Shown piece after piece: positions 1 to 64,000 of a DNA stretch of 64,000 nt. Below the pieces are notes generated by a model. That model was not told where the DNA came from. It ran no database searches and saw only the letters and a list, made by a program, of their open reading frames with translations. The first letter of the stretch is position 1; every line of letters starts with the position of its first letter. The translations under genes were made by a program, and so were the position numbers. The stretch comes from Methyloceanibacter sp. wino2 (lineage in GTDB: Bacteria; Pseudomonadota; Alphaproteobacteria; Rhizobiales; Methyloligellaceae), in assembly GCF_003071365.1 (NCBI RefSeq), contig NZ_CP028960.1:3082501-3146500 (forward strand). Direction: 5' to 3'.

Positions 1-2
1 TC

Positions 3-890
3 GGCACCTGTGACGGCAATATGGATCAGGGCTCGTTGCGTGCTGACGTAAACGTCTCCGTCCGCCGTCCGGGCGATGAGCTCGGGACGCGTTGCGAGAT
101 CAAGAACATGAACTCGATCCGCTTCATCGGCCAGGCCATCGAGTACGAGGCGCGCCGTCAGATCGAGATCATCGAGGACGGCGGGACGATCAATCAGGAA
201 ACGCGCCTGTTCGACGCGAAGACCGGCGAGACGCGGTCGATGCGTTCCAAGGAAGAGGCGCACGACTATCGCTACTTTCCGGACCCGGACCTGCTGCCGC
301 TCGAGCTGACGCAGGACTTCGTCGACGACATCGCCAAAAGTCTCCCGGAACTCCCGGACGAGAAGCGGGCGCGGTTCATCGCCGATTACGGTCTCACGCC
401 GTACGACGCTGACGTGCTCGTGGCCGAGCGTGAGAGCGTCGACTATTTCGAGGACGTGGCGAAGGGGCGCGATGCCAAGCAGGCCGCGAACTGGGTCATC
501 AACGAGCTGTTCGGCCGTCTCAACAAGGAAGGCCTGACCATCAACGACAGCCCGGTCTCGTCGGCGCAGCTCGGCGGCATTGTCGATCTCATCAAGGCCG
601 GGACCATCTCCGGCAAGATCGCCAAGGACGTCTTCGATATCGTCTGGACCGAAGGCGGCGACCCGGCCGAGATCGTCGAGAAGCGCGGCATGAAGCAGGT
701 GACCGACACCGGTGCCATCGAGAAGGCAGTCGACGAGGTCTTTGCGGCCAATCCCGACAAGGTCGAGCAGGCCAAGGAGAAGCCGGCAATGGCCGGCTGG
801 TTCGTCGGCCAGGTCATGAAGGCGACGGGCGGTAAGGCCAGCCCGCAAGCGGTCAACGCCCTGATCAAGGCAAAGCTCGGCATCGACTAG
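3..890 (+). CDS. gatB: GatB, Asp/Glu-tRNA amidotransferase subunit B (3' part)
   Basis: This is the C-terminal 295 residues of the B subunit of GatCAB. The complex converts misacylated Glu-tRNA(Gln) or Asp-tRNA(Asn) to the amidated form in organisms that lack GlnRS or AsnRS. The reading frame is open to the left window edge. The first visible residues, [20 protein letters not shown], match the conserved cradle-domain signature of the family. The C-terminal part, from about residue 150 of the fragment, is the helical and YqeY-like tail that contacts the tRNA elbow; it ends KLGID. The gene is complete at its 3' end. The next gene starts 38 bases later on the same strand. Identification is firm; the start lies outside the window. 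Confidence 0.95.
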
Positions 891-928
891 CGATAGCCTG
901 ATCGCGCGAGCGGCGGATCGTCCGAGAC

Positions 929-1939
929 ATGACCCGAGCCAAGACCAAAGATAAGACGACGGACAAGACTCGCGTCATCCGCGTGCACAAATACGGCGGC
1001 CCCGACGTCCTCAAATGGGAAGAGGCCGATATCGGTGAGCCGGGGCCGGGCGAGATCCGCATCAAGCAGACGGCGATCGGCCTCAACTTCATCGACGCCT
1101 ATATGCGGTCGGGCCTCTACCCGCAGGACGCCTTGCCGTTCGTTCCTGGCACGGAAGGGGCGGGCGTCGTCACCGCGCTTGGCGAAGGCGTCCGCACGCT
1201 GAAAGTCGGCCGCCGGGTGGCCTATGCCGGCCATACGGGCAGCTATGCAGAAGAGCGCCTGATTGCAGCAGACCGCGTGGTGCGTATTCCCGATAGCGTG
1301 AGCGACGAGGTTGCCGCGGCGGTGATGCTGAAAGGCATGACGGCGCAGTATCTGTTGCGGCAGATCTTCAAGGTCGGCCCCAAGACGACGCTGCTGTTCC
1401 ACGCGGCGGCGGGTGGCGTGGGCACGATCGCCTGCCAATGGGCGGCGTCACTGGGTGCGACCGTGATCGGCACGGTGGGCTCGGCCGGCAAGGCGCTGAT
1501 CGCGCGCTCTCATGGCTGCACACACGTGATCAACTATCGGGAAGAGGACTTCGTCGCAAAGGTGAAGGAGTACACAGGCGGCGAGGGGGTCGACGTGGTC
1601 TACGACTCCGTCGGCAAGGAGACGTTTCCCGGCTCGCTCGATTGCCTCAAGCGGCGTGGCCTGTGGGTCAGCTTCGGCCAGTCTTCGGGGCCCGTGCCGG
1701 AGTTCCGCATCAATCTTCTGGCGCAAAAGGGCTCGCTCCTCGCCACGCGGCCTTCGCTTTGGGACTTCATCGCCACGCGTAAGGAACTCGTCTCCACCGC
1801 GAACGATCTCTTCGACGTCCTGGCCAAAGGCGCGGTCAGGGTTTCGGTGAACCAGACCTTCGCGCTCAAGGATGCCGCCGACGCGCATCGCGCCATGGAA
1901 GGCCGTCAGACCACGGGCTCGTCGGTCCTGATCCCATAG
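929..1939 (+). CDS. Zinc-free quinone oxidoreductase (QOR, MDR superfamily)
   Basis: A 336-residue medium-chain dehydrogenase/reductase of the NADPH:quinone oxidoreductase type. The N-terminal GroES-like catalytic domain contains GLNFIDAYMRSGLYP (about residues 51-65). The Rossmann domain has the dinucleotide-binding motif AAGGVG (160-165), followed by GTVGSAGKALIA, as in QOR enzymes. The structural and catalytic zinc cysteines of alcohol dehydrogenases are absent, which supports the QOR assignment. Before the canonical start (VIRVHKYGGPDVL) there is a lysine/threonine-rich extension of about 14 residues. The physiological substrate cannot be deduced. It lies 38 bases after gatB and may be co-transcribed with it. 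Confidence 0.9.
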   Translation: MTRAKTKDKTTDKTRVIRVHKYGGPDVLKWEEADIGEPGPGEIRIKQTAIGLNFIDAYMRSGLYPQDALPFVPGTEGAGVVTALGEGVRTLKVGRRVAYAGHTGSYAEERLIAADRVVRIPDSVSDEVAAAVMLKGMTAQYLLRQIFKVGPKTTLLFHAAAGGVGTIACQWAASLGATVIGTVGSAGKALIARSHGCTHVINYREEDFVAKVKEYTGGEGVDVVYDSVGKETFPGSLDCLKRRGLWVSFGQSSGPVPEFRINLLAQKGSLLATRPSLWDFIATRKELVSTANDLFDVLAKGAVRVSVNQTFALKDAADAHRAMEGRQTTGSSVLIP

Positions 1940-2073
1940 CCGGGCCCAGAGCGGGCTCCAAAGCGGGCCCAACGACATCCTGCCGCAGGTGGCGCGGATG
2001 ACACCAAGCCGACACATTTGAGCCGTAGCCCCGTTCACTCAAATCTTCGTGGGCGCGAAGAAGAGTGAGAGCT

Positions 2074-3669
2074 ATGGCGTCGTCAGTGATGCCGGTGCAG
2101 GTCTGCATCGCGCGCCCGGAAGAGAGAATCTGCCCACCGTGGTGCCTTTGCGCGGTCCTCTTGTTCGGCGCACTCTACGGGCTGGTGCACACGGCTCTCC
2201 GGCTTTCTTTCTCCCATAATCTGTCGCTGGACGACGCTTCCGCCAATGTTCTCGGCCAAACCCTTGCGCTCGGATACCAGGAGCGTCAGCCGCCGTTATA
2301 CGAATGGCTGTTGTGGTCGGTGCAGCAGCTAACCGGCCCGGGACTGACGGGCTTCTTGCTCATCAAGTACAGCCTGCTCACCGCGACATTTGTCTTTCTC
2401 TACCTGGCCGCGCAGCGGCTGTTCGAGGATCGGCGCTGGGTCGTGATTGCGAGCCTATCGCCGCTGCTGCTCTATCAGATTGGGTGGAACCTCCACGAAG
2501 GCGTGACGCACAGCCTTGCTATGACCTGCGCGATCGCCGCATCGTTCTGGGCCTTTATGAGATTGGTGGAGAGCGGACGGCTTGGAGACTATGTGCTCTT
2601 CGGGGTCGTGGCGGGTATCGGTCTGCTGACCAAGTACGGCTTTGCCGCCTATCTGATCATCCTTTGTGTCTGCGCGTTGATTCAGCCGACCCTGCGAGCC
2701 CGGCTCTTCGACAGGCGCATGCTGGCGAGCGTGGCCCTCGCTGCCGCCATCGTCGCGCCCTTCGGCTACTGGCTCATTGCCAACGATCACGACCTCGTCC
2801 GGGTTTTCGACAGCACGGTTGCGCCCATGGCCTCGGATCGTCTGACCGCGACGATGACGGGTCTTGCGTTTGCGAGCTGGGCGCCACTCGGCTTTCTCTT
2901 CCCCCTCGATCTTATTCTGCTGGTGATGTTTCCGGCCCTGCTGCGCGAGGGCTGGTCGAGGATCAAGCAGGGCGTACTGCCACGGGATCGCGCACAGGCG
3001 GGGCCCGATTGGCCGCTCTTGTTGCTGCACATGACCCTCGCCGGGTTTGTCTTTCTCTTTCTCGGTGCGGTGTTGACGGGCGCCTCGAACTATCTCGAGC
3101 GCTATATGCATCCGTTCTTTTTCCTCACGCCGTTGTGGTTGTTGTGGGTGGCAGCGCAAGACGCGCCGGCGCGCCGGCCGGTCGCGATCGGCGCCGTGTT
3201 GTTGGCTGTCACGCTTGCGGTCGTGCCGATCCGCGCGGTGTACCTAGCCAGGGCCATGGGGCCGGACTGCAATCACTGCCGGCTCGCGGTGCCGTACGAG
3301 GGGCTCGCGCAAGAACTGGAGGCACGCGGCTTTGGGGGCGGAACCCTCATCGTCATGGATCGCAATGACGGCGGCAATCTGCGCCGGTTCCTTCCCGAGG
3401 CACGGATCGTTTCGCTCCGCCGGCCGTATCACTTGCCTCCCGTGCGGCCGCAGGATTTGACCGCCCCGGCGGTCGTCGTGTGGCGTCCGGCACGCAGGGC
3501 GGGCCTCTGGTCCCTTGCTGCGCCGGCCATTCGCCAGATTGATGGTCAGGTCGTCGGCAATCCGAGGGCCGTGCACGTGCCATGGACGCCCCTCGGCAGC
3601 GCATCCGAACCGCAAGCCTGGGAGTGGAGGATTGCGTTCGTGCAGCCATCCGCCGGGTCTCGACGCTAG
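2074..3669 (+). CDS. GT-C membrane glycosyltransferase, GT39/ArnT-like
   Basis: About 531 residues with roughly ten hydrophobic segments and a C-terminal soluble part. Near the N-terminus LSLDDASAN follows the first membrane helix, and YQERQPPLYEW lies in the same periplasmic loop. An acidic pair in the first loop together with an R-x-PPLY motif is typical of the PMT/ArnT (GT39/GT83) fold, which transfers sugars from polyprenyl-phosphate donors on the periplasmic face. The acceptor (lipid A, another glycolipid or a protein) is unknown. I chose the ATG at 2074 because the purine-rich GAAGAAGAG lies about 8 bases upstream; a GTG at 2065 is in frame. No transport or donor-synthesis gene is adjacent, so the pathway is open. 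Confidence 0.75.
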   Translation: MASSVMPVQVCIARPEERICPPWCLCAVLLFGALYGLVHTALRLSFSHNLSLDDASANVLGQTLALGYQERQPPLYEWLLWSVQQLTGPGLTGFLLIKYSLLTATFVFLYLAAQRLFEDRRWVVIASLSPLLLYQIGWNLHEGVTHSLAMTCAIAASFWAFMRLVESGRLGDYVLFGVVAGIGLLTKYGFAAYLIILCVCALIQPTLRARLFDRRMLASVALAAAIVAPFGYWLIANDHDLVRVFDSTVAPMASDRLTATMTGLAFASWAPLGFLFPLDLILLVMFPALLREGWSRIKQGVLPRDRAQAGPDWPLLLLHMTLAGFVFLFLGAVLTGASNYLERYMHPFFFLTPLWLLWVAAQDAPARRPVAIGAVLLAVTLAVVPIRAVYLARAMGPDCNHCRLAVPYEGLAQELEARGFGGGTLIVMDRNDGGNLRRFLPEARIVSLRRPYHLPPVRPQDLTAPAVVVWRPARRAGLWSLAAPAIRQIDGQVVGNPRAVHVPWTPLGSASEPQAWEWRIAFVQPSAGSRR

Positions 3670-4007
3670 TCATCCTGACCGCGCTTGTTCGGAAAATACG
3701 CGACAGCACTTCATCTCATTCGCGTGCCGGAAAGTTGCGCGTGGTTAGCGAGACGCGACCGGAAATGGTTAGAGGACCCTTTCAAACGCGCGTTCTTAAT
3801 CTTTACCCCGCGGATTCCCGTGCCCTCGTAAAGCAAGCTTACCAAGCGATTCAGATTTGGTGAGCTTGCATTAAGCACATCGATTCAGACGTTCTTCAAA
3901 GACCTCGCCGATGATCGTCCTCGTTGAACGCAACACCGCGCATCGAACGTCTTTCGTGGGGAAAGTCAGATGCGCGGCGGGGACAAAGAGCCAAAACGGG
4001 GGACGTC
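3670..4007. other. Intergenic gap without a convincing gene
   Basis: I see no open frame with codon use like its neighbours in these 338 bases. The segment around 3780-3880 is more AT-rich than the flanking genes and could hold the promoter of the Sel1-repeat gene, but no clear -35/-10 pair stands out. The short open frame that runs across 3582-3863 overlaps the end of the glycosyltransferase in another frame and looks spurious. Confidence 0.5.
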
Positions 4008-4283
4008 ATGGCACGATTGGAACTTGGAACGATCTTGGGTAGCCAGTTTGAGCCAGCGGTTCAGGCCGGCGGAGCGGATGCGCTGTTCGAGCTTGGAATG
4101 CTGTATGCGACGGGGCGCGACGTGGATGTGGATCTCGTCACCGCGCATAAGTGGTTCAACCTGTCGGCGGCGCGCGGCAACGACTCCGCGCGCGACTACA
4201 GGCTGGAACTGGCCCGCGAGATGACCACGGATCAGATTTCCGAAGCGCAGCGCCAAGCGCGCGAGTGGCTTCAGACCCACTAG
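4008..4283 (+). CDS. Small Sel1-repeat protein
   Basis: A 91-residue protein with one recognisable Sel1-like (TPR-related) repeat: ADALFELGMLYATGRDVDVD, then AHKWFNLSAARGN. Such repeats form helical hairpins used for protein contacts. There is no signal peptide, so it is probably cytoplasmic. The ATG at 4008 is preferred over the upstream frame beginning at 3924 because it is preceded by a G-rich stretch (ACGGGGGAC), and because the extra N-terminal residues are Arg-rich and unlike the family. The last helix ends REWLQTH. It stands alone between the glycosyltransferase and a convergent secreted-protein gene. The partner is unknown. Confidence 0.7.
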   Translation: MARLELGTILGSQFEPAVQAGGADALFELGMLYATGRDVDVDLVTAHKWFNLSAARGNDSARDYRLELAREMTTDQISEAQRQAREWLQTH

Positions 4284-4322
4284 GGTTGGATTGGACGAGT
4301 AGGGTGCGCCACGGCGCACGCT

Positions 4323-4360
4323 TAAGGCGGGATGCCGGATAAAACCGGCGTGCCGCCTTA
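4323..4360. terminator. Hairpin between convergent genes
   Basis: TAAGGCGG (4323-4330) pairs with CCGCCTTA (4353-4360), and inside it GCCGG (4334-4338) pairs with CCGGC (4345-4349). The structure lies between the Sel1-repeat gene and the convergent gene ending at 4358, whose last codons it overlaps. A smaller palindrome, GTGCGCC/GGCGCAC, precedes it. There is no long T run, so a role as a bidirectional terminator is likely but not certain. Confidence 0.55.
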
Positions 4361-4990
4361 CTCGTTTCCGCATTCCCGGAACAGCGAGGTCATGCAGTCC
4401 CAGCTGCGGCGCGCGAAGTTCTTCTCCGGCTTCGGCGCCTCCTGAACCGGGGGCGGCGGAGGCGGCGGTGGCGCGGCCTGTTGGTTCTTCGCACCGGCGC
4501 CAAGGCCGATTGCAGCACCGGCACCCTGTAGCCCGCGCTTCGAGGCGTCATAGGCTCGCCCGCCCATCTCGAACAGAGATTTGGGCTGCTCGCCGCGCTT
4601 GCCCTCAAACGCCCGGTTGTCCCGTTCCACGCGTTCGTTCAACTGACGGACGCGGGGGTCGTTGGTGACCTTCGGGGGCAGGGTGGGGCCATCATAGTTG
4701 TAGACTTTCACCACGCCGGCGCAGTTGGGGTCCTTCTTTGCCGCACAGGAGGCATGGTTGCCCTCTTTGGTGGTACGCACCACACAATACAGCTTGAACG
4801 CATCGCTTTGGGTGACGCCACTGCCTTGGAGGCGGCAGCGGTAGGAGGCGTTGGGGTTCTTGCAGGTCACGCAATACTCGGCGCTCCCGGCCTGCGCCGT
4901 ACTGGGCATGGCAAGAAACGGGGCGGCAAGGGCTATGCCGAGGCACGCCGCCGCACGCCTAGGCCATCCGAATCGGATGCCGCCGCTCAT
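4358..4990 (-). CDS. Secreted Cys-rich protein, unknown function
   Basis: A 210-residue protein with an N-terminal signal peptide (RRAAACLGIALAAPFLAMPSTAQA, cut near residue 34). The mature part carries eight cysteines: CVTC, then single Cys residues in YRCR, LYCVV, ASCAA and PNCAG, and two near the end (DCMT and RECGNE). An even number suits disulfides in the periplasm. A proline run of nine precedes the C-terminal segment, as in a flexible tether. I recognise no enzyme motif. It converges on the Sel1-repeat gene and diverges from tRNA-Ser. Confidence 0.65.
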   Translation of the reverse strand: MSGGIRFGWPRRAAACLGIALAAPFLAMPSTAQAGSAEYCVTCKNPNASYRCRLQGSGVTQSDAFKLYCVVRTTKEGNHASCAAKKDPNCAGVVKVYNYDGPTLPPKVTNDPRVRQLNERVERDNRAFEGKRGEQPKSLFEMGGRAYDASKRGLQGAGAAIGLGAGAKNQQAAPPPPPPPPVQEAPKPEKNFARRSWDCMTSLFRECGNE

Positions 4991-5146
4991 GCGCTAGTCC
5001 TCCCAGGATTTCGAAGCTCCAGCCTAGCATATTGTGCCCGAGAGCAATACGGGGCCGGGCTTGGCGTGGAAGGCCCCGTGTGGCTGGAAATCGCACGCAC
5101 GCGTGTTGACCGGCCCGAACGAGACCAGTAAGCCTTTGCGTCCAGC

Positions 5147-5239
5147 GGAGACGTGGCCGAGAGGCTGAAGGCGGCGGTTTGCTAAACCGTTATACAGTGT
5201 AAAGCTGTATCGGGGGTTCGAATCCCCCCGTCTCCGCCA
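5147..5239 (+). tRNA. tRNA-Ser(GCT)
   Basis: The acceptor stem GGAGACG pairs with CGTCTCC near the 3' end. It is followed by discriminator G and an encoded CCA (5237-5239). The anticodon loop TTGCTAA gives anticodon GCT, reading serine AGC/AGT codons. The long variable arm between the anticodon and T arms (ATACAGTG...CTGTAT) confirms a class II tRNA. The T loop TTCGAAT is normal. Total length is 93 nt with CCA. Confidence 0.96.
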
Positions 5240-5381
5240 GCGCCCCGGGAAGCCCAATGCTTCAGGAGCGGACCTGGGAATCACCACGCAATTCGCCCCA
5301 CCAATCGCCCCCCGATAAGTCGGCACGAGAACGCCATTTTTCTATGGCAGGTTCAGTTATTGCTTTGGGGAGACTTAGGTC

Positions 5382-5531
5382 ATGAAGAACAAAGCCATAG
5401 CAGCCGGGCGCGTTTGGGCACTGGTACTGACATATTCCATGCTCTTTACACTGTTGATTGTCTTGGCTGAGGACGCCCACACGCCATCCACGGCGGTGGC
5501 ACACACGCCGGTGGCGGCCCATATACACTAG
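5382..5531 (+). CDS. Small membrane protein, 49 residues
   Basis: The open frame from ATG 5382 encodes MKNKAIAAGRVWALVLTYSM and continues LFTLLIVLAED before a His/Thr/Ala-rich tail ending VAAHIH. One hydrophobic stretch (about residues 12-29) is flanked by Lys/Arg at the N-terminal side, so a single membrane-spanning protein or an uncleaved signal anchor is likely. GGGGAGACTTAGG lies just upstream of the ATG. It is too short for most gene callers. No homologue is recognised by eye, so its coding status rests on the ribosome site and the well-formed hydrophobic segment. Confidence 0.5.
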   Translation: MKNKAIAAGRVWALVLTYSMLFTLLIVLAEDAHTPSTAVAHTPVAAHIH

Positions 5532-5646
5532 GGCGCGCACCAAGGCGCCGCGCTTCTAAAGCGGCGCAAACTAACGCGTGTTCGTGGCGATGCGCACGTG
5601 CAGTGCGGATGTCGCACGCCTTAGCTTTGCCTGGCGGCTCATCGCG

Positions 5647-5669
5647 GCTGAAGCCGTTCGGGCTTCAGC
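5647..5669. other. Perfect 9-bp hairpin upstream of a small membrane protein gene
   Basis: GCTGAAGCC (5647-5655) and GGCTTCAGC (5661-5669) form a perfect stem with a 5-base loop. No T run follows on either strand. It could end transcription from the 49-residue gene or act in the leader of the gene at 5747. No choice can be made from sequence alone. Confidence 0.4.
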
Positions 5670-5746
5670 TTGCAACCGCCCGATAGGAGCGCACGCGTAC
5701 CGCCGATAAGGCGCAAGACGTTTTCTCGTCTCCAAGGAGCATGCAG

Positions 5747-5971
5747 ATGAAACGTAGTGCAGAAGCGCAAGCGAACACCGCAGCAGGAACCAAATCCCGC
5801 CACCACGTCACCGGCGAGGATTATCCGTTCGAGTGGGCGAGGCGCTTTGAACACTGGTTGGACGTGGGCCACCGTCGCGCGTTCTTTTACGCGCTGCCCT
5901 TTATCGTGTTTGTCGTCGTGGTTGCCGTCATGGCCATTACATTAGCCATCCTGGACACGCCGCCTGTCTGA
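5747..5971 (+). CDS. Small membrane protein, 74 residues
   Basis: The protein begins MKRSAEAQANTAAGTKSRHH and has one long hydrophobic helix near the end (FYALPFIVFVVVVAVMAI), so it is predicted to be anchored by its C-terminus. The segment GEDYPFEWARRFEHWLDVGH before it is amphipathic. AAGGAG at 5734-5739 is 7 bases before the ATG at 5747. The ATG two codons upstream (5741) would be only 1 base from that site, so 5747 is preferred. Function unknown; it sits between two other small or unknown genes. Confidence 0.7.
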   Translation: MKRSAEAQANTAAGTKSRHHVTGEDYPFEWARRFEHWLDVGHRRAFFYALPFIVFVVVVAVMAITLAILDTPPV

Positions 5972-6117
5972 GTTGGCGGATACGCGTTGGATCTGGCGCT
6001 AGCCTAGTCCGTTTTCCCCACGGTCCACTCCGCTCGCCCTGCTTTTTGGCAGGTGCGGTTTCAACGCAGCCTCCTAGACCTGCAAATTTGCTATGACGGT
6101 CCGACGAGGAGGCGCGC

Positions 6118-7056
6118 GTGCTCTGCAATCACACGATCCATAAGCACCACCACCATTTCGGCTGGGACAACGCTATCGAGCCGATCTTGACCGTGACGCC
6201 GGGCGAGACGGTCGAGATCGAGACCATCGACGCCTCGGCCGGGCAGGTGGGGCCCGACACCACGCTCGAGCAGTTCCTTGCGCGCGATTCCTCCCGCGTG
6301 AACCCCGTGACCGGGCCCATCTTTGTCGAGGGCGCCGAGCCCGGGGATGCGGTGGCCGTGACCTTCAAGGATTTCCAGCCGTCCGGCTGGGGCTGGACCG
6401 CGAATATTCCGGGCTTCGGGCTGCTGGCCGATCAATTCACGGAGCCTGCGCTCCATATCTGGAAATACGATGCGCGGACCTTGGCGCCGGCCTTGTTCGG
6501 AGCCAGTGCTGCCGTCCCCTTGAGGCCGTTCTGCGGCACCGTGGGGCTCGCCCCCGCCGCGCCCGGCCTGCATTCGGTGATCCCGCCGAGCCGGGTGGGC
6601 GGCAATCTCGACATCCGCGACAACGCCGTCGGCACGACGCTCTACCTGCCGGTCGAGGTGGCGGGGGGCTTGCTGTCGCTCGGCGACACCCATGCGGCCC
6701 AAGGTGACGGTGAAGTCTGCGGCACGGCCATCGAGAGCCCCATGGTGGTCGCGGTGGAGATCGGTCTCATCAAGCAGGCAGGGCTGGCATTTCCGCGTTT
6801 CGAGACGAACGGGCCGGTGTCCCGCCATCTGGATGAGGCTGGGTACCGGGCCACGACGGGCGTGGGGCCGGATCTGATGCAGGCGGCGCGGGACGCCGTC
6901 TCGGGCATGATCGATTGGCTTTGCGCCAGCACAAATATGGCGGCGGTGGATGCGTATATGCTGTGCAGCGTCTGCGCCGATCTGCGGATCAGCGAAATTG
7001 TCGACGCTCCCAACTGGACGGTTTCGTTGTATTTTCCGAAGATGGTGCTGCGCTAG
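6118..7056 (+). CDS. Acetamidase/formamidase family protein (FmdA/AmdA)
   Basis: A 312-residue member of the FmdA/AmdA family of metal-dependent amidases, which hydrolyse formamide, acetamide or related short amides to ammonia and the acid. The His-rich start HHHHFGWDNAIEP (from about residue 10) is typical of the family. So are EGAEPGDAVAVTF, the central PFCGTVGLAPA and GDTHAAQGDGEVCGTAIE. The start is GTG at 6118, with GACGAGGAGG 7-8 bases upstream. Such an enzyme could feed nitrogen metabolism, which the ntr genes elsewhere in the window control, but no link is visible here. The exact amide substrate cannot be assigned. Confidence 0.85.
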   Translation: MLCNHTIHKHHHHFGWDNAIEPILTVTPGETVEIETIDASAGQVGPDTTLEQFLARDSSRVNPVTGPIFVEGAEPGDAVAVTFKDFQPSGWGWTANIPGFGLLADQFTEPALHIWKYDARTLAPALFGASAAVPLRPFCGTVGLAPAAPGLHSVIPPSRVGGNLDIRDNAVGTTLYLPVEVAGGLLSLGDTHAAQGDGEVCGTAIESPMVVAVEIGLIKQAGLAFPRFETNGPVSRHLDEAGYRATTGVGPDLMQAARDAVSGMIDWLCASTNMAAVDAYMLCSVCADLRISEIVDAPNWTVSLYFPKMVLR

Positions 7057-7076
7057 CGAGGCCAGGAGCTGTCGAG

Positions 7077-7574
7077 ATGACCGTGAATAGCCCCCAGTCT
7101 GGACCCAACCTTGATCCCACCTTTGTCGAGCGGGAGCGGAACCGCCTAGCCGGCCGGGCGCTGTCCTTCCTCATCGGTCTGAACGGCATCGCCGCGCTGG
7201 TCCTGCTGACCATCGTGGCCATGGAGCCGCAGGCGACCGTCGACCGCAAGGTGACAATGGCCATGCTGGTGTTCAGCGGCGGGGCGTTGGCGGCGCTGTT
7301 CAGCTCGTTCCTGGCCTATGTGAACCGGACCGTGCGGCTGGAATCTCCGGGCCGTCGCGAATTGCGGCGGGCCTTGCGGACGGTCGCTATTCTGACAGTC
7401 GTCGGCAGCGGGGCCGCGTTCCTGATCGGCATGAACATGGTGGCGACGACCCAGGCCGAAAAATCGAGCTCCCATCCCAAGAGCCGGCGGGAGGACAAAC
7501 CGCCCAAGCCGCCGCAAATCAAGAATGCGGCGCTCCCTGCGGCTTTCGAATTTCGGTGGAGCTCCCGCGCATAG
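7077..7574 (+). CDS. Membrane protein of unknown function, three helices
   Basis: A 165-residue protein, 20 bases after the amidase gene and probably co-transcribed with it. The ATG at 7077 is preceded by AGGAGC at good spacing. Hydrophobic segments lie near residues 27-48 (ALSFLIGLNGIAALVLLTIV), 60-82 (TMAMLVFSGGALAALFSSFL) and 103-123 (VAILTVVGSGAAFLIGMNMV). A cytoplasmic-looking basic, proline-rich tail (SHPKSRREDKPPKPPQ) follows. I do not recognise a family. A longer frame starts upstream at 6915 but overlaps the amidase and lacks support. Confidence 0.65.
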   Translation: MTVNSPQSGPNLDPTFVERERNRLAGRALSFLIGLNGIAALVLLTIVAMEPQATVDRKVTMAMLVFSGGALAALFSSFLAYVNRTVRLESPGRRELRRALRTVAILTVVGSGAAFLIGMNMVATTQAEKSSSHPKSRREDKPPKPPQIKNAALPAAFEFRWSSRA

Positions 7575-7594
7575 CGCGTTGAGGCGGAGTCGTT

Positions 7595-7786
7595 TTACGG
7601 GCCGGTCATCTCGCTGGTGAAGTCGGACCAGACCTGCTGCGCGTCCTTCGTGGCCGCGCCGACCTTCTCGTTCACGACGTCCCAGTTGACGACGCGCTTT
7701 TCGACCTGCTGCTCGCGCTGATCCATGACGAAGGCAGCCACGACCGTCAGCGCAACGCCCAGTATGAAGCCAAGTAGGAACCGCAT
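7595..7786 (-). CDS. Small membrane-anchored protein, 63 residues
   Basis: The protein starts MRFLLGFILGVALTVVAAFV, a single N-terminal helix, followed by a short charged soluble part containing VEKRVVNWDVVNEKVGAATK. It resembles small anchored proteins with an amphipathic helical tail, but I recognise no named family. The start at 7786 is preferred over 7816 because GAGGGG lies about 7 bases upstream and the hydrophobic helix then begins the protein. It is convergent with the gene ending at 7574 and lies downstream of lon on the same strand. Confidence 0.6.
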   Translation of the reverse strand: MRFLLGFILGVALTVVAAFVMDQREQQVEKRVVNWDVVNEKVGAATKDAQQVWSDFTSEMTGP

Positions 7787-7872
7787 GGAAAACCCCTCAC
7801 GAGTTGGGGGGATCATACGGCCAACCTGCCCCCAAAGGAAGGAGTTGTGACCTCACCCCAGGCTCGCGGCGG

Positions 7873-10347
7873 CTAGCCGCTGGCCAGCCGCCGCTGATCG
7901 TCGGATAGGTCGTTGGGGCTGTCGGCGGGCACCTCCGGCGGGCTCAAGGCAGCAGCCAGGGCATCGTCTACCGTCGACATCCAGACGAACTTGACCGCCT
8001 CGCGAGCGGCTTCCGGAATATCCTCGAAGTCCCGGCGATTGCGTTCGGGCAGCATCACGGTCTTGATCCCGGCGCGCACGGCCGCGAGCACCTTGTTCTT
8101 CACCCCGCCGATCGGCAGCACGAGGCCGCGCAGCGAGATTTCGCCGGTCATGGCGATGTCGCTCCGAACCGTCCGCCCGGTGAAGAGCGAGGTGAGGGCG
8201 ATGAACATGGCCACGCCCGCACTCGGCCCGTCTTTGGGAATGGCGCCTGCCGGGACGTGCAGATGGATATCCGACGTGTCGAACACGCTCTGCTCGATGC
8301 CGAGATGTCCTGCCCGGACTTTCAGAAGAGATAGAGCGGCTTGCGCGCTTTCCTTCATGACGTCTCCGAGCTGGCCGGTCAGGATGAGCCGGCCCTTGCC
8401 GGGCACTTTCGTGCACTCGATGAAGAGGATATCGCCACCCGTTGGCGTCCAGGCGAGCCCCGTGGCAACGCCGGGCACGGATGTGCGCATCGCGACCTCG
8501 TTGTCGACCTTGCGGGCGCCCAAGATGCCGTGGAGGTCGTCCACGTCGATGCGCATGCGCGACTGGCCGCCTTCGGCGATCTGCATGGCCACGTGACGGC
8601 AGACGGCGCCGATCTCGCGCTCGAGATTGCGGACGCCCGCCTCGCGGGTGTAGCCGTCGATGATCGTGCGCAGCGCCTCTTCGGTGATCTCGCACTGCTC
8701 CGGGCTGAGACCGCTTGCCTCCAGCTGTCGCTTGACCAGATAGCGCTTGGCGATCTCGACCTTCTCGTCCTCGGTGTAGCCGGGGATCTCGATGACCTCC
8801 ATGCGGTCGCGCAAGGGTGCCGGTATCTGGTCGAGCACGTTCGCGGTGCCGATGAACATCACCTTCGACAGGTCGAACGGAACACCCAGATAGTTGTCGC
8901 GGAACGTGCTGTTCTGCGCAGGATCCAGGACCTCGAGCAGCGCTGCGGACGGGTCGCCGTGGAAGCTGGCGCTCAGCTTGTCCATCTCGTCGAGCATGAA
9001 GACGGGATTGCGCGTCTCGGCCTTGCGCAGCGCCTGCACAATATTACCGGGCAGGGCACCCACATAGGTGCGCCGGTGACCGCGGATCTCCGCTTCGTCA
9101 TGCACGCCGCCAAGGCTGATCCGTCCGAACTGGCGGCCCATGGCGCGCGCGATCGACTGGCCGAGCGAGGTCTTGCCGACGCCGGGCGGGCCGACGAAGC
9201 ACAGGATCGGGCTGTTGCCATCTGGGTTGAGCTTGCGGACCGCAAGGTACTCCAGGATCCGCTGTTTCACCTTCGGCAGGCCGTAGTGATCCTCGTCGAG
9301 GATCCGGCGCGCTTCGGCGATGTCGATGGTCTCCTTGGAGAGCTTCGACCAGGGCAGCTCGATCAGCCAATCCAGATAGGTGCGGATCATGCCGTGCTCG
9401 GCGGACGCCTCGGGCATGCGCTCCAGACGGCGCAGTTCCTTCTTGGCCTGCGTCTCCGCTTCCTCCGACATCTCGGCCTTGTCGATGGACTCGCGCAGCT
9501 CGGCGATCTCGGCTTCGCCGTCTTCGCCTTCGCCAAGCTCCTTTTGGATCTGGCGAAGCTGCTCGCGCAGGATGTGTTCGCGCTGGCGGCCGGACAGGGA
9601 CTCTTGCGTCTGCTCGCCGATCTGCTTCGACAGGCGCAGGACCTCGATCTGCTGCACGAGTTCGCGCAGCACTTTGTCGATGCGGTCGGACACGTCGAAC
9701 GTCTCGAGAATGCCCTGCTTCTCCGGCGGGCTGATATCCATCACGTTGGCGATGAAGTCGGCCAGCATGGAGGGCGACTCGATCTGCTCCAGGGCGCCGC
9801 CCAGTTCGTCCGGCGCATTGGGCAGGAGCGACAGGGCCTCTCGCGCGCGTTCGCGCAGCTGATGGACCCGGGCCGCGAGCTCGGTCGAGAACACTTCGGA
9901 CCCGCCGATTTCCTCGATCCGCGCCGCAAGGAACGGGTATCCGTCGAGGATCTCCAGAACCTTGAAGCGGTTCATGCCGCGCACGACGAGGTGATGCGCG
10001 CCGTCAGGCGACGTCACATAGCGCATGATCTCGGCGATGGTGCCGACACGGTTCAACTGGTCGGGGCCCGGCGCGTCGGCGCTCGGGTCGCTCTGCAGCA
10101 GCACGCCGACGGGCTTGCCGGCTTGCGCGGCCGCTTGCGCACCGGCGACGGTCTGGGGGCGCCCAACCATCAGGGGGGCGACCACGCCCGGAAACAGCAC
10201 CGCGTTGCGCGTCGGCAGCAGAATGACCGCATCGTTCGGCAGCTCGGGAAAGGCCGACTCTTCCGGTCCCGTGGTGGTCTGGGACTCGGTGGTCTCCTCG
10301 GTCTTCTGCAGACTTTCGGTGGTCAGATTTTGGTCTTGCTCATTCAT
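7873..10347 (-). CDS. lon: Lon, ATP-dependent serine protease
   Basis: About 824 residues: an N-terminal substrate-recognition domain ([20 protein letters not shown], about 43-62), a helical coiled-coil region (about 220-330), an AAA+ module with Walker A GPPGVGKT (386-393), and a C-terminal protease domain. The catalytic Ser is in PKDGPSAG (about 709) and the partner Lys in GGVKNK (about 752). Lon degrades misfolded proteins and short-lived regulators in the cytoplasm. A GTG three codons upstream (10356) is an alternative start; the ATG at 10347 has GAAG about 8 bases before it. It follows the Hsp20 gene by 22 bases, which suggests a heat-shock co-transcribed pair. Confidence 0.96.
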
Positions 10348-10369
10348 GATGTGCACTTCAGTGATTGGG

Positions 10370-10777
10370 TTAGCCTGCCTTCGTAAAGATCAGTTTCAGA
10401 CATCCATTTTCGAGTTCTTTGCCGATGAGCCTCAGACGGCTCGAAATGGCGATGCGCCGCTCGAAGCGGCCGTAGGGAATCTCGAGCCGGACGATATTGG
10501 CGCCGCGCCCCGCGGCCGGAATGGCCCGGACGCCTGTGACGATCAACGTCGTGCCTTCGATTTCGGCCCGGACGGCCTCGGGGCGGACCCCCGGCAGCGC
10601 CGTGATCACGGTCACCTCGCGCTCGGTCTCGAAAATATCGACCGGCGGTTCCCAACAGGCGCTACCGGCGGCGCTCGACGGCCCGAAAAACTGCCGTTGG
10701 AGTTGCTCGGCCTGTTTGAGCATCGCGCAGGCCTCGGCGAACATCCGCGCGGTTGGATCGGACTTGGGATCACGCAT
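10370..10777 (-). CDS. Hsp20/alpha-crystallin small heat-shock protein
   Basis: A 135-residue chaperone holding aggregation-prone proteins. The alpha-crystallin domain begins with WEPPVDIFETEREVTVITAL, continues with LPGVRPEAVRAEIEGTTLIV, and ends with the strand region GRFERRIAISSRL (about residues 45-130). The usual I-x-I tail motif is not obvious; the protein ends LKLIFTKAG, so oligomer assembly may differ. It is the first gene of an apparent hsp20-lon unit. A leader hairpin (10816-10835) precedes it. Confidence 0.88.
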   Translation of the reverse strand: MRDPKSDPTARMFAEACAMLKQAEQLQRQFFGPSSAAGSACWEPPVDIFETEREVTVITALPGVRPEAVRAEIEGTTLIVTGVRAIPAAGRGANIVRLEIPYGRFERRIAISSRLRLIGKELENGCLKLIFTKAG

Positions 10778-10815
10778 TCATAGTCTCGTTTCGAACTTCG
10801 GTCGTCTTCAGTTCC

Positions 10816-10835
10816 GGCGGCATTCGTCTGCCGCC
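10816..10835 (-). promoter_or_regulatory. Leader hairpin upstream of hsp20, possible thermosensor
   Basis: On the minus strand GGCGGCA and TGCCGCC form a perfect 7-bp stem with a 6-base loop about 40 bases before the hsp20 start codon. Further upstream, CTTGAC (complement of 10910-10915) resembles a -35 element of heat-shock sigma promoters, but the matching -10 is poor. Alphaproteobacterial small heat-shock genes often have ROSE-type RNA thermometers. This hairpin does not visibly cover the ribosome site, so that role is only a possibility. Nothing else is seen in 10778-11074. Confidence 0.3.
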
Positions 10836-11074
10836 GCCTCGCATATCGTCGGCCTTCAATTTCGGCCGCGAAAGTTATGATCCAGAGCAAAGCCGGGGGA
10901 CGGCGACAGGTCAAGCCGCTGGCGACGGCTCGGGTGGGGAGCCTTTATTTGGGGTTTGCGGCGCTGCACAACAAGAGCAGCGGCACAATGCGGGCATCCG
11001 GCCAGGGGCCGCGCGTTTCGGGCAAGGCCGCGCGCGTCTGCTCATCGCACTTTGCGGCGATCGATGGAGCGATC

Positions 11075-11917
11075 CTATTTGGCGACGATGAAGGTCGTGC
11101 GGTCGAGCCCGGTATTGCCCGTGCGCGGATTGTGCGCATAGACGGTCACGTCGTAGAGGCCCGGCGCCGTCACCGGCACGCTGCCGGCGAATTGGCTCGC
11201 CTCGCCGCCAAAGGCAAGGTCGATCGGGTCGAGCTTCTCGCCGTTATGGGTGACGAGCGCTTTGACTTCGAGCTCGTCCGCATCCCACAAGCCGCCCGGC
11301 GTGATGGGGCAGCCACACATGAGGCTGACATTGGCGCGCAGATCGATCTTGTCCATCTGTCCGGAAAGCTTCACATGCGCGGGCGGGTCGAGCACGTCCA
11401 CCACGTAGCCCGGCAGCTCGACGCGCCAGCCATCGCCTCCGGTGATGTCTTTTCCCGGCACCACCCATTGGGTGACGGTCACGCGGTTCGCGCTTTGGCG
11501 CTGGGCAAGGGGACCGAACACCTCGACCTCGACCAGGCGCGGCTCCTCGATATCGATGGTGGCGTCGAACTTGGCGGCGCCCTCGCTCGAGAGCGTGGCG
11601 CGGCGTCCGCCGTCCTCATGCATGATGCGGCCGGTATCGCCCGTGCCGCCTTCGGTCACGCCCTCGGCCAGGATCTTGCCGGTGTCGGCGTCGCGCACGA
11701 TGACCCGGGCGCCGCCCATGCTGGAGCCAACGAACTTGGCATCCTTGCTCAGCACGCGAACGGTGATGTCGGTGGGTTCGGCGCTGGCGACGCGCGGCGC
11801 GAACACGATGATGGCAGCCGCGACGGCAAGTCCCAGCCCTGCGAGCAAAAGGACATGCGCAAGGCGAGGGGTCGTGGTGCGTGACAAGGACTTAGGTGAG
11901 GCGTGATGAAGCGACAT
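11075..11917 (-). CDS. Exported protein of unknown function with MCGCP motif
   Basis: A 280-residue protein with an N-terminal membrane/signal segment (HVLLLAGLGLAVAAAIIVFA, then RVASAEPTD), so it is periplasmic or anchored. The mature part looks all-beta, with repeated V-x-V strands. It contains LSLxCGC-like SLMCGCPITPGGLWDADELE near residues 205-224, then a final Ig-like segment (PVTAPGLYDVTVYAHNPRTG). The Cys pair may bind a metal or form a disulfide. The ATG at 11917 has GGGAG 6 bases upstream and replaces a longer frame from 11956. Neighbours on the same strand are fecR-like and hsp20 genes. No function is assigned. Confidence 0.6.
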   Translation of the reverse strand: MSLHHASPKSLSRTTTPRLAHVLLLAGLGLAVAAAIIVFAPRVASAEPTDITVRVLSKDAKFVGSSMGGARVIVRDADTGKILAEGVTEGGTGDTGRIMHEDGGRRATLSSEGAAKFDATIDIEEPRLVEVEVFGPLAQRQSANRVTVTQWVVPGKDITGGDGWRVELPGYVVDVLDPPAHVKLSGQMDKIDLRANVSLMCGCPITPGGLWDADELEVKALVTHNGEKLDPIDLAFGGEASQFAGSVPVTAPGLYDVTVYAHNPRTGNTGLDRTTFIVAK

Positions 11918-12073
11918 CGGAACTCCCGGGAAGGCCGGCTTGGCAGGAAGGGGCAAGCCCGTCCCCTGAAAATGGGGACGGACGGGGAGACCTTAAAGGG
12001 TCCGCATGACACGCAGACATGACACGCGGATACTTGGCCAAGAGAGCGAGCTTCGCGGCTCGCGGAGCGCTGC

Positions 12074-13006
12074 TTAGCAGTTGGCGCAGGTGTACCCGGG
12101 AGAAGTATAGAGCGGTGTCTGCGTCACGCTCGGCGGTTTGGGCACGCGTACGGGAGGGGTGAGGGGCGTGTGCGGCCGATGGACGTCAGGCACGCGCACC
12201 TTCGGCTCCGGCACGCGGTGCAGCTTGATCGGGCGGGCGTCGTAGAACTGGTCGCGGATGAACGGCTTATCCGGGAAACGGCCGGTCGGCTGGATGCCGT
12301 AATAGAACGGCCATGGGTTCCCCTTCGTCTTGTAGACCTTGGCGGCGGTGCCGCCGGAGATCGCGGCCAGGATGAGATTGGTATCCGTCTGGGTGGTGCG
12401 CCGGATGATGGGCGGGCCCGAATTGCCGATCGCGAACAAATTGCCGCTGTGCTTGATGGTATAGCGGCGTCCTTTGCGGTTCAGCGCCAGATAGTCGCCG
12501 AAGACGAAGGCGAACACCGCCTGGTTGGAGCTGTTCACGATGCCCTGGAAGATGCCGCCGCGCACGGTCAGCTCGCCGGCGGGTGTCTTGACCTTCACGG
12601 CGGGCTCCTGCTTCGAGAGCTTCCCGCCGACAAAGCGCAGGGCGCCCTTCGAGAGCGTGGCGGTCATCTCGCCCGTGCCCTTGTGCGGGTTGTAGACGAA
12701 CTTGTCGATGAGGAGGCTCGAGCGGGGGCCGACGGTGAAAGTGGAGCCGTCGACCAGGAGCACCTGCACGACGCCGGAGTCCGACGTGGTGATCCGTTCG
12801 TTGTAGAAAACCGACTTGCCGATCTTGAGGGTTCGCGTGCCCGCGCCGGGCGGCGTACTGGTGGCTTTCGGGGTGACGGCGGAAGCGACGCCGACGCGAT
12901 CGGCGGCTTCTGCGGTGGCGTCCATACCGGATAGGGGCAGGACCGAGAGAACCGAGCTTGCGACAATCGCGGTCGCCCTCGGTGTGAGGCTAATCGAAGC
13001 GAGCAT
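12074..13006 (-). CDS. Secreted FecR-domain protein with proline-rich tail
   Basis: A 310-residue protein: signal peptide cut near residue 35 (MDATAEAADRVGVA), then a FecR domain of about residues 55-165 with FYNERITTSDSGVVQVLLVD and FTVGPRSSLLIDKFVYNP. A conserved-looking FGDYLALNRKGRRYTIKHSG segment follows. The C-terminal tail (about 235-310) is rich in Pro, Val and Arg and ends CANC. FecR domains are best known as periplasmic sensors on anti-sigma factors. Here there is no anti-sigma N-terminus and no neighbouring sigma factor or TonB receptor. It shares the mature N-terminal motif VGVAxAVxP with the two larger paralogues upstream but has no barrel domain. Confidence 0.8.
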   Translation of the reverse strand: MLASISLTPRATAIVASSVLSVLPLSGMDATAEAADRVGVASAVTPKATSTPPGAGTRTLKIGKSVFYNERITTSDSGVVQVLLVDGSTFTVGPRSSLLIDKFVYNPHKGTGEMTATLSKGALRFVGGKLSKQEPAVKVKTPAGELTVRGGIFQGIVNSSNQAVFAFVFGDYLALNRKGRRYTIKHSGNLFAIGNSGPPIIRRTTQTDTNLILAAISGGTAAKVYKTKGNPWPFYYGIQPTGRFPDKPFIRDQFYDARPIKLHRVPEPKVRVPDVHRPHTPLTPPVRVPKPPSVTQTPLYTSPGYTCANC

Positions 13007-13083
13007 GAAGACCTGTCCCGTCCCGTTGGTGTCGAATGCCGTGGGCCACGCAAGGCGTTGGCAAGCCGGTCATGTGGGGACAG

Positions 13084-13105
13084 AAAAAGGCAGAGCAACC
13101 TCTGC
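13084..13105 (-). terminator. Intrinsic terminator downstream of the FecR-barrel gene
   Basis: On the minus strand GCAGAG (complement of 13100-13105) and CTCTGC (complement of 13090-13095) form a 6-bp stem with a GTTG loop. C and then five T (13084-13088) follow. It lies about 160 bases past the stop codon of the gene ending at 13266. It probably separates that unit from the solo FecR gene that starts at 13006. Confidence 0.6.
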
Positions 13106-13265
13106 GCGAAATCGCCAAAACTTCCGAGACGCAGCGGAATCCGGCGCCGAAATGTGGCGACGAAAACGCTCAAACGACGCTTTTTGAGGGGGTGCGGAGG
13201 GATTTGTCAGCAGTCGAGCAAGGAAGGCGAACGGCGGCAGTCCGTAGAAGCAGGGCTAACGAGGA

Positions 13266-15137
13266 CTACCGCTGAGCGCCCGCGTAGATGCCGTTGGCCC
13301 GCCATCTGTCGTTCGCCTGACGGACATCGAAGTTTCCGATGACGCCCTTGGGTGTCTTGTCTATCCCCTGGAATCCGACGAATGAGCCGTTCGCAGTGCC
13401 GGCAATCGATTTGGCAAGATTGTTCCGATTGACGTGGCCGACGATACCGGTGAAGCCGGAAGTCCCTGGCGCATTCACCAGCTTGCCGCCGAAGTTGCGG
13501 TTATCGAAGTTTTTGACTGAGAAGTCACCACTGCGTTTAGCGAACTGCCAGTCAAGGGTCATGTCCCCGGTAGCGATGTACTGGTTCCAAGTCCCTTTCT
13601 TGAGTTTGGCGACCGTGCCAACTGCGCTGCCTTCGTAAGATGCGCTTGCTTGGAGCTGCTGGAGCTTATCGATATTCGCTTCGGGAACGACATTCCCCGC
13701 GACCCACCAACCACCCATCTTGTCCACATTGGAGCCATAGGTGACGTCAGACGCCCAGGTGCCGAACTTTATGAATTCGCACTCATTGCAGAGGACCGAA
13801 CCTGGAATGCTGATCAGGTTGCCGGAGTGGGAGACTTCGGAGAAGTTCTCAACATTTTGGGACTGTTCGAAGTGTCCCTGCCAAGGCCATCGGCCTGTTC
13901 GCACCCACTCCTCATTCCATGTCTTCCTAACGACGTTTGACGTTCCGTCGTTTCCGAACGCCAGGAACGTATTGTCATCAATGTAGGCTTCTGCCTGTCC
14001 GGCGAAGCCCAGATTGAATGTGGTCGTCTGTCTCGGGACTGGCTCCCAGTTAACAATTGTGAGGCCCCGGTGGTCGTTGACCTGAATTGCCCCGGTAACC
14101 GTGTTTGCCTTGGGGTCAAGCTTCACGTTTGCAGTACCATCGTAGAGAGAGATTGGCTCTCCACTTCCGTTGTCTCCTGTTTGTAGAAAGCCGGACGCAT
14201 GGCCGTTAAACGTTCCTCCGGTCTTGACCACTGTCGGCGTCTCGGTGTTGTCGATGGCCGGCGGCGGGGTGATGACCTTCGGCATAGGCACTGGATCAGT
14301 CTTCAACTGCTCCAGCCGAATGAGCTGTTTGGTGATCTCCGTCTGGATCTGTGTGGTGGTGACATTGCTTATCGTGTCACTCGCCGCGTTCGCGACGTTG
14401 TCCGCCTGCTGGCCGGATTGCTGCGCGGTGCTGTTGGGATTCTGCGACCCGCTATCGCCGCCGCCGCCCGATGAGGACGACGTGGTCGTGGCCGGGCTCG
14501 AAAGCGCCTGCATGAAGACGTTGGTATCCTCGGCCGTGGTGGGGCGGACGTTGCCGGTGCCGCTCGACATATCGAGCGTATACCCGGGCTGATAGACCGT
14601 TTGCGTTCGCCCGTTCCGGCCTTGCATCGACATCGAGTGGCCGTAGAGGAAGGAATAGATCTTCTTCTGCGTGTTGCCCTGGAACATGCCGCCGCGAATG
14701 GCGAGCGCGCCCGACGGCGTGTTCACCTTCACGCCGCCCGCGTTCTTCGACAGCTTGCCGCCGATGAAGCGCATGGAACCCTTGGAGAAGGTGGCGACCA
14801 GTTCGCCCGTCTTCTTGTTCGGGTCGTAGACGAACTTGTCGATGACGAGGTTGGAGTTGGGGCCGACCGTGAAGGTGGAGCCGTCCACCAGCAGCACCTG
14901 CACGAGCCCTTGCGCCGTGGTCTCGATGCGCTCGTTGTAGAAGATCGACTTGCCGATATTCAGCTGCTTGTTGGGCACGCCGGAGAGCGACGAAAAGGCG
15001 TCCGGATTGACGGCCGCTGCGACGCCGACCTTGGCGGCGTAGGCGGGGGCGGACAGGGCAAGGCCAACGCCCGCGCTACAGAGCAGCGCGATCGCCACGG
15101 CGCCGCGCGGCAGCGTCAAGTGACCGTTTCTGACCAT
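13266..15137 (-). CDS. FecR domain plus C-terminal TbpB/hemophilin-like barrel, secreted
   Basis: A 623-residue protein: signal peptide to about residue 34 (ending APAYA); FecR domain about 50-165 (FYNERIETTAQGLVQVLLVD, VYDPNKKTGE); Ser/Gly/Gln-rich linker about 215-260; short Pro-rich stretch near 283-294; and a beta-rich C-terminal domain from about 305. The last domain has CNEC (450-453) followed by FIKFGTW, then GGWWVAGN, a strand pair SYEGSAVGTV, and the ending NGSFVGFQG...GVIGNFDV...WRANGIYAGAQR. That ending pattern resembles the handle/barrel halves of TbpB and other Slam-exported proteins. No lipobox is present, so it is not a lipoprotein. It is the last gene after a Slam-like gene and a paralogue. 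The cargo function (metal, haem or adhesion) is unknown. Confidence 0.7.
   Translation of the reverse strand: MVRNGHLTLPRGAVAIALLCSAGVGLALSAPAYAAKVGVAAAVNPDAFSSLSGVPNKQLNIGKSIFYNERIETTAQGLVQVLLVDGSTFTVGPNSNLVIDKFVYDPNKKTGELVATFSKGSMRFIGGKLSKNAGGVKVNTPSGALAIRGGMFQGNTQKKIYSFLYGHSMSMQGRNGRTQTVYQPGYTLDMSSGTGNVRPTTAEDTNVFMQALSSPATTTSSSSGGGGDSGSQNPNSTAQQSGQQADNVANAASDTISNVTTTQIQTEITKQLIRLEQLKTDPVPMPKVITPPPAIDNTETPTVVKTGGTFNGHASGFLQTGDNGSGEPISLYDGTANVKLDPKANTVTGAIQVNDHRGLTIVNWEPVPRQTTTFNLGFAGQAEAYIDDNTFLAFGNDGTSNVVRKTWNEEWVRTGRWPWQGHFEQSQNVENFSEVSHSGNLISIPGSVLCNECEFIKFGTWASDVTYGSNVDKMGGWWVAGNVVPEANIDKLQQLQASASYEGSAVGTVAKLKKGTWNQYIATGDMTLDWQFAKRSGDFSVKNFDNRNFGGKLVNAPGTSGFTGIVGHVNRNNLAKSIAGTANGSFVGFQGIDKTPKGVIGNFDVRQANDRWRANGIYAGAQR
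14754..14957. repeat. Diverged direct repeat, FecR-coding copy 1
   Basis: This 204-base segment lies inside the FecR-domain region of the 623-residue gene. It aligns without gaps to 16588-16791 at roughly 80 percent identity by eye. The match covers the codons for NERI through FIGGK and shows that the two genes arose by duplication. Confidence 0.75.
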
Positions 15138-15276
15138 CCCTCAAGCCTCTTCTACAAGCCGTAGAGAAGAGAAATTCCGATTATTGATATAGCACAGTTT
15201 TGCCGGGTTTCATTGTCCAATCGCGCCAATAGAGCGGATCGGCGACAAGATACGGAAGGACTTTAGCTGAAACGAT

Positions 15277-16932
15277 CTAACGCTTTGCAGCAGCACCAAA
15301 AATACCGGTTGCACGGTAGTAGTTGTTCATGTCTTTGACGCCCCAGTTGCCAATGACGCCGGCAGCCGGGCGCCGTCCGTCGGTCACGAAGGAGCCGAAG
15401 GCGCCGCCCGAAACGGGAATCTGTCCTGCCATGCCGCTGATGTCTCCGGAGAAGCGATTCACGCTCCCCGGTGTGGACATCGTGCCGGAGACGTTCAGCG
15501 TCGGCGGGGTGTAATTCGGCAAGGGCGACGAAATGGCTTTGAAGTCGGAGATCGAGAGCTGGCCCGAGCGTTTGGCGAAGCTCCAGCTCATGTCGAGATC
15601 GCCGCGGCCTTCGACCTGCGCGCCGTCCAGATTGTAGTCGAGGATCGTGCCCCGGGCGGTTCCGGAATAGGTCGCGGTACCCGTCGTCGGCAGGTCCTTG
15701 AACGCGGTGACTGCGCCGCCAACCCACCAGCCATTGTTGATGTCTTCCTGCATGGCGTAGGGGTCGTTCGGGTAAGAGCTGTATTTGTAGTCTGCGTTGA
15801 AGGTGCCCCATTCGATGAAGTTGCAGCCGGGACACATCACTTGCGTTCGCCGTTCGGCCCCACCGGTCGGGTCGGTCACGTAAAGCGGATTGCCGCTGGA
15901 GTCGATGAGTTGCAGGCTCGACAGTGTCCAGTTGTTGTTGGAGACCGGGCTGAACTTGAAGATACCGTGGCTTGGTCCGAATTGTTGCGAGGACCCCTCG
16001 ACGTTGCGCAGCGTCAGGGTGATGACGTCGGAGTTCTCATTGTAATCGAAGTCGGTCGAGTACTTGCTCCCGACGGTGGTGTAATTGCCGTAGTCGTCGT
16101 GCGCGATGCCGCTCCCATAGCCACCGATCGTGAAGTCGATGCTCGTCTCCTCGAGCTGCTCGACAGTCGTCTGCTGCAACGCGAGCAGCTGCTGCAGGAT
16201 TTCGTCGCTGATCCGCGTGCCGGTGGCGTCGATGATCATCTGCTGGAAGTCTTGCGGCAGGATCACGAAGTTCTGCGGCGGGGGCTGGTTGTCCGTGCCG
16301 GTGCCGGTGGTGCTTACCGTACTGTTGGTCAGGCTGGCCAGGACCGTCTGGATGTCGGCCGCGGTCGTCGGCCGGATCGTCGGCACGCCGCTGCTGAGGT
16401 CGAGCGTGTAGCCGGGCTGGTAGACCGTGTAGACCTTCCCGCTCTTGCTCTTGAACACCATCTCGTTGCCGAAGAGGAACGAGAAGATGGTGCCCCGCGA
16501 GGTAATCGCGCCCTGGGCCATGCCGCCGCGGATGGCGAGGCTGCCATCCGGCGTGTTGACGGTCACGCCGCCGGGGTTCTTCGAGATCTTGCCGCCGATG
16601 AAACGCATCGAGCCCTTCGAGAAGGACGTGACGATCTCGCCGGTCTTCTTGTTGGGGTCGTAGACGAACTTGTCGATGACGACGTTGGAGTTCTTGCCGA
16701 CGGTGAAGGTAGAGCCGTCCACGAGCAGAACCTGAACCACGCCTTTGGCGTCGGTGCTGATCCTCTCGTTGTAGAAGATCGATTTGCCGATGCGGATTTC
16801 CTTGCCGCCGGAAAAAGCGTCCGGATTGACCGCGGCCGCCACGCCAACCTTGTTCGCGGCGGCGTCCGTTGGCGCACCGAGAGCAGCCGCGCCGAGTGCG
16901 ATGAACGCTACGACTGCGCGTACGGCACCCAC
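15277..16932 (-). CDS. FecR domain plus C-terminal TbpB/hemophilin-like barrel, secreted (paralogue)
   Basis: A 551-residue paralogue of the following gene. It has a signal peptide (about 1-26), a FecR domain about 45-155 (FYNERISTDAKGVVQVLLVD, VYDPNKKTGE), a linker with a QQLLALQQTTVEQLEE helix (about 247-262), and a C-terminal beta domain from about 270. The C-terminal part repeats the partner's landmarks in order: CPGC (367-370) then NFIEWGTF, GWWVGGAV, TYSGTARGT, GGAFGSFVTDG, GVIGNWGVKD and YYRATGIFGAAAKR. The GTG start at 16932 follows the stop of the Slam-like gene by one base, with AGAGG about 9 bases before it, so the two are translationally coupled. There is no lipobox. This gene and its paralogue are the likely cargo of that outer-membrane protein. 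Confidence 0.7.
   Translation of the reverse strand: MGAVRAVVAFIALGAAALGAPTDAAANKVGVAAAVNPDAFSGGKEIRIGKSIFYNERISTDAKGVVQVLLVDGSTFTVGKNSNVVIDKFVYDPNKKTGEIVTSFSKGSMRFIGGKISKNPGGVTVNTPDGSLAIRGGMAQGAITSRGTIFSFLFGNEMVFKSKSGKVYTVYQPGYTLDLSSGVPTIRPTTAADIQTVLASLTNSTVSTTGTGTDNQPPPQNFVILPQDFQQMIIDATGTRISDEILQQLLALQQTTVEQLEETSIDFTIGGYGSGIAHDDYGNYTTVGSKYSTDFDYNENSDVITLTLRNVEGSSQQFGPSHGIFKFSPVSNNNWTLSSLQLIDSSGNPLYVTDPTGGAERRTQVMCPGCNFIEWGTFNADYKYSSYPNDPYAMQEDINNGWWVGGAVTAFKDLPTTGTATYSGTARGTILDYNLDGAQVEGRGDLDMSWSFAKRSGQLSISDFKAISSPLPNYTPPTLNVSGTMSTPGSVNRFSGDISGMAGQIPVSGGAFGSFVTDGRRPAAGVIGNWGVKDMNNYYRATGIFGAAAKR
16588..16791. repeat. Diverged direct repeat, FecR-coding copy 2
   Basis: Partner of 14754-14957, with a constant offset of 1834 bases and no gaps. 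It is within the FecR domain of the 551-residue gene. Differences are mostly at third codon positions, as expected for an old duplication kept under selection. Confidence 0.75.
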
Positions 16933-16933
16933 G

Positions 16934-18274
16934 CTAGAACCTCTTCTGGATGCCGAGCATCGTCGTCAGGTCGTCGAATGTCCGCAGGTCGTAATTGGAC
17001 TGCTGGTCGCGATACTCGACTTGCGGCACGAGCGCCCAGGTCTCCGCGACGGGCACCACGATCGCCGTCCGCGCCCACCACGTATCGTCCCGCTCGGACT
17101 CGGTGGGGTCGATCGTCGGATCGGGATCGTCGTAGTCGCGCCGGATGATGCCCGCGCCCAGTTGCCAGGTGAGGGGGTAGTCGGCCCGCCACAGCGGGTT
17201 CTCGAAGGTGTAGGCGAACCCGGCCGAGAACGCGACTTCCGTATTGGCGTAGAACTCGGCGTCGGCCGCCTCCCGTTGCGCGTAAACCTGGGTTGTCAGA
17301 ACGAGACCGGGCGTCAAGTAGTAGGTGTAGTTCACCCCGATCCGGGTCTGAAAGCCGGTGCGCAGCGAATTCGTGGGCAGTTCGCTGTTGTCCTGGAAGT
17401 CGCGGTAGCGCGTTTCGAGGCGGGCATCGAGCACGCTCTGCGTCGCCGCGAAGCTCAACAGCCGGACGCCTGCGCCCGGTGCGTAGAAATACGAGTCGTA
17501 GCCGAGATAGGACAGGTCGCCGATCGCGTAGAGAAACAGGCGGGTCTGGTCCCAGCCGATGCGCTTCATGTTGAAGCTCGGGCCGAGGGTGAACTCGAAG
17601 AAATCGAGATCGATGTCGGAGAGTTCGTCGTCGAAGTAGACGGTCGAATAGGCCAGGAAGTCGAACTCGATCCGGTCGCCCTGGTTCTTCAGATCGTAGG
17701 AGTAATGCAGCGTCCCGATGTTCAACCAGCTCCAGCCGGGGCGTCCAACGGACTGGTCGCCCAGGGTGAAGTCGATACCGTTCAAGGTCACCGTGTTGGT
17801 GCCCGGGCCGAAGTTGGCGTTGCTCTCCCAGCGGATGGCACTGAAGATCGACGCGGAGAAGGGCGGCGGGTCCGCGGCGAGGGCGAGCTGCTGAATATAG
17901 AGCCGAACCTGGTCGGCGATCTCATTCGGCACGCTCGGATTGAGGAGCACCTGTTCGAAGTAGCTGCGGGCGACCTCATAGGCGCCGAGCTTGTAGTAGA
18001 GCACGCCGAGTTCGAACTGGAGGCGGGGCGTGTTGGGCGCGTAGATGAGCATGCGCTCGAGGGCGGAAATCGCGCCTTCATAGTCGCCGGCATCGGACGA
18101 GGCTTGTGCGTATTCGAATGCGAGATCGAGATCGCTCGGATTGGCGATCATGCGCTGAAGCATAGCCTCGCGCTGCGGTTCGGAGACCCCAGCGGCGGAC
18201 ACGATCCCGGGGACACCCAGGACCAGACACACCGCCGCCGCAGCGGTTGTCGCCAACTTCGCCCACGAACCCAT
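16934..18274 (-). CDS. Slam-like outer-membrane protein: TPR domain plus beta-barrel
   Basis: A 446-residue protein: signal peptide (ATTAAAAVCLVLGVPGIVSA); TPR-like helices about 30-135 (LAFEYAQASSDAGDYEGAIS, LGVLYYKLGAYEVARSYFEQ); then about 300 residues of alternating aromatic/polar strands ending TTMLGIQKRF, a typical outer-membrane barrel C-terminus with final Phe. An N-terminal TPR followed by a barrel of this size is the plan of Slam (DUF560), which moves TbpB-like proteins across the outer membrane. The start at 18274 gives a proper signal peptide; the frame extends to 18343. It is the first gene of a unit with two FecR-barrel genes, the second starting one base after its stop. An alternative is a general TPR-porin of unknown cargo. 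Confidence 0.65.
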   Translation of the reverse strand: MGSWAKLATTAAAAVCLVLGVPGIVSAAGVSEPQREAMLQRMIANPSDLDLAFEYAQASSDAGDYEGAISALERMLIYAPNTPRLQFELGVLYYKLGAYEVARSYFEQVLLNPSVPNEIADQVRLYIQQLALAADPPPFSASIFSAIRWESNANFGPGTNTVTLNGIDFTLGDQSVGRPGWSWLNIGTLHYSYDLKNQGDRIEFDFLAYSTVYFDDELSDIDLDFFEFTLGPSFNMKRIGWDQTRLFLYAIGDLSYLGYDSYFYAPGAGVRLLSFAATQSVLDARLETRYRDFQDNSELPTNSLRTGFQTRIGVNYTYYLTPGLVLTTQVYAQREAADAEFYANTEVAFSAGFAYTFENPLWRADYPLTWQLGAGIIRRDYDDPDPTIDPTESERDDTWWARTAIVVPVAETWALVPQVEYRDQQSNYDLRTFDDLTTMLGIQKRF

Positions 18275-18660
18275 TCGTACGTCCGTTCGGTTGTTACTTT
18301 GGTGAGATGTCAGTCTTTGCCGACAACAGCACCCGCCCATCACCCCGGACGTTAGCCAGTTAACCTTTGCGCGACAAGGCTTGCAGGGTGTTTCCCGAGT
18401 GATTTCAAAGACTCTGTGGCCGTTGGGGCACGGGATTGTCTTGCTATGGTTAACAATCTGATGCTGTCAGCCTGACCGCGCTATAATGGCCTGATTCTGA
18501 GGCACATTTTATGCACCGGAGAGTCTTCCACCGGAGCGTCTGCAAATAGGGAACGCATTTATTCTTTGATAACCGAGTTGGGCTCACATTGAACGTGCGC
18601 CGGAGGAGTTCACTTTGTTCTGCGTTCGTAGCTCTTCCGGCGCGGCTTCCTTGAGCCCTT
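18275..18660. other. Divergent intergenic region, promoter candidate
   Basis: This region of 386 bases separates the minus-strand Slam-like gene from plus-strand rlpA. It is clearly more AT-rich than its flanks. A perfect TATAAT at 18482-18487 reads toward rlpA, but the -35 position (about 18459-18464, TGATGC) is a poor match. No open frame longer than a dozen codons looks coding. Confidence 0.4.
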
Positions 18661-19758
18661 TTGGGGGGCGGATCATTGGACGGGGTGACATCGGACGGAC
18701 CTGAGCCCAGCTCCGGCGGCGTTAAGTCTCTGACTCGACGCGTCTTTGACGCACGGGCGTGGTTTGTTCTCCTTCTTCTTTCGGTATCGGTCCTCTGGCT
18801 TTGGCCCGACGGGGTGCCCGAGGGCATGGAATCAGCCGGCCTCGGGAAGCGATACGTCCAGATCGGCGAGTCCGCACCCAAAGGGGGCGGTCATTTCAAG
18901 ATCGGCGACCCTTACGAGATCGAGGGCGTGCGCTACGTCCCGGCGGAAGACCCCAGCTACGACAAGAGGGGCGTCGCGTCCTGGTACGGCGACCTGTTTC
19001 ACGGCCGCAAGACATCCAACGGCGAAATCTTCGATATGGAGCGGTTGTCGGCCGCTCATCCCACCTTGCCGCTGCCCATCTACGTGAAGGTCACCAATAT
19101 CGACAACGGCCTGAGCGCCGTGGTGCGCGTGAACGACAGAGGCCCGTTCCGCGACGGGCGTCTTATCGATCTTTCCCGGCACACCGCCGAAGTACTCGGA
19201 TTCAAAAGGTCCGGCACGGCCAATGTCCGGGTGCGCTATCTCCGCAAGGCGAGTCTCGACGGCGACGACGCGTTCGAGCGCGACTACCTGTCGACGCGGG
19301 GCTACTCGCAATATGCCGGGACGACGGATCCCGACGGCATGGCGGAAGTCGTGATCGCGGTCGGACCGCCAGGGCCGCCGCCGGCGCCGCCGCTGCCTGA
19401 TCGGCCCGACCGGTCGGCCATTGTTGCCGTGGCTCAGGCCACGCCGGAGCCGACTGTTATTCGTGGCGGGGATGCGGGCGACGTGGCGGTGACCGGCGCC
19501 ATTGGCCCGTCTTCATCCGAAGACCTTCAAGGCCCCATGATTCAGGCTGGATTCTTCAAGAACCACGCGAACGCGCAACGGGCGCGGACCGCACTCGCAG
19601 GTGTGGGGCCCGTGGAAGTCGCGCCGATCGCCGAACAGGGCGAAACATATTACCGCGTCCGCGTCGGCCCGTTTGTGGACGGGATAACCGCGGCGGCGGC
19701 ACTGTTGGACGTTGCCGATGCGGGTTACCGGGGCGCCAAAATCATCTTGCAAAACTGA
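18661..19758 (+). CDS. rlpA: RlpA-like septal protein with SPOR domain
   Basis: A 365-residue protein with an N-terminal membrane segment (WFVLLLLSVSVLWLW), a double-psi beta-barrel RlpA domain (about 105-200: VASWYGDLFHGRKTSNGE, VVRVNDRGPF), a Pro-rich linker, and a C-terminal SPOR domain (about 285-365, IQAGFFKNHANAQRARTAL). RlpA proteins bind denuded septal glycan through SPOR and in some species cleave it as lytic transglycosylases. Here the N-terminus lacks a clear lipobox Cys, so it appears anchored by a helix. The start codon is TTG; both 18661 and 18676 are possible. It is followed after 113 bases by a D,D-carboxypeptidase gene, a common pairing. Confidence 0.88.
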   Translation: MGGGSLDGVTSDGPEPSSGGVKSLTRRVFDARAWFVLLLLSVSVLWLWPDGVPEGMESAGLGKRYVQIGESAPKGGGHFKIGDPYEIEGVRYVPAEDPSYDKRGVASWYGDLFHGRKTSNGEIFDMERLSAAHPTLPLPIYVKVTNIDNGLSAVVRVNDRGPFRDGRLIDLSRHTAEVLGFKRSGTANVRVRYLRKASLDGDDAFERDYLSTRGYSQYAGTTDPDGMAEVVIAVGPPGPPPAPPLPDRPDRSAIVAVAQATPEPTVIRGGDAGDVAVTGAIGPSSSEDLQGPMIQAGFFKNHANAQRARTALAGVGPVEVAPIAEQGETYYRVRVGPFVDGITAAAALLDVADAGYRGAKIILQN

Positions 19759-19871
19759 GCGTTGTTCCGTCCCCGGTTGATTTTTGGCATTAACCATTCG
19801 ATAGTGGCTGCGCCTAGGCGGCCGTCTTTGGCGGCGGTTAGACCACCATTCCTCAAGAACGATGTGATCGC

Positions 19872-21068
19872 GTGCGCTCTCTTCGTAGATTGACGAAAGT
19901 TGCCGTTGCCTGCGCATTCTGCGCGCTTGGCGTGGCGTTGGCCGCGGGCGTTGCCTCTGCGGCGGCGAAGAAGACCAACGAATTCACTACCAAGGCCCAA
20001 AGCGGGATCCTGATGGATTCAGGCGCCGATCTCGTCCTCTACGAGAAGGACGCGGATAAGCAAATTCCGCCCGCGAGTATGAGCAAGCTCATGACGCTGG
20101 CCGTGGTCTTTCGCGAACTCAAGTCAGGGCGCATTACGCTCGACGACACCTTCACCGTGAGCGAACACGCTTGGCGTACCGGCGGCGCACCGTCTGGAAC
20201 CGCCGCCATGTTCGCGCCTCTCGGCAGCCCGATCACCGTCAGCGATTTGATCCAGGGCGTCACCGTTCAGTCGGCGAACGACGGGGCGCTCATCCTTGCC
20301 GAAGGGATCGGCGGGACCGAGGGCGGCTTCGTCAAGATGATGAATGACTACGCGAAGCAAATAGGTCTGACCGGCTCCAACTTTGCGAACCCGACCGGGC
20401 TCCCTGCCGAAGGCCATCTGATGACGGCGCGCGATCTGGCTTTGCTTTCCAAGCACATCATCGAAACCTATCCCGAGTACTATCACTACTTCGCGCAGAA
20501 GGAGTTCCGCTATCGGGACAAGTTCACCTTCCGCAACCGGAACCCGCTGGTTTGGGCCGATATCGGTGTCGACGGTCTGAAGACCGGCTATACGCAGGAG
20601 GCCGGGTACGGCCTCGTGTCGAGCGCCAAGCGCGGCGACCAGCGGCTGGTGCTCGTCCTTACCGGCCTCGAGAACAAAGGCGACCGCGAAAGCGAGTCTC
20701 GCCGCGTGCTGGAGTGGGGCTTCAAGAGCTTCCGTCCCTTCCGGCTGTTCGAAGACGGGCAGCAGGTCAGCGATGCATTGGTATGGGGCGGTGAGAAGCA
20801 CTACGTGCCGCTGGTTGGCGACGGCGCGATCGATCTCCTCCTTCCGGCCAGCGCCACGGGTGCCGTCTCCGGCGAGATCATCTACGAGGGACCCATCAAG
20901 GCACCGATCAAGAAGGGCGACCAGATCGCGACCTTGAAAGTGAAGTCGGCCGACCTGGCTGCGATCAACGAGATCCCGCTCTATGCCGGCGAAGACATCA
21001 ACAGCAGCGGCTTCGCCATGCGGGGCATCGATTCCCTGCTTGTGCTTGCGTTCGGCTGGCTGCTTTAG
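19872..21068 (+). CDS. dacC: D-alanyl-D-alanine carboxypeptidase (PBP5/6 type)
   Basis: A 398-residue penicillin-binding protein that trims the terminal D-Ala from peptidoglycan stem peptides in the periplasm. Signal peptide about 1-30 (CALGVALAAGVASA). The three active-site motifs are SMSK (Ser69, Lys72), SAN (134-136) and KTG (237-239). A C-terminal PBP5-type domain (about 275-370) follows. The GTG start at 19872 gives the full signal peptide. The final hydrophobic helix (SLLVLAFGWLL) may be the amphipathic membrane anchor. Identification as the DacA/DacC group is firm, but the exact symbol is a convention. Confidence 0.92.
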   Translation: MRSLRRLTKVAVACAFCALGVALAAGVASAAAKKTNEFTTKAQSGILMDSGADLVLYEKDADKQIPPASMSKLMTLAVVFRELKSGRITLDDTFTVSEHAWRTGGAPSGTAAMFAPLGSPITVSDLIQGVTVQSANDGALILAEGIGGTEGGFVKMMNDYAKQIGLTGSNFANPTGLPAEGHLMTARDLALLSKHIIETYPEYYHYFAQKEFRYRDKFTFRNRNPLVWADIGVDGLKTGYTQEAGYGLVSSAKRGDQRLVLVLTGLENKGDRESESRRVLEWGFKSFRPFRLFEDGQQVSDALVWGGEKHYVPLVGDGAIDLLLPASATGAVSGEIIYEGPIKAPIKKGDQIATLKVKSADLAAINEIPLYAGEDINSSGFAMRGIDSLLVLAFGWLL

Positions 21069-21093
21069 CGCCGGGTACGCGAGCGCTTCCACC

Positions 21094-21741
21094 ATGCAGC
21101 AAGCCATCGAGATCGGACGCTTCATCACTTTCGAAGGCGGCGAGGGCTCCGGCAAGTCGACCCAGGTCAACATTCTTGCCGAGCGGCTGTCGCGCTCTGG
21201 CCGGGCCGTGTTCGTGACGCGCGAACCCGGCGGGTCGTCGGCGGCGGAGGACATCCGTGAGGTCTTGCTGTCCGGCCAGGTAGCCCAATTCGGCCCGCTG
21301 GCGGAATCGGTGATGTTTGCGGTCGCGCGTGCCGATCATATCGAGAATGCGATCCAGGGCGCGCTGCAACAGGGGCAGTGGGTCATCTGCGACCGGTTCG
21401 TCGACTCGACGCGGGCCTATCAAGGGTCGACCGGCGGCGTGCCGCGAGGGCTCATCAATGCCTTGGAGCAACTCACTGTCGGCGCCGTGATGCCCGACAT
21501 CACGTTTGTTCTGGACATTCCGGCCGAGGAGGGGCTTGCGCGCGTCGCGGCGCGCGCCGAAGGTCAGGAGCTCGACCGTTTCGAAAGCCAGGAGCTCATG
21601 AGCCATGAGCGCATTCGCCGTGGATTCTTGGATATTGCGGAGGAAGAGCCGGGCCGCTGCGTCGTGGTGGACGCAAGTCAGCCCGAAGCCATGGTCGCCG
21701 AGGATGTCTGGGAGACGGTCCTGCAGCGCCTCAATCCGTGA
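21094..21741 (+). CDS. tmk: Thymidylate kinase
   Basis: A 215-residue kinase that phosphorylates dTMP to dTDP. The P-loop is GGEGSGKST (15-23), followed by VTREPGGS (dTMP/LID side), the DRFVDSTRAYQG motif, and LDIPAEEGLARVAAR. Normal family length. The start ATG at 21094 is chosen because the family begins just before RFITFEGGEG. The longer frame from 20983 overlaps the end of the carboxypeptidase gene. It is followed 24 bases later by holB, the usual alphaproteobacterial order. Confidence 0.95.
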   Translation: MQQAIEIGRFITFEGGEGSGKSTQVNILAERLSRSGRAVFVTREPGGSSAAEDIREVLLSGQVAQFGPLAESVMFAVARADHIENAIQGALQQGQWVICDRFVDSTRAYQGSTGGVPRGLINALEQLTVGAVMPDITFVLDIPAEEGLARVAARAEGQELDRFESQELMSHERIRRGFLDIAEEEPGRCVVVDASQPEAMVAEDVWETVLQRLNP

Positions 21742-21765
21742 TCGGGGCTCCCCGAGCAGTTCATC

Positions 21766-22896
21766 ATGAGTGCCGCAGCTAGAAAATCGGAAGCCGGTCC
21801 CGTCGAGCCGGATCGGCTGGAGTCGTTCTCCAGCCCGCGCGAGGTGGATCGCGTCTTCGGTCACGCCGAGGCGGCGCAGGAGTTCGAAGAAGCGCTTCGC
21901 AGCGGGCGCCTGCATCACGCCTGGCTGCTGGTCGGCCCCGAGGGCATCGGCAAGGCGACGCTCGCCTATCGCCTGGCCCGCACCATCCTTGCTCATGCGG
22001 AGGCCGGCGATCTTATTCCCGGCGAGCCTGCGGACGTCGCGCCCGATCATCCGATCTTTCGCAAAGTGTCCGGCTTGGCGCATCCCAACCTGCTGCTCAT
22101 CCGCCGTACGTGGATGGAGAAGACGAAGCGCTATTCGCAAGTGATCAGCGTCGACGAAGTGCGGCGGCTGCGCAGCTTTCTCGGCAGCACCGCTGGCGCT
22201 GGGTCCTGGCGCGTCGTGATCGTGGACCGTGCCGACCAGCTCAATCAGAACGCCGCGAACGCTTTGCTGAAGGCGCTCGAAGAGCCGCCGCCAAACACGC
22301 TGTTCCTGCTGGTGTCGAATGCCGAAGGGCGGCTGCCAGTGACGATCCGTTCCCGGACCCGCGCCTTGCGTCTGTCGCCGCTGGACGATGCGGCGCTCGC
22401 CGAAGCAGTCCGGGCCGCGCTCGAGCGGGACGGAATCGAGGCCGACGAGGAAACGCTTCGCATGGCCATGGCCTTGTCGCAGGGCAGCGTGCGGCGCGCG
22501 CTCGAACTCGTCACCGGAGAGGGCATCGGGCTCTACAACGACATCGTCGCCACGTTCGAAGCGTTGCCGGATCTCGACGGCGCGCGGGTGCAGCGCCAGG
22601 CCGAGAAGCTGGCGAGCGTCAACGAGACGGAGCAGCTCGAACTCTACCTCGCGCTGCTGCTCGGGCTTATCGAACGGCTGGTGCATTACGGCGCCACGGG
22701 GACGGGGCTCAAGGGCGCGGAGGAGAAGCTCGCGCAACGTCTGCTGACCGCGGAGACTTTGCCGGCCTGGGCCGAGGCCTGGGAGGCGATTTCGGCCGCG
22801 CGCGCCGAGACGTTCGCCTTGAATCTCGACCGGGGTCTGCTCGTCCTGAACAGCTGGTTCGGCCTCCAGGAGCTTGCGGCTAGCCGAACATCCTGA
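21766..22896 (+). CDS. holB: DNA polymerase III delta' subunit
   Basis: A 376-residue clamp-loader subunit. The N-terminal AAA+ module has a P-loop-like GPEGIGKA (57-64), followed by RVVIVDRADQLNQNAANALL and KALEEPPPNTLFLLVS, characteristic of delta'. The usual arginine finger region TIRSRTRALRLSPL is present. The C-terminal helical collar is less conserved. It sits between tmk and metG, as in many Hyphomicrobiales. Confidence 0.92.
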   Translation: MSAAARKSEAGPVEPDRLESFSSPREVDRVFGHAEAAQEFEEALRSGRLHHAWLLVGPEGIGKATLAYRLARTILAHAEAGDLIPGEPADVAPDHPIFRKVSGLAHPNLLLIRRTWMEKTKRYSQVISVDEVRRLRSFLGSTAGAGSWRVVIVDRADQLNQNAANALLKALEEPPPNTLFLLVSNAEGRLPVTIRSRTRALRLSPLDDAALAEAVRAALERDGIEADEETLRMAMALSQGSVRRALELVTGEGIGLYNDIVATFEALPDLDGARVQRQAEKLASVNETEQLELYLALLLGLIERLVHYGATGTGLKGAEEKLAQRLLTAETLPAWAEAWEAISAARAETFALNLDRGLLVLNSWFGLQELAASRTS

Positions 22897-22961
22897 CCCG
22901 TTGAATGAGCATGCTTGGCAGGGAGGGGAGGCAAGGCTATGTCTCCGCTATGGGAGACAAA

Positions 22962-24521
22962 ATGGCCAACAAAGACACCTATTACATCACGACCGCGATC
23001 TCGTATCCGAACGATGCGCCGCATATCGGCCACGCCTACGAGGCAGTTGCGACCGATGCGATCGCGCGCTTTCGGCGGCTGCAGGGCAAGGACGTGTTTT
23101 TCCTCACGGGCACCGACGAGCACGGCATCAAGATGCTGCAGACGGCCCGCAAGCAGGGCATCGAGGTCGCCGAGCTCGCGGACCGCAACACGCCAAAGTT
23201 CCGCGAGATGGTCGAAGTGCTCAACTGCTCGAACGACGATTTCATCACCACGCGCGAGGAGCGCCACAAACGCTCGACGCAGGAGCTGTGGCGGCGCATG
23301 GCCGCCGCCGGCGATATCTATCTCGACAAATATGCCGGCTGGTACTCGGTACGCGACGAGGCCTATTACGACGAGAGTGAACTGAGCGAGGGCCCGGACG
23401 GCGCCAAGCTCTCGCCGCAAGGCACGCCCGTCGAATGGGTCGAGGAGGAGAGCTACTTCTTCCGCCTGTCGCAGTTCCAGGACCGGCTGCTCGCCTACTA
23501 CGACGAAAACCCCAATTTCATCGGGCCCGAAACGCGCGCCAACGAAGTGAAGAGTTTCGTGCGCGGAGGTTTGCGCGATCTGTCCGTCTCGCGCACGACG
23601 TTCGATTGGGGCGTGCCGGTTCCGGACGATCCCAAGCACGTGATGTATGTGTGGGTGGACGCGCTGACGAACTACATCACCGGCGTCGGCTTCCCCGACG
23701 AAGAGTCCGAGTCCTTCAAGAAATACTGGCCGGCGGACGTCCACATCATCGGCAAGGACATCATCCGCTTTCACGCGGTCTACTGGCCTGCCTTTCTGAT
23801 GTCGGCCGGCGTCGCGCTCCCGAAACAAGTGTTCGGTCACGGCTTCCTCTACAATCGCGGGGAGAAGATGTCGAAGTCGGTCGGCAACGTCATCGATCCG
23901 AACGCGCTCGTTGGCGAATACGGTGTAGATCAGATCCGCTACTTTCTCTTGCGCGAAGTGCCGTTCGGCCAGGACGGCAACTACAGCCACGACGGCATCG
24001 TGCAGCGTATCAACGCCGACCTTGCCAACGACCTCGGCAATCTTGCCCAGCGTTCGCTATCGATGATCGCCAAGAACTGCGGCGGGATCGTTCCCGAGCC
24101 CGGCGCGCTCACGGATAACGACAAGGCGATCCTCGCCGAAGCAGATGGGCTTCTGCCGCGCGTGGAAACGGAAATCGACGGCTTCGCCATTCACAAGGCG
24201 CTCGAAGTCATCTGGGCCTTGATTGCGGATGCAAACCGCTACTTTGCTGGCGAGGAGCCGTGGGCCCACAAGAAGACCGACCCGGAGCGCATGGGTACGA
24301 TCCTCTACGTGACGGCCGAGGTGGTTCGTCAGGCGGCTATTCTCGCTCAGGCGGTGATGCCCGAGAGCGGTGCCAAGCTGCTGGATCTGCTGAATGTGCC
24401 GGGGAATGCGCGGGCGTTCGATCGTCTCGGCGAGGCTGGACGCCTCAAGCCCGGAACCGAACTGCCGGCGCCGAAAGCCGTCTTCCCGCGCTATGTCGAG
24501 CCGGAAGGCGAGGCGAGCTGA
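22962..24521 (+). CDS. metG: Methionyl-tRNA synthetase
   Basis: A class I aminoacyl-tRNA synthetase of about 519 residues. Signatures are HIGH (21-24, in [10 protein letters not shown]) and KMSKS (about 302-306). The connecting insertion (about 115-170) contains no obvious zinc-binding cysteine knuckles, which fits the shorter alphaproteobacterial type. The anticodon-binding domain follows, with no C-terminal tRNA-binding extension. I prefer the ATG at 22962 ([16 protein letters not shown]), preceded by GGGAGA. The frame begins at 22905 and another ATG occurs at 22950. Confidence 0.94.
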
Positions 24522-24676
24522 CGGCGGCTCGAGGCGCTCCCGATTTTTCCCATTAAGCAAGTTTCGAGTTCGCTCCAGCCATAGCTGGGACACAATATCG
24601 CGCACTAGTAGTATTCTGATCTGTATACTCGAATCGCACAGAGTTCGGGTGATGAGAGGAATGGAGTCAGCGATAG

Positions 24677-25225
24677 ATGCCGGATTTCGACGAGCTATGC
24701 AGCCAGTTCGCACAGTTGATGGACCGTATCGATACTTGCGACCGGCGTGCCACAGGAATCCTGCTGGAACTTGCGAACGCCTTCAAACACCGGATCAACG
24801 CACCTGAGAAGTTCACGAACCCGCACTCCGGGAGATACCATCCCTATGTGGCGGCCTACATGGACGACCAGGACCCCAACTCGACCGAGCAGTATCAGCT
24901 GGTGCGCGATGTGCGGACCGAGTTGCCTAGAGATGAGGAGGGGCAGTACCAGGGCTACGTCGGTCTCACAATGTCGCGCGCGCCCGATGCGTTTCCAAAG
25001 AAAACGTGGTTGGTGAAATGCCGGATCAAGGTCCATCGCGGCAGCGTCGATGTGGCAATCGCCGACCGTCCCGCCATCAACGTGAACGTGGGGGACGACA
25101 AAACCTTCGAGCCTTTGGTGAGCGCCTTGAGGGACTACTACAGGCAGATGCTGTCTTTCGATCCCACCAGCGACGCCACTGCCGACAGATCGATCGGGTT
25201 CATTGATCACACTGGGATCGCGTGA
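24677..25225 (+). CDS. Hypothetical protein, 182 residues
   Basis: A soluble protein without signal peptide or membrane segment. The N-terminal half is helical (DELCSQFAQLMDRIDTCDRR, LELANAFKHRIN), the middle is mixed alpha/beta (KTWLVKCRIKVHRGSVDVAI), and the C-terminal part is again helical (LVSALRDYYRQMLSF). I recognise no family and no catalytic pattern. It lies between metG and the Grx-like/44-residue minus-strand pair, in a stretch that separates metG from tatD. Codon use looks normal for the genome. Start taken at ATG 24677. Confidence 0.6.
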   Translation: MPDFDELCSQFAQLMDRIDTCDRRATGILLELANAFKHRINAPEKFTNPHSGRYHPYVAAYMDDQDPNSTEQYQLVRDVRTELPRDEEGQYQGYVGLTMSRAPDAFPKKTWLVKCRIKVHRGSVDVAIADRPAINVNVGDDKTFEPLVSALRDYYRQMLSFDPTSDATADRSIGFIDHTGIA

Positions 25226-25318
25226 CGCTCGGCGAGGATCGCCGCAGCCACAACGCCACGGGGCAACTCGACCTTGCTTGGATCGAGTCGGTGCCCGGCA
25301 GTCGAACCGGCGAGCCGG

Positions 25319-25453
25319 TTAGTTGCCGACGCTGTCGAAGAAGGCCGAGACGAGGACCGCGAAGACCAGAGTACCGGCAAGGGCGAGTGCGATTGTCATA
25401 CAGGGCAAACGCGGATCCATGAATTCGGTTCCGTTCTCGGTCGCACTTTCCAT
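25319..25453 (-). CDS. Small membrane protein, 44 residues, coupled to the Grx-like gene
   Basis: Begins MESATENGTEFMDPRLPCM, followed by one hydrophobic segment (TIALALAGTLVFAVLVSAFF) and a short tail (DSVGN). The stop codon TAG of the upstream thioredoxin-fold gene (25465-25467) forms the first bases of the ribosome site TAGGAGA, 8 bases before this ATG, so translation is very likely coupled. One Cys lies just before the helix. Function unknown. It could anchor or accompany the exported redox protein. It is too short for routine gene callers. Confidence 0.72.
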   Translation of the reverse strand: MESATENGTEFMDPRLPCMTIALALAGTLVFAVLVSAFFDSVGN

Positions 25454-25464
25454 GGGAAGTTCTC

Positions 25465-25812
25465 CTAGCGGCAAAGCTTCTGGATCTTGGCTGTGTCGAG
25501 GCCGCTGACAACGGACCGGCCGATCAGGGTGCGGGGCACGGCGAGGTTGCCGAAGCGCCGCTGCATGTCTGCCTTAACGCGTGGGTTGTCCGCATCCAAC
25601 AGCGTGTAGCGAATGCGGTTAAGATCGAGATAGGACCGCAGGCGGCGGCAGGTGCCGCACCAGTCGGCACTGTAGACGTAGACGCGCTTGCTGCAGGCTG
25701 CCTGCGCGGCGCCCATGGGCAGCATGAGCAGGGTAGCTGCCGCCATGGCGGCCGTGAGCGCGAGGGTAATCCGGCGCGCGGAGAAGTCTGTTCTGTCGAG
25801 GCTTTCGGGCAT
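25465..25812 (-). CDS. Exported glutaredoxin/thioredoxin-fold protein
   Basis: A 115-residue protein with signal peptide (ITLALTAAMAAATLLMLPMG, cut near AAQAA). The mature domain starts KRVYVYSADWCGTCRRLRSY, with CGTC as redox-active pair, then a Grx-like continuation (LLDADNPRVKADMQRRFGNL, AVPRTLIGRSVVSGLD) including the cis-Pro-type VPRT. It is probably periplasmic and a thiol/disulfide carrier rather than a GSH-dependent cytoplasmic glutaredoxin. The start at 25812 is inferred from the signal peptide; the frame opens at 25905. The upstream region is divergent with tatD. Confidence 0.78.
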   Translation of the reverse strand: MPESLDRTDFSARRITLALTAAMAAATLLMLPMGAAQAACSKRVYVYSADWCGTCRRLRSYLDLNRIRYTLLDADNPRVKADMQRRFGNLAVPRTLIGRSVVSGLDTAKIQKLCR

Positions 25813-25967
25813 TGTCTTGGGGCGCGGTCGTCCGTGCGTGGCGACCGAGGCCGTCCTTTTGTTTCGTCGGCTTGTTTCGTCTGCGAAAGTGCTGCACAAA
25901 GACACGACTCAGGTTCGCTTCGGCGAAGCTAGCATATTGAACCTTAACGACATTTCATCTTTCCGTG

Positions 25968-26774
25968 ATGCTGATCGATAGCCACTGCCACCTCGATTTC
26001 CCGGAGCTCAAATCGGACCTGCCGGGGGTGCTCACGCGCGCCCAGGACGCGGGCGTGGGGCTCATGGTGACGATCTCCACCTATGTGTCGAAGTTCGATG
26101 AGCTGAAGGAGCTGGTCGAGGCGCACGACAACATCTTCTGTTCCATCGGCACACATCCGAACAACGCGGCCGAGGAGCCGGACACTACCGCCGAGCAGCT
26201 CATCGAGATCGCGCGCCATCCGAAAGTGGTCGCCATCGGGGAGGCGGGGCTCGACTACCACTACGACTACGCGCCGCCCGAGATCCAAGCGAAGGGCTTC
26301 CGTGCCCATATCGCCGCCGCCCGCGAGACCGGGTTACCGCTGGTCATTCACTCGCGCGAAGCCGACGAGGACATGGCGTCCATCCTGGAAGAGGAGAGTG
26401 CGAAGGGCGCGTTTCCGTTCATCCTGCATTGCTTCACGAGCGGGCCGGAGTTGGCGCGGCGGGGCCTGGCGCTCGGTGGCTACATCTCGTTTTCCGGTGT
26501 CGTGACCTTCAAGAAGGCGCAAGAGCTGCGTGACATCGCGGCGTCGGTGCCGGCGGACCGGCTACTCGTGGAGACGGACGCGCCTTATCTCGCGCCCGAG
26601 CCGTTCCGCGGGAAGACGAACGAGCCGGCCTATGTGGCCAAGACGGCTGCGCGGCTGGCGGAAGTGCACGGGCTTGGGCTCGACGCATTGACGACGCTGA
26701 CGACCGATAATTTCTTCAGGCTCTTCAGCAAGGTGCCGCGTTCTGCTCTCAAAGAGCACTCAGACGCCGCATGA
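25968..26774 (+). CDS. tatD: TatD-family metal-dependent hydrolase
   Basis: A 268-residue TIM-barrel amidohydrolase, a likely DNase/phosphoesterase. Metal ligands are visible as HCH near the start (IDSHCHLDF), E in AIGEAGLDYH, H in LVIHSREA, H in ILHCFTSG, and D in LLVETDAPYL. ATG 25968 is preferred to the GTG one codon upstream. Its stop overlaps the ATG of the next gene by 4 bases (ATGA), so the two are coupled. Cellular role uncertain, as for most family members. Confidence 0.92.
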   Translation: MLIDSHCHLDFPELKSDLPGVLTRAQDAGVGLMVTISTYVSKFDELKELVEAHDNIFCSIGTHPNNAAEEPDTTAEQLIEIARHPKVVAIGEAGLDYHYDYAPPEIQAKGFRAHIAAARETGLPLVIHSREADEDMASILEEESAKGAFPFILHCFTSGPELARRGLALGGYISFSGVVTFKKAQELRDIAASVPADRLLVETDAPYLAPEPFRGKTNEPAYVAKTAARLAEVHGLGLDALTTLTTDNFFRLFSKVPRSALKEHSDAA

Positions 26775-27568
26775 GCTTGAAAGCCACCATTCTCGGCTGC
26801 GGGACCTCCGGCGGCGTGCCCCGGATCGGCAATCAATGGGGGGCCTGCGACCCGTCGAACCCGAAGAACCGCCGCCGCCGCTGCGCGCTGCTGGTGGAGC
26901 GGGAAGGGGAGAACGGCGTGACCCGCGTGCTCGTGGATACGCCGCCCGATCTGCGCGAGCAGTTGAACGACGCCGATGTCGGACTCGTGGACGGCGTCCT
27001 CTACACCCATGACCATGCCGACCATGTCCACGGCATCGATGACCTGCGCATGGTCGCCTATAACGGCCACCGCCGCGTGGACGTGTACTATCTGAAAGAG
27101 GCGGGCGACGTGTTGCGCCAGCGTTTCGACTATTGCTTCGACACGCCTCCCGGCAGCGAGTACCCGCCGGTGCTGAACGGGCACGAGGTTATGCCCGGCG
27201 AACCTATCGTCATCGACGGACCCGGCGGTCAGATCGAGGCGGTTCCGTTTCTGCAGCAGCACGGTTCGACGGACTCGCTCGGCTATCGCTTCGGCGGGCT
27301 CGCCTATTCCCCGGACGTGAGCGACTTCCCCGAGGAGTCTCTGAAGACGCTCGAAGGGCTCGATATCTGGATCCTCGATGCGCTGCGTTACACCGGGCAT
27401 CCCAGCCATTTGAGTGTGGATGAGGCGCTAGGCTGGGTCAGGCGCATGCAGCCGAAGCGGGCGATCTTCACCCATATGCATGTGGATCTGGATTACGAGA
27501 CGCTCAAGGAGCAGCTCCCCGACGGCATCGAGCCGGCTTACGACGGGATGGTCGTTACCACCGGCTAG
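26771..27568 (+). CDS. MBL-fold phosphodiesterase-like hydrolase (PhnP type)
   Basis: A 265-residue metallo-beta-lactamase-fold protein. The THDHADH motif (79-85) gives the metal site. Further motifs are LGCGTSGGVPRIG near the start, YSPDVSDFP, and the final HMHVDLDYE. The N-terminal Gly-rich and Cys/Arg segment (DPSNPKNRRRRCALLV) is typical of the PhnP/LipB-associated group that hydrolyses cyclic phosphodiesters. The substrate is not known here. It is translationally coupled to tatD and followed by a terminator. Confidence 0.87.
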   Translation: MSLKATILGCGTSGGVPRIGNQWGACDPSNPKNRRRRCALLVEREGENGVTRVLVDTPPDLREQLNDADVGLVDGVLYTHDHADHVHGIDDLRMVAYNGHRRVDVYYLKEAGDVLRQRFDYCFDTPPGSEYPPVLNGHEVMPGEPIVIDGPGGQIEAVPFLQQHGSTDSLGYRFGGLAYSPDVSDFPEESLKTLEGLDIWILDALRYTGHPSHLSVDEALGWVRRMQPKRAIFTHMHVDLDYETLKEQLPDGIEPAYDGMVVTTG

Positions 27569-27591
27569 GCTCTGATCCGCTGGCGTTTTTT
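27558..27591 (+). terminator. Terminator after the tatD unit
   Basis: CCACCGG (27558-27564) pairs with CCGCTGG (27577-27583) with one mismatch. It is followed by CG and six T (27586-27591). It overlaps the stop codon of the MBL-fold gene and precedes the convergent SDR gene. Confidence 0.5.
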
Positions 27592-27592
27592 G

Positions 27593-28306
27593 TTAGGCGA
27601 CGGGGACGATCTGGCCAGTTTCGGTCACGGACGGCAGGCAGAGCTTGACGATCGTCTCGGCCGCCTGCTCGGGGCTGTTGATCGTGCTCTGGTCTTCTCC
27701 CGGATAGGCTACGGCCCGCATGGAGGTCGCGGTCGCACGGGGATCGACGATGTTGACCTTGACCGTGCTGTCGGCCGCCTCATTGGCGTAGGTTTTCGCC
27801 AGCGTTTCCAATCCGGCTTTGGAGACCGAATAGGGCGCCCAATAGGGCCGGCCCTGCGCCGCCACGCGCGAGGACGTCACGAAGACGACGCGGCCGGCAT
27901 CGGAAAGGCGAAGTAGCGGATCGAGCGTGCGGATCAGGCGCCAATTCGCGGTGAGATTGACCGCCAGCACCTTCTCCCAGGTTTCCGACGGAATGTGATT
28001 GAGCGGACGTAAGCCCCCGAGAATGGCGGCGTTGCCGACAAAGATATCCAGACGGCCGAAGCGCTCGTAGAGCGAGGGCCCGAGCGGGTCGATCGCGGCA
28101 CCGTCCGCAAGGTCGAGCGGAATGAGCGTGGCCTTGCCGCCCGATGCGGTGATCTCGTCGTCGACGGTCTCGAGCCTCTTCTGATTGCGGCCGAGCAGAA
28201 GCACATGGGCGCCGTCAGCCGCCAGAAGCTTTGCCGTGGCGCGCCCAATGCCCCGGGAGGCGCCGGTGATCAGGGCGATGCGGTCTTTGAGAACAGGGTC
28301 GGTCAA
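27593..28306 (-). CDS. Short-chain dehydrogenase/reductase (SDR)
   Basis: A 237-residue classical SDR. It has the cofactor motif TGASRGIG (14-21), the NNAG-equivalent GNAAILGG, the catalytic Ser in VTSSRVAA, and the YSVSK catalytic Tyr-Lys. The Asp/Arg after the second strand (LLGRN) suggests NADP preference. The TTG start at 28306 overlaps the purF stop by 4 bases (TTGA), so it is coupled to purF. The substrate cannot be inferred. In related genomes a similar SDR often follows purF. Confidence 0.88.
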   Translation of the reverse strand: MTDPVLKDRIALITGASRGIGRATAKLLAADGAHVLLLGRNQKRLETVDDEITASGGKATLIPLDLADGAAIDPLGPSLYERFGRLDIFVGNAAILGGLRPLNHIPSETWEKVLAVNLTANWRLIRTLDPLLRLSDAGRVVFVTSSRVAAQGRPYWAPYSVSKAGLETLAKTYANEAADSTVKVNIVDPRATATSMRAVAYPGEDQSTINSPEQAAETIVKLCLPSVTETGQIVPVA

Positions 28307-29802
28307 CCGACCTCGGCAAGGAACGAAAGCTGCTTCTGCTGCGGCGGGCCTTCGCGATCGCGCAGCCGCGTCGGGTATTCGCCGGTGAAGCAGTGGTCCG
28401 TGAACTGAGGATTGTCGTCGTCGCGGCCGTCAAAGCCCATGGCGCGGTAGATGCCGTCGACGGAGATAAAGGCCAGGGAGTCAGCCCCCATGAATTCGCG
28501 CATCTCTTCGAGTGTGCGGTTGGCCGCGAGAAGCTTGTCCTGGTTCGGCGTGTCGATGCCGTAGAAGTCGGGGTGGGTGATAGGCGGGCTGGAGATGCGC
28601 ATATGCACTTCCTTGGCCCCGGCCTCGCGCATCATCTGCACGATCTTGAGGGATGTGGTGCCGCGCACCACGCTGTCGTCGATCAGGACGATGCGTTTGC
28701 CTCGAACCTGCAGCTCGTTGGCGCTGTGTTTCAGTTTGACGCCGAGCTGCCGGATTTGCTGCTCGGGCTCGATGAAGGTGCGGCCCACATAGTGGTTCCG
28801 GATGATGCCGTATTCGAACGGGAGCCCGGACTCCTGAGCATAGCCAATGGCCGCCGGCACGCCGCTATCGGGAATGGGAACGACCATGTCGACATCGGCC
28901 GGCGCTTCCAGGGCGAGCTGCCGGCCCATGGCCTTGCGGACGTCGTACACGGAGCGGCCGTCGATGATGGAATCGGGCCGGGCGAAATAGATGTATTCGA
29001 AGATGCACAGCCGGGCCGGATTCTTCGGCACGAAACGATGGCTCTCGAGACCATCCTTGGTCGCGATGATCACTTCGCCGTTCTCGACCTCGCGGACGAA
29101 TTCCGCGCCGATGATGTCCAGCGCGCAGGACTCGGACGCCAGCACCCAGGCCTCGCCGAGACGGCCGAGGACGAGGGGGCGAATGCCATACGGGTCGCGC
29201 GCGCCGATCAACTTCTTGTTGGTCATGCCGACGAAGGCGTAGGCGCCTTCCACCTGCAGCAGGGCCTCGACGAAACGCTCGACGAAGTTGCGCTTCTCGC
29301 TCCGGGCGACGAGGTGAAGGATGACTTCCGTGTCCGTGGTCGACTGACAGATGGCGCCCTTGCTGATCAGGTTCTCGCGCAAGGTGAGCGCGTTCGTCAG
29401 GTTGCCGTTGTGGCAGAGAGTGAACCCGCCGGACTCCAGGTCGACGAAGAGGGGCTGGACGTTGCGCATGACCGCATCGCCCGTGGTGGAGTAGCGCACA
29501 TGGCCCACGGCCATGTCGCCCTTCAGGCGATCGATGACTGGGCGGGATGTGAAGTGGTCGCCGACGAGGCCCATCCGGCGTTCGGTGTGGAAGTGCTCAC
29601 CGTCGAAACTGACGATACCGGCGGCTTCCTGGCCGCGGTGCTGAAGCGCGTGGAGGCCGAGCGCGGTGAGGGCCGCGGCGTCGGGATGGTTGAAGATGCC
29701 GAAGACGCCACACTCTTCGTGGAGCCGGTCTTCTTCAAGCCATTGAAGTGGCGTCGTTTCTTCGTGTTGGTCTGTCACGGGCGAGGACCTTTCGTCATCC
29801 AT
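28303..29802 (-). CDS. purF: Amidophosphoribosyltransferase
   Basis: About 499 residues; the first committed enzyme of purine synthesis (PRPP plus glutamine to phosphoribosylamine). After a propeptide of about 30 residues the catalytic Cys starts the mature Ntn-hydrolase domain (ECGVFGIFNHPDAAAL). LQHRGQEAAGI, and RGTTSLKIVQ after the PRPP-binding loop LIDDSVVRG, are clear. The start at ATG 29802 is chosen; a GTG at 29835 is possible. It follows cvpA and is coupled to the SDR gene. Confidence 0.95.
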   Translation of the reverse strand: MDDERSSPVTDQHEETTPLQWLEEDRLHEECGVFGIFNHPDAAALTALGLHALQHRGQEAAGIVSFDGEHFHTERRMGLVGDHFTSRPVIDRLKGDMAVGHVRYSTTGDAVMRNVQPLFVDLESGGFTLCHNGNLTNALTLRENLISKGAICQSTTDTEVILHLVARSEKRNFVERFVEALLQVEGAYAFVGMTNKKLIGARDPYGIRPLVLGRLGEAWVLASESCALDIIGAEFVREVENGEVIIATKDGLESHRFVPKNPARLCIFEYIYFARPDSIIDGRSVYDVRKAMGRQLALEAPADVDMVVPIPDSGVPAAIGYAQESGLPFEYGIIRNHYVGRTFIEPEQQIRQLGVKLKHSANELQVRGKRIVLIDDSVVRGTTSLKIVQMMREAGAKEVHMRISSPPITHPDFYGIDTPNQDKLLAANRTLEEMREFMGADSLAFISVDGIYRAMGFDGRDDDNPQFTDHCFTGEYPTRLRDREGPPQQKQLSFLAEVG

Positions 29803-29865
29803 AAATAGTCGCCCCATCCGGGGCTTCAATGCCACGCAACTGGATACTTTGACGCAAGCACCTAA

Positions 29866-30426
29866 CTAGAGCGGCGCGTCTTGCTGCTGGGTAGGCTCAC
29901 CATCCGTTGCCGCGTCGCTGCCTTCCTCTTCCTTCTTGGGGATGAACTCCTCGGGATTGGTCGGCAGCAGCGACTCGATGGCGACCTGGGTGCGCTGCAA
30001 GACAGGATAAGAACGCGCACTGGTGACCCACTCTGGCTGGTCTCTGGCAAGCGCGGTGAAAAGAATGAAGACGATGGCCACGAGGAGGAAGCCACGGGCC
30101 AGGCCGAAGACGAATCCGAGCGAGCGGTCGAGCGCTCCAACCCGGCTGTCGAGCACCTTGTCGGAGATGCGGAAGGTGATGAGGCTCACGACGATCAGCG
30201 TGACGATGAACACCGCCGCGGCGAAGGCGATCTGCGCGATGCTCGGATTGTCGATGTAGGGGGAAAGGACTTCGTAGTAGCGCGGCGTGAAGTACAGCGC
30301 GGCGACGGCCGCCATGGCCCAGGAGAAGATCGACAGCACCTCGCGGGTGAAACCGCGCACCATGGCGAGGAAGCCCGAGATGAGCATGATGACGATCAAA
30401 ATGATATCGAGCCAGGAAATCGGCAT
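29866..30426 (-). CDS. cvpA: CvpA-family inner-membrane protein
   Basis: A 186-residue protein with four hydrophobic segments: WLDIILIVIMLISGFLAMVR, IFSWAMAAVAALYF, IAFAAAVFIVTLIVVSLITF and GFLLVAIVFILFTAL. The DRSLGFVFGLARGFL motif and the RGF near the start are conserved in CvpA, which in enterobacteria is needed for colicin V production and for envelope stress. The C-terminal acidic Gln-rich tail (KKEEEGSDAATDGEPTQQQ) is variable. It stands upstream of purF as in many bacteria. Confidence 0.88.
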   Translation of the reverse strand: MPISWLDIILIVIMLISGFLAMVRGFTREVLSIFSWAMAAVAALYFTPRYYEVLSPYIDNPSIAQIAFAAAVFIVTLIVVSLITFRISDKVLDSRVGALDRSLGFVFGLARGFLLVAIVFILFTALARDQPEWVTSARSYPVLQRTQVAIESLLPTNPEEFIPKKEEEGSDAATDGEPTQQQDAPL

Positions 30427-30544
30427 GCCACGACTGCTCCCTCGGAAGAGTTACTAACCTATCACGATTCTCGCGGATGAAGCACGAATGGGCCCCGTTG
30501 TGCAATGGCTTGGGGGTCACACTTCGTCGCAATCCACGACTGGG

Positions 30545-31927
30545 TTAACCCTCGGGCAGGGCAAACCAGGTCACGAGTTCTTCGAGCTGGGACACGGGGT
30601 TGAGCACGATACCTGCTGCGTCGTGTTCGGCAGGCCCCTTGCTCGCGGGCGCAACGGCCTGGACGAAGCCGAGCTTGGCCGATTCCTTGAGACGCTGCTC
30701 CGTGTGGCCGACCGCGCGGACGGCGCCGGTCAGGCTCACTTCCCCGAAATAGACCGTGTCTTCGGGGGCCGCGCGCCCCGTGAAAGAAGAGAGCAGCGCC
30801 GCGGCCGCGGCAAGGTCGGCGGCCGGTTCGTTCAGCCGCAGGCCACCGGCCACGTTGAGATAGACGTCGTGACCGCCGAGCCGCACGCCGCAGCGCGCCT
30901 CGAGCACGGCCAGCAGCATCGAGAGGCGGTTCTGGTCCCAACCGACCACGGCGCGGCGCGGCGTTCCCAGCACGCTTTGTGCCACGAGGCCCTGAATCTC
31001 CACGAGGATGGGCCGAGTGCCTTCCATGCCGGCGAACACCGCGGTCCCCGGTGAGCCCCGGTCGGCATCGTTGAGGAACAGCGCCGAAGGATTCTCGACC
31101 TCGCGCAGGCCCTCCAGGCGCATCTCGAACACACCGATCTCGTCGGTTGGCCCAAAGCGGTTCTTCACCGACCGCAGGATCCGGAACTGGTGGCCGCTGA
31201 GTCCCTCGAAATAGAGCACCGTGTCGACCATGTGCTCGATGACCTTGGGTCCGGCGATCTGGCCGTCCTTCGTCACATGGCCAACGAGGACCAGGGTGGT
31301 GCCGCTGGCCTTCGCGTAGCTGATGAGCGCGGCGGAACAGCCCCTCAGCTGGGAGATCGTCCCCGGCGCGGATTCGATGCCTTCCGACCAAAGCGTCTGG
31401 ACAGAGTCGATGATGACCAGAGCAGGGGGCGGACCACTGCTGAGGGTGGCGATGATGTTGGCGACGTTGGTCTCGGTCCCGAGCGCGACGGGAGCGCCCG
31501 CGACTCCGAGACGTCCGGCCCGCATCCGCACTTGGGCGGTGGCTTCCTCGCCCGACAGGTAGATGACGGGCGCCCCCTGCTGTGCGAGCTCCGCCGCCGC
31601 CTGAAGCAGGAGCGTGGACTTGCCGATGCCCGGATCGCCGCCCACGAGGACGGCGGCTCCCGGCACTAAGCCGCCGCCGAGGACGCGGTCCAGCTCAGCG
31701 ATCCCGGTCTTGAGGCGCGGTGCATCCTCGGTCTTCGCGTCCAATGTCTCGAACTGCGCCTGCCGGCCTTTGCCTCCCTTGATGGCGACGAGCGCCGGAC
31801 TTTGCGTGGGCGTCGAGGCTTCCTCGATCAGGGAGTTCCACTCACCGCAGGCGGCGCATTTGCCCGACCAGCGCGCGGCGACGGCGCCGCAGGATTGGCA
31901 GACGTAAGCTTTGGAGGGTTTTGCCAT
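30545..31927 (-). CDS. radA: RadA/Sms, DNA repair ATPase
   Basis: A 460-residue branch-migration helicase acting in recombination. It has a zinc finger with Cys10, Cys13, Cys24 and Cys27 (CQSCG, CAACGEW), a RecA-like ATPase with Walker A GGDPGIGKST, the RadA-specific KNRFGP motif, and a C-terminal Lon-protease-like domain lacking the catalytic pair (DVYLNVAGGLRLNEPAADLA). Full length. It lies between alr and cvpA, all on the minus strand. Confidence 0.95.
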   Translation of the reverse strand: MAKPSKAYVCQSCGAVAARWSGKCAACGEWNSLIEEASTPTQSPALVAIKGGKGRQAQFETLDAKTEDAPRLKTGIAELDRVLGGGLVPGAAVLVGGDPGIGKSTLLLQAAAELAQQGAPVIYLSGEEATAQVRMRAGRLGVAGAPVALGTETNVANIIATLSSGPPPALVIIDSVQTLWSEGIESAPGTISQLRGCSAALISYAKASGTTLVLVGHVTKDGQIAGPKVIEHMVDTVLYFEGLSGHQFRILRSVKNRFGPTDEIGVFEMRLEGLREVENPSALFLNDADRGSPGTAVFAGMEGTRPILVEIQGLVAQSVLGTPRRAVVGWDQNRLSMLLAVLEARCGVRLGGHDVYLNVAGGLRLNEPAADLAAAAALLSSFTGRAAPEDTVYFGEVSLTGAVRAVGHTEQRLKESAKLGFVQAVAPASKGPAEHDAAGIVLNPVSQLEELVTWFALPEG

Positions 31928-31954
31928 GGTCCTGAGTGCGTTACGCGCCCCTAC

Positions 31955-33109
31955 TTAGCTGCCGATGTAGCGGCGCGAGGCCCGGTTTCCGAGGCTCGTC
32001 AGTACTTCGTAGTCGATGGTTCCCGCTTGAGCCGCCATGGCGTGCGCGCTGACATTGGGACCGAGAAGTTCGACCCAGGCGCCGCGTTGGCAAAACGCTT
32101 CCGGAACGTCCGACACGTCCACGCTGATGAGGTCCATGGAGACGCGTCCGAGGATCGGCACCGGGTAGGGCCCGAGATAGCCGGTCAGGCCCGTTTCGCC
32201 GTCGCCAGCAGAGAGGGCCCGGAACAGACCGTCCGCGTAGCCGGCTGACACCACCGCGATACGGGTCGGGCGGTCGAGGGTCCGAGTCGCGCCATAGCCG
32301 ACGGTCTCGCCGATTTCGGCATCGCGGATCTGCAGGATCCGGCCCATCAAGTGCACCACCGAGCGGAACGGGCTCTCGCCCTGCCGCTGAGGGTGGCCGC
32401 CATAGAGCGCAACGCCCGGCCGCACCAGATCGTAGTGATAGTCGCGTCCAAGCAGAATTCCGGCGGAATTTGCAAGGCTCGCCGGCGCTTCCGGGAATAT
32501 CGCGCGCTGCACGTCGAAACGGGCGCGCTGCTGCGTGTTCTTGGCGTGGGTGCAATCGTCGGCGCAGGCCAGGTGGCTCATGACGAGGGACAAGGCCACC
32601 GTCTGCCAAAGCCCGGCGATGCCGCTGACCTCGTCGATGTCGGCTCCGGAGAGCCCGAGCCGGTTCATGCCGGTATCGAGGTGGATGGCGCAGGGCAGGG
32701 CCTCGCGGACATGGGTGCAATAACCGGCCCACTCGCGGACCTCTCTGGCGCTGTTGAGCACCGGACGGAGATTGTGGGCGTGGAAGGTCGCGGCGGTTCC
32801 GGCCATCAGGCCGTTCAGCACATAGATCACCGCCTCGGGCAACAGGGTGCGCAGGTCGATCGCTTCGCTGATGGTCGCCACGAAATAGGTCCGGCAACCG
32901 GTGCGCCAGAGCACGGCAGCGGCTTGCGCCATACCCAGACCGTACGCATCCGCTTTCACGACGGCCGCGCATTCCGCCGGGTGCGTACGTTCGCACAGGT
33001 CGCGATAGTTTTGGGCGAGGGCGCCGAGATCGATCGTCAGGATCGCCGTCTCGTGCGTATCGTTGTCGGCGGTGCCGGGGCTCTGTGGCCGCGCTGCCGC
33101 GCCGGTCAC
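31955..33109 (-). CDS. alr: Alanine racemase
   Basis: A 384-residue PLP enzyme that supplies D-alanine for peptidoglycan. The PLP lysine is in AVVKADAYGLG, and the second catalytic Tyr is within the RVSMDLISVDVSD/SAGYADGLFR region. The start is taken as GTG 33109, which overlaps the dnaB stop by 4 bases (GTGA). The frame extends to 33265 inside dnaB, but the extra residues look like read-through of the other frame. Coupling to dnaB and position before radA match other Hyphomicrobiales. Confidence 0.92.
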   Translation of the reverse strand: MTGAAARPQSPGTADNDTHETAILTIDLGALAQNYRDLCERTHPAECAAVVKADAYGLGMAQAAAVLWRTGCRTYFVATISEAIDLRTLLPEAVIYVLNGLMAGTAATFHAHNLRPVLNSAREVREWAGYCTHVREALPCAIHLDTGMNRLGLSGADIDEVSGIAGLWQTVALSLVMSHLACADDCTHAKNTQQRARFDVQRAIFPEAPASLANSAGILLGRDYHYDLVRPGVALYGGHPQRQGESPFRSVVHLMGRILQIRDAEIGETVGYGATRTLDRPTRIAVVSAGYADGLFRALSAGDGETGLTGYLGPYPVPILGRVSMDLISVDVSDVPEAFCQRGAWVELLGPNVSAHAMAAQAGTIDYEVLTSLGNRASRRYIGS

Positions 33110-34608
33110 TCCATCCGATCCGGCAGACGCTCCGAGGCCGCGAGATTGGAGAAGCGGGTGAACTCCGGAGAGAACTGCAGCGTCACCGTTCCTGTCGGTC
33201 CGTGGCGCTGCTTGCCCACGATGACCTCGGCCTTGCCCATGACCGCTTCCATGTCCTGTTGCCACTGTCTGTGCTCTTCGGTGTTCTCGCGCGGCTGGCT
33301 GCGCTCTAGGTAGTATTCCTCGCGGAACACGAACATTACCACATCGGCATCCTGTTCGATGGACCCCGATTCACGCAAATCCGCCAGCTGCGGCCGCTTG
33401 TCATCCCTCTGCTCGACCTGACGGGAGAGCTGTGAGAGCGCGAGAATAGGCACGTGGAGCTCTTTGGCCAGGGCTTTCAACCCAGTGGTGATTTCGGAGA
33501 CCTCCTGGACACGGCCCTCCTGGGCGCGGCGGGAGGACCCTGTTAAGAGCTGAAGGTAATCTACGATAACAAACCCAAGCCCTCGTTGCCTTTTCAGGCG
33601 CCGCGCGCGAGCGGCAAGCTGAGCCACGGAGATACCGCCCGTCTGGTCGATGAAGAGCGGGAGGTTCTGAAGTTCCTGGGAGGCCTCGACGATGCGGTCG
33701 AAATCGTTGGAGTCGATACGGCCGCGGCGGATCTTCTCCGAGGAGATCTGGGACTGCTCGGAAATGATACGAGTGGCCAGCTGCTCCGCCGACATTTCCA
33801 GGGAGAAGAAACCCACCACAGCGCCGTCCGTCGCTTCGCCGGAATTGGGATCGGCAGCGTAGGCCTTGGCCACGTGATAGGCGATGTTGGTCGCGAGCGC
33901 CGTCTTGCCCATGGAGGGACGTCCCGCGAGGATCACAAGGTCGGAGGCCTGAAGGCCGCCCATGCGCTGGTCGAGGTCGGCGAACCCGGTGGCAAGTCCA
34001 GACAGGCCGCCATCGCGCTGGTAGGCGTTCGCGGCCATGTCGATTGCGTCGGTGAGGGCGGACGAAAACGGTTCGAAGCCGGCGCCGTATTTGCCGGTCT
34101 CCGCCAGCTCATACAGGCGCTGCTCGGCTTCTTCGATTTGCTTCGACGGCTCCGCGTCGATCGGCGAGTCATAGGCCGTGTTGACCATGCCCTCACCGAT
34201 GTCGATCAGGTTCCGGCGGACGGCCAGATCGTAGACGGTGCGGCCATAGTCCTCGGCGTTGATGATCGTCGTTGCGTTGGCGGCAAGGCGCCCCAGATAT
34301 TGCGGAACGGTGAGATCGCCGACGGGCGGGTCCGCCTGGAAGAAAGTCTTGAGCGTGATGGGCGTTGCGCGCTTGCCGCCCATGATCAGTTTGGCCGCGC
34401 TTTCGAAAATGCGCCCATGAAGCGGATCGAAGAAGTGATCGGGCTTCAGGAAGCTCGAGACCCTGTCCAGCGCCTCGTTGTTTACGAGGATCGCGCCGAG
34501 CAGGTCCTGTTCGGCCTCCAGATTATTAGGGGCTTCCCGGTAGTCCGGGGCCTCGGGGTGGGGCTCGTGATGCGGCCCCTGGGGCGTCTGGCGAATCAGT
34601 GCGGTCAT
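33106..34608 (-). CDS. dnaB: Replicative DNA helicase
   Basis: A 500-residue hexameric helicase that unwinds DNA at the fork. The N-terminal helical domain begins APNNLEAEQDLLGAIL. The RecA-like core has Walker A GRPSMGKTALA, H4 QLSRQVEQRDDKRPQLADLR and the terminal REEYYLERS region. The ATG at 34608 (MTALIRQTPQGPHHEP) is preferred. The frame continues to 34887 with a Gly/Pro/Arg-rich sequence unlike DnaB. It is coupled to alr. Confidence 0.95.
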   Translation of the reverse strand: MTALIRQTPQGPHHEPHPEAPDYREAPNNLEAEQDLLGAILVNNEALDRVSSFLKPDHFFDPLHGRIFESAAKLIMGGKRATPITLKTFFQADPPVGDLTVPQYLGRLAANATTIINAEDYGRTVYDLAVRRNLIDIGEGMVNTAYDSPIDAEPSKQIEEAEQRLYELAETGKYGAGFEPFSSALTDAIDMAANAYQRDGGLSGLATGFADLDQRMGGLQASDLVILAGRPSMGKTALATNIAYHVAKAYAADPNSGEATDGAVVGFFSLEMSAEQLATRIISEQSQISSEKIRRGRIDSNDFDRIVEASQELQNLPLFIDQTGGISVAQLAARARRLKRQRGLGFVIVDYLQLLTGSSRRAQEGRVQEVSEITTGLKALAKELHVPILALSQLSRQVEQRDDKRPQLADLRESGSIEQDADVVMFVFREEYYLERSQPRENTEEHRQWQQDMEAVMGKAEVIVGKQRHGPTGTVTLQFSPEFTRFSNLAASERLPDRME

Positions 34609-34712
34609 ACGCAACAGTAGACAATTGCCAGGGGCCGACCAGATGTCAGTCCTGTGAACAACGGGGAGATCCTGCCCAAACTCACAGGCTAATTTGGCGC
34701 TCAGGCCGCGCC

Positions 34713-35956
34713 TTACGAGCGCGCGGCGCGCGTCTGGTCCGCTCGGGCCCGCAGGTCCCGCTCGCGGTCCGTCATGTAGTCGCGAGTCAGGGGCAGAGCG
34801 TCCACTGACTTGGCCAGCTGGATCTGAAAGACCATGAGCTTCTGGTAGCGGAAGCCCGTTTCCGAACACGCCAGATACATCTCCCACATCCGGCAGAATC
34901 GCTCGCCGAATTTCTCCGCCGCCGTATGCCAGGCGCTACGGAAGCGCTGCCGCCAGTGGCGCAGCGTCGTCGCGTAGTGCAGCCGCAGGATCTCCACATC
35001 CGTGGTGAGCAGGCCTTCGCGCTCGATCGCAGGCATAACCTCGCTCAAGGCCGGGATGTAGCCGCCCGGGAAGATGTACTTCGCAATGAACGGATTTGTT
35101 GCGGTAGGAGCATCGAATTGACCGATCGAATGCACGAGAGCGACGCCTTGGTCGGTCAGTAACCGATCCAATTGCCGGAAGAACTGCCGGTAGTGAGCGG
35201 TCCCGACATGCTCGAACATGCCCACCGATACGATGCGGTCGAACTGGCCCTCGAGATTGCGAAAATCGCATAGCTCGAAGCGGACAGCCTTCGAAAGTCC
35301 CTCGGCGGCCGCGCGGTCGCGGGCGACTTTTAGTTGCTCCTCGCTCAGCGTGATTCCGGTCACGTCCACATGGGCGGTCTTGGCGAGATACAGCGCCAGT
35401 CCACCCCAGCCCGCACCGATATCAAGGACTCGCATTCCATCCGACAGATTGAGCTTGGCGGCGATGTGGCGCTTCTTGGCTTCCTGCGCATCCTCGAGCG
35501 ACTGGCCGTCCTCCTCGAAATAGGCGCAGGAGTACTGACGGTCCGGGTCGAGGAACAGGTCGTAGAGCGAGCCGTCGATATCGTAGTGGTGCGCGACGTT
35601 CCGCCGGAGCGTTTGGTGAGGTTGTAGTGCTGCAATCGCAGGGCCGCGCCGCGAATGCTGTCGAGCGCCTGGACCCAGCCGGGGCGCCGTTGCCACGACG
35701 CGTTGATCAGTACGAGTTCGAGAAGATCGTAGAGCGTGCCCTGTTCGAGAACGAGGCGCCCGTCCATGTAGGCTTCGCCCACCGCGAGGGACGCATTGAA
35801 GAAGATCTGCCTCTCGGTGCGTTTGTCTTGAATGCGGGCGATGACGGGGCTGCCGGTGCCATCGCCGAACGCATGAATTCTGCCCTCGGCGTCTACCAAC
35901 TGCAGGTGGCCGGTCTTGATGGTCCGCCCAAGAATGAGTTTGAGCGGGCGAAACAT
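34713..35956 (-). pseudogene. cfa: Cyclopropane-fatty-acid synthase, frameshifted
   Basis: The gene is split into two frames. The N-terminal part runs from 35956 (MFRPLKLILGRTIKTGHLQL) to about 35606. It should continue as RRNVAHHYDIDGSLYDLFLD, but this lies in the next frame, which then runs to 34713. One extra base near the CCGG at 35604-35607 (minus strand CTCCGG) would restore one protein of about 415 residues. The C-terminal part has the SAM motif VLDIGAGWGGLALYLA and the family motif YIFPGGYIPALSE. CFA synthase adds a methylene to membrane lipid acyl chains using SAM. A sequencing error in the G/C run is a real alternative to a broken gene. Confidence 0.82.
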
Positions 35957-36094
35957 GTCAGATCACGCGACAGATCATGTGTTCGGGGCCCGTTGTTACC
36001 GAAGTTGAGCCTCGCATATCCTAGGCAGAGGAGGCAGGCGAAACAACAACCTGCCTCCTCGAATACCTAATGGTTCGTGTCGCGTATTGTCGCG

Positions 36095-36730
36095 CTATGC
36101 GGACTCTGCGCCGTCCTCTTTCGTCTCCTCCTCGGAGGCTTCTTCGGCGGCCTCGTCGGCTTCCTCGGGCTCCACGCCTTCTTCGAAGAGCGCCTCGCCG
36201 GCGGCAAGCGCTTCGGCTGCCTCTTCTTCCTCGTCGGTCAGCTCCTGGGTCACATCTTCACCGCGTGCCTGGCGCTCGGCCTCGTCCTCGGTGCGGGCGA
36301 CGTTGACGATCACGGTCGGAACGACCTCGCCATGCAGGGCGACGCGGACTTCGTGAAGACCAAGGGTCTTGATGGGCTTGTCGAGCAGCACTTGGCGGCG
36401 CTCGATCGAGAAGCCGCCTTCGGTGACGGCCGTGGCGATGTCGCGGGTCGACACGGAGCCGTAGAGCTGCCCGGTGTCGCCGGCCTGGCGGATGACCACG
36501 AAGCGCTCGCCGGCCAGTTTCCCGGACACGGCTTCGGCTTCGGTCTTGCGCTCCAGGTCACGCGCTTCGAGCTGCGCGCGCTCGTTTTCGAAATGAGCGC
36601 GATTGGCTTCGGTTGCGCGGAGAGCTTTGCCTTGCGGCAGAAGAAAGTTGCGGGCGTAGCCGTCCTTTACGTTGACCACATCGCCGATCTGTCCGAGGCG
36701 GCCAATGCGCTCCAGCAGGATGATTTCCAT
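36095..36730 (-). CDS. rplI: Ribosomal protein L9 with long acidic tail
   Basis: A 211-residue protein. The N-terminal domain ([34 protein letters not shown]) binds 23S rRNA. A connecting helix follows (about 40-75) and then the C-terminal domain to about residue 150 ([19 protein letters not shown]). The remaining 60 residues are almost only Glu, Asp and Ala. Acidic extensions of L9 occur in related alphaproteobacteria. Their role is not known. It is downstream of the DUF2232-like gene and rpsR on the minus strand. Confidence 0.95.
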
Positions 36731-36769
36731 GGTTCAGTACTCCTAGTCTTTGTCTTTCAGTCGTCAGTG

Positions 36770-37747
36770 TTAGTCGTGGGTATTGTCGTCGTCAGTTTTG
36801 GTCGGGGCGGCCGAAGCGCGTCCCCGTAGGCCGAACACCGGTTCGCCAAGTCCGAGAATGGCGACGAGGATCGCCACCCAGCCGAGAAGCAAAACGGCGA
36901 GATAGAGGACCACCAGCAGGACCGTGCGGAACGGCATGCCGAGCGTGTAGAAGTGAATGACCGCGAGGCCCTGAAGCAGGTAGGCAATCAAGAACGCACC
37001 TGCGAACCCGGTGCCGATCAAGCCGAGGATTCCGGGAACGAAGGACAGGGCCAGGGCCACGGCGAAGGCAATGACCATCGCATTGGGAAGTTCGAGGGCG
37101 TGAAAGTTCGGCCACGGGCGCAAAGCGTGGCCCGAGCCTTTTGCGATCGCACCGCCCAGCCACATGTTGAACAGCGCGATGGTGATCCAGACGATCGCCA
37201 TGACCGCGGGAAGGGCGCGCGTCAGGAGAGTCCGCAAATTCTCGGTGGCCTCGGGCGTCCAGACTTCGTTGTCCGCGCCCAGCGTTTCGTGGATCACCGG
37301 AATCATTTGATCGATGGCCGCCTGGTAACGGGTCATGTCGGGGCCGAGAAGCAGGACCATCAACGAGGCGATCACGCCGGCCATGATAGCGGCGGCGGCG
37401 ACGATGCGGCCGGCTGGGTACCAGGCGACGATCTGCTTGGCGTTGCCGGCGGGGTCGGGAACGGTCCGATGCTGCAGGCTGAGCTGGACCAGGATCGTGG
37501 CCGGGATTGCCACGGTGACCGCGTAGACGATGCCTGGCGAAGCGCCGAGTACGAGTAGGGTGAGGATCGCTCCCACGAATCCGGCGAGCGTGACGGACTG
37601 CCTGCCCCAGGCGAGACCCGCGAGGCACAGCGGCAACGGACAAAGATAGAGAATGAGGCCGGCCAGCGCCGCCGAGACGACGGCGGACGCAAACAGTGCC
37701 GCTGAAACCAGGCCTGCGCCTGCGCCTATGAGAAGATGTGCCGGCAT
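36770..37747 (-). CDS. DUF2232-like polytopic membrane protein
   Basis: A 325-residue protein with eight or nine hydrophobic segments. The C-terminal part (FAGAFLIAYLLQGLAVIHFYTLGMPFRTVLLVVLY) matches the pattern of YybS/DUF2232 proteins commonly encoded between rpsR and rplI in alphaproteobacteria. A short Asp/Lys-rich tail (TKTDDDNTHD) ends the protein. No transport substrate is known. The position in the ribosomal-protein operon is conserved, but the function is not established. Confidence 0.75.
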   Translation of the reverse strand: MPAHLLIGAGAGLVSAALFASAVVSAALAGLILYLCPLPLCLAGLAWGRQSVTLAGFVGAILTLLVLGASPGIVYAVTVAIPATILVQLSLQHRTVPDPAGNAKQIVAWYPAGRIVAAAAIMAGVIASLMVLLLGPDMTRYQAAIDQMIPVIHETLGADNEVWTPEATENLRTLLTRALPAVMAIVWITIALFNMWLGGAIAKGSGHALRPWPNFHALELPNAMVIAFAVALALSFVPGILGLIGTGFAGAFLIAYLLQGLAVIHFYTLGMPFRTVLLVVLYLAVLLLGWVAILVAILGLGEPVFGLRGRASAAPTKTDDDNTHD

Positions 37748-37873
37748 TGATGTCGCTGTCCCGCTTGCCTTCTGGGGCGGTTAGGGGTGGAACGTGCGCC
37801 CACCCCAACTTTCGATTCGATGTATCGCCGGGCCCGAAGGCCCAAGCTCTGACTTGCTTCTAAGTCCGAAGCC

Positions 37874-38119
37874 TTACTGGATCAGATAAGGCAGCAGGCC
37901 GAGGAAGCGCGCTCGCTTGATCGCGCGCGCGAGTTCGCGCTGCTTCTTGGCGGACACGGCCGTGATCCGGCTCGGCACCATCTTGCCGCGCTCGGAGACG
38001 TAACGCTGCAGCAGCTTCACGTCCTTGTAGTCAATCTTCGGGGCCTTGTCGCCGGAGAAGGGGCAGGTCTTGCGCCGACGATAGAACGGGCGGCGCGCTT
38101 GGATCGTGGTCGTGCTCAT
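37874..38119 (-). CDS. rpsR: Ribosomal protein S18
   Basis: An 81-residue small-subunit protein. [20 protein letters not shown] and the basic [20 protein letters not shown]-type segment (here [20 protein letters not shown]) are canonical. Its ATG overlaps the stop of rpsF by one base (TAATG on the minus strand), so S6 and S18 are made in step, as expected for partners in the platform of the 30S subunit. Confidence 0.97.
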
Positions 38120-38571
38120 TAGGAATTGTCCTCGTTATCGTCTCTGCTGGAGGCGCTCCGATCGGAGTGGGAGTCGCGCGAGGGACGATCGCCACGGTCG
38201 TGATCGCGATCGCGGCGCGGGCCACGACGGCTGTCGCGTTCATCACGGTCGGAACGGCGCATCATCGCGGAGGGACCGTCCTCGTGCTCGTCCACACGAA
38301 CGGTCAGGAAGCGGATAACGTCCGTGGACAGACCCATCTGGCGTTCCATCTCGGCCACGGCCTCGTGGGGGGCGTCGATGTTCATCAGCGTGTAGTGCGC
38401 CTTCCGGTTCTTCTTCACACGGTAGGCGAGGGACTTGAGACCCCAATACTCGGTCTTGGCGATCTTTCCGCCATTCTCCTCGATCAGAGAGCGGAAGGTC
38501 TCCTGCAGGCCTTCGACCTGCTGTGTCGAAACGTCCTGGCGCGCCAGGAACACGTGTTCATAGAGAGGCAT
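38119..38571 (-). CDS. rpsF: Ribosomal protein S6 with charged tail
   Basis: A 150-residue protein. The S6 fold covers about residues 1-100 ([35 protein letters not shown]). The final 45 residues are a highly charged Arg/Asp/Ser repeat-like tail ([20 protein letters not shown]). The ATG at 38571 has AGGAAAGG upstream; the frame extends to 38643. First gene of the rpsF-rpsR-DUF2232-rplI unit. It has a long leader (about 205 bases) with a strong promoter and a possible attenuator. Confidence 0.95.
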
Positions 38572-38730
38572 GGTGTGCCTTTCCTTCTTCTTTGTTGCTC
38601 CGGCGCGAAGCCTCGTCGTGGGCGCTATGAAGGAAAGGCCCAAGAAGTAGCTCTAAAGAGCGCAAGCCCAGAAGAGCGGAGACACGGGAGGGCGGATTTC
38701 TCCTGCCGTCAGGCCCATTATTCATGAGCC

Positions 38731-38748
38731 AAAAAACGGTCCTCCGTT
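38731..38748 (-). terminator. Possible attenuator in the rpsF leader
   Basis: On the minus strand AACGG and CCGTT (complements of 38744-38748 and 38735-38739) form a 5-bp stem with loop AGGA. It runs into a series of T (38731-38736). A second hairpin, CTCCG/CGGAG, precedes it. Ribosomal S6:S18 leaders often bind their own product; whether this one does is unknown. Confidence 0.4.
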
Positions 38749-38783
38749 CAGCCTCCGACCGGAGCGGCTACTGGAAGCTGGGC

Positions 38784-38811
38784 TTTATAGTGGTTTGGGC
38801 CGTGTTTGCAA
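38784..38811 (-). promoter_or_regulatory. Promoter of the rpsF operon
   Basis: On the minus strand TTGCAA (38806-38811) and TATAAA (complement of 38784-38789) are separated by 16 bases. This is one of the best -35/-10 matches in the window. Transcription would start about 205 bases before rpsF. Confidence 0.6.
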
Positions 38812-38850
38812 GGCAAATGGGGACGCCTGTGGGACGGTACTTATGCCCGC

Positions 38851-38880
38851 TTGACAGGCCAGATTGAAACAGTGTCTTTG
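38851..38880 (+). promoter_or_regulatory. Promoter candidate for fabD
   Basis: A consensus TTGACA at 38851-38856 stands about 65 bases before the fabD ATG. The -10 region at 38874-38879 (GTCTTT) is weak, as is often the case in alphaproteobacteria. The rest of 38572-38919 holds the rpsF leader and no gene. Confidence 0.45.
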
Positions 38881-38919
38881 GCGACCTTCCGATAAACAAC
38901 GCGCCGTTCTTTCAAGATA

Positions 38920-39861
38920 ATGAGTATTGCCTTCGTTTTTCCCGGCCAGGGGAGCCAAGCTGTCGGCATGGGCGCTGGATTGGCCCAGGCTTTTCCGGCG
39001 GCCAAGGCTGTTTTCGACGAGGTAGACGAGGCCCTGGACCAGAAGCTCTCCACGCTGATGTGGGAAGGGCCGGAAGGCGATCTGACCCTCACGGAAAACG
39101 CCCAGCCGGCGCTGATGGCGGTCTCGCTCGCGGCGATGCGGGCTCTGGAATCGACGGGATTCTCGTTGCCGGACAAGGTCGCCTATGTAGCGGGACACTC
39201 TTTGGGAGAGTATTCGGCGCTGGCCGCGTCCGGTGCGCTGAGCCTTGCCGACACGGCGCGGCTGCTGAAGATCCGCGGCAAGGCGATGCAGGAAGCGGTT
39301 CCGGTGGGCGAGGGCGCCATGGCTGCGCTGCTCGGGGCCGATTTGCCGCAGGCGCAAGAGCTGGCGGAAGCGGCGAGCGAGGGCGAGTGCTGCCAGGCCG
39401 CTAACGACAATGCGCCGGGCCAGGTCGTGATTTCGGGCAAGAAGACGGCCATCGAACGAGCAGTTGCGCTCGCACCCAAATTCGGCGCGCGCCGCGCGGT
39501 CCTGCTGCCCGTGAGTGCACCGTTCCATTGCGCGCTGATGCAACCCGCCGCCGAGGCCATGGCCGCGGCGCTGGCGGATGTGACTATTTCGGAGCCGTGC
39601 GTGCCGGTTGTCGCGAACGTGCTTGCCGAGCCCGTTACCGATCCGGAAGCCATTCGGACCCGTCTCGTCGAGCAGGTGACCGGCATGGTGCGCTGGCGGG
39701 AGACAATGCAGTTCCTTGCAGAGAACGGCGTCGACAAGATGTACGAGGTCGGCGCGGGCCGTGTGCTGACGGGAATGGCGCGGCGCCTCGACGGTGTCGA
39801 CGCGAGCAGCGTCGGCACGCCGGAAGAATTGGAGAGCGCCGCCGCCGCATTGAACGGCTAG
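38920..39861 (+). CDS. fabD: Malonyl-CoA:ACP transacylase
   Basis: A 313-residue enzyme that loads malonate onto ACP for fatty-acid synthesis. The nucleophile is in GHSLGEYS (Ser94), QGSQ occurs near the start (PGQGSQAVGMG), and the catalytic His is in SAPFHCALM (about 205). Start ATG 38920. First gene of a fabD-fabG-acpP-fabF cluster; fabG follows after 32 bases. Confidence 0.95.
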   Translation: MSIAFVFPGQGSQAVGMGAGLAQAFPAAKAVFDEVDEALDQKLSTLMWEGPEGDLTLTENAQPALMAVSLAAMRALESTGFSLPDKVAYVAGHSLGEYSALAASGALSLADTARLLKIRGKAMQEAVPVGEGAMAALLGADLPQAQELAEAASEGECCQAANDNAPGQVVISGKKTAIERAVALAPKFGARRAVLLPVSAPFHCALMQPAAEAMAAALADVTISEPCVPVVANVLAEPVTDPEAIRTRLVEQVTGMVRWRETMQFLAENGVDKMYEVGAGRVLTGMARRLDGVDASSVGTPEELESAAAALNG

Positions 39862-39893
39862 GCGGGCGCAAAGCTTTAGGGAGAGATTCGATT

Positions 39894-40631
39894 ATGTTCG
39901 ACCTCAAAGGGAAGGGTGCTCTGGTGACGGGCGCGACGGGCGGCATTGGCGGCGCGATCGCCAAGGCTCTGCACGACCAGGGCGCGACCGTGGCGATTTC
40001 GGGCACCAACGCTGCGAAGCTGGAGAAGCTCGCCGGCGAACTCGGTGACCGGGTCTTTGTGCTTCCTTGCGATCTGCGTGATCGCACGGCCGTTGCCGCG
40101 CTCGCGGACGATGCGGAGAAGGCCCTCGGTCAAGTCGATATCCTCGTGAACAACGCGGGCATCACCAAGGACAATCTCTTCATGCGGATGAAGGACGAGG
40201 AGTGGGACGACGTGTTGTCGGTCAACCTCACCTCCGTCTTCACGCTCACGCGCGGTGTGCTGCGCGGCATGATGCGCCGCCGTGGCGGACGTATCGTCAA
40301 TATCGCGTCGATCTCGGGCGTGCTCGGCAATCCGGGGCAGGGCAACTATGCCGCCTCCAAGGCCGGTCTGGTGGGTATGACCAAGTCGCTGGCCCGCGAA
40401 GTCGCGGCACGGGGCATCACCGCCAACTGCATCGCGCCGGGCTTCATCTCCACGCCCATGACGGACGCCTTGACCGAGAAGCAAACCGAGGCTATTGCCG
40501 CCGCCATTCCGGCGCAGGTGTTCGGCCAGCCGGAGGACGTTGCGGCCGCAGTCGTGTTTTTCTCAAGCGACGAAGCATCTTACGTCACTGGCGAAACGAT
40601 GCATGTGAACGGCGGGATGATCATGGTCTGA
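39894..40631 (+). CDS. fabG: 3-oxoacyl-ACP reductase
   Basis: A 245-residue SDR that reduces beta-ketoacyl-ACP with NADPH. It has TGATGGIG for cofactor binding, NNAGITKDN, the catalytic Ser in NIASISGVLG, and Tyr-Lys in GNYAASKAG. The ending YVTGETMHVNGGMIMV is the usual C-terminus. The ATG at 39894 is preferred over the long frame from 39528, which overlaps fabD. An AGGGAGAG site is present just upstream. Confidence 0.96.
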   Translation: MFDLKGKGALVTGATGGIGGAIAKALHDQGATVAISGTNAAKLEKLAGELGDRVFVLPCDLRDRTAVAALADDAEKALGQVDILVNNAGITKDNLFMRMKDEEWDDVLSVNLTSVFTLTRGVLRGMMRRRGGRIVNIASISGVLGNPGQGNYAASKAGLVGMTKSLAREVAARGITANCIAPGFISTPMTDALTEKQTEAIAAAIPAQVFGQPEDVAAAVVFFSSDEASYVTGETMHVNGGMIMV

Positions 40632-40752
40632 TGGCCATGGCGGCGGCGTCCGGCACGGACGTGATCTGGAATTTTTGTAAACGGGACTACGAGTTAGGGG
40701 CTTCTGGCAAAGTCAATTAGAGTATGCTACGCAATCGGCCGTTTGCGGGGGC

Positions 40753-40781
40753 TTGACAAAGGACAATCCCGCCGCGATCAA
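40753..40781 (+). promoter_or_regulatory. Promoter candidate for acpP
   Basis: TTGACA at 40753-40758 with a 17-base spacer to GATCAA (40776-40781), about 105 bases before the acpP ATG. ACP usually needs much higher expression than its neighbours, so an own promoter in this 256-base gap is expected. No gene is seen in 40632-40887. Confidence 0.4.
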
Positions 40782-40887
40782 CCCTCCTGACTAGCCATTA
40801 GAGGGTGTCTTGGGCCGGGGGCAGCATGCTCTGAGGTACGCGAGGCCAATAGGGATCTATGAGAGTTGAAGGGACGGTGAGGAGGAC

Positions 40888-41124
40888 ATGAGCGATATCT
40901 CTGAGCGCGTAAAAAAGATTGTTGTCGAGCATCTCGGTGTTGAAGCCGACAAGGTGACTGACAATGCAAGCTTCATCGATGATCTCGGGGCGGACAGCCT
41001 CGACACGGTCGAACTGGTGATGGCTTTCGAGGAAGAGTTCGGCTGTGAGATTCCGGACGATGCCGCTGAGACGATCTTGACGGTCGGCGACGCCATCAAG
41101 TTCCTCGAGAAGAACTCGGCCTAG
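40888..41124 (+). CDS. acpP: Acyl carrier protein
   Basis: A 78-residue acidic four-helix protein. The 4'-phosphopantetheine attachment site is Ser37 in [12 protein letters not shown]. Other family positions are normal ([37 protein letters not shown]). GAGGAGGAC directly precedes the ATG. It carries growing acyl chains for the Fab enzymes encoded around it. Confidence 0.98.
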
Positions 41125-41234
41125 ATAGGCCCCGATCAGCCCAGGCGGTTGATCACGTATTTCAGACCATGAGCGATCCGGCCCGAAAGGGCCCGATCCT
41201 CGAACTCTCTGCTAAAGGATCTGGCAAAGCCGCG

Positions 41235-42500
41235 ATGCGACGTGTCGTCATTACAGGTCTCGGTCTCGTTTCACCCCTCGGCTCCGGCTATGAGTCTGCG
41301 TGGAAGCGTCTGACGGCGGGTGAAAATGCCGCCAAACACATCGAAGAATTCGACGTGTCCGATCTGTCGTGCCAGGTTGCCTGTCAGGTGCCCAGGGGCG
41401 ACGGCAGCGACGGCTCGTTCAATCCGAACGATTGGATGGAGCCGAAGGAACAGCGCAAGGTCGATGATTTTATCATCTACGCGATGGGTGCTGCGACACA
41501 GGCTCTTCAAGATGCCGGTTGGAAGCCCACCTCCTACGAAGATCAGACCCGCACCGGCGTTCTGATCGGGTCGGGCATCGGCGGTCTACAAGGCATCGAG
41601 AAGACCTCGCTCCTGTTCAACGAAAAAGGGCCGCGCCGGGTCAGCCCGTTCTTCATTCCCGGACGCCTGATCAATCTGGCTTCGGGTTATGTCTCCATCG
41701 AACACGGACTGAAAGGTCCCAATCATTCGGTGGTGACGGCCTGCTCCACCGGTGCGCACGCGATCGGCGATGCCTCCCGGCTGGTCGCCTTCGGCGACGC
41801 GGATGTCATGGTCGCCGGCGGATCGGAATCGCCGGTGTGCCGCCTGTCGCTCGCCGGGTTTGCCGCTTGCCGCGCCCTGTCCACGAATTTCAACGACGCG
41901 CCCCAGAAGGCATCCCGTCCCTATGACCGCGACCGCGACGGTTTCGTCATGGGTGAGGGATCCGGTGTGGTCGTGATCGAGGAACTCGAGCACGCCAAGG
42001 CGCGCGGCGCGAAGATCTACGCCGAGATCATCGGCTACGGTCTGTCGGGCGATGCCTTCCACATCACGGCTCCGGCCGAGGATGGCGACGGCGCCTATCG
42101 CTGCATGACCGCTGCGGTGAAACGGGCGGGCATCGACGTGGCCGATATCGACTATATCAACGCCCACGGCACCTCGACGCCCATGGGCGACGAGATCGAG
42201 CTTGGCGCCGTAGAGCGCATGTTCGGAAATGCGGCCGGCAAGGTATCCATGTCGTCGACGAAGTCGGCCACCGGCCATTTGCTCGGGGCTGCGGGTGCCG
42301 TCGAGGCGATCTTCTCGGTCCTGGCGATCCGGGACAACCTCGCGCCGCCGACGCTCAATCTCGACAACCCGTCGGTCTCGACGGCAATCGACCTGGTGCC
42401 GCACAAGGCGCGGCAGCGCACGATCGATACCGTCCTGTCAAATTCGTTTGGCTTTGGCGGCACCAACGCCTCGTTGGTGATGCGCCGCTACGCCGCCTAG
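41235..42500 (+). CDS. fabF: Beta-ketoacyl-ACP synthase II
   Basis: A 421-residue condensing enzyme that elongates acyl-ACP. The catalytic triad is Cys170 in VTACSTGAHA, His in INAHGTSTPMGD, and His in TGHLLGAAGA. The Gly-rich FGFGGTNASL is near the C-terminus. The ATG at 41235 (MRRVVITGLGLVSP) matches the family start. An upstream ATG at 41169 would add 22 residues without good support. It follows acpP and precedes mltG, as in other Hyphomicrobiales. Confidence 0.95.
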   Translation: MRRVVITGLGLVSPLGSGYESAWKRLTAGENAAKHIEEFDVSDLSCQVACQVPRGDGSDGSFNPNDWMEPKEQRKVDDFIIYAMGAATQALQDAGWKPTSYEDQTRTGVLIGSGIGGLQGIEKTSLLFNEKGPRRVSPFFIPGRLINLASGYVSIEHGLKGPNHSVVTACSTGAHAIGDASRLVAFGDADVMVAGGSESPVCRLSLAGFAACRALSTNFNDAPQKASRPYDRDRDGFVMGEGSGVVVIEELEHAKARGAKIYAEIIGYGLSGDAFHITAPAEDGDGAYRCMTAAVKRAGIDVADIDYINAHGTSTPMGDEIELGAVERMFGNAAGKVSMSSTKSATGHLLGAAGAVEAIFSVLAIRDNLAPPTLNLDNPSVSTAIDLVPHKARQRTIDTVLSNSFGFGGTNASLVMRRYAA

Positions 42501-42594
42501 ACGGCCGGTCCTTTTGCTTGCCAGGCGAAACACCCTTTCGCCATATTACCCCGGATTGTGGTGCCGTTATCCTTAAGGTTCGCGCTCATCTAGT

Positions 42595-44025
42595 ATGACT
42601 TCGTCGCGGAACACCCCTCCACCTGCGCCCCCGCAAGGAACGCGGCGCCGTATTTTCGTCGATCGGAAGACCGGACGGAAATACGTCGAGGATCCGGCCA
42701 CAGGCCGCAAGGTTCCGTATCAGCCGCCCGGTCAACAACCCGGTCAGCCTCAAGCGGCAACTCCACCACAGCAGCCTCATCCCAAGCCTCCGGTCGCGCC
42801 CCGTGCAGCCGCGAACGTGGCGGCGACCAGCCCTGCCGAGGCACTGGTGCCGCAGCGGCCGCCGGAACTGCCGCCTCAGGACGACGAAGACGACAACTCG
42901 CATCCGGTCATGCGGTTGTTCGACGGGCTTCTCAATTTCGTTCTGATCGTGGCTGTCTTGGTGGCGTCTTTCTTCTACTTCCTGCGTGTCGAATTCGACC
43001 GCCCCGGCCCTCTCCAAGTCTCGACGATCTTCGCGGTGCCGAAGGGGGCCAGCACTACGTCCATTGCGAACCGGCTCACCGAGGAAGGGGTCATCACGGA
43101 TCGCCGCATCTTCATGGCGGCCATCTTCTATTTCATGCGGCTCAAGGGCGAGGGCACGCTGAAGGCCGGCGAGTACCAGTTCGATAAGCAGGCGACCATG
43201 CGCGAGGTGCTCAACACGCTGGTCGACGGAAAATCCGTTCAGTACAGAATCACGTTTCCGGAAGGCTGGACCAGTCAGCAGATCGTCGAGCGGATTTCCG
43301 CGAACGAAGAGCTCGACGGCGGCGTGAGCGCCATCCCGCCTGAGGGGTCCTTGCTGCCCGACACCTATAGCTTCGGGACGAAGGACTCGAAGGAGGATAT
43401 CCTCCAGCGCATGCAAGCCGCGCAGAGCAAGTTTCTGGCCCAGGTTTGGGAAGAGCGCGATCCGGACATCATGGTCAAGACGCCCGAAGAGGCCGTGATC
43501 CTGGCCTCCATCGTGGAGAAGGAGACGGGCATCGCCGAGGAGCGTCCGCGCATCGCGGCCGTGTTTAACAATAGGCTGCGCAAGGGTATGCGTCTGCAGT
43601 CCGATCCCACCATCATTTACGGCATTTTCGGCGGCTCGGGGAACCGCGATCATCCTATAACCAAGGATGAGCTGAAGCAGGAAAATCCCTACAATACCTA
43701 TCAAATCGATGGCCTGCCGCCGACGCCGATCGGCAATCCCGGCCGGGCCGCGATCGAGGCGGTTCTGAAACCCGCGAAGACCGATGAGGTCTACTTCGTG
43801 GCCGACGGCACCGGCGGCCATATCTTCTCCACGACGCTCGCCGAGCATAATCGGAACGTCGTGAAGTGGCGGAAGATCGAGCGCGAGATCCGCGCGCGGC
43901 AAAAGGCCGAGGAGGAGGCCGCCAAATTGGCGGCCGAACGTGGGATGCTCCTGCCGGAAGGCGAAGACGGCCTGACGCCGCCCGGTGGACCTGTCGGGTG
44001 GCCGTATCGCAACCCGATCCGATAG
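42595..44025 (+). CDS. mltG: MltG-type endolytic transglycosylase
   Basis: A 476-residue membrane protein that cuts nascent glycan strands. The N-terminal cytoplasmic part is Pro/Gln-rich (about 1-105), then one membrane helix (about 112-130, LNFVLIVAVLVASFFYFL), a LysM-like subdomain (VPKGASTTSIANRLTEEGVI), and the YceG catalytic domain. The catalytic Glu lies in ASIVEKETGIAEER (about 308), and the domain ends with GGHIFSTTLAEHN. The positively charged, Pro-rich N-terminus is unusually long but typical of related genomes. Confidence 0.93.
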   Translation: MTSSRNTPPPAPPQGTRRRIFVDRKTGRKYVEDPATGRKVPYQPPGQQPGQPQAATPPQQPHPKPPVAPRAAANVAATSPAEALVPQRPPELPPQDDEDDNSHPVMRLFDGLLNFVLIVAVLVASFFYFLRVEFDRPGPLQVSTIFAVPKGASTTSIANRLTEEGVITDRRIFMAAIFYFMRLKGEGTLKAGEYQFDKQATMREVLNTLVDGKSVQYRITFPEGWTSQQIVERISANEELDGGVSAIPPEGSLLPDTYSFGTKDSKEDILQRMQAAQSKFLAQVWEERDPDIMVKTPEEAVILASIVEKETGIAEERPRIAAVFNNRLRKGMRLQSDPTIIYGIFGGSGNRDHPITKDELKQENPYNTYQIDGLPPTPIGNPGRAAIEAVLKPAKTDEVYFVADGTGGHIFSTTLAEHNRNVVKWRKIEREIRARQKAEEEAAKLAAERGMLLPEGEDGLTPPGGPVGWPYRNPIR

Positions 44026-44198
44026 CCGTTCGGCGGCGATCGGTCTGACGCGACATCCATGCACGCGCAAACGAGTGAGAACGCGGTAACGCCGGAGCAT
44101 GCTTCGTGGCCGATTCGGTCCCGACTCGGGTATAAGTCCCGGCTATGCCGGTTCGCTAGGGCGGGCCGCACCGCGTCGGGGAGGGGTGGGCAAGACCA

Positions 44199-45086
44199 AT
44201 GACATTGAAAAGCATGACTGGCTTTGCCCGCGCCGACGGGACTCACGGCGACACCAGTTGGTTCTGGGAGATCCGGAGCGTCAATGGCCGTTCGTTGGAC
44301 CTGCGGTTGCGGCTTCCCCCCGGATTGGAGCGGCTCGAGCCCCAGGTCAGGGCGCGCTGCCAAGAGCAACTGGCGCGGGGCAATTGCACCATGTCGCTCT
44401 CGGTGAAGCGCGACGCCGGGCAATTGGAAATCCGGTTAAATGAGGCGGCGCTGGCCGAGGCCTTCGCCGTGGCGGATCAGGCGCAGAAGCAAACTCTTCT
44501 CGAACCGGCGAAGCTCGACACGCTTCTCGGCATGCGCGGGGTCGTCGAAGTCGCGGAGCCGGAGGAAAGCGACGAGCAACGGGAGGCGTTCGCCGCCGCG
44601 CTGCTCGCGGGGCTGTCCGCCGCTCTCGATCAGCTTGTTGCCGCGCGTGTCGCAGAGGGTGAGCGGCTCACCGAGGTCATTGAAGCGCAGCTCTCGGCCA
44701 TCGAGTCTCTCGTTGCCCAGGCCAAGGCCATCATGGCGAAGCAGCCGGAGCTGATCGCGACGCGGCTGCGTGAGCAGATTGCCCGATTGGATGAAGCCGG
44801 CGCCTCGCTCGATCCCGAGCGCCTGCACCAGGAAGGGCTCCTCTTGGCCGCGAAGGCCGACATACAAGAAGAGCTCGACCGGCTGATCGCTCATGTCGCC
44901 GCCGCCCGCGAGCTGATTGCGAGCGGCCAGCCTGCGGGGCGCAAGCTTGAATTCCTGGCGCAGGAGTTCAACCGTGAAGCCAACACCACCTGTTCCAAAG
45001 CAGCCGATATCGAGATCAGCAGGATCGGGCTCGAGCTCAAATCCGTCATCGATCAGCTGCGCGAGCAGGTTCAGAACATCGAGTGA
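44199..45086 (+). CDS. YicC-family endoribonuclease-like protein
   Basis: A 295-residue YicC/YloC protein. It starts with the family motif LKSMTGFARADGTHGD, then WEIRSVNGRSLDLRLRLPPG. The C-terminal DUF1732 part ends with RKLEFLAQEFNREANTTCSK and IGLELKSVIDQLREQVQNIE. Family members have been reported to be endoribonucleases, but the substrate in this group is not known. It is followed after 9 bases by gmk, a common neighbour. Confidence 0.92.
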   Translation: MTLKSMTGFARADGTHGDTSWFWEIRSVNGRSLDLRLRLPPGLERLEPQVRARCQEQLARGNCTMSLSVKRDAGQLEIRLNEAALAEAFAVADQAQKQTLLEPAKLDTLLGMRGVVEVAEPEESDEQREAFAAALLAGLSAALDQLVAARVAEGERLTEVIEAQLSAIESLVAQAKAIMAKQPELIATRLREQIARLDEAGASLDPERLHQEGLLLAAKADIQEELDRLIAHVAAARELIASGQPAGRKLEFLAQEFNREANTTCSKAADIEISRIGLELKSVIDQLREQVQNIE

Positions 45087-45095
45087 GGCGAATAG

Positions 45096-45740
45096 ATGAG
45101 CGCTCCCATGGAGACGATCAAACGTCGCGGCCTCATGCTGGTGCTGTCGTCGCCGTCCGGCGCGGGTAAGACGACGATCGCGCGGCGGGTCTTGAACGAG
45201 GATCCCGGCATTGCCGCTTCGATCTCGCACACGACGCGCGCGCGGCGCCCCGGAGAAGTCGACGGCAGGGACTACCACTTCATCGACAAGCAGACCTTCA
45301 CGAAGATGCGGGACGAGAAGGCCTTCCTGGAATGGGCTCTCGTGTTCGACAATTTCTACGGCACCACACGGGCACCCGTGGACGAAGCGTTGGCGGACGG
45401 CCGCGACGTGCTGTTCGACGTGGATTGGCAGGGGGCCGACTCGCTTCGCGAGCAAGCCAATGACGATGTCGTCTCGGTGTTCGTCCTGCCGCCGACGGCG
45501 GGCGCGCTCGAGGAACGCCTAAAGGCTCGCGCGCAGGATTCGGACGACGTGGTCGCACGCCGCATGGCGGGGGCCAGCAACGAAATCCAGCATTGGACCG
45601 CTTACGACTATGTGCTCGTCAATTTCGACGTGGACCAGTCCGTCGCGGCAGTGCATGCGGTGCTGGCGGCGGAGCGTTTGAAGCGCACACGGCTGACCGG
45701 CTTGGACGGGTTCGTGCAGGGGCTCCTGACCGAGCTTTAG
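45096..45740 (+). CDS. gmk: Guanylate kinase
   Basis: A 214-residue enzyme converting GMP to GDP. P-loop SSPSGAGKTT (18-27). GMP-binding motifs are SHTTRARRPGEVDGRDYHFI and DVDWQGADSL. ATG 45096 is 9 bases after yicC, so the two are probably co-transcribed. Convergent with rsmA, 24 bases away. Confidence 0.96.
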   Translation: MSAPMETIKRRGLMLVLSSPSGAGKTTIARRVLNEDPGIAASISHTTRARRPGEVDGRDYHFIDKQTFTKMRDEKAFLEWALVFDNFYGTTRAPVDEALADGRDVLFDVDWQGADSLREQANDDVVSVFVLPPTAGALEERLKARAQDSDDVVARRMAGASNEIQHWTAYDYVLVNFDVDQSVAAVHAVLAAERLKRTRLTGLDGFVQGLLTEL

Positions 45741-45764
45741 TCGCTAGCCGGATCCAGCCAGCCG

Positions 45765-46613
45765 CTATCCCTTTTGAGTGAGCGCATTCGCGATACGGCA
45801 AAAGTCGGCGATGTCGAGCGTTTCGGCCCTGGCTTTGGGATCGAGACCAAGCCCCGTCAGAAGGCTCTCAGGATCGGGCGTGACTTGCTTAAGGCTCGCG
45901 CGAAGCATTTTGCGCCGCTGTCCGAAGGCGGCGGCCGTCACGCGCTCCAACACACTCACATCACACGAGGGCTCGGGATGCTCCTTCGGCACGAGCTTGA
46001 CCACGGCCGAGGCGACTTTCGGTTTCGGCGTGAAGGCGTCCGGCGGCAGCGAGAACAGGATGCGCGGATCCGTGCGCCACTGGCACAGAACCGCGAGGCG
46101 TCCGTACTCCTTGCCGCCCGGCGCGGCAACGATGCGGTCGGCGACCTCCCGCTGAAACATCAGCACGAGACTGTCGAACCACGGCGGCCACGGACTGCTC
46201 TTAAGCCAACCGATCAGAAGGGGTGTGCCGACACTGTAGGGAAGGTTGGCGACGAGGCGCGCAGGGCCGTGGATCGGTAAGGCGCCGTAGTCGACCTCGC
46301 GGGCATCGGCGCTCATGATCTCCAGCCGGTCCGGATAGGCCGCGGCGATGTCCTGGAGCGGCGCCAGGCAGCGCTCGTCGCGTTCGATGGCGATAACCTT
46401 GGCCGCGCCCTCCATGAGAAGGGCACGGGTCAGGCCGCCGGGACCCGGGCCCACCTCGACTACGGTGACGCCTTCCAACGGCCCTGCGTAGCGCGCGATG
46501 CGCCGGGTGAGGTTGAGATCCAGCAGAAAGTTCTGACCGAGGCTCTTCTTTGCCGACAGGCCCGCCGCCCGTATCACCTCCCGCAAGGGCGGCAGACCGT
46601 CCGGCGCGGTCAT
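45765..46613 (-). CDS. rsmA: 16S rRNA dimethyladenosine transferase
   Basis: A 282-residue KsgA-type SAM methyltransferase that dimethylates two adjacent adenosines near the 3' end of 16S rRNA. It has [10 protein letters not shown] near the start, the SAM motif [16 protein letters not shown], and the catalytic NLPYS in [14 protein letters not shown]. The ATG overlaps the pdxA stop (ATGA), so the gene is coupled to pdxA. It ends the lpt-surA-pdxA-rsmA series. Confidence 0.96.
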
Positions 46614-47644
46614 GCGCGAGAACCTGTGCCCTCGGCGGTCATGGCGTCTGCCAGCCGCAGGGCTTCGATGAGGCTTCTCGGGTTGGCTTTGCCGGTGCCG
46701 GCGATGTCGAAGGCGGTGCCGTGGTCCGGCGAGGTGCGCACGAAGGGCAGGCCGAGCGTGACGTTGACGCCGTCTTCGAAGGCGAGCGTCTTGAACGGCA
46801 CCAGGGCCTGATCGTGATACATGCAGATCGCCACGTCGTAGCGCTCGCGAGCCGCTTCATGAAACAGCGTGTCCGCCGGGTAGGGGCCATGGACATCGAG
46901 ACCCGCGTCTTGCGCCGCGAGGATCGTGCTCGCGATGATGTCGGTCTCCTCGCGGCCGAGACTGCCGTCCTCTCCGGCATGCGGATTGAGGCCGCTCACG
47001 GCGATCCTTGGCCGCGCAAGCCCGAAGCGCCGGCGCATGTCTCTGTCCGTGATCGCAATCGTCTTCATCAACAGATCACGCGTCAACGCGGATGGCACAT
47101 CTTTCAACGGGATGTGGATGGTCACGGGGACGACTTTCAGAATGTCGGACGCGAGCATCATGACGGGATGCGGGGCCTGGCCGTTCGCCGAGGCGAGCGC
47201 AGCCAAATATTCCGTATGCCCCGGAAAGGTGAAGCCCGCCTGGTACAGATTCGATTTGGAAATCGGATTGGTCACGACGGCCCGCGCTTCGCCGGACTGA
47301 ACCATTTCGACGGCTGCTTCGATGGAGGCTGTCACGGCGGCCTGGGATCCGGGCTCGGGCGTACCCGGCTGCACCGGAACCGGTACGGGAATCGGAAGGA
47401 TCGGCAAGGCGTCGGCGAAGACGTCGACCGCCTCCATGGGGCGCGATACCGTCTCAACCCGTACGGAGAGGCCGAGCTGCTTGGCACGCGCTTCCAGTAT
47501 GGCTTTGTCGCCGAGATAGACAAAGGGAGGCAGCTGTTCGCGGTGCCGTGCCTCGAAGGCAAGCAACGTAATGTCCGGACCGATGCCGGCTGGGTCGCCG
47601 ATGGTCAGGGCGAGGGGCTTGGGGACCGAGACTGACATGCGCAA
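46610..47644 (-). CDS. pdxA: 4-hydroxythreonine-4-phosphate dehydrogenase
   Basis: A 344-residue enzyme of vitamin B6 synthesis (DXP-dependent route). Landmarks: [15 protein letters not shown] at the start, [13 protein letters not shown], the metal-binding LNPHAGEDG, and [10 protein letters not shown] near residue 280. Start ATG 47644. It follows surA by 47 bases and is coupled to rsmA. Confidence 0.95.
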
Positions 47645-47691
47645 TGGCCTAGCATGCCTGGAAGCTTAGGAACATCGTGCGCAGCGCGCGG

Positions 47692-48629
47692 TCAGCGGTA
47701 CTCGATGAACGCCTTCTCGCGGAGTTCTACCAGGTATTGCTCCGCCTTCTCTTTGAGCTCCTCATTCATGATTTTCCGCTCGGTTTCGTCGCGGATGTTG
47801 AGGTCGCCTGTGGCCGCGGCGGACGCCCCGCCGCAGACGGCATAGAGCTCGACACCGGCACGGCTCACCGTGGGCGGCGTCATCTGCCCTACCTTGGCGT
47901 TGCGGACCAGGATGCGCGCGGGAGATCCGAGCGTCGTGGCGTCCTGGACCTTGAGGTTACGGATGGTGGCGCCCTGTACGCCTTTGGCGAGGGTCTGAAC
48001 GCTGCCGCAGCCCCGAAACTGGGCCCGTAGGTTCTCGGCTTCCGCCACTCTGGCCGCGACGGTCTTTTGGTTGGCGCCATTGGAGAGGGGGAGGCGCAGT
48101 TGCTTGATGCCCCCGAAGAAGACCCGCCACCGGTCTCCGCCAAAGCTTCGTCGATCTGAGCGTCGTTCACGTTCACTTCACGGCGGAATTTTTGCTGGAC
48201 GACGCGCTGCCAGACCATCTGGGCACTGATACGGTTTTTCAAGGTACGGATGTTGACGCCCGAACGTGCCAGAGCCGTCGTCAGACCGGCGGCATCGAGA
48301 TTGTTCTGGGAGGCCATGCCATCCAGAACCCGGGTCACCTCCGCGTCGCTGGGCGTAATGCCGAGCTTCCGGCCTTCCTGGAGCTGGAGGTGCTCCGTGA
48401 TCAGCATTTCCGTGGTCTTCTTAGTGAGTTCCGGACCAGGCTGCGCCTTGGCGGTCAGCTGCAGAAATCTCTCTCGCTGTGCGATGTCGTAGTCGGAGAT
48501 TGGATCGTCGTTGACCAACAGCTTGATCTTCACGTCCTGCGCCTGGGCGCCGAATGCGGCGAGCAGCAACAGCAGCACGCCCGCGGTGGCGGCGAAAACT
48601 CGCTTCAGGTTTGACGGTGCAAGGCTCAT
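47692..48629 (-). pseudogene. surA: SurA-like periplasmic chaperone, frameshifted
   Basis: The N-terminal half begins at 48629 with a signal peptide (AATAGVLLLLLAAFGAQA). The SurA N-domain follows (LLVNDDPISDYDIAQRERFL, LITEHLQLQEGRKLGI, VWQRVVQQKFRREVNVND). Near 48110-48114 the frame changes. The rest continues in the next frame as GGIKQLRLPLSNGANQKTVA and runs to 47692 with a parvulin-like segment and ending EKAFIEYR. One more G in the G5 run (minus strand) would make a single protein of about 312 residues. SurA escorts outer-membrane proteins such as LptD, encoded just upstream. Because SurA-type genes are usually kept, a base-call error is quite possible. Confidence 0.8.
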
Positions 48630-48634
48630 CGCTG

Positions 48635-51046
48635 CTAGAGCCCTCCGCTATCGCTGGTGCCGAGTGCACCGGCATCGGCCGAGGCCGTGTACTCGCCGAG
48701 GTGCTTCAGGGCGAAGGTGAAGACGAAGCGCTCATCCGGCTCGATATCCTGGTCGCGGATGAACGAACGCTGGTAGGTCACATCGATCTTGAAGCAATCG
48801 TCCTGGTACCGAAGGCCGAGACCGTCCGTGATCGTCTGGCTGCCCGCGATGTCGTACCGCAGATTGCCGAGCAGCCACCACTCGTCGGTGATGGCCAGTG
48901 CGCCGGCAAGCAGAATTTCCTCGCTGTCGTCCGCGTTCACGACGTTGGTGAGGTTCGGCGTGATGTCGCTCGTCTCGATCGTGCCCGGGACCTTCGCGTA
49001 GTTCACCCGCGCCTGAACCGGGCCGTAGTTGAGGCTGGAGCCGAGATCGGTCCGGACCATGTCCAAATTATCCTGATCGAAGCGCGCCTGGCCGGTAAAG
49101 GCGAAGCCGCTCACGGTCTGGACATAGACACCCGTAACGTAATCCGAGTTGCTCGTCGACAGGCCGCTGTTCTGGTAGAACGCGTTGTCGAACTCGTTGT
49201 CGCCGGCGACCTGGTAGCTTTGACCGAAGACGGCACGAGCGTAACCGCCGCTCGCGAGTTGGGCGGTATAGCCGAAGCCGGCATTGATCCGCGTGCCCGT
49301 TTCGATCCGGTCGTAGCCGGAGAACTTGTCGATATCGAACAGGATCGTATCGTCGAACACCAAGCTTAGAGCGTCCTCATTGGGGATCTCCTGCTGGTCC
49401 CCGATGGAGTCGGGTCGAGCGATGATCTGCCCAATGGGTTCGATGGTGTGCGTGACCATGCCGGTCGTGGTGACGAACGGATAGCGATACTCAAGACCGG
49501 CGACCGCGTTGCCGCGCCAGATCGTGCCGTTGTCCCGGTTGTCGGAAAGCACGCTGTAGGGATCGTCGATCGTGAGATCCTCGGTGCCGCCCAATTCGAG
49601 TACACCCGGATTGTCGAGACTATAGACGTCGCCGCGCACGCGTCCGAACGGTGTAAAGACCTGGCCGATGCCGTCGGTGATCTGCCGGCGCCAGTTCGCC
49701 TCCATGATGAAGCGGTTCGAGTCCGTACCGTCGGCGCTGGAGAACACCATCGTGTTGCTGTTGAAGCTCAGCTCGCCGCCGAGAACCGGCTTATCGACGA
49801 TGTAGTCGTAGTCGATGATCGGATAGACAACGGCCTCGGAGAACTCCTCGTCAGTGAACAGCAGGCTCTGCGTGTTGTAGAAGCGCGTCGAGAAATAGTT
49901 CCGTCCGCGCAGGCCCTCGAGATAGATCTGAGAGACGCGATCGGTGCGCAAGCGCGAGTCGAGGTTGTAGTAGCGCCGGAACGTCTCGTCGGTTTCGAGC
50001 AAGACGTCCCAACCCACAGAGTAGTAGGGGTCGAGCGCGAACACGCCCTTGGTCTTGATGCTGCCGCGGAAGTCGTCGCCATAGGCGGGGCTGCTGTAGT
50101 CGTTGACGTTGTCGAAGACGCCTGCGAGCTCGATGTTGAAGCCGCCGTTCGCCGTGCGCTGCCGCCAGTCGCCGAGCAGCAACGTGCCGGCATTCTCCGT
50201 CCACATCGGGGCAAAGGTGAAATCGTAGTAGTCGGACAGGGCGAAGTAGTAGGGCACCTGAATCGAGTTGCCGAGCTCGTTCGAGTGGCTGTAGGACGGG
50301 ATCAGGAAGCCGGACTTGCGTTTGACCGTGGGGTCAGCGGTCTCGAAATAGGGGGCCCAGAGAACCGGCACACCGAAGAGGTCGAAGGTCGCGTTGTTGA
50401 ACGTGATCTTCGCCTGATCGCGCTTGTGCGTGATCTTGCCGGCGCGGATGCGCCAGGTCGGAGCCTTGTCGGGGTTCTCGCGGCAGATCTTACAAGGCGT
50501 GAACATGCCCTTCTGGAACACCGTGACATTCCCGGCCTCGCGCGAAGCCGACTGCGCGGTGATGCGCGTGTCGTCCTGTGTCACGAATCTCAAGGCGTCG
50601 ACGAAGCCGTCGCGGAAGTCGTCGGTCAGGGTCAGTTCGTTCGCGGTGATGACGGCACCGTCGGGGTCCTTCATCCGGACATTGCCTTCGGCCGCAAGCG
50701 TATTGGCGCTGCGGTCATAGACGATGCGATCGGCGAGCAGCGTATAGTCGCCGTAATAGACCTCGACATTGCCGCGCGCGGTGACCCGGGAGTTGTTGTT
50801 CTCGTAGATCAACTCGTCCGCCTGCAGCAGCATCGGGTCCGACGACTTCACGTCGGGCGCTTTGACGATCTGCTCGAGGCCTGTTTGCGCCTGCGCATGA
50901 GCGCGCTCGTGCGTGGCAAGCAGGACGCCAAGCGTTACCGCAAGCGCCAGGACCGGCAACGCCAACCGTCGCCCATAAGACGCGTCAAGGCCGGGCAGGG
51001 CCCGGCGCATCGTTCGGAGGACTGTGAGGTTCACGCGCATCGTCAT
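48635..51046 (-). CDS. lptD: LPS-assembly protein LptD
   Basis: An 803-residue outer-membrane protein that inserts LPS in the outer leaflet. Signal peptide about 25-50 (ALAVTLGVLLATHERAHAQA). The N-terminal LptA-like beta-jellyroll (ADELIYENNNSRVTARGNVE, AEGNVRMKDPDGAVITANEL) is followed by the large barrel with many aromatic strand ends (LDPYYSVGWDVLLETDETFR). It carries two Cys in FTPCKICREN. The ATG at 51046 overlaps the lptG stop (ATGA). The long frame upstream to 51379 is not used. Confidence 0.94.
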   Translation of the reverse strand: MTMRVNLTVLRTMRRALPGLDASYGRRLALPVLALAVTLGVLLATHERAHAQAQTGLEQIVKAPDVKSSDPMLLQADELIYENNNSRVTARGNVEVYYGDYTLLADRIVYDRSANTLAAEGNVRMKDPDGAVITANELTLTDDFRDGFVDALRFVTQDDTRITAQSASREAGNVTVFQKGMFTPCKICRENPDKAPTWRIRAGKITHKRDQAKITFNNATFDLFGVPVLWAPYFETADPTVKRKSGFLIPSYSHSNELGNSIQVPYYFALSDYYDFTFAPMWTENAGTLLLGDWRQRTANGGFNIELAGVFDNVNDYSSPAYGDDFRGSIKTKGVFALDPYYSVGWDVLLETDETFRRYYNLDSRLRTDRVSQIYLEGLRGRNYFSTRFYNTQSLLFTDEEFSEAVVYPIIDYDYIVDKPVLGGELSFNSNTMVFSSADGTDSNRFIMEANWRRQITDGIGQVFTPFGRVRGDVYSLDNPGVLELGGTEDLTIDDPYSVLSDNRDNGTIWRGNAVAGLEYRYPFVTTTGMVTHTIEPIGQIIARPDSIGDQQEIPNEDALSLVFDDTILFDIDKFSGYDRIETGTRINAGFGYTAQLASGGYARAVFGQSYQVAGDNEFDNAFYQNSGLSTSNSDYVTGVYVQTVSGFAFTGQARFDQDNLDMVRTDLGSSLNYGPVQARVNYAKVPGTIETSDITPNLTNVVNADDSEEILLAGALAITDEWWLLGNLRYDIAGSQTITDGLGLRYQDDCFKIDVTYQRSFIRDQDIEPDERFVFTFALKHLGEYTASADAGALGTSDSGGL

Positions 51047-52152
51047 CCGTCCTCTTTGTACAAGAGCACAGTGAGTGCGAGTGACATTGCGACGATGACC
51101 GGAATCCACGCCGCCGCGACCGCGGAGGTGAGGCCCGACATGGCGAAGTTTCGCGAGATCTCGGCGAAGACGAAGAACCCGAATCCGGCGGCCAATCCGA
51201 ACACGGCGTTGATCTGCACGTTGCCGAACCGGAAGCTCTGCAGCGAGCATGTCGCCGCGATGAGCACCATGGTCACGAGCAAGAACGGTCGCGACAAGAG
51301 CAACTGGTACTGCACGCGGTACTGAGTGGCTGGCAATCCGGCACGCTCGGCAATCTCGATGAAGTTCGGAAGATCCCAAAACGATATCGAGTAGACGGTG
51401 CCGAGCGTGTCGCGCACCTGTGTCGGGGTCAGATAGGTACTCAGCAGATAGTTTTCGTACAGAACCGGTTCACGGCCCGGGGCACTGACCCAAGCCTCCT
51501 CCAGTTCCCAACGGCCGTTCTTCAAGACGGCGCGTTTGGCTTCGATGCGCTCGGTCAGTTCGTGGCTGGGGCTGTACTGGAACACCGAGACGCCGCGCAG
51601 TTCGAGTCCTTGGTTGAGGACGCGCAAAGCATGGACGACGGAGGGGCCGTCCGCGCCATCTTCACGCAACCACGCACCGGTACTTCCTGCCGATTGCAGG
51701 AAGGAGTCGCCTTTTCCGAACGCCGCCGCATAAAGCCGTTCGGCTTCGCCGCGTGCGGACGCCGCGACCGGGTTGTAGACGGTCACGAATCCGATCCCGA
51801 GCAGGAAGGCGACGAGGATGGCAGGAAGGGTGAACTGCCAAACCGAAACGCCGGCGGCCCGCAAGACGACAAGTTCGGAAGTGCGGCTGAGCATCAGGAA
51901 GATCACGATCGTCCCGATGAGAACTGCGAAGGGTAGGGTGAGTTCGGAGAACGACGGCAGACGCAACAGCGTGATCCACACCAAAAGAAAACCAGACGCT
52001 TCGTTCGAGTATTTTCCCGAGCGCCGTAGAATCTCGATGAAGTCCACGAAGAAGATCAGCACGCAGCAGACTAGGAACATCGCCACCATAGCGGCGAGGA
52101 AACGCGCAGAGAAATAGCGCGCGAGCGTTCCACGTGCACTGATGCCTGGCAT
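51043..52152 (-). CDS. lptG: LPS export permease LptG
   Basis: A 369-residue YjgP/YjgQ-family permease, half of the LptB2FG transporter that extracts LPS from the inner membrane. There are three membrane helices at each end and a periplasmic jellyroll in between; clear segments are FLAAMVAMFLVCCVLIFFVD, ELTLPFAVLIGTIVIFLMLS and LLVTMVLIAATCSLQSFRFG. The ATG at 52152 is preferred because GAAGG lies 5-6 bases before it and overlaps the lptF stop. A GTG at 52191 would overlap lptF. Confidence 0.93.
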   Translation of the reverse strand: MPGISARGTLARYFSARFLAAMVAMFLVCCVLIFFVDFIEILRRSGKYSNEASGFLLVWITLLRLPSFSELTLPFAVLIGTIVIFLMLSRTSELVVLRAAGVSVWQFTLPAILVAFLLGIGFVTVYNPVAASARGEAERLYAAAFGKGDSFLQSAGSTGAWLREDGADGPSVVHALRVLNQGLELRGVSVFQYSPSHELTERIEAKRAVLKNGRWELEEAWVSAPGREPVLYENYLLSTYLTPTQVRDTLGTVYSISFWDLPNFIEIAERAGLPATQYRVQYQLLLSRPFLLVTMVLIAATCSLQSFRFGNVQINAVFGLAAGFGFFVFAEISRNFAMSGLTSAVAAAWIPVIVAMSLALTVLLYKEDG

Positions 52153-52160
52153 CTGCGCCT

Positions 52161-53342
52161 TCACCCCGTCTGTACCCCTCGTGCGGTCCACAACTTTATG
52201 TTTTTGGGCTGAAACTTGAGCTCGAAGTTCAGCTTGGACCGCAGTTCTGGCGACATTCTAACGTGCGCCGTCCACGCCGCAATCAGAATCGCCCCGATTG
52301 GAATAGCATATACGAGGATCACCGCCCACGCATTCAGCGTGACCAGATTTCCGACTGTTATGCCGGCGACCCTGATGGCGACTGCAAGCCCAAAAACCGT
52401 GAGAATCTGCCCCCATCTACTCTCGCGCGTTGTCCGCGCCTGGCCCATCAGCGCAATGGCGAGAAAGATAAAGGCAAGAGGATAGAGCGGCGTTGCCAGT
52501 CGTTCATGTAATTCATAGCGCAGAAGCCCATAATCTTTATCTGAGAGCCCGTCTTCTGTAGGCGGATCTATGAGGCTCATGATTGGCATTTGTTTGGGCT
52601 CAAGCTTATTTCGCTTGTCTCCGCCTTCTGTAAACTTGGATAGATCGACCATGTTCTGATCGAACGCAATTATCTGAACCGATTTATCTTTGTCCTTGGC
52701 GTTGTATCGATGAACGTATCCATCGAACATTATCAAAAAGCTACCTTCGTCATTGCTGAGAATTCGCCCTCTGTCGGCGAGATAGCTCATAACCTGCTTC
52801 GAATCTCGCTCGTCGTGGAACAGAAGCCCCTGCAGTTCGCCGTCCTGGGAGCGGCCGCGAATATGGAAGGTCAGACCCCGCTCGGGGCTGGAAAACCGTC
52901 CTGGTTGAAGGACTTGCGAGATCAGATCGGCGCGAACCTGCGTGATGAGGTCGCGGAGTGCCCGCATGCAGGCGGGATTGACGAACACGTTCACCAGCAG
53001 GATCAGCATGCTCACGATCAGCGCCAGGGCGATGAGGGGCCGGCAGATCCGCCAGACGGTGGCGCCGGCGGCCGTCATGACGATGATCTCGCTGTCGCCG
53101 TTCATCCGGTCGAGGGTGTAGAGCGCCGCCATGAGGACGGCATTGGGGGCGATCAGGGTGATGAGGCTCGGCAGGCTGAGCGCCGTCATCTGAAAAAAGA
53201 TAATCAGGCCCTGACCTTGCGAGGTAATAAGGTCGAGCTGTTTCAACGCTGTAGCCAGCCAGATAATGGCCGTCAGCGTCAGCAGGATGAGGAGAAACGC
53301 ACTCGTCACCTGCCGAAACATGTATCGGCTAAAGAGCGTCAT
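52161..53342 (-). CDS. lptF: LPS export permease LptF
   Basis: A 393-residue partner of LptG with the same plan: N-terminal helices (SAFLLILLTLTAIIWLATAL, LPSLITLIAPNAVLMAALYT), a periplasmic jellyroll (LTFHIRGRSQDGELQGLLFH), and three C-terminal helices. It is the first gene of the lptF-lptG-lptD-surA-pdxA-rsmA unit; the 280 bases to divergent pepA should contain its promoter. Start ATG 53342. Confidence 0.94.
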   Translation of the reverse strand: MTLFSRYMFRQVTSAFLLILLTLTAIIWLATALKQLDLITSQGQGLIIFFQMTALSLPSLITLIAPNAVLMAALYTLDRMNGDSEIIVMTAAGATVWRICRPLIALALIVSMLILLVNVFVNPACMRALRDLITQVRADLISQVLQPGRFSSPERGLTFHIRGRSQDGELQGLLFHDERDSKQVMSYLADRGRILSNDEGSFLIMFDGYVHRYNAKDKDKSVQIIAFDQNMVDLSKFTEGGDKRNKLEPKQMPIMSLIDPPTEDGLSDKDYGLLRYELHERLATPLYPLAFIFLAIALMGQARTTRESRWGQILTVFGLAVAIRVAGITVGNLVTLNAWAVILVYAIPIGAILIAAWTAHVRMSPELRSKLNFELKFQPKNIKLWTARGVQTG

Positions 53343-53622
53343 GAGCCTGAATTTTCGGTGTCCCCTAAACGTCCCAAAACCGAGCCCCGCGAAGATGCCC
53401 CCAAATTCACGTCAAGCGGCTGGTTTCTATCGGGAATTTGACCAGTTTAACGTGGCGGAATTTCGGCCATTCCCTATGGGTTGCTTTCGCCCCACGCAAC
53501 ACTTACGAAGGTCGGACGATTTCCTGCCGCTGTTGCATTGTTGCACCACGGGCGCGCGGGCGCCCGCGAAGGCTGTTTCCAGCCGACCGCCGCCTTTCCT
53601 GGAGGCGGCGTGACCCACACCG

Positions 53623-55149
53623 ATGGAGTTTGCCTTGACCAAACCGACGACGTTGTCCTTTGCCAGCCCGACCGGCGCCGCCGCCGACGGTATCGCTGTT
53701 GTCTTCGCCGAGGAGGGCCCCAAGCTCACGCCGGCCGCGCAGGATCTCGACAAGAAGACCAAGGGTCTGCTGAGACAGGCCGCGAAAATCGCCGGCTTCA
53801 AGGGCAAGCAGGGAACGAGTGTCGATGTGCTCGCACCACAAGGCGTCAAGTTCGCGCGGATCGTTCTCGTGGGTCTCGGCAAGCTCAAGGACTACGCGAA
53901 CGACGACTGGCTCAATTTCGGCGGCGCGGTTCGCGGCAAGCTGACAGGCCGGGAAGGGGATACGGCGCATGTCTATCTCGAGACGGCGAAAGACGACATC
54001 ACGCCTGAGGACGTCGCGAGCTTCGCGCTTGGGGCGCAGCTCCGGAACTACACGTTCGACAAATACAAATCCAAGAAGCCCACGAAGAACGATGACGACA
54101 AATCACTCAAGCGTCTCGTTATCCATTGCGCCGACCCGCGGGCGGCCGGACGGGCCTACACGCCTGAGCGTGCCATCCTCGATGGCGTCAATTTCGCGCG
54201 CGATCTCGTCAACGAGCCGGCCAACGTACTGAACCCGGCCGAGTTCGCGGCCCGCGCCAAGACGCTGACCAAGGCCGGCGTGCAAGTCACCGTCCTGAGC
54301 GAGGCTCAGATGAAGCGGCTCGGCATGGGCGCGCTTCTGGCCGTTGGGCAGGGCAGTGAGAACACCAGCCATGTCGCGGTGATGCAGTGGAAAGGCGGCG
54401 GTCGGCAGGGCGGCGATCCGATCGCGATTGTCGGCAAGGGCGTGACCTTCGATACGGGCGGCATCTCTCTGAAGCCCGCCGCCGGCATGGAGGACATGAA
54501 AGGCGACATGGGCGGTGCGGGCTGCGTCGCCGGGCTCATGCTCGCGCTTGCCGAACGCAAGGCGAAGGTCAACGTGGTCGGCGTGATCGGCTTGGTGGAG
54601 AACATGCCGAGCGGGACGGCGACGCGCCCCGGCGATGTGGTCGAGTCCATGTCGGGCACCACGATTGAAGTGCTCAACACCGACGCGGAAGGGCGCATGG
54701 TCCTGGCCGACTGCCTCTGGTACGCCCAGGAGAAATTCAAGCCGAAGGCCGTCATCAACCTTGCGACGCTCACCGGCGCCGTAATGGTGGCGCTCGGCAA
54801 GCTGCATGCGGGTCTCTTCTCGAACAACGACGAACTGTCCGAGCAACTGACCGCCGCGGGTAAGGAGACCGGCGAGACGCTGTGGCGGCTGCCGCTTGGC
54901 CCGAAATACGACAAGCTCATCGACTCCAAGGTTGCGGACATCAAGAACACGGGCGGCCGCTGGGGCGGCTCGATCTCTGCCGCGCAATTCCTGCAGCGCT
55001 TCATCAAGCCGGATACGCCGTGGGCGCATCTGGACATCGCCGGCACCGCCATGGCGTCGGAGCCGACCGAGGTCAATCGAAGCTGGGGATCGGGCTTCGG
55101 CGTGCGTTTGCTCGACCGCTTTATCCGGGATCAGTACGAGCGCCGATAG
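53623..55149 (+). CDS. pepA: Leucyl aminopeptidase (M17)
   Basis: A 508-residue dizinc aminopeptidase. Active-site sequences are [19 protein letters not shown] (Lys about 272), [11 protein letters not shown], and [12 protein letters not shown] (about 352). The N-terminal macro-like domain is divergent, as usual in M17. Start ATG 53623 begins [13 protein letters not shown]. Divergent from lptF. A hairpin at 55165-55190 may end the transcript. Confidence 0.95.
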
Positions 55150-55164
55150 ATCGCTGCACGGGCA

Positions 55165-55190
55165 GACGGCGGCGCTGTGGAAGCGCCGTC
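55165..55190 (+). terminator. Hairpin after pepA
   Basis: GACGGCG (55165-55171) pairs with CGCCGTC (55184-55190) across a 12-base loop, 16 bases after the pepA stop. There is no T run, so it is only a weak terminator candidate. An AT-rich block at about 55200-55240 follows and could carry the mazG promoter. Confidence 0.35.
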
Positions 55191-55331
55191 AGCCCACCAA
55201 GCCCCATATCCGATATTTTCCATAATATACCTTATGCGAATTCCGGGTATGGGTTGTGGGGATCTCAGGGTGCTCCCCCAAGGCCATGATCTAGCGTCTA
55301 AAATTGAACCTACAAGGTTGAGCGCTATGGG

Positions 55332-56210
55332 ATGGAATTCATGACCGGTTCGCGCATCAAACCGGACGACAAGACCTATACGCTGGCCGATCTGCTGGCC
55401 GTCATGGCGCGGCTGCGCGACCCTGAAACGGGTTGTCCGTGGGACGTGAAGCAGAGCTTCGAGAGCATCGCGCCCTACACCATCGAGGAAGCCTACGAGG
55501 TGGCCGACGCCATCGAGCGTGGCGACATGAATGGTCTGAAGGACGAGCTCGGGGATCTGCTGTTGCAGGTCGTCTACCACGCGCAACTTGCCGACGAGAC
55601 GGGCGCTTTCGCGTTCGGGGACGTCGCCGATGCCATCACCAGGAAGATGATCCGGCGGCATCCGCACGTGTTCGAGGACCCTACCCGCCGCGATGAGTTC
55701 CTAGGCTCGGGCCTGTGGGAACAGATCAAGGCTGAGGAAAAGGCGGGGCGTGGTGAAGCCACGGATGCAACCAGCATCCTCACCGATGTGCCCGTGGGCA
55801 TGCCGGGGTTGACGCGTGCAGCTAAGCTCCAGAAGCGCGCAGCAGATGTCGGGTTCGATTGGTCTGACGTCGGACTGATTATCGAGAAGGTCGAGGAAGA
55901 GCTTGCCGAGTTGAAGGACGCCATCGCCCACAACGAGCCTCAGGAGCGCATCGCGGACGAGTTCGGGGATGTAGCCTTCGTTTTGGCCAACGTGGCCAGA
56001 CATCTGCAGGTCGATCCGGAATCCGCCTTGCGGGGCACCTGCAACAAGTTCATCCGCCGGTTTCAGCACATCGAGACCGCGCTGGCCGCCGAGGGCCGCA
56101 CGCCGAAAGATGCAGATCTCGAGGAGATGGAGGCGCTTTGGAACGCGGCCAAGCTTGCGGAGAAAGCCGCGAAACAAGACCAAGACGCTTCCTGCGGGGA
56201 TTCGGAGTAG
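55332..56210 (+). CDS. mazG: MazG nucleoside triphosphate pyrophosphohydrolase
   Basis: A 292-residue house-cleaning enzyme that hydrolyses non-canonical NTPs. It has two MazG domains. The first includes CPWDVKQSFESIAPYTIEEA and LKDELGDLLLQVVYHA (acidic metal ligands EExxE/ExxD type). The second, near residues 175-235, includes WSDVGLIIEKVEEELAELKD and ERIADEFGDVAFVLAN. The C-terminus is Lys/Gln/Asp-rich. Start ATG 55332; ATG 55341 is possible. Convergent with hflX, 8 bases away. Confidence 0.94.
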   Translation: MEFMTGSRIKPDDKTYTLADLLAVMARLRDPETGCPWDVKQSFESIAPYTIEEAYEVADAIERGDMNGLKDELGDLLLQVVYHAQLADETGAFAFGDVADAITRKMIRRHPHVFEDPTRRDEFLGSGLWEQIKAEEKAGRGEATDATSILTDVPVGMPGLTRAAKLQKRAADVGFDWSDVGLIIEKVEEELAELKDAIAHNEPQERIADEFGDVAFVLANVARHLQVDPESALRGTCNKFIRRFQHIETALAAEGRTPKDADLEEMEALWNAAKLAEKAAKQDQDASCGDSE

Positions 56211-56218
56211 GGAGCCCC

Positions 56219-57631
56219 CTACTCGACCGCGGTCTGCAAGCGCGATGCACCGGCAACACGCGCGAGCTTGTCGCGCTTCTCCGGCGCCACGCGAATACGC
56301 AAGGACACAGCGCCCTCTCCAAGATCTGCGCGGCTGATCACTTCGCAGTTTTCGTAGATCCAGTTCGACAGCGCGCCTTCTTGCGGCTGCACCACGATCT
56401 CGAGAGTCTGGCGGCGTCGGTTCAGGCGGGTTTCGATTTCGGCGAGCAAGGCGTCGAGGCCCTCACCGCTCACGGCGGAGACCAGGATGGCGCCGTGCCG
56501 CGCCGCCTCGTTCCGGGCATGCTCCAGGGTGTCGGGGTCGAGTAGATCGGCCTTGTTCCAGACTTCGAGCACGCGGTCCGGCTCCTCGTCGGCGTTGATC
56601 CCGAGATCGGCGAGAACCGCGTTCACGTCCGCGCGCTGGCTCGCCGTCGCGCCGTCTGAAATGTCCCGAACATGGAGGATGAGGTCCGCCTCTTGCACCT
56701 CCTCGAGCGTCGCGCGGAACGCGGCCACGAGCGTGGTCGGCAGGTCCGAGATGAAGCCCACCGTGTCGGACAGGACGGATTTCGATCCGTTCGGCAGCTG
56801 GAGCGCGCGAATAGTGGGATCGAGCGTGGCGAACAGGATGTCCTGGGCGAGGACCTCGGCGCCGGTCAGCGTGTTGAACAGCGTGGACTTGCCGGCATTG
56901 GTGTAGCCCACCAGCGCCACGGCCGGATACGGCACGCGCTGGCGCGACTTCCGGTGCAGCGTCCGCGTTTGGCGCACGTGCTCCAGCTCGTTTTGGATCT
57001 TGGTGATGCGCTCGGAAAGCAAGCGCCGGTCGGTTTCGATCTGGGTTTCGCCGGGACCGCCGAGAAAGCCGAAGCCGCCCCGTTGCCGCTCCAGGTGGGT
57101 CCAGGAGCGAACCAGCCGGCTCTTCTGATAGACGAGATGGGCCAGCTCGACCTGCAGGCGCCCTTCCCGCGTCCTGGCGCGTTCGCCGAAGATCTCCAGG
57201 ATCAACCCGGTCCGGTCGAGCACCTTTGCCTGCCAGGCCGTTTCGAGATTGCGCTGCTGCACGGGTGTCAGTGGATGGTCGACAATGACAAGCTCGGCTT
57301 CTTCCATGCGGACGAGCCCTGCGAGCTCTTCGACCTTGCCGGATCCGAACAGGGTCGCGGGCTTCGGCTGCGGTACGGGAACGACGCCGCTGGCGCGAAT
57401 GTCGAGATCGATGGCAGCCGCGAGACCGACGGCTTCTTCGAGCCGGGCTTGCGGGGTCCGGTCCGGGGCCTCGGCACCTGCGCCGAGAGACCTTTCGCGC
57501 CGGGGCCGGCCTGCCCTCGCGTCGAGGATTGGCGCGAAGACAACCGCACGCACGCGGTGATCCGCGCGCTCCCCATTGCGTTCTCGTTGTCCCTTCTTGC
57601 TTGCGAGCTGTTTGGGGTCAGTTGGACGCAA
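56219..57631 (-). CDS. hflX: GTPase HflX
   Basis: A 470-residue ribosome-associated GTPase able to split stalled 70S. The N-terminal HflX domain (VPVPQPKPATLFGSGKVEEL, VDHPLTPVQQRNLE, GPGETQIETDRRLL) is followed by a G domain with G1 GYTNAGKSTLFN, G3 DTVGFI and G4 NKADLL. The TTG at 57631 directly follows the hfq stop codon, so it is translationally linked to hfq. The N-terminal 40 residues are Arg-rich and the true start may lie a little downstream. Confidence 0.92.
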   Translation of the reverse strand: MRPTDPKQLASKKGQRERNGERADHRVRAVVFAPILDARAGRPRRERSLGAGAEAPDRTPQARLEEAVGLAAAIDLDIRASGVVPVPQPKPATLFGSGKVEELAGLVRMEEAELVIVDHPLTPVQQRNLETAWQAKVLDRTGLILEIFGERARTREGRLQVELAHLVYQKSRLVRSWTHLERQRGGFGFLGGPGETQIETDRRLLSERITKIQNELEHVRQTRTLHRKSRQRVPYPAVALVGYTNAGKSTLFNTLTGAEVLAQDILFATLDPTIRALQLPNGSKSVLSDTVGFISDLPTTLVAAFRATLEEVQEADLILHVRDISDGATASQRADVNAVLADLGINADEEPDRVLEVWNKADLLDPDTLEHARNEAARHGAILVSAVSGEGLDALLAEIETRLNRRRQTLEIVVQPQEGALSNWIYENCEVISRADLGEGAVSLRIRVAPEKRDKLARVAGASRLQTAVE

Positions 57632-57886
57632 TTACTCCGCGGTACCTTCCGCATCGGTGATGTCGGCAAGCTGAATAGGCTGACCGGGCATGATGGTCGA
57701 AATCGCGTGCTTGTAGACGAGCTGCGAGTGTCCGTCCCGGCGCAGCAGAACGCAAAAATTGTCGAACCAAGTCACGACACCCTGAAGCTTGACGCCGTTC
57801 ACCAGAAAAATCGTGAGCGGGATCTTGGCTTTGCGAACGTGATTGAGAAAAGTGTCTTGCAAGCTTTGCGTGCGCTCTGTCGGCAT
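57632..57886 (-). CDS. hfq: RNA chaperone Hfq
   Basis: An 84-residue Sm-like protein forming a hexamer that pairs small RNAs with mRNAs. It has [20 protein letters not shown] (first helix and strand), [18 protein letters not shown] (Sm1), and YKHAIST (Sm2). ATG 57886 gives the standard N-terminus MPTERTQ; the frame extends to 57922. The 169-base gap to ntrX holds the hairpin GTCTCAA/TTGAGAC (57916-57942) in its leader. The order ntrX-hfq-hflX is common in Hyphomicrobiales. Confidence 0.96.
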
Positions 57887-58055
57887 GGGCTTGTTGTCCC
57901 TTTGGTTCACGCTTGGTCTCAAAAATGACGCCGGCTTGAGACGAACCGGCTCGTGGTCCTGTTAAGACGCAACCACAATGTGCGACCGTAAGATATTCGA
58001 CTTAGGACGAATTCCGTATGTGTGCCTCCCCCGTAAAGCGAGTCACTGAGCTATG

Positions 58056-59453
58056 CTAACGCATTGCGGCGTTTCTTTCATTCGAATTGACACCTAATGC
58101 GCGAAGTTTCCGGTGTAGTGCGGAGCGTTCCATGCCCACGAATTCGGCCGTCCGGGAGATGTTTCCGCCGAACCGGTTGACCTGGGCGAGGAGGTATTCC
58201 CGCTCGAAAATCTCGCGTGCGTCGCGCAGCGGCAGCGACATCAGGTGCTCCCCGCCTGCCCCGTTGGGCGTCAGCGGCACCGGCGAGACGATTTCGTCGG
58301 GAAGCATGTCGGCGGTGACAATGGTGTCCGCGTCGCCGCCCACGAGGATCATGAGACGCTCGACGTTGTTGCGCAGCTGACGGACGTTGCCCGGCCATTC
58401 GTGCGACTGAAGAACGGCCATGGCGTCCTCGCCGATCCGGCGTGGCGGCAGACCCGAGGCCACGGAGATTGTCTGCACGAAGTAGCGCACAAGGTCGGGC
58501 ACGTCCTCGCGGCGCTCGGAGAGCCCCGGGATGCGGATCGGCACCACGTTGAGGCGGTGGTAGAGGTCCTCGCGTAGGCGCCCTGCCGAAATCTCCTTCT
58601 GGAGGTCGTGGCTGGTCGAGGAGACCACGCGCACGTCCACGTGGACCTTGGTGCCACCCCCGAGGCGCTGGAAGCGCTGTTCGACCAGCACCCGCAGGAT
58701 CTTGGCTTGGGTCTCAAGCGGCATGTCGGCGACTTCGTCGATATAGAGCGTGCCGCCATGGGCCTCTTCGAGCGCACCGACCTTTCGGGGGCCCGAGCCC
58801 GTCCCCTCCTCCGTTCCGAAGAGTTCGAGTTCCATCCGCTCCGGGACCATCGCGGCCGCGTTGAGGACGACGAACGGCCCGTCGGCCCGGTGTGACTTGG
58901 CGTGCATCACCCGCGCGGCGAGTTCCTTGCCGCAACCGGAGGGGCCGCTAATCAGCACGCGGCTATTCGTAGGCGCGACCTTCTCGATGGCCTGCTGCAG
59001 CTGGCCGATGGCGGCGGATTTGCCGATCATGTCGGAGGAATAGGAACTGCGCTCCCGCAATTCTCTGTTCTCGCGCTTCAGCTTCGAGGTCTCGAGCGCA
59101 CGCGCAGTGATGAGCACCAGCCGGTCGGCCTTGAAGGGCTTTTCGATATAGTCGTAGGCGCCCCGCTGGATGGCTGACACGGCCGTCTCGATATTGCCGT
59201 GGCCGCTTATGATTATGACGGGCAGATCCGGATGGGCCTTCTTGATCTCCTCCAGAAGATCGAGGCCGTCGAGCCGCGAGCCTTGGAGCCAGATGTCGAG
59301 AATGACGAGCGAGGGCCGCCGCTCCTCGATGGCCTGCAGTGTTTCGTCGCTGTCCTTCGCGAGCCGTGTGCCGTGACCCTCGTCCTCCAGGATGCCGGAA
59401 ATGAGCTCCCTGATATCGGCCTCGTCGTCGACGATCAGGATGTCAGACGCCAT
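58056..59453 (-). CDS. ntrX: Nitrogen response regulator NtrX
   Basis: A 465-residue two-component regulator. Receiver domain about 1-120 with phospho-acceptor Asp53 (LVILDIWLQG). AAA+ domain with Walker A GPSGCGKE. The expected GAFTGA loop is replaced by a segment around GTEEGTGSGPRKVGALEEAH, so contact with sigma-54 is doubtful. The C-terminal Fis-type helix-turn-helix is NISRTAEFVGMERSALHRKL. Its ATG lies 11 bases inside the end of ntrY. Partner kinase: NtrY. Confidence 0.93.
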   Translation of the reverse strand: MASDILIVDDEADIRELISGILEDEGHGTRLAKDSDETLQAIEERRPSLVILDIWLQGSRLDGLDLLEEIKKAHPDLPVIIISGHGNIETAVSAIQRGAYDYIEKPFKADRLVLITARALETSKLKRENRELRERSSYSSDMIGKSAAIGQLQQAIEKVAPTNSRVLISGPSGCGKELAARVMHAKSHRADGPFVVLNAAAMVPERMELELFGTEEGTGSGPRKVGALEEAHGGTLYIDEVADMPLETQAKILRVLVEQRFQRLGGGTKVHVDVRVVSSTSHDLQKEISAGRLREDLYHRLNVVPIRIPGLSERREDVPDLVRYFVQTISVASGLPPRRIGEDAMAVLQSHEWPGNVRQLRNNVERLMILVGGDADTIVTADMLPDEIVSPVPLTPNGAGGEHLMSLPLRDAREIFEREYLLAQVNRFGGNISRTAEFVGMERSALHRKLRALGVNSNERNAAMR

Positions 59454-61803
59454 GAGTTACTTCCTCTTCTTCGGCAGACTTTTGACTCGTCTCGGGCTCG
59501 GATGCGGACTCAACGGCAACGTCCTTGTCCGTATCCTCGCGCGTCACGATCGGCAGATCGATCAGCACCGATGCCCCCTCCACTTTGCCGCCGCGCTTCG
59601 GAGCATCGGCCAGCCGCAATTTGCCTCCGTGCTGCTCGGTGATGCGCTGCACGATGGCCAATCCAAGTCCCGTGCCTTTGACACGGGTCGTCATGTAAGG
59701 CTCGATCAGACGGTCACGGTCCTCCTTGGGCAGGCCGCAACCGTTGTCGATGATCGTGATGTGAACGCGGTCGCCCTTGGCGGCCACCGTCGCGGTGATC
59801 TCGCCGGTTCCCGCGCGGTCTGGATCGTTTTCGATCGCCGTATCGATGCCTTCGCTCGCGTTCTTCACCAGGTTGGTCACGGCCTGGGTGAGCAAGCGCT
59901 GGTCGGACATGGTCTTGACCGGCTTGTCAGGAAGGTCGAGCGTGAAATCGATGTCCGGGCGGCTCACCTGGAACAGGAAGACGGCCTCACGCACGATCTC
60001 ACGCACGTCATGCAATTCCATCACGGGCTTCGGCATTCGGGCAAAGGCGGAGAACTCGTCCACCATCCGGCCGATGTCCGACACTTGGCGCACGATCGTG
60101 TCCGTGCACTGTTCGAAGATTTCGCGGTCCTCGGTAATGACCTTCCCGTATTTCCGGCGAATTCGTTCGGCGGATAGCTGAATCGGCGTGAGCGGGTTCT
60201 TGATCTCGTGCGCGATGCGGCGCGCGACGTCGGCCCAGGCGGTGGAGCGCTGCGCAATGACCAGCTCCGTTATGTCGTCGAAGGTGACGACGTAGCCCTG
60301 CCCGTCGCCCTCACTCGTCACACGGACCGCGAAATTGCGCTCCGACCCGCGACGGCGCAGCGTGATTTGATCGGTTCCCGGGCGCCGCGCCGGCTTGCGG
60401 GCGCGCTTGAGCTGCGGCCCGAACTCGGGGACGGCGTCGGCCAGCTGCGTCCCGATAAGGTCGTCCCCCTTCAGGCCAAGGAGTTCCTCCGCCGATGGGT
60501 TCACGAGGTTCACGGTGCCGTCTGCATCGACGCCGACGACACCTGCGGTGACGCCGGAGAGCACGGCAGACATGAAGCGGTTGTGTTCGTCGAGTGTCGC
60601 GTTGGCGCCCACCAATTCATCGCGCTGGGTCTTGAGCTCGGAGGCCATGGTGTTGAACGTCGAGCCGAGCACCGCGAGATCACCGTCGGCCGGGTTCACG
60701 CGCACCTTCACCCCGAGATTGCCGTGGCTGATCTCCTCGGCGGCACCCATCAGTTGACCGATCGGGGCCACCAGGCGGTTGGCGAACCACATGCCGATCC
60801 AGATCGCGGACAACAGCAGCGTCAGCGCGATGGTGACATACATGAGGCCGAAGGCGACCTGCACACCGGCGCGCCGTTGCTCGAGCAATTGGTACTCGGC
60901 GACATTGGCGCGCGTTGCGCGCAGCTGCTGCAGCACGCGCGCGTTCACCGGGCGGATGACGTAGAGGTAAGTGTCGTCGAAATTGTCCAAGCTCTTGATC
61001 GCGCCGACCAGGCTGGTCTTGCCGGGCGCGATCACGATGACCTGCCCTTTCTTGGCAAGGTCCATCGCTTCGGCCGGCGGCGCGCGATAGGGAATGTTGG
61101 GCATGGAGGCAGCCGTCGCCAGCATCTTGCCTTTGCTGTCGATCAGATAGGCCGCCGGGATGGCACGGATGCCGGCCTGGGCGCGCAGGAAGCTTCCGAA
61201 GCCTTGCGGCCGTGCCCGGACGAGTTCCACGGCCTCGTCGATGTCCTTGGCCATGCCGACCGTGTCGGCGCGGATGACCTGGCCGTGCTCCTGAAGATAG
61301 GCCGTGGCCACGTCGATCGAATTCTGGATGATCGATTTCGTGCGGCTCGAGAACCAGTGATCGAGGCCGCGGTCGAGCGACACGCTGGCGAAAATCGCAA
61401 GAGCGATCGCGGGGACGACGGCAATAACGCTGAATAGGCTGACGATCCGAACGTGAAGCTGGGCGCCAGCTTCGTGACGCCGCCTGGCGAGCCACAGGCC
61501 CGTCACCTGCCAGGCAATCAGCCCCAGCATGGCGACCACGAGCACCGCATTGATGAGCAAGGTGGTGACGACCACCTGCTGCGTCGGCACGATCGGCGTC
61601 AGGCCCGTCAGAACCAGGTAGGTGGCTAGTCCCGCACAGAGGGACAGCACCATGATGATCAGGCCGAGTGTGAATTGAAGGCGCCGGCGCTTGGCCGGAA
61701 CCGTGGTCTGCCCCTCAGGATCGCGCTCACGCGCGACTTTTGGTGGAGCGGATAACTTGCTGCCTGCCTTAGTTATTTTCGTATCTGGCTCGGGGTCGCG
61801 CAA
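59443..61803 (-). CDS. ntrY: Nitrogen sensor kinase NtrY
   Basis: A 786-residue membrane histidine kinase. Hydrophobic segments lie near residues 45-67, 80-108, 125-150 and 315-335. A HAMP linker follows, then a PAS domain (about 400-500), the phospho-acceptor His in RRIAHEIKNPLTPIQ (about 530), and the ATPase motifs NLVKNASEG, DNGCGLP and GTGLGLAIV. Start is TTG 61803 with GGGAGGGAGAG about 9 bases upstream. It senses an unknown periplasmic or redox-linked signal in relatives. It overlaps ntrX. Confidence 0.94.
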   Translation of the reverse strand: MRDPEPDTKITKAGSKLSAPPKVARERDPEGQTTVPAKRRRLQFTLGLIIMVLSLCAGLATYLVLTGLTPIVPTQQVVVTTLLINAVLVVAMLGLIAWQVTGLWLARRRHEAGAQLHVRIVSLFSVIAVVPAIALAIFASVSLDRGLDHWFSSRTKSIIQNSIDVATAYLQEHGQVIRADTVGMAKDIDEAVELVRARPQGFGSFLRAQAGIRAIPAAYLIDSKGKMLATAASMPNIPYRAPPAEAMDLAKKGQVIVIAPGKTSLVGAIKSLDNFDDTYLYVIRPVNARVLQQLRATRANVAEYQLLEQRRAGVQVAFGLMYVTIALTLLLSAIWIGMWFANRLVAPIGQLMGAAEEISHGNLGVKVRVNPADGDLAVLGSTFNTMASELKTQRDELVGANATLDEHNRFMSAVLSGVTAGVVGVDADGTVNLVNPSAEELLGLKGDDLIGTQLADAVPEFGPQLKRARKPARRPGTDQITLRRRGSERNFAVRVTSEGDGQGYVVTFDDITELVIAQRSTAWADVARRIAHEIKNPLTPIQLSAERIRRKYGKVITEDREIFEQCTDTIVRQVSDIGRMVDEFSAFARMPKPVMELHDVREIVREAVFLFQVSRPDIDFTLDLPDKPVKTMSDQRLLTQAVTNLVKNASEGIDTAIENDPDRAGTGEITATVAAKGDRVHITIIDNGCGLPKEDRDRLIEPYMTTRVKGTGLGLAIVQRITEQHGGKLRLADAPKRGGKVEGASVLIDLPIVTREDTDKDVAVESASEPETSQKSAEEEEVTHGV

Positions 61804-61982
61804 GGTGTGCTGCTCTCCCTCCCAAGTCCCTGGTTCGGTTCGGGCCGATTGTCATCCGTGCGGCATTTTGACCACAGGCATGATGCAATAAGATCACAAT
61901 GTGGCGCTTTGGCGACAGGCGGACGGTGCATGACTGTACGCGCCCCGAAGGACATGCACCGCGGTCATATGGGATGCGGGAG

Positions 61983-62000
61983 TAGCCCTGACCAGGGCTA
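61983..62000 (-). other. Palindrome at the end of ntrC
   Basis: TAGCCCTG (61983-61990) and CAGGGCTA (61993-62000) form an 8-base inverted repeat with only 2 bases between. It overlaps the ntrC stop codon. No T run follows, so it might aid transcript end formation or be a protein site ahead of ntrY. The 194-base gap holds no other gene. Confidence 0.35.
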
Positions 62001-63443
62001 GGCGGCGGGAGTCCGGATGACTTTGATCCCGAGGTCGCGGATCTTCTTGCGCAACGTGTTGCGGTTCACGCCCAATAGATCGGCGGCGCGAATCTGATTG
62101 CCGCGGGTCGCGGCCAAGGCCGCCGTGATCAGGGGCGATTCAACCTTTCGCAGGATCCTCGTGTAGAGCCCGGCCGGCGGCAGCTCCTGGCCGAAGCTCA
62201 TGAAGTAGTCGCTGAGGTAGCGCTCCACCGCTTCGGACAAATCCGCCGCGGCCTCGGGCGTATCGCTGAACGAGGCCGCGCGCGCGGTCGGTGCGAACTC
62301 GCTTTCCACCATGTCGACGGTCACGATGTCCTGGGTGTAGATGGCCGACAGTCGGCGGACCAGGTTCTCGAGCTCACGCACATTGCCCGGCCAGTTATGC
62401 CGCTTGAGCCTCTCGATCGCACCGGCTTCGAAGCTCTTGGGCGGCAGCCCCTCTTTCTCGGCGATCGCGAGGAAGTGGCGCACGAGGTCGGGAATGTCCT
62501 CAAGCCGTTCGCGCAAGGGCGGCAAGCGCAGCGGCACGACGTTCAGCCGGTAGTAGAGATCCTCGCGGAACAAACCTTGATCGATCTGCTGCTGCAGGTC
62601 GCGGTTTGTCGCGGCGATGATCCGGACATTGGTTCGGATGGGTGTTCGTCCGCCCACGGTCGTGTACTCGCCTTCCTGCAGCACGCGTAGGAGACGCGTT
62701 TGCGCCTCCATCGGCATATCGCCGATCTCGTCCAGGAAGAGCGTGCCGCCTTCGGCCTGCTCGAAACGGCCCACATGACGGGTCTGCGCCCCAGTGAAGG
62801 CCCCCTTCTCGTGTCCGAACAACTCGGATTCGATGAGTTCCCGCGGAATGGCCGCCATGTTGATGGCCACGAACGGGCCGTTCCGCCGTTTGCCGTATTC
62901 GTGCAGCGCGCGCGAGACGAGTTCCTTGCCGGTGCCGGACTCGCCCGTGATCATGACGGTGAGGTCGGTTTGGGTCAGACGCGCCAGGACGCGATAGATG
63001 TCCTGCATCGCCGGGCAGCGCCCGATCAGTGGCATGCCGTCCGAGGACTCGGCGGAGAGCGGCTGGACCTTCTTGCGCGGCTCCGCCAGTGCGCGGCTCA
63101 CGACCGAAATCAGCTCGTTCAAATCGAACGGCTTGGGCAGGTATTCGTAAGCCCCCCGCTCTGCCGCTGTTACGGCCGTCATGAAGGTGTTCTGGGCGCT
63201 CATGACGACGATCGGTAGGTCCGGCCGCAGCTTCTTGATGCGCGGAATCAAATCGAACGCGCTTTCGTCCGGCATCACCACGTCGGTGATGATGAGGTCC
63301 CCGTCACCTTGGCTGACCCAACGCCACAGTGTCGCCGCGTTGCCGGTCGCGCGCGGCGCATAGCCTGCGCGGGCAAGGGCCTGGTTCAGGACCGTTCGGA
63401 TTGCCGCGTCGTCGTCGGCGATCAGGATATTGCCTTTTCCCAT
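61998..63443 (-). CDS. ntrC: Nitrogen regulator NtrC
   Basis: A 481-residue sigma-54 activator. Receiver with Asp54 ([11 protein letters not shown]). AAA+ domain with Walker A GESGTGKE, the sigma-54 contact loop GAFTGA (in [14 protein letters not shown]), and Walker [12 protein letters not shown]-terminal helix-turn-helix [20 protein letters not shown]. Controlled by NtrB phosphorylation when nitrogen is limiting. It follows ntrB by 15 bases. Confidence 0.96.
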
Positions 63444-63458
63444 ACTTCGGTCTGTCTC

Positions 63459-64000
63459 TTAGATATGTGCTTCGTCTTGTTCCGCTGTTTCGGCGGCCCG
63501 CGTTGTCCCATCGCGGCTCGCCATCGGCATCAGTGCACGGAACACTGTGTAGCGCGGCCGTGAATCGCACTCGATGATGCCGCCGTGGTCCCCGATGATC
63601 TTCGCGACCAGGGCAAGGCCGAGGCCCGTCCCGGAAGGCTTCGTGGAGACGAACGGGTCGAACAGGTGTTGAATCAGGTCGGCGGGAACGCCGCTGCCAT
63701 TGTCCTCGACGGCGATTTCCAGCGGGAGGCTCACACGGGCCTGACTTCCCGGCACCGAAAGCCTCACGCCGGGGCGGAACGCGGTCGACAAGGTGATTTG
63801 ACCGTCTTTGCGGGAGTCGCCGATCGCCTCGGCGGCATTCTTAACGAGGTTCAGGAACACCTGCACGAGCTTGTCGCGGCTGCCGGGCACCGGCGGAAGC
63901 GACGGATCGTAATTCTCGACGATCTTGATGTGGCTGGCGAAGCCCGTCGAAGCCACCTGCTTCACATGGTCGAGTACGTCGTGAATGTTCACAGGTTCCC
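63459..64000 (-). CDS. ntrB: NtrB, nitrogen sensor kinase (C-terminal part)
   Basis: The 3' 180 codons of ntrB; the frame is open to the right window edge. The part seen is the ATP-binding module: [19 protein letters not shown] (N box), [12 protein letters not shown] (G1), [19 protein letters not shown] (F and G2). The upstream PAS and His-containing domains lie outside the window. An internal GTG at 63992 is not the true start. It controls NtrC, the next gene. Confidence 0.95.

Follow-up and report, generated by a model that had tools for sequence, protein, structure and literature searches.

FecR-fused putative cargo without a lipobox, paired with a divergent Slam-like channel in Methyloceanibacter and other bacteria

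A 64-kb stretch of the Methyloceanibacter sp. wino2 genome (hereafter the window) encodes, on its minus strand, a candidate outer-membrane channel followed by two secreted proteins in which a FecR domain precedes a domain resembling Slam cargo. FecR regulators combine an anti-sigma portion in the cytoplasm with an STN-like portion. We asked whether the type 11 secretion system (T11SS), whose Slam channels (DUF560, SlipAM, PF04575) serve cargo such as TbpB, fHbp and HphA, has a variant in this locus, and which role the FecR domain may play in it.

The locus and its channel

Three minus-strand open reading frames lie where the first-pass annotation had placed them and encode proteins of 446, 551 and 623 residues, named here SlamL, cargo A and cargo B (Table 1), and a single base separates the SlamL stop from the GTG start of cargo A. 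The SlamL length is counted from the start at 18274, the mechanical open reading frame starting at 18343. A further gene directly downstream of cargo B, absent from that annotation, encodes FecR-short, which has no cargo domain and likely belongs to the same locus; its downstream orthologues keep the CxxC end in L034, L035/L054, L037/L056 and L038 and are without it in L039 and L042/L061. Cargo A, cargo B and FecR-short are the only FecR matches in the genome at E <= 0.001, and PF04773 scores the three at 33.5, 33.9 and 40.6 bits with a cut-off of 24. Scans for promoters and terminators gave no excess.

Table 1. Coordinates of the locus features in the window
Feature	Position	Strand	Description
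SlamL	16934..18274	-	after a signal sequence, TPR helices at residues 32-133 and an outer-membrane barrel of 14 strands at 139-445; last residue F
Cargo A, 551 aa	15277..16932	-	signal peptide, FecR, linker (disordered, with a helix), TbpB/fHbp-like domain at the C-terminus
FecR domain of cargo A	16363..16779	-	model residues 52-190; PF04773 5.7e-8
C-terminal handle and barrel domain of cargo A	15286..16134	-	residues 267-549
CPGC (CxxC) of cargo A	15823..15834	-	residues 367-370
Cargo B, 623 aa	13266..15137	-	domain order as in cargo A
FecR match of cargo B	14667-14930	-	profile match
C-domain match of cargo B	13269-14228	-	profile match
FecR-short, 310 aa	12074..13006	-	signal peptide, FecR domain (PF04773 3.6e-10), proline-rich tail ending CANC

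The Slam layout proposed for SlamL, TPR repeats followed by an outer-membrane barrel, was borne out by several comparisons. Its TPR repeats score above the Pfam cut-offs, and the structural model (pLDDT 90.6) has 14 long strands as counted on the DSSP string, not on the coordinates; 14 strands are also predicted for Slam1, and an N-terminal TPR domain with a 14-strand barrel defines Slam in the available text of PMC5449769. The SlipAM profile PF04575 matched the SlamL barrel at E 0.0022 with 18.0 bits, below the cut-off of 22 bits, and a search of the whole genome with this profile returned no match. Among 78 SlamL relatives, PF04575 picked up 14 as single sequences at E <= 0.01, with 6.6e-9 as the best value, and TPR_Slam picked up 8. 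Some of the 78 match other barrel families.

In profile-profile comparison the SlamL barrel aligned end to end with three SlipAM sets at probabilities of 99.4, 100.0 and 99.9% over 309-321 columns (the alphaproteobacterial set includes L177, a tree neighbour of SlamL, so only the strong-scoring set stands well apart), whereas BcsC aligned partially (87.2% over 170 columns) and PgaA did not align (7.4%). With the first 25 rows of the SlamL alignment the values were 97.2, 99.7 and 99.4% for the SlipAM sets, 4.2% for BcsC and 0.5% for PgaA. As controls, the SlipAM sets, from which three wrongly picked open reading frames (L165, L178, L180) had been removed beforehand, found each other at 100%, BcsC at 8.7-23.0% and PgaA at 4.4-85.2%. 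In a tree of 44 of the 78 SlamL rows and 38 SlipAM rows, SlamL formed one clade, separate from and beside the other SlipAM. Computation shows SlamL to be homologous to the Slam/DUF560 outer-membrane channels, and on our reading it forms a diverged lineage that is their sister.

Could SlamL instead be another TPR-barrel exporter, of polysaccharide or porin type, so that its pairing with cargo has another meaning? BcsC, PelBC and porins hold the top ranks among the 50 PDB matches that Foldseek listed, and no Slam structure is among these 50, so the fold alone cannot part SlamL from them; the PF04575 score in the window and the relatives that match other barrel families point the same way. The profile-profile preference for SlipAM, the 14 strands and the Slam-cargo domains encoded next door nevertheless make this explanation highly improbable.

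A Slam-cargo domain on proteins without a lipobox

Both cargo proteins have the annotated order of signal peptide, FecR domain, linker and C-terminal domain, with PF04773 above its cut-off in each. The shared landmarks are readable in both C-domains (CxxC-xFIx[FW]GT, GWWV, GT, GSF, GVIGN and [YW]xAxGI), and CxxC or CxC is invariant in 61/61 C-domains of the alignment, from which the short full-length rows L107 and L130, both without the motif, were left out. It is also present in 19/20 open reading frames from a cargo-centred search, the exception being L352.

The proposed likeness to TbpB and hemophilin holds, mainly at the level of the family. NF041636, "Slam-dependent surface lipoprotein", was matched by 51/61 C-domains at E <= 0.1 (best 6.2e-16), FHBP_C by 46/61 and TbpB_B_D by 23/61 at the same threshold. 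Taken singly, cargo A stayed sub-threshold (FHBP_C 0.0069, NF041636 0.00075) and gave no more than weak matches in a phmmer search of the PDB, and cargo B matched none of the three profiles. The C-domain profile found fHbp (8.7e-7) and NHBA (8e-6) in the PDB, and among the matches listed by Foldseek for cargo A were TbpB (9.5e-8), the NHBA C-domain (target TM 0.74) and HphA (2.6e-4). Moreover, the profile also retrieved lipobox cargo adjoining classical SlipAM. These results show by computation that the C-domain is homologous to Slam-cargo domains, and the locus thus shares with known T11SS a cargo domain of the TbpB_B_D or lipoprotein-C type encoded beside the channel.

The cargo of the locus differs from classical cargo in its N-terminal part and in the almost invariant CxxC/CxC. 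No lipobox was found in cargo A or cargo B by eye and by pattern, in agreement with the annotation, and a lipobox-like string lies within the signal peptide in 2/64 cargo rows; cargo of other SlipAM, outside the SlamL clade, has a lipobox in 5/6 assessable cases. In its place stands the FecR domain, whose homology is likewise shown by computation.

Conservation of the pairing and its CHASE2 neighbours

We also looked at gene order in 80 loci collected by SlamL alone, without use of their neighbours. Adjacency holds in relatives, SlamL being followed directly by a FecR gene in 68/80 loci when L110, where the caller took an early start, is counted as paired; in L061 the cargo is split across two frames. 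Since this order recurs in most loci found without reference to neighbours, it is more than chance. Five loci (L103-L105, L124, L125) have neither FecR nor cargo in the available flanks. In five others (L102, L122, L129, L131, L133) the FecR partner of SlamL lacks a cargo domain in all frames, which is hard to explain if export of the C-domain is the only role of SlamL. The cargo-centred search found FecR in the same open reading frame in 17/20 cases, the remaining 3 being cut by a contig end, and in five cargo-centred loci there was room for SlamL but none was found. Computation thus shows a conserved pairing of SlamL with FecR proteins that recurs in many bacteria. None of the three outcomes that the annotation had named as refuting its reading was seen: the barrel lies nearer to SlipAM than to BcsC or PgaA, the C-domains resemble Slam cargo, and gene adjacency is kept in relatives.

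How new is this arrangement? In the main texts of the T11SS papers searched a fusion of FecR to cargo is not described, and to that extent the annotation was right to call it unfamiliar. FecR near Slam is not wholly so, since the available text of PMC11233812 describes a Lysobacter cluster, orf4990-orf4994, made of an RpoE-family sigma factor, a FecR regulator, a TonB transporter, a TbpB-like Slam-dependent lipoprotein and Slam. FecR, TbpB-like cargo and Slam are clustered in both organisms; in Lysobacter the FecR is a separate regulator and the cargo a lipoprotein, whereas wino2 has a FecR-cargo fusion, with the sigma factor and TonB transporter absent. None of ten neighbour genes scanned encodes a sigma factor or TonB receptor, as annotated, and the 8 TonB-plug matches of the genome all fall outside the window. 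The wino2 proteins share the PF04773 fold with FecR/PupR anti-sigma regulators but carry a C-terminal cargo domain and have no FecI or FecA partner nearby.

Another candidate partner is encoded in many relatives. An open reading frame for a CHASE2 cyclase adjoins the SlamL/FecR pair in 32/80 loci, and in 26 of these 32 no more than about 100 bp separate it from the FecR gene. Pfam found both CHASE2 and cyclase in 4/4 tested loci (L066, L073, L100, L132) and also at L261, L284 and L324, beside other SlipAM. The cyclase further adjoins the FecR-only pairs L102, L129, L131 and L133 and occurs in 6/20 cargo-centred loci. The FecR domain may therefore have a signalling role in relatives, and we considered a trans-envelope sensor in which SlamL and the TbpB-like domain would form the receptor, FecR the periplasmic relay and the CHASE2 adenylate/guanylate cyclase the output, export merely assembling the receptor. 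Two systems lend themselves to comparison: in Burkholderia, LysM-FecR proteins are encoded beside CHASE2 histidine kinases (PMC5192318), and in S. meliloti CHASE2 cyclases respond via the outer-membrane barrel NsrA (PMC13001267), a layout comparable to that of the sensor considered here. Neither source text describes a Slam-like channel or TbpB-like domain there, and NsrA was set aside as a known counterpart of SlamL because its barrel lies at residues 600-1200, unlike that of SlamL. Against the sensor, moreover, there is no CHASE2 gene in the 64-kb window, the single match of the genome lying about 150 kb away (G000:C1:2944256). CHASE2 is also found in 82/101 relatives, against 40/101 for any SlamL match, and about two thirds of the 32 CHASE2 loci come from Rhizobiaceae or Rhizobiales, so that they are not independent. 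On balance we regard a sensor of this kind as unlikely for the locus.

The FecR domain and a proposed mechanism

What, then, may the FecR domain do? Among the 50 matches that Foldseek listed for cargo A, PupR and BDI_1681 match the FecR part. Searched against 177,635 PDB sequences, the FecR profile gave one match at E <= 1, at 1.6e-6, to a chain of adhesin type that bears the name "Antifreeze protein" and does not figure among those 50 Foldseek matches. Against 16 retention modules the profile-profile probability was 97.0% across 72 columns, and 0.1% for a single reversed control; NF033682 scored the FecR domains of the window at 17.3-20.6 bits, far under its 50-bit cut-off. The likeness is to LapA-type adhesins of type 1 secretion, in which a related N-terminal beta domain sits in the periplasm and the remainder outside; those systems differ in having a TolC-like LapE channel, large adhesins and LapG sites, and the likeness covers 72 columns, with single sequences sub-threshold.

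LapG-controlled release was considered separately and is unsupported by the motif count, LapG-type sites not being enriched in the linkers (4/64, shuffled mean 6.85); the one LapG-family gene of the genome (Peptidase_C93) lies elsewhere than the locus. We looked for evidence that the FecR domain binds peptidoglycan and found none. The annotation had taken it for a surface or peptidoglycan-facing module and not a regulator; given the likeness to periplasmic adhesin modules and CHASE2 in 32/80 loci, this claim is not established.

A fully secreted, soluble cargo of the hemophilin-like TbpBBDsol type would place FecR outside the cell, the whole protein being released via SlamL and FecR serving as a surface or extracellular binding module. 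The missing lipobox with an SPI-like signal and the presence of HphA among the structural matches listed fit such a product, as does the report, in the available text of PMC8406197, that 97.8% of subcluster 1B TbpBBD proteins are of the soluble kind. We nevertheless consider it quite unlikely: the main texts of two T11SS surveys do not mention FecR, SlamL also pairs with FecR proteins devoid of a cargo domain, and the FecR-like or retention domains of the systems looked up act in the periplasm, so far as their available texts tell (PMC5192318 among these).

The reading we favour, with a probability of about 0.6, is that the locus is a FecR-type variant of the T11SS. Cargo A and cargo B would leave the cytoplasm via Sec, unlipidated. 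The C-terminal TbpB/fHbp-like domain would act both as export signal and as passage domain and reach the cell surface via SlamL; such export is likely by analogy with the Slam family. The N-terminal FecR domain would occupy the place of the lipid anchor of classical Slam cargo, fold in the periplasm, resist passage and hold the protein tethered at or within the outer membrane, like the retention module of LapA-type adhesins. Slam1 translocation needs unfolded TbpB (PMC9090332, available text), so an N-terminal domain that folds early could stall. Where CHASE2 cyclases are encoded, FecR could in addition signal to them at the inner membrane. We infer that FecR may be a periplasmic anchor and/or signal arm, a tentative assignment both for its place in the periplasm and for its retaining or signalling role. 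The most specific form of this proposal, a FecR retention domain that holds a TbpB-like surface receptor in its own channel and reports its state to an inner-membrane CHASE2 cyclase in a lipid-free and widespread T11SS branch, with an unlinked cyclase or retention alone in Methyloceanibacter, is tentative and rather unlikely.

In conclusion, the locus offers, for one large environmental branch of Alphaproteobacteria, a concrete candidate that occurs repeatedly, namely FecR-fused cargo without lipidation, and it links a secretion channel to FecR and CHASE2. It suggests a lipid-independent way of holding T11SS cargo at the surface and, if the channel does act as a sensor, a secretion channel would have been turned into a trans-envelope sensor with cyclic-nucleotide output.

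A recurrent pair of SlamL and FecR-cargo genes

The three minus-strand genes proposed by the first-pass annotation lie where it placed them; they encode SlamL (a TPR plus outer-membrane barrel protein, the putative Slam-type channel of a T11SS) and two cargo proteins, A and B. A fourth gene, encoding a FecR protein (FecR-short), probably belongs to the same locus. The GTG start of the cargo A gene comes one base after the SlamL end and is preceded by AGAGG. Across the genome (window at G000:C1:3082501-3146500), only three domains matched FecR at E <= 0.001, all of them in this locus. Its neighbours encode Lon, an Hsp20 protein, a 293-aa protein and a DPBB/SPOR (RlpA-like) protein. Also encoded nearby are a D-Ala-D-Ala carboxypeptidase, thymidylate kinase, methionyl-tRNA synthetase and a DNA polymerase III delta' type protein. 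The nearest named relative, a Methyloceanibacter, shows 91% identity in SlamL.

Coordinates of locus genes and of genes in related loci (L numbers)
Feature	Coordinates	Strand	Remarks
SlamL	16934-18274	(-)	446 aa
Cargo A	15277-16932	(-)	551 aa
Cargo B	13266-15137	(-)	623 aa
FecR-short	12074-13006	(-)	310 aa, C-terminal CANC
293-aa protein	11075-11956		adjoins FecR-short; hydrophobic N-terminal stretch, CGC string; no Pfam match
FecR-short relative	L054:13029-13988		
FecR-short relative	L056:16352-17326		
Split cargo gene	L061:10368-13581		two reading frames, draft genome
5'-nucleotidase/calcineurin-like phosphoesterase	L070:6969-8627		Stappia-like; between FecR-only gene and SlamL
5'-nucleotidase/calcineurin-like phosphoesterase	L079:7011-8654		Stappia-like; between FecR-only gene and SlamL
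Neighbour tested for CHASE2	L331:1343-3946		CHASE2 not found
Neighbour tested for CHASE2	L261:1910-3895		CHASE2 not found

The gene order recurs in relatives. Among 80 loci retrieved by SlamL alone, 57 (56 counted by script, plus L110) carried, immediately downstream and in the same orientation, an ORF combining FecR with the C-terminal TbpB/fHbp-like domain (C-domain). In six more, the downstream FecR ORF lacked the C-domain: L061, where the cargo gene is split, and L102, L122, L129, L131 and L133, where no frame encoded it. A contig end cut the downstream FecR ORF in five (L092, L095, L111, L128 and L127, the last with a FecR match of 38 residues), and L118 had no room downstream. The remaining 11 lacked an adjacent FecR: in five Stappia-like loci SlamL was preceded, at about 2 kb, by a FecR-only gene, L132 had its cargo about 4 kb downstream, and five showed neither FecR nor cargo in the flanks examined.

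Starting from the cargo, we surveyed 20 of the 45 C-domain-profile matches listed, which resemble the profile's own members because they were picked as strong and away from PF04575 matches. FecR and C-domain shared an ORF in 17, the other three ORFs being cut by contig ends. SlamL adjoined the cargo in 9/20, and 6/20 were cut or offered insufficient room; the other five had room but no SlamL, therefore unlinked FecR-cargo genes exist.

FecR-short also ends in CANC or CPNC in four further Methyloceanibacter-group genomes, not in L039 or L042/L061. Of ten FecR-only proteins encoded upstream of SlamL in Stappia-like loci, nine (all but L101) have a different cysteine pair at the C terminus. These terminal pairs may be partners of the cargo CxxC.

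SlamL is related to classical Slam channels

As a single sequence, SlamL passed Pfam cut-offs for TPR repeats only, its match to SlipAM (PF04575, the classical Slam channel family) being under cut-off (E 0.0022). In an alignment of 78 relatives (A3), SlipAM matched 14 at E <= 0.01 (best 6.6e-9), and the Slam TPR model 8; a few matched some other barrel family, with no such family reaching more than 6. The AlphaFold2 model (78 rows, pLDDT 90.6, pTM 0.74) showed TPR helices at 32-133, then 14 long strands at 139-445. The 50 Foldseek matches listed included BcsC, PelBC and porins, with OmpG giving the best target TM-score (0.65). Because no Slam structure was among them, we compared profiles with profiles.

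Results showed that the SlamL barrel matched strong-scoring (9 rows), alphaproteobacterial (15) and other SlipAM of the phylum (14) at probabilities of 99.4, 100.0 and 99.9% over 309-321 columns, against 87.2% over 170 columns for BcsC (9 rows) and 7.4% for PgaA (6 rows). The first 25 rows of A3, the best scorers with the first SlamL profile, gave 97.2, 99.7 and 99.4%, against 4.2% for BcsC and 0.5% for PgaA. As controls, the SlipAM sets matched one another at 100%, BcsC at 8.7-23.0% and PgaA at 4.4-85.2%. L177, close kin of SlamL, belongs to the alphaproteobacterial set, which leaves the strong-scoring set as the independent comparison. In a midpoint-rooted tree built from 44 of the 78 SlamL relatives and 38 SlipAM (82 rows in all), SlamL occupied one side of a branch (support 99/97), with L177, whose gene itself adjoins a FecR-cargo gene, next to the clade (100/99) and the strong-scoring SlipAM apart. 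Homology of SlamL to Slam channels is well supported.

Cargo domains and classical SlipAM loci

The cargo A model (64 rows, pLDDT 83.9, pTM 0.57) placed a FecR domain at 52-190 and, beyond a disordered linker that contains a helix, a handle-plus-barrel domain at 267-549. Foldseek matches, listed for the model overall without the part covered, included TbpB (E 9.5e-8, with a low global TM because whole two-lobe chains were compared; C-lobe target TM 0.53), the NHBA C-domain (0.74), HphA, and the FecR-family proteins PupR (1.1e-5) and BDI_1681. A profile of 61 C-domains (alignment A5) found fHbp (8.7e-7) and NHBA (8e-6) in the PDB. Taken singly (E <= 0.1), 51/61 C-domains matched NF041636 ('Slam-dependent surface lipoprotein'), while FHBP_C was matched by 46 and TbpB_B_D by 23. 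The suggested likeness to TbpB/hemophilin-type Slam cargo is borne out, and cargo homology is well supported. The CxxC landmark is almost universal: CxxC or CxC occurs in 61/61 A5 rows. Of the 64 full-length cargo (451-1043 aa), three were omitted from A5; L132 has CxxC, and the two short ones, L107 and L130, lack it. In-frame TAG codons were reported for cargo-domain matches in G125:C38, G227:C24 and G354:C89.

We also surveyed 60 further SlipAM contexts, the last 20 chosen partly for tree place or nearby FecR-like matches, and found the gene again in 58. The C-domain profile picked up seven non-FecR ORFs nearby (E < 1e-4), of which one is cut; a lipobox was present in five of the six others (L246 twice, L248, L250, L283; not L264), against 2/64 FecR-cargo rows whose signal peptide contains a lipobox-like string. 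In 17/58 contexts the SlipAM-type gene had an adjoining FecR-family ORF in the same orientation; several lack a recognised cargo domain, and some are less certain, with a weak SlipAM score. Four of the 17 (L268, L271, L273 and L275) score higher as SlamL, the others (e.g. L284, L321-L323) do not.

Possible roles of the FecR domain

The LapA retention model scored 17.3-20.6 bits against the three FecR proteins of the window, under its 50-bit cut-off. A profile of 51 FecR domains matched one PDB sequence at E <= 1, the 'Antifreeze protein' 5ix9 (1.6e-6), presumably part of the Marinomonas ice adhesin; the matched stretch resembles L297 and L298, both above the retention-module cut-off. When the FecR profile was compared with 16 retention modules, the probability was 97.0% across 72 columns, and 0.1% for one reversed control. 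Retention modules are periplasmic and keep adhesins in their outer-membrane channel (PMC6890996, PMC13090378). LapG motifs were not enriched in FecR-cargo. That FecR acts as an anchor is a tentative reading, to which we give slightly less than even odds.

A CHASE2-cyclase ORF stood by the SlamL/FecR pair in 32/80 loci, about two thirds of them Rhizobiaceae or unnamed Rhizobiales, often with gene ends overlapping or nearly touching. It lies directly 3' of the FecR-cargo gene in L073, L075, L077, L080-L091, L093, L094, L097, L115, L120, L126 and others, mostly Rhizobiaceae; such genes adjoin FecR-only pairs too. By Pfam, CHASE2 occurs together with a cyclase domain in the four tested of the 32 (L066, L073, L100, L132) and also in L261, L284 and L324, whereas L078 has a cyclase without CHASE2. 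The window has no CHASE2 gene, the genome's single match lying elsewhere. In Burkholderia, FecR is encoded beside CHASE2 kinases; the accessible portion of that paper (PMC5192318) makes no mention of Slam.

PMC12282271, PMC8406197 and PMC5449769 do not mention FecR in their main texts, nor do the T11SS/TXISS/DUF560 papers otherwise searched. A Lysobacter cluster (PMC11233812) combines a sigma factor, FecR regulator, TonB transporter, TbpB-like Slam-dependent lipoprotein and Slam; there FecR is near Slam, as here, but as a separate regulator. The first-pass view that a FecR domain joined to Slam-type cargo is unfamiliar stands: no description of a FecR-cargo fusion was found in searches of main texts, mostly of open-access papers, and as far as these show it is undescribed.

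In conclusion, the SlamL plus FecR-cargo arrangement is real and widespread, and the locus is best read as a FecR-type variant of T11SS. By analogy with its family, SlamL would export the cargo, and FecR might mediate its retention and signalling.
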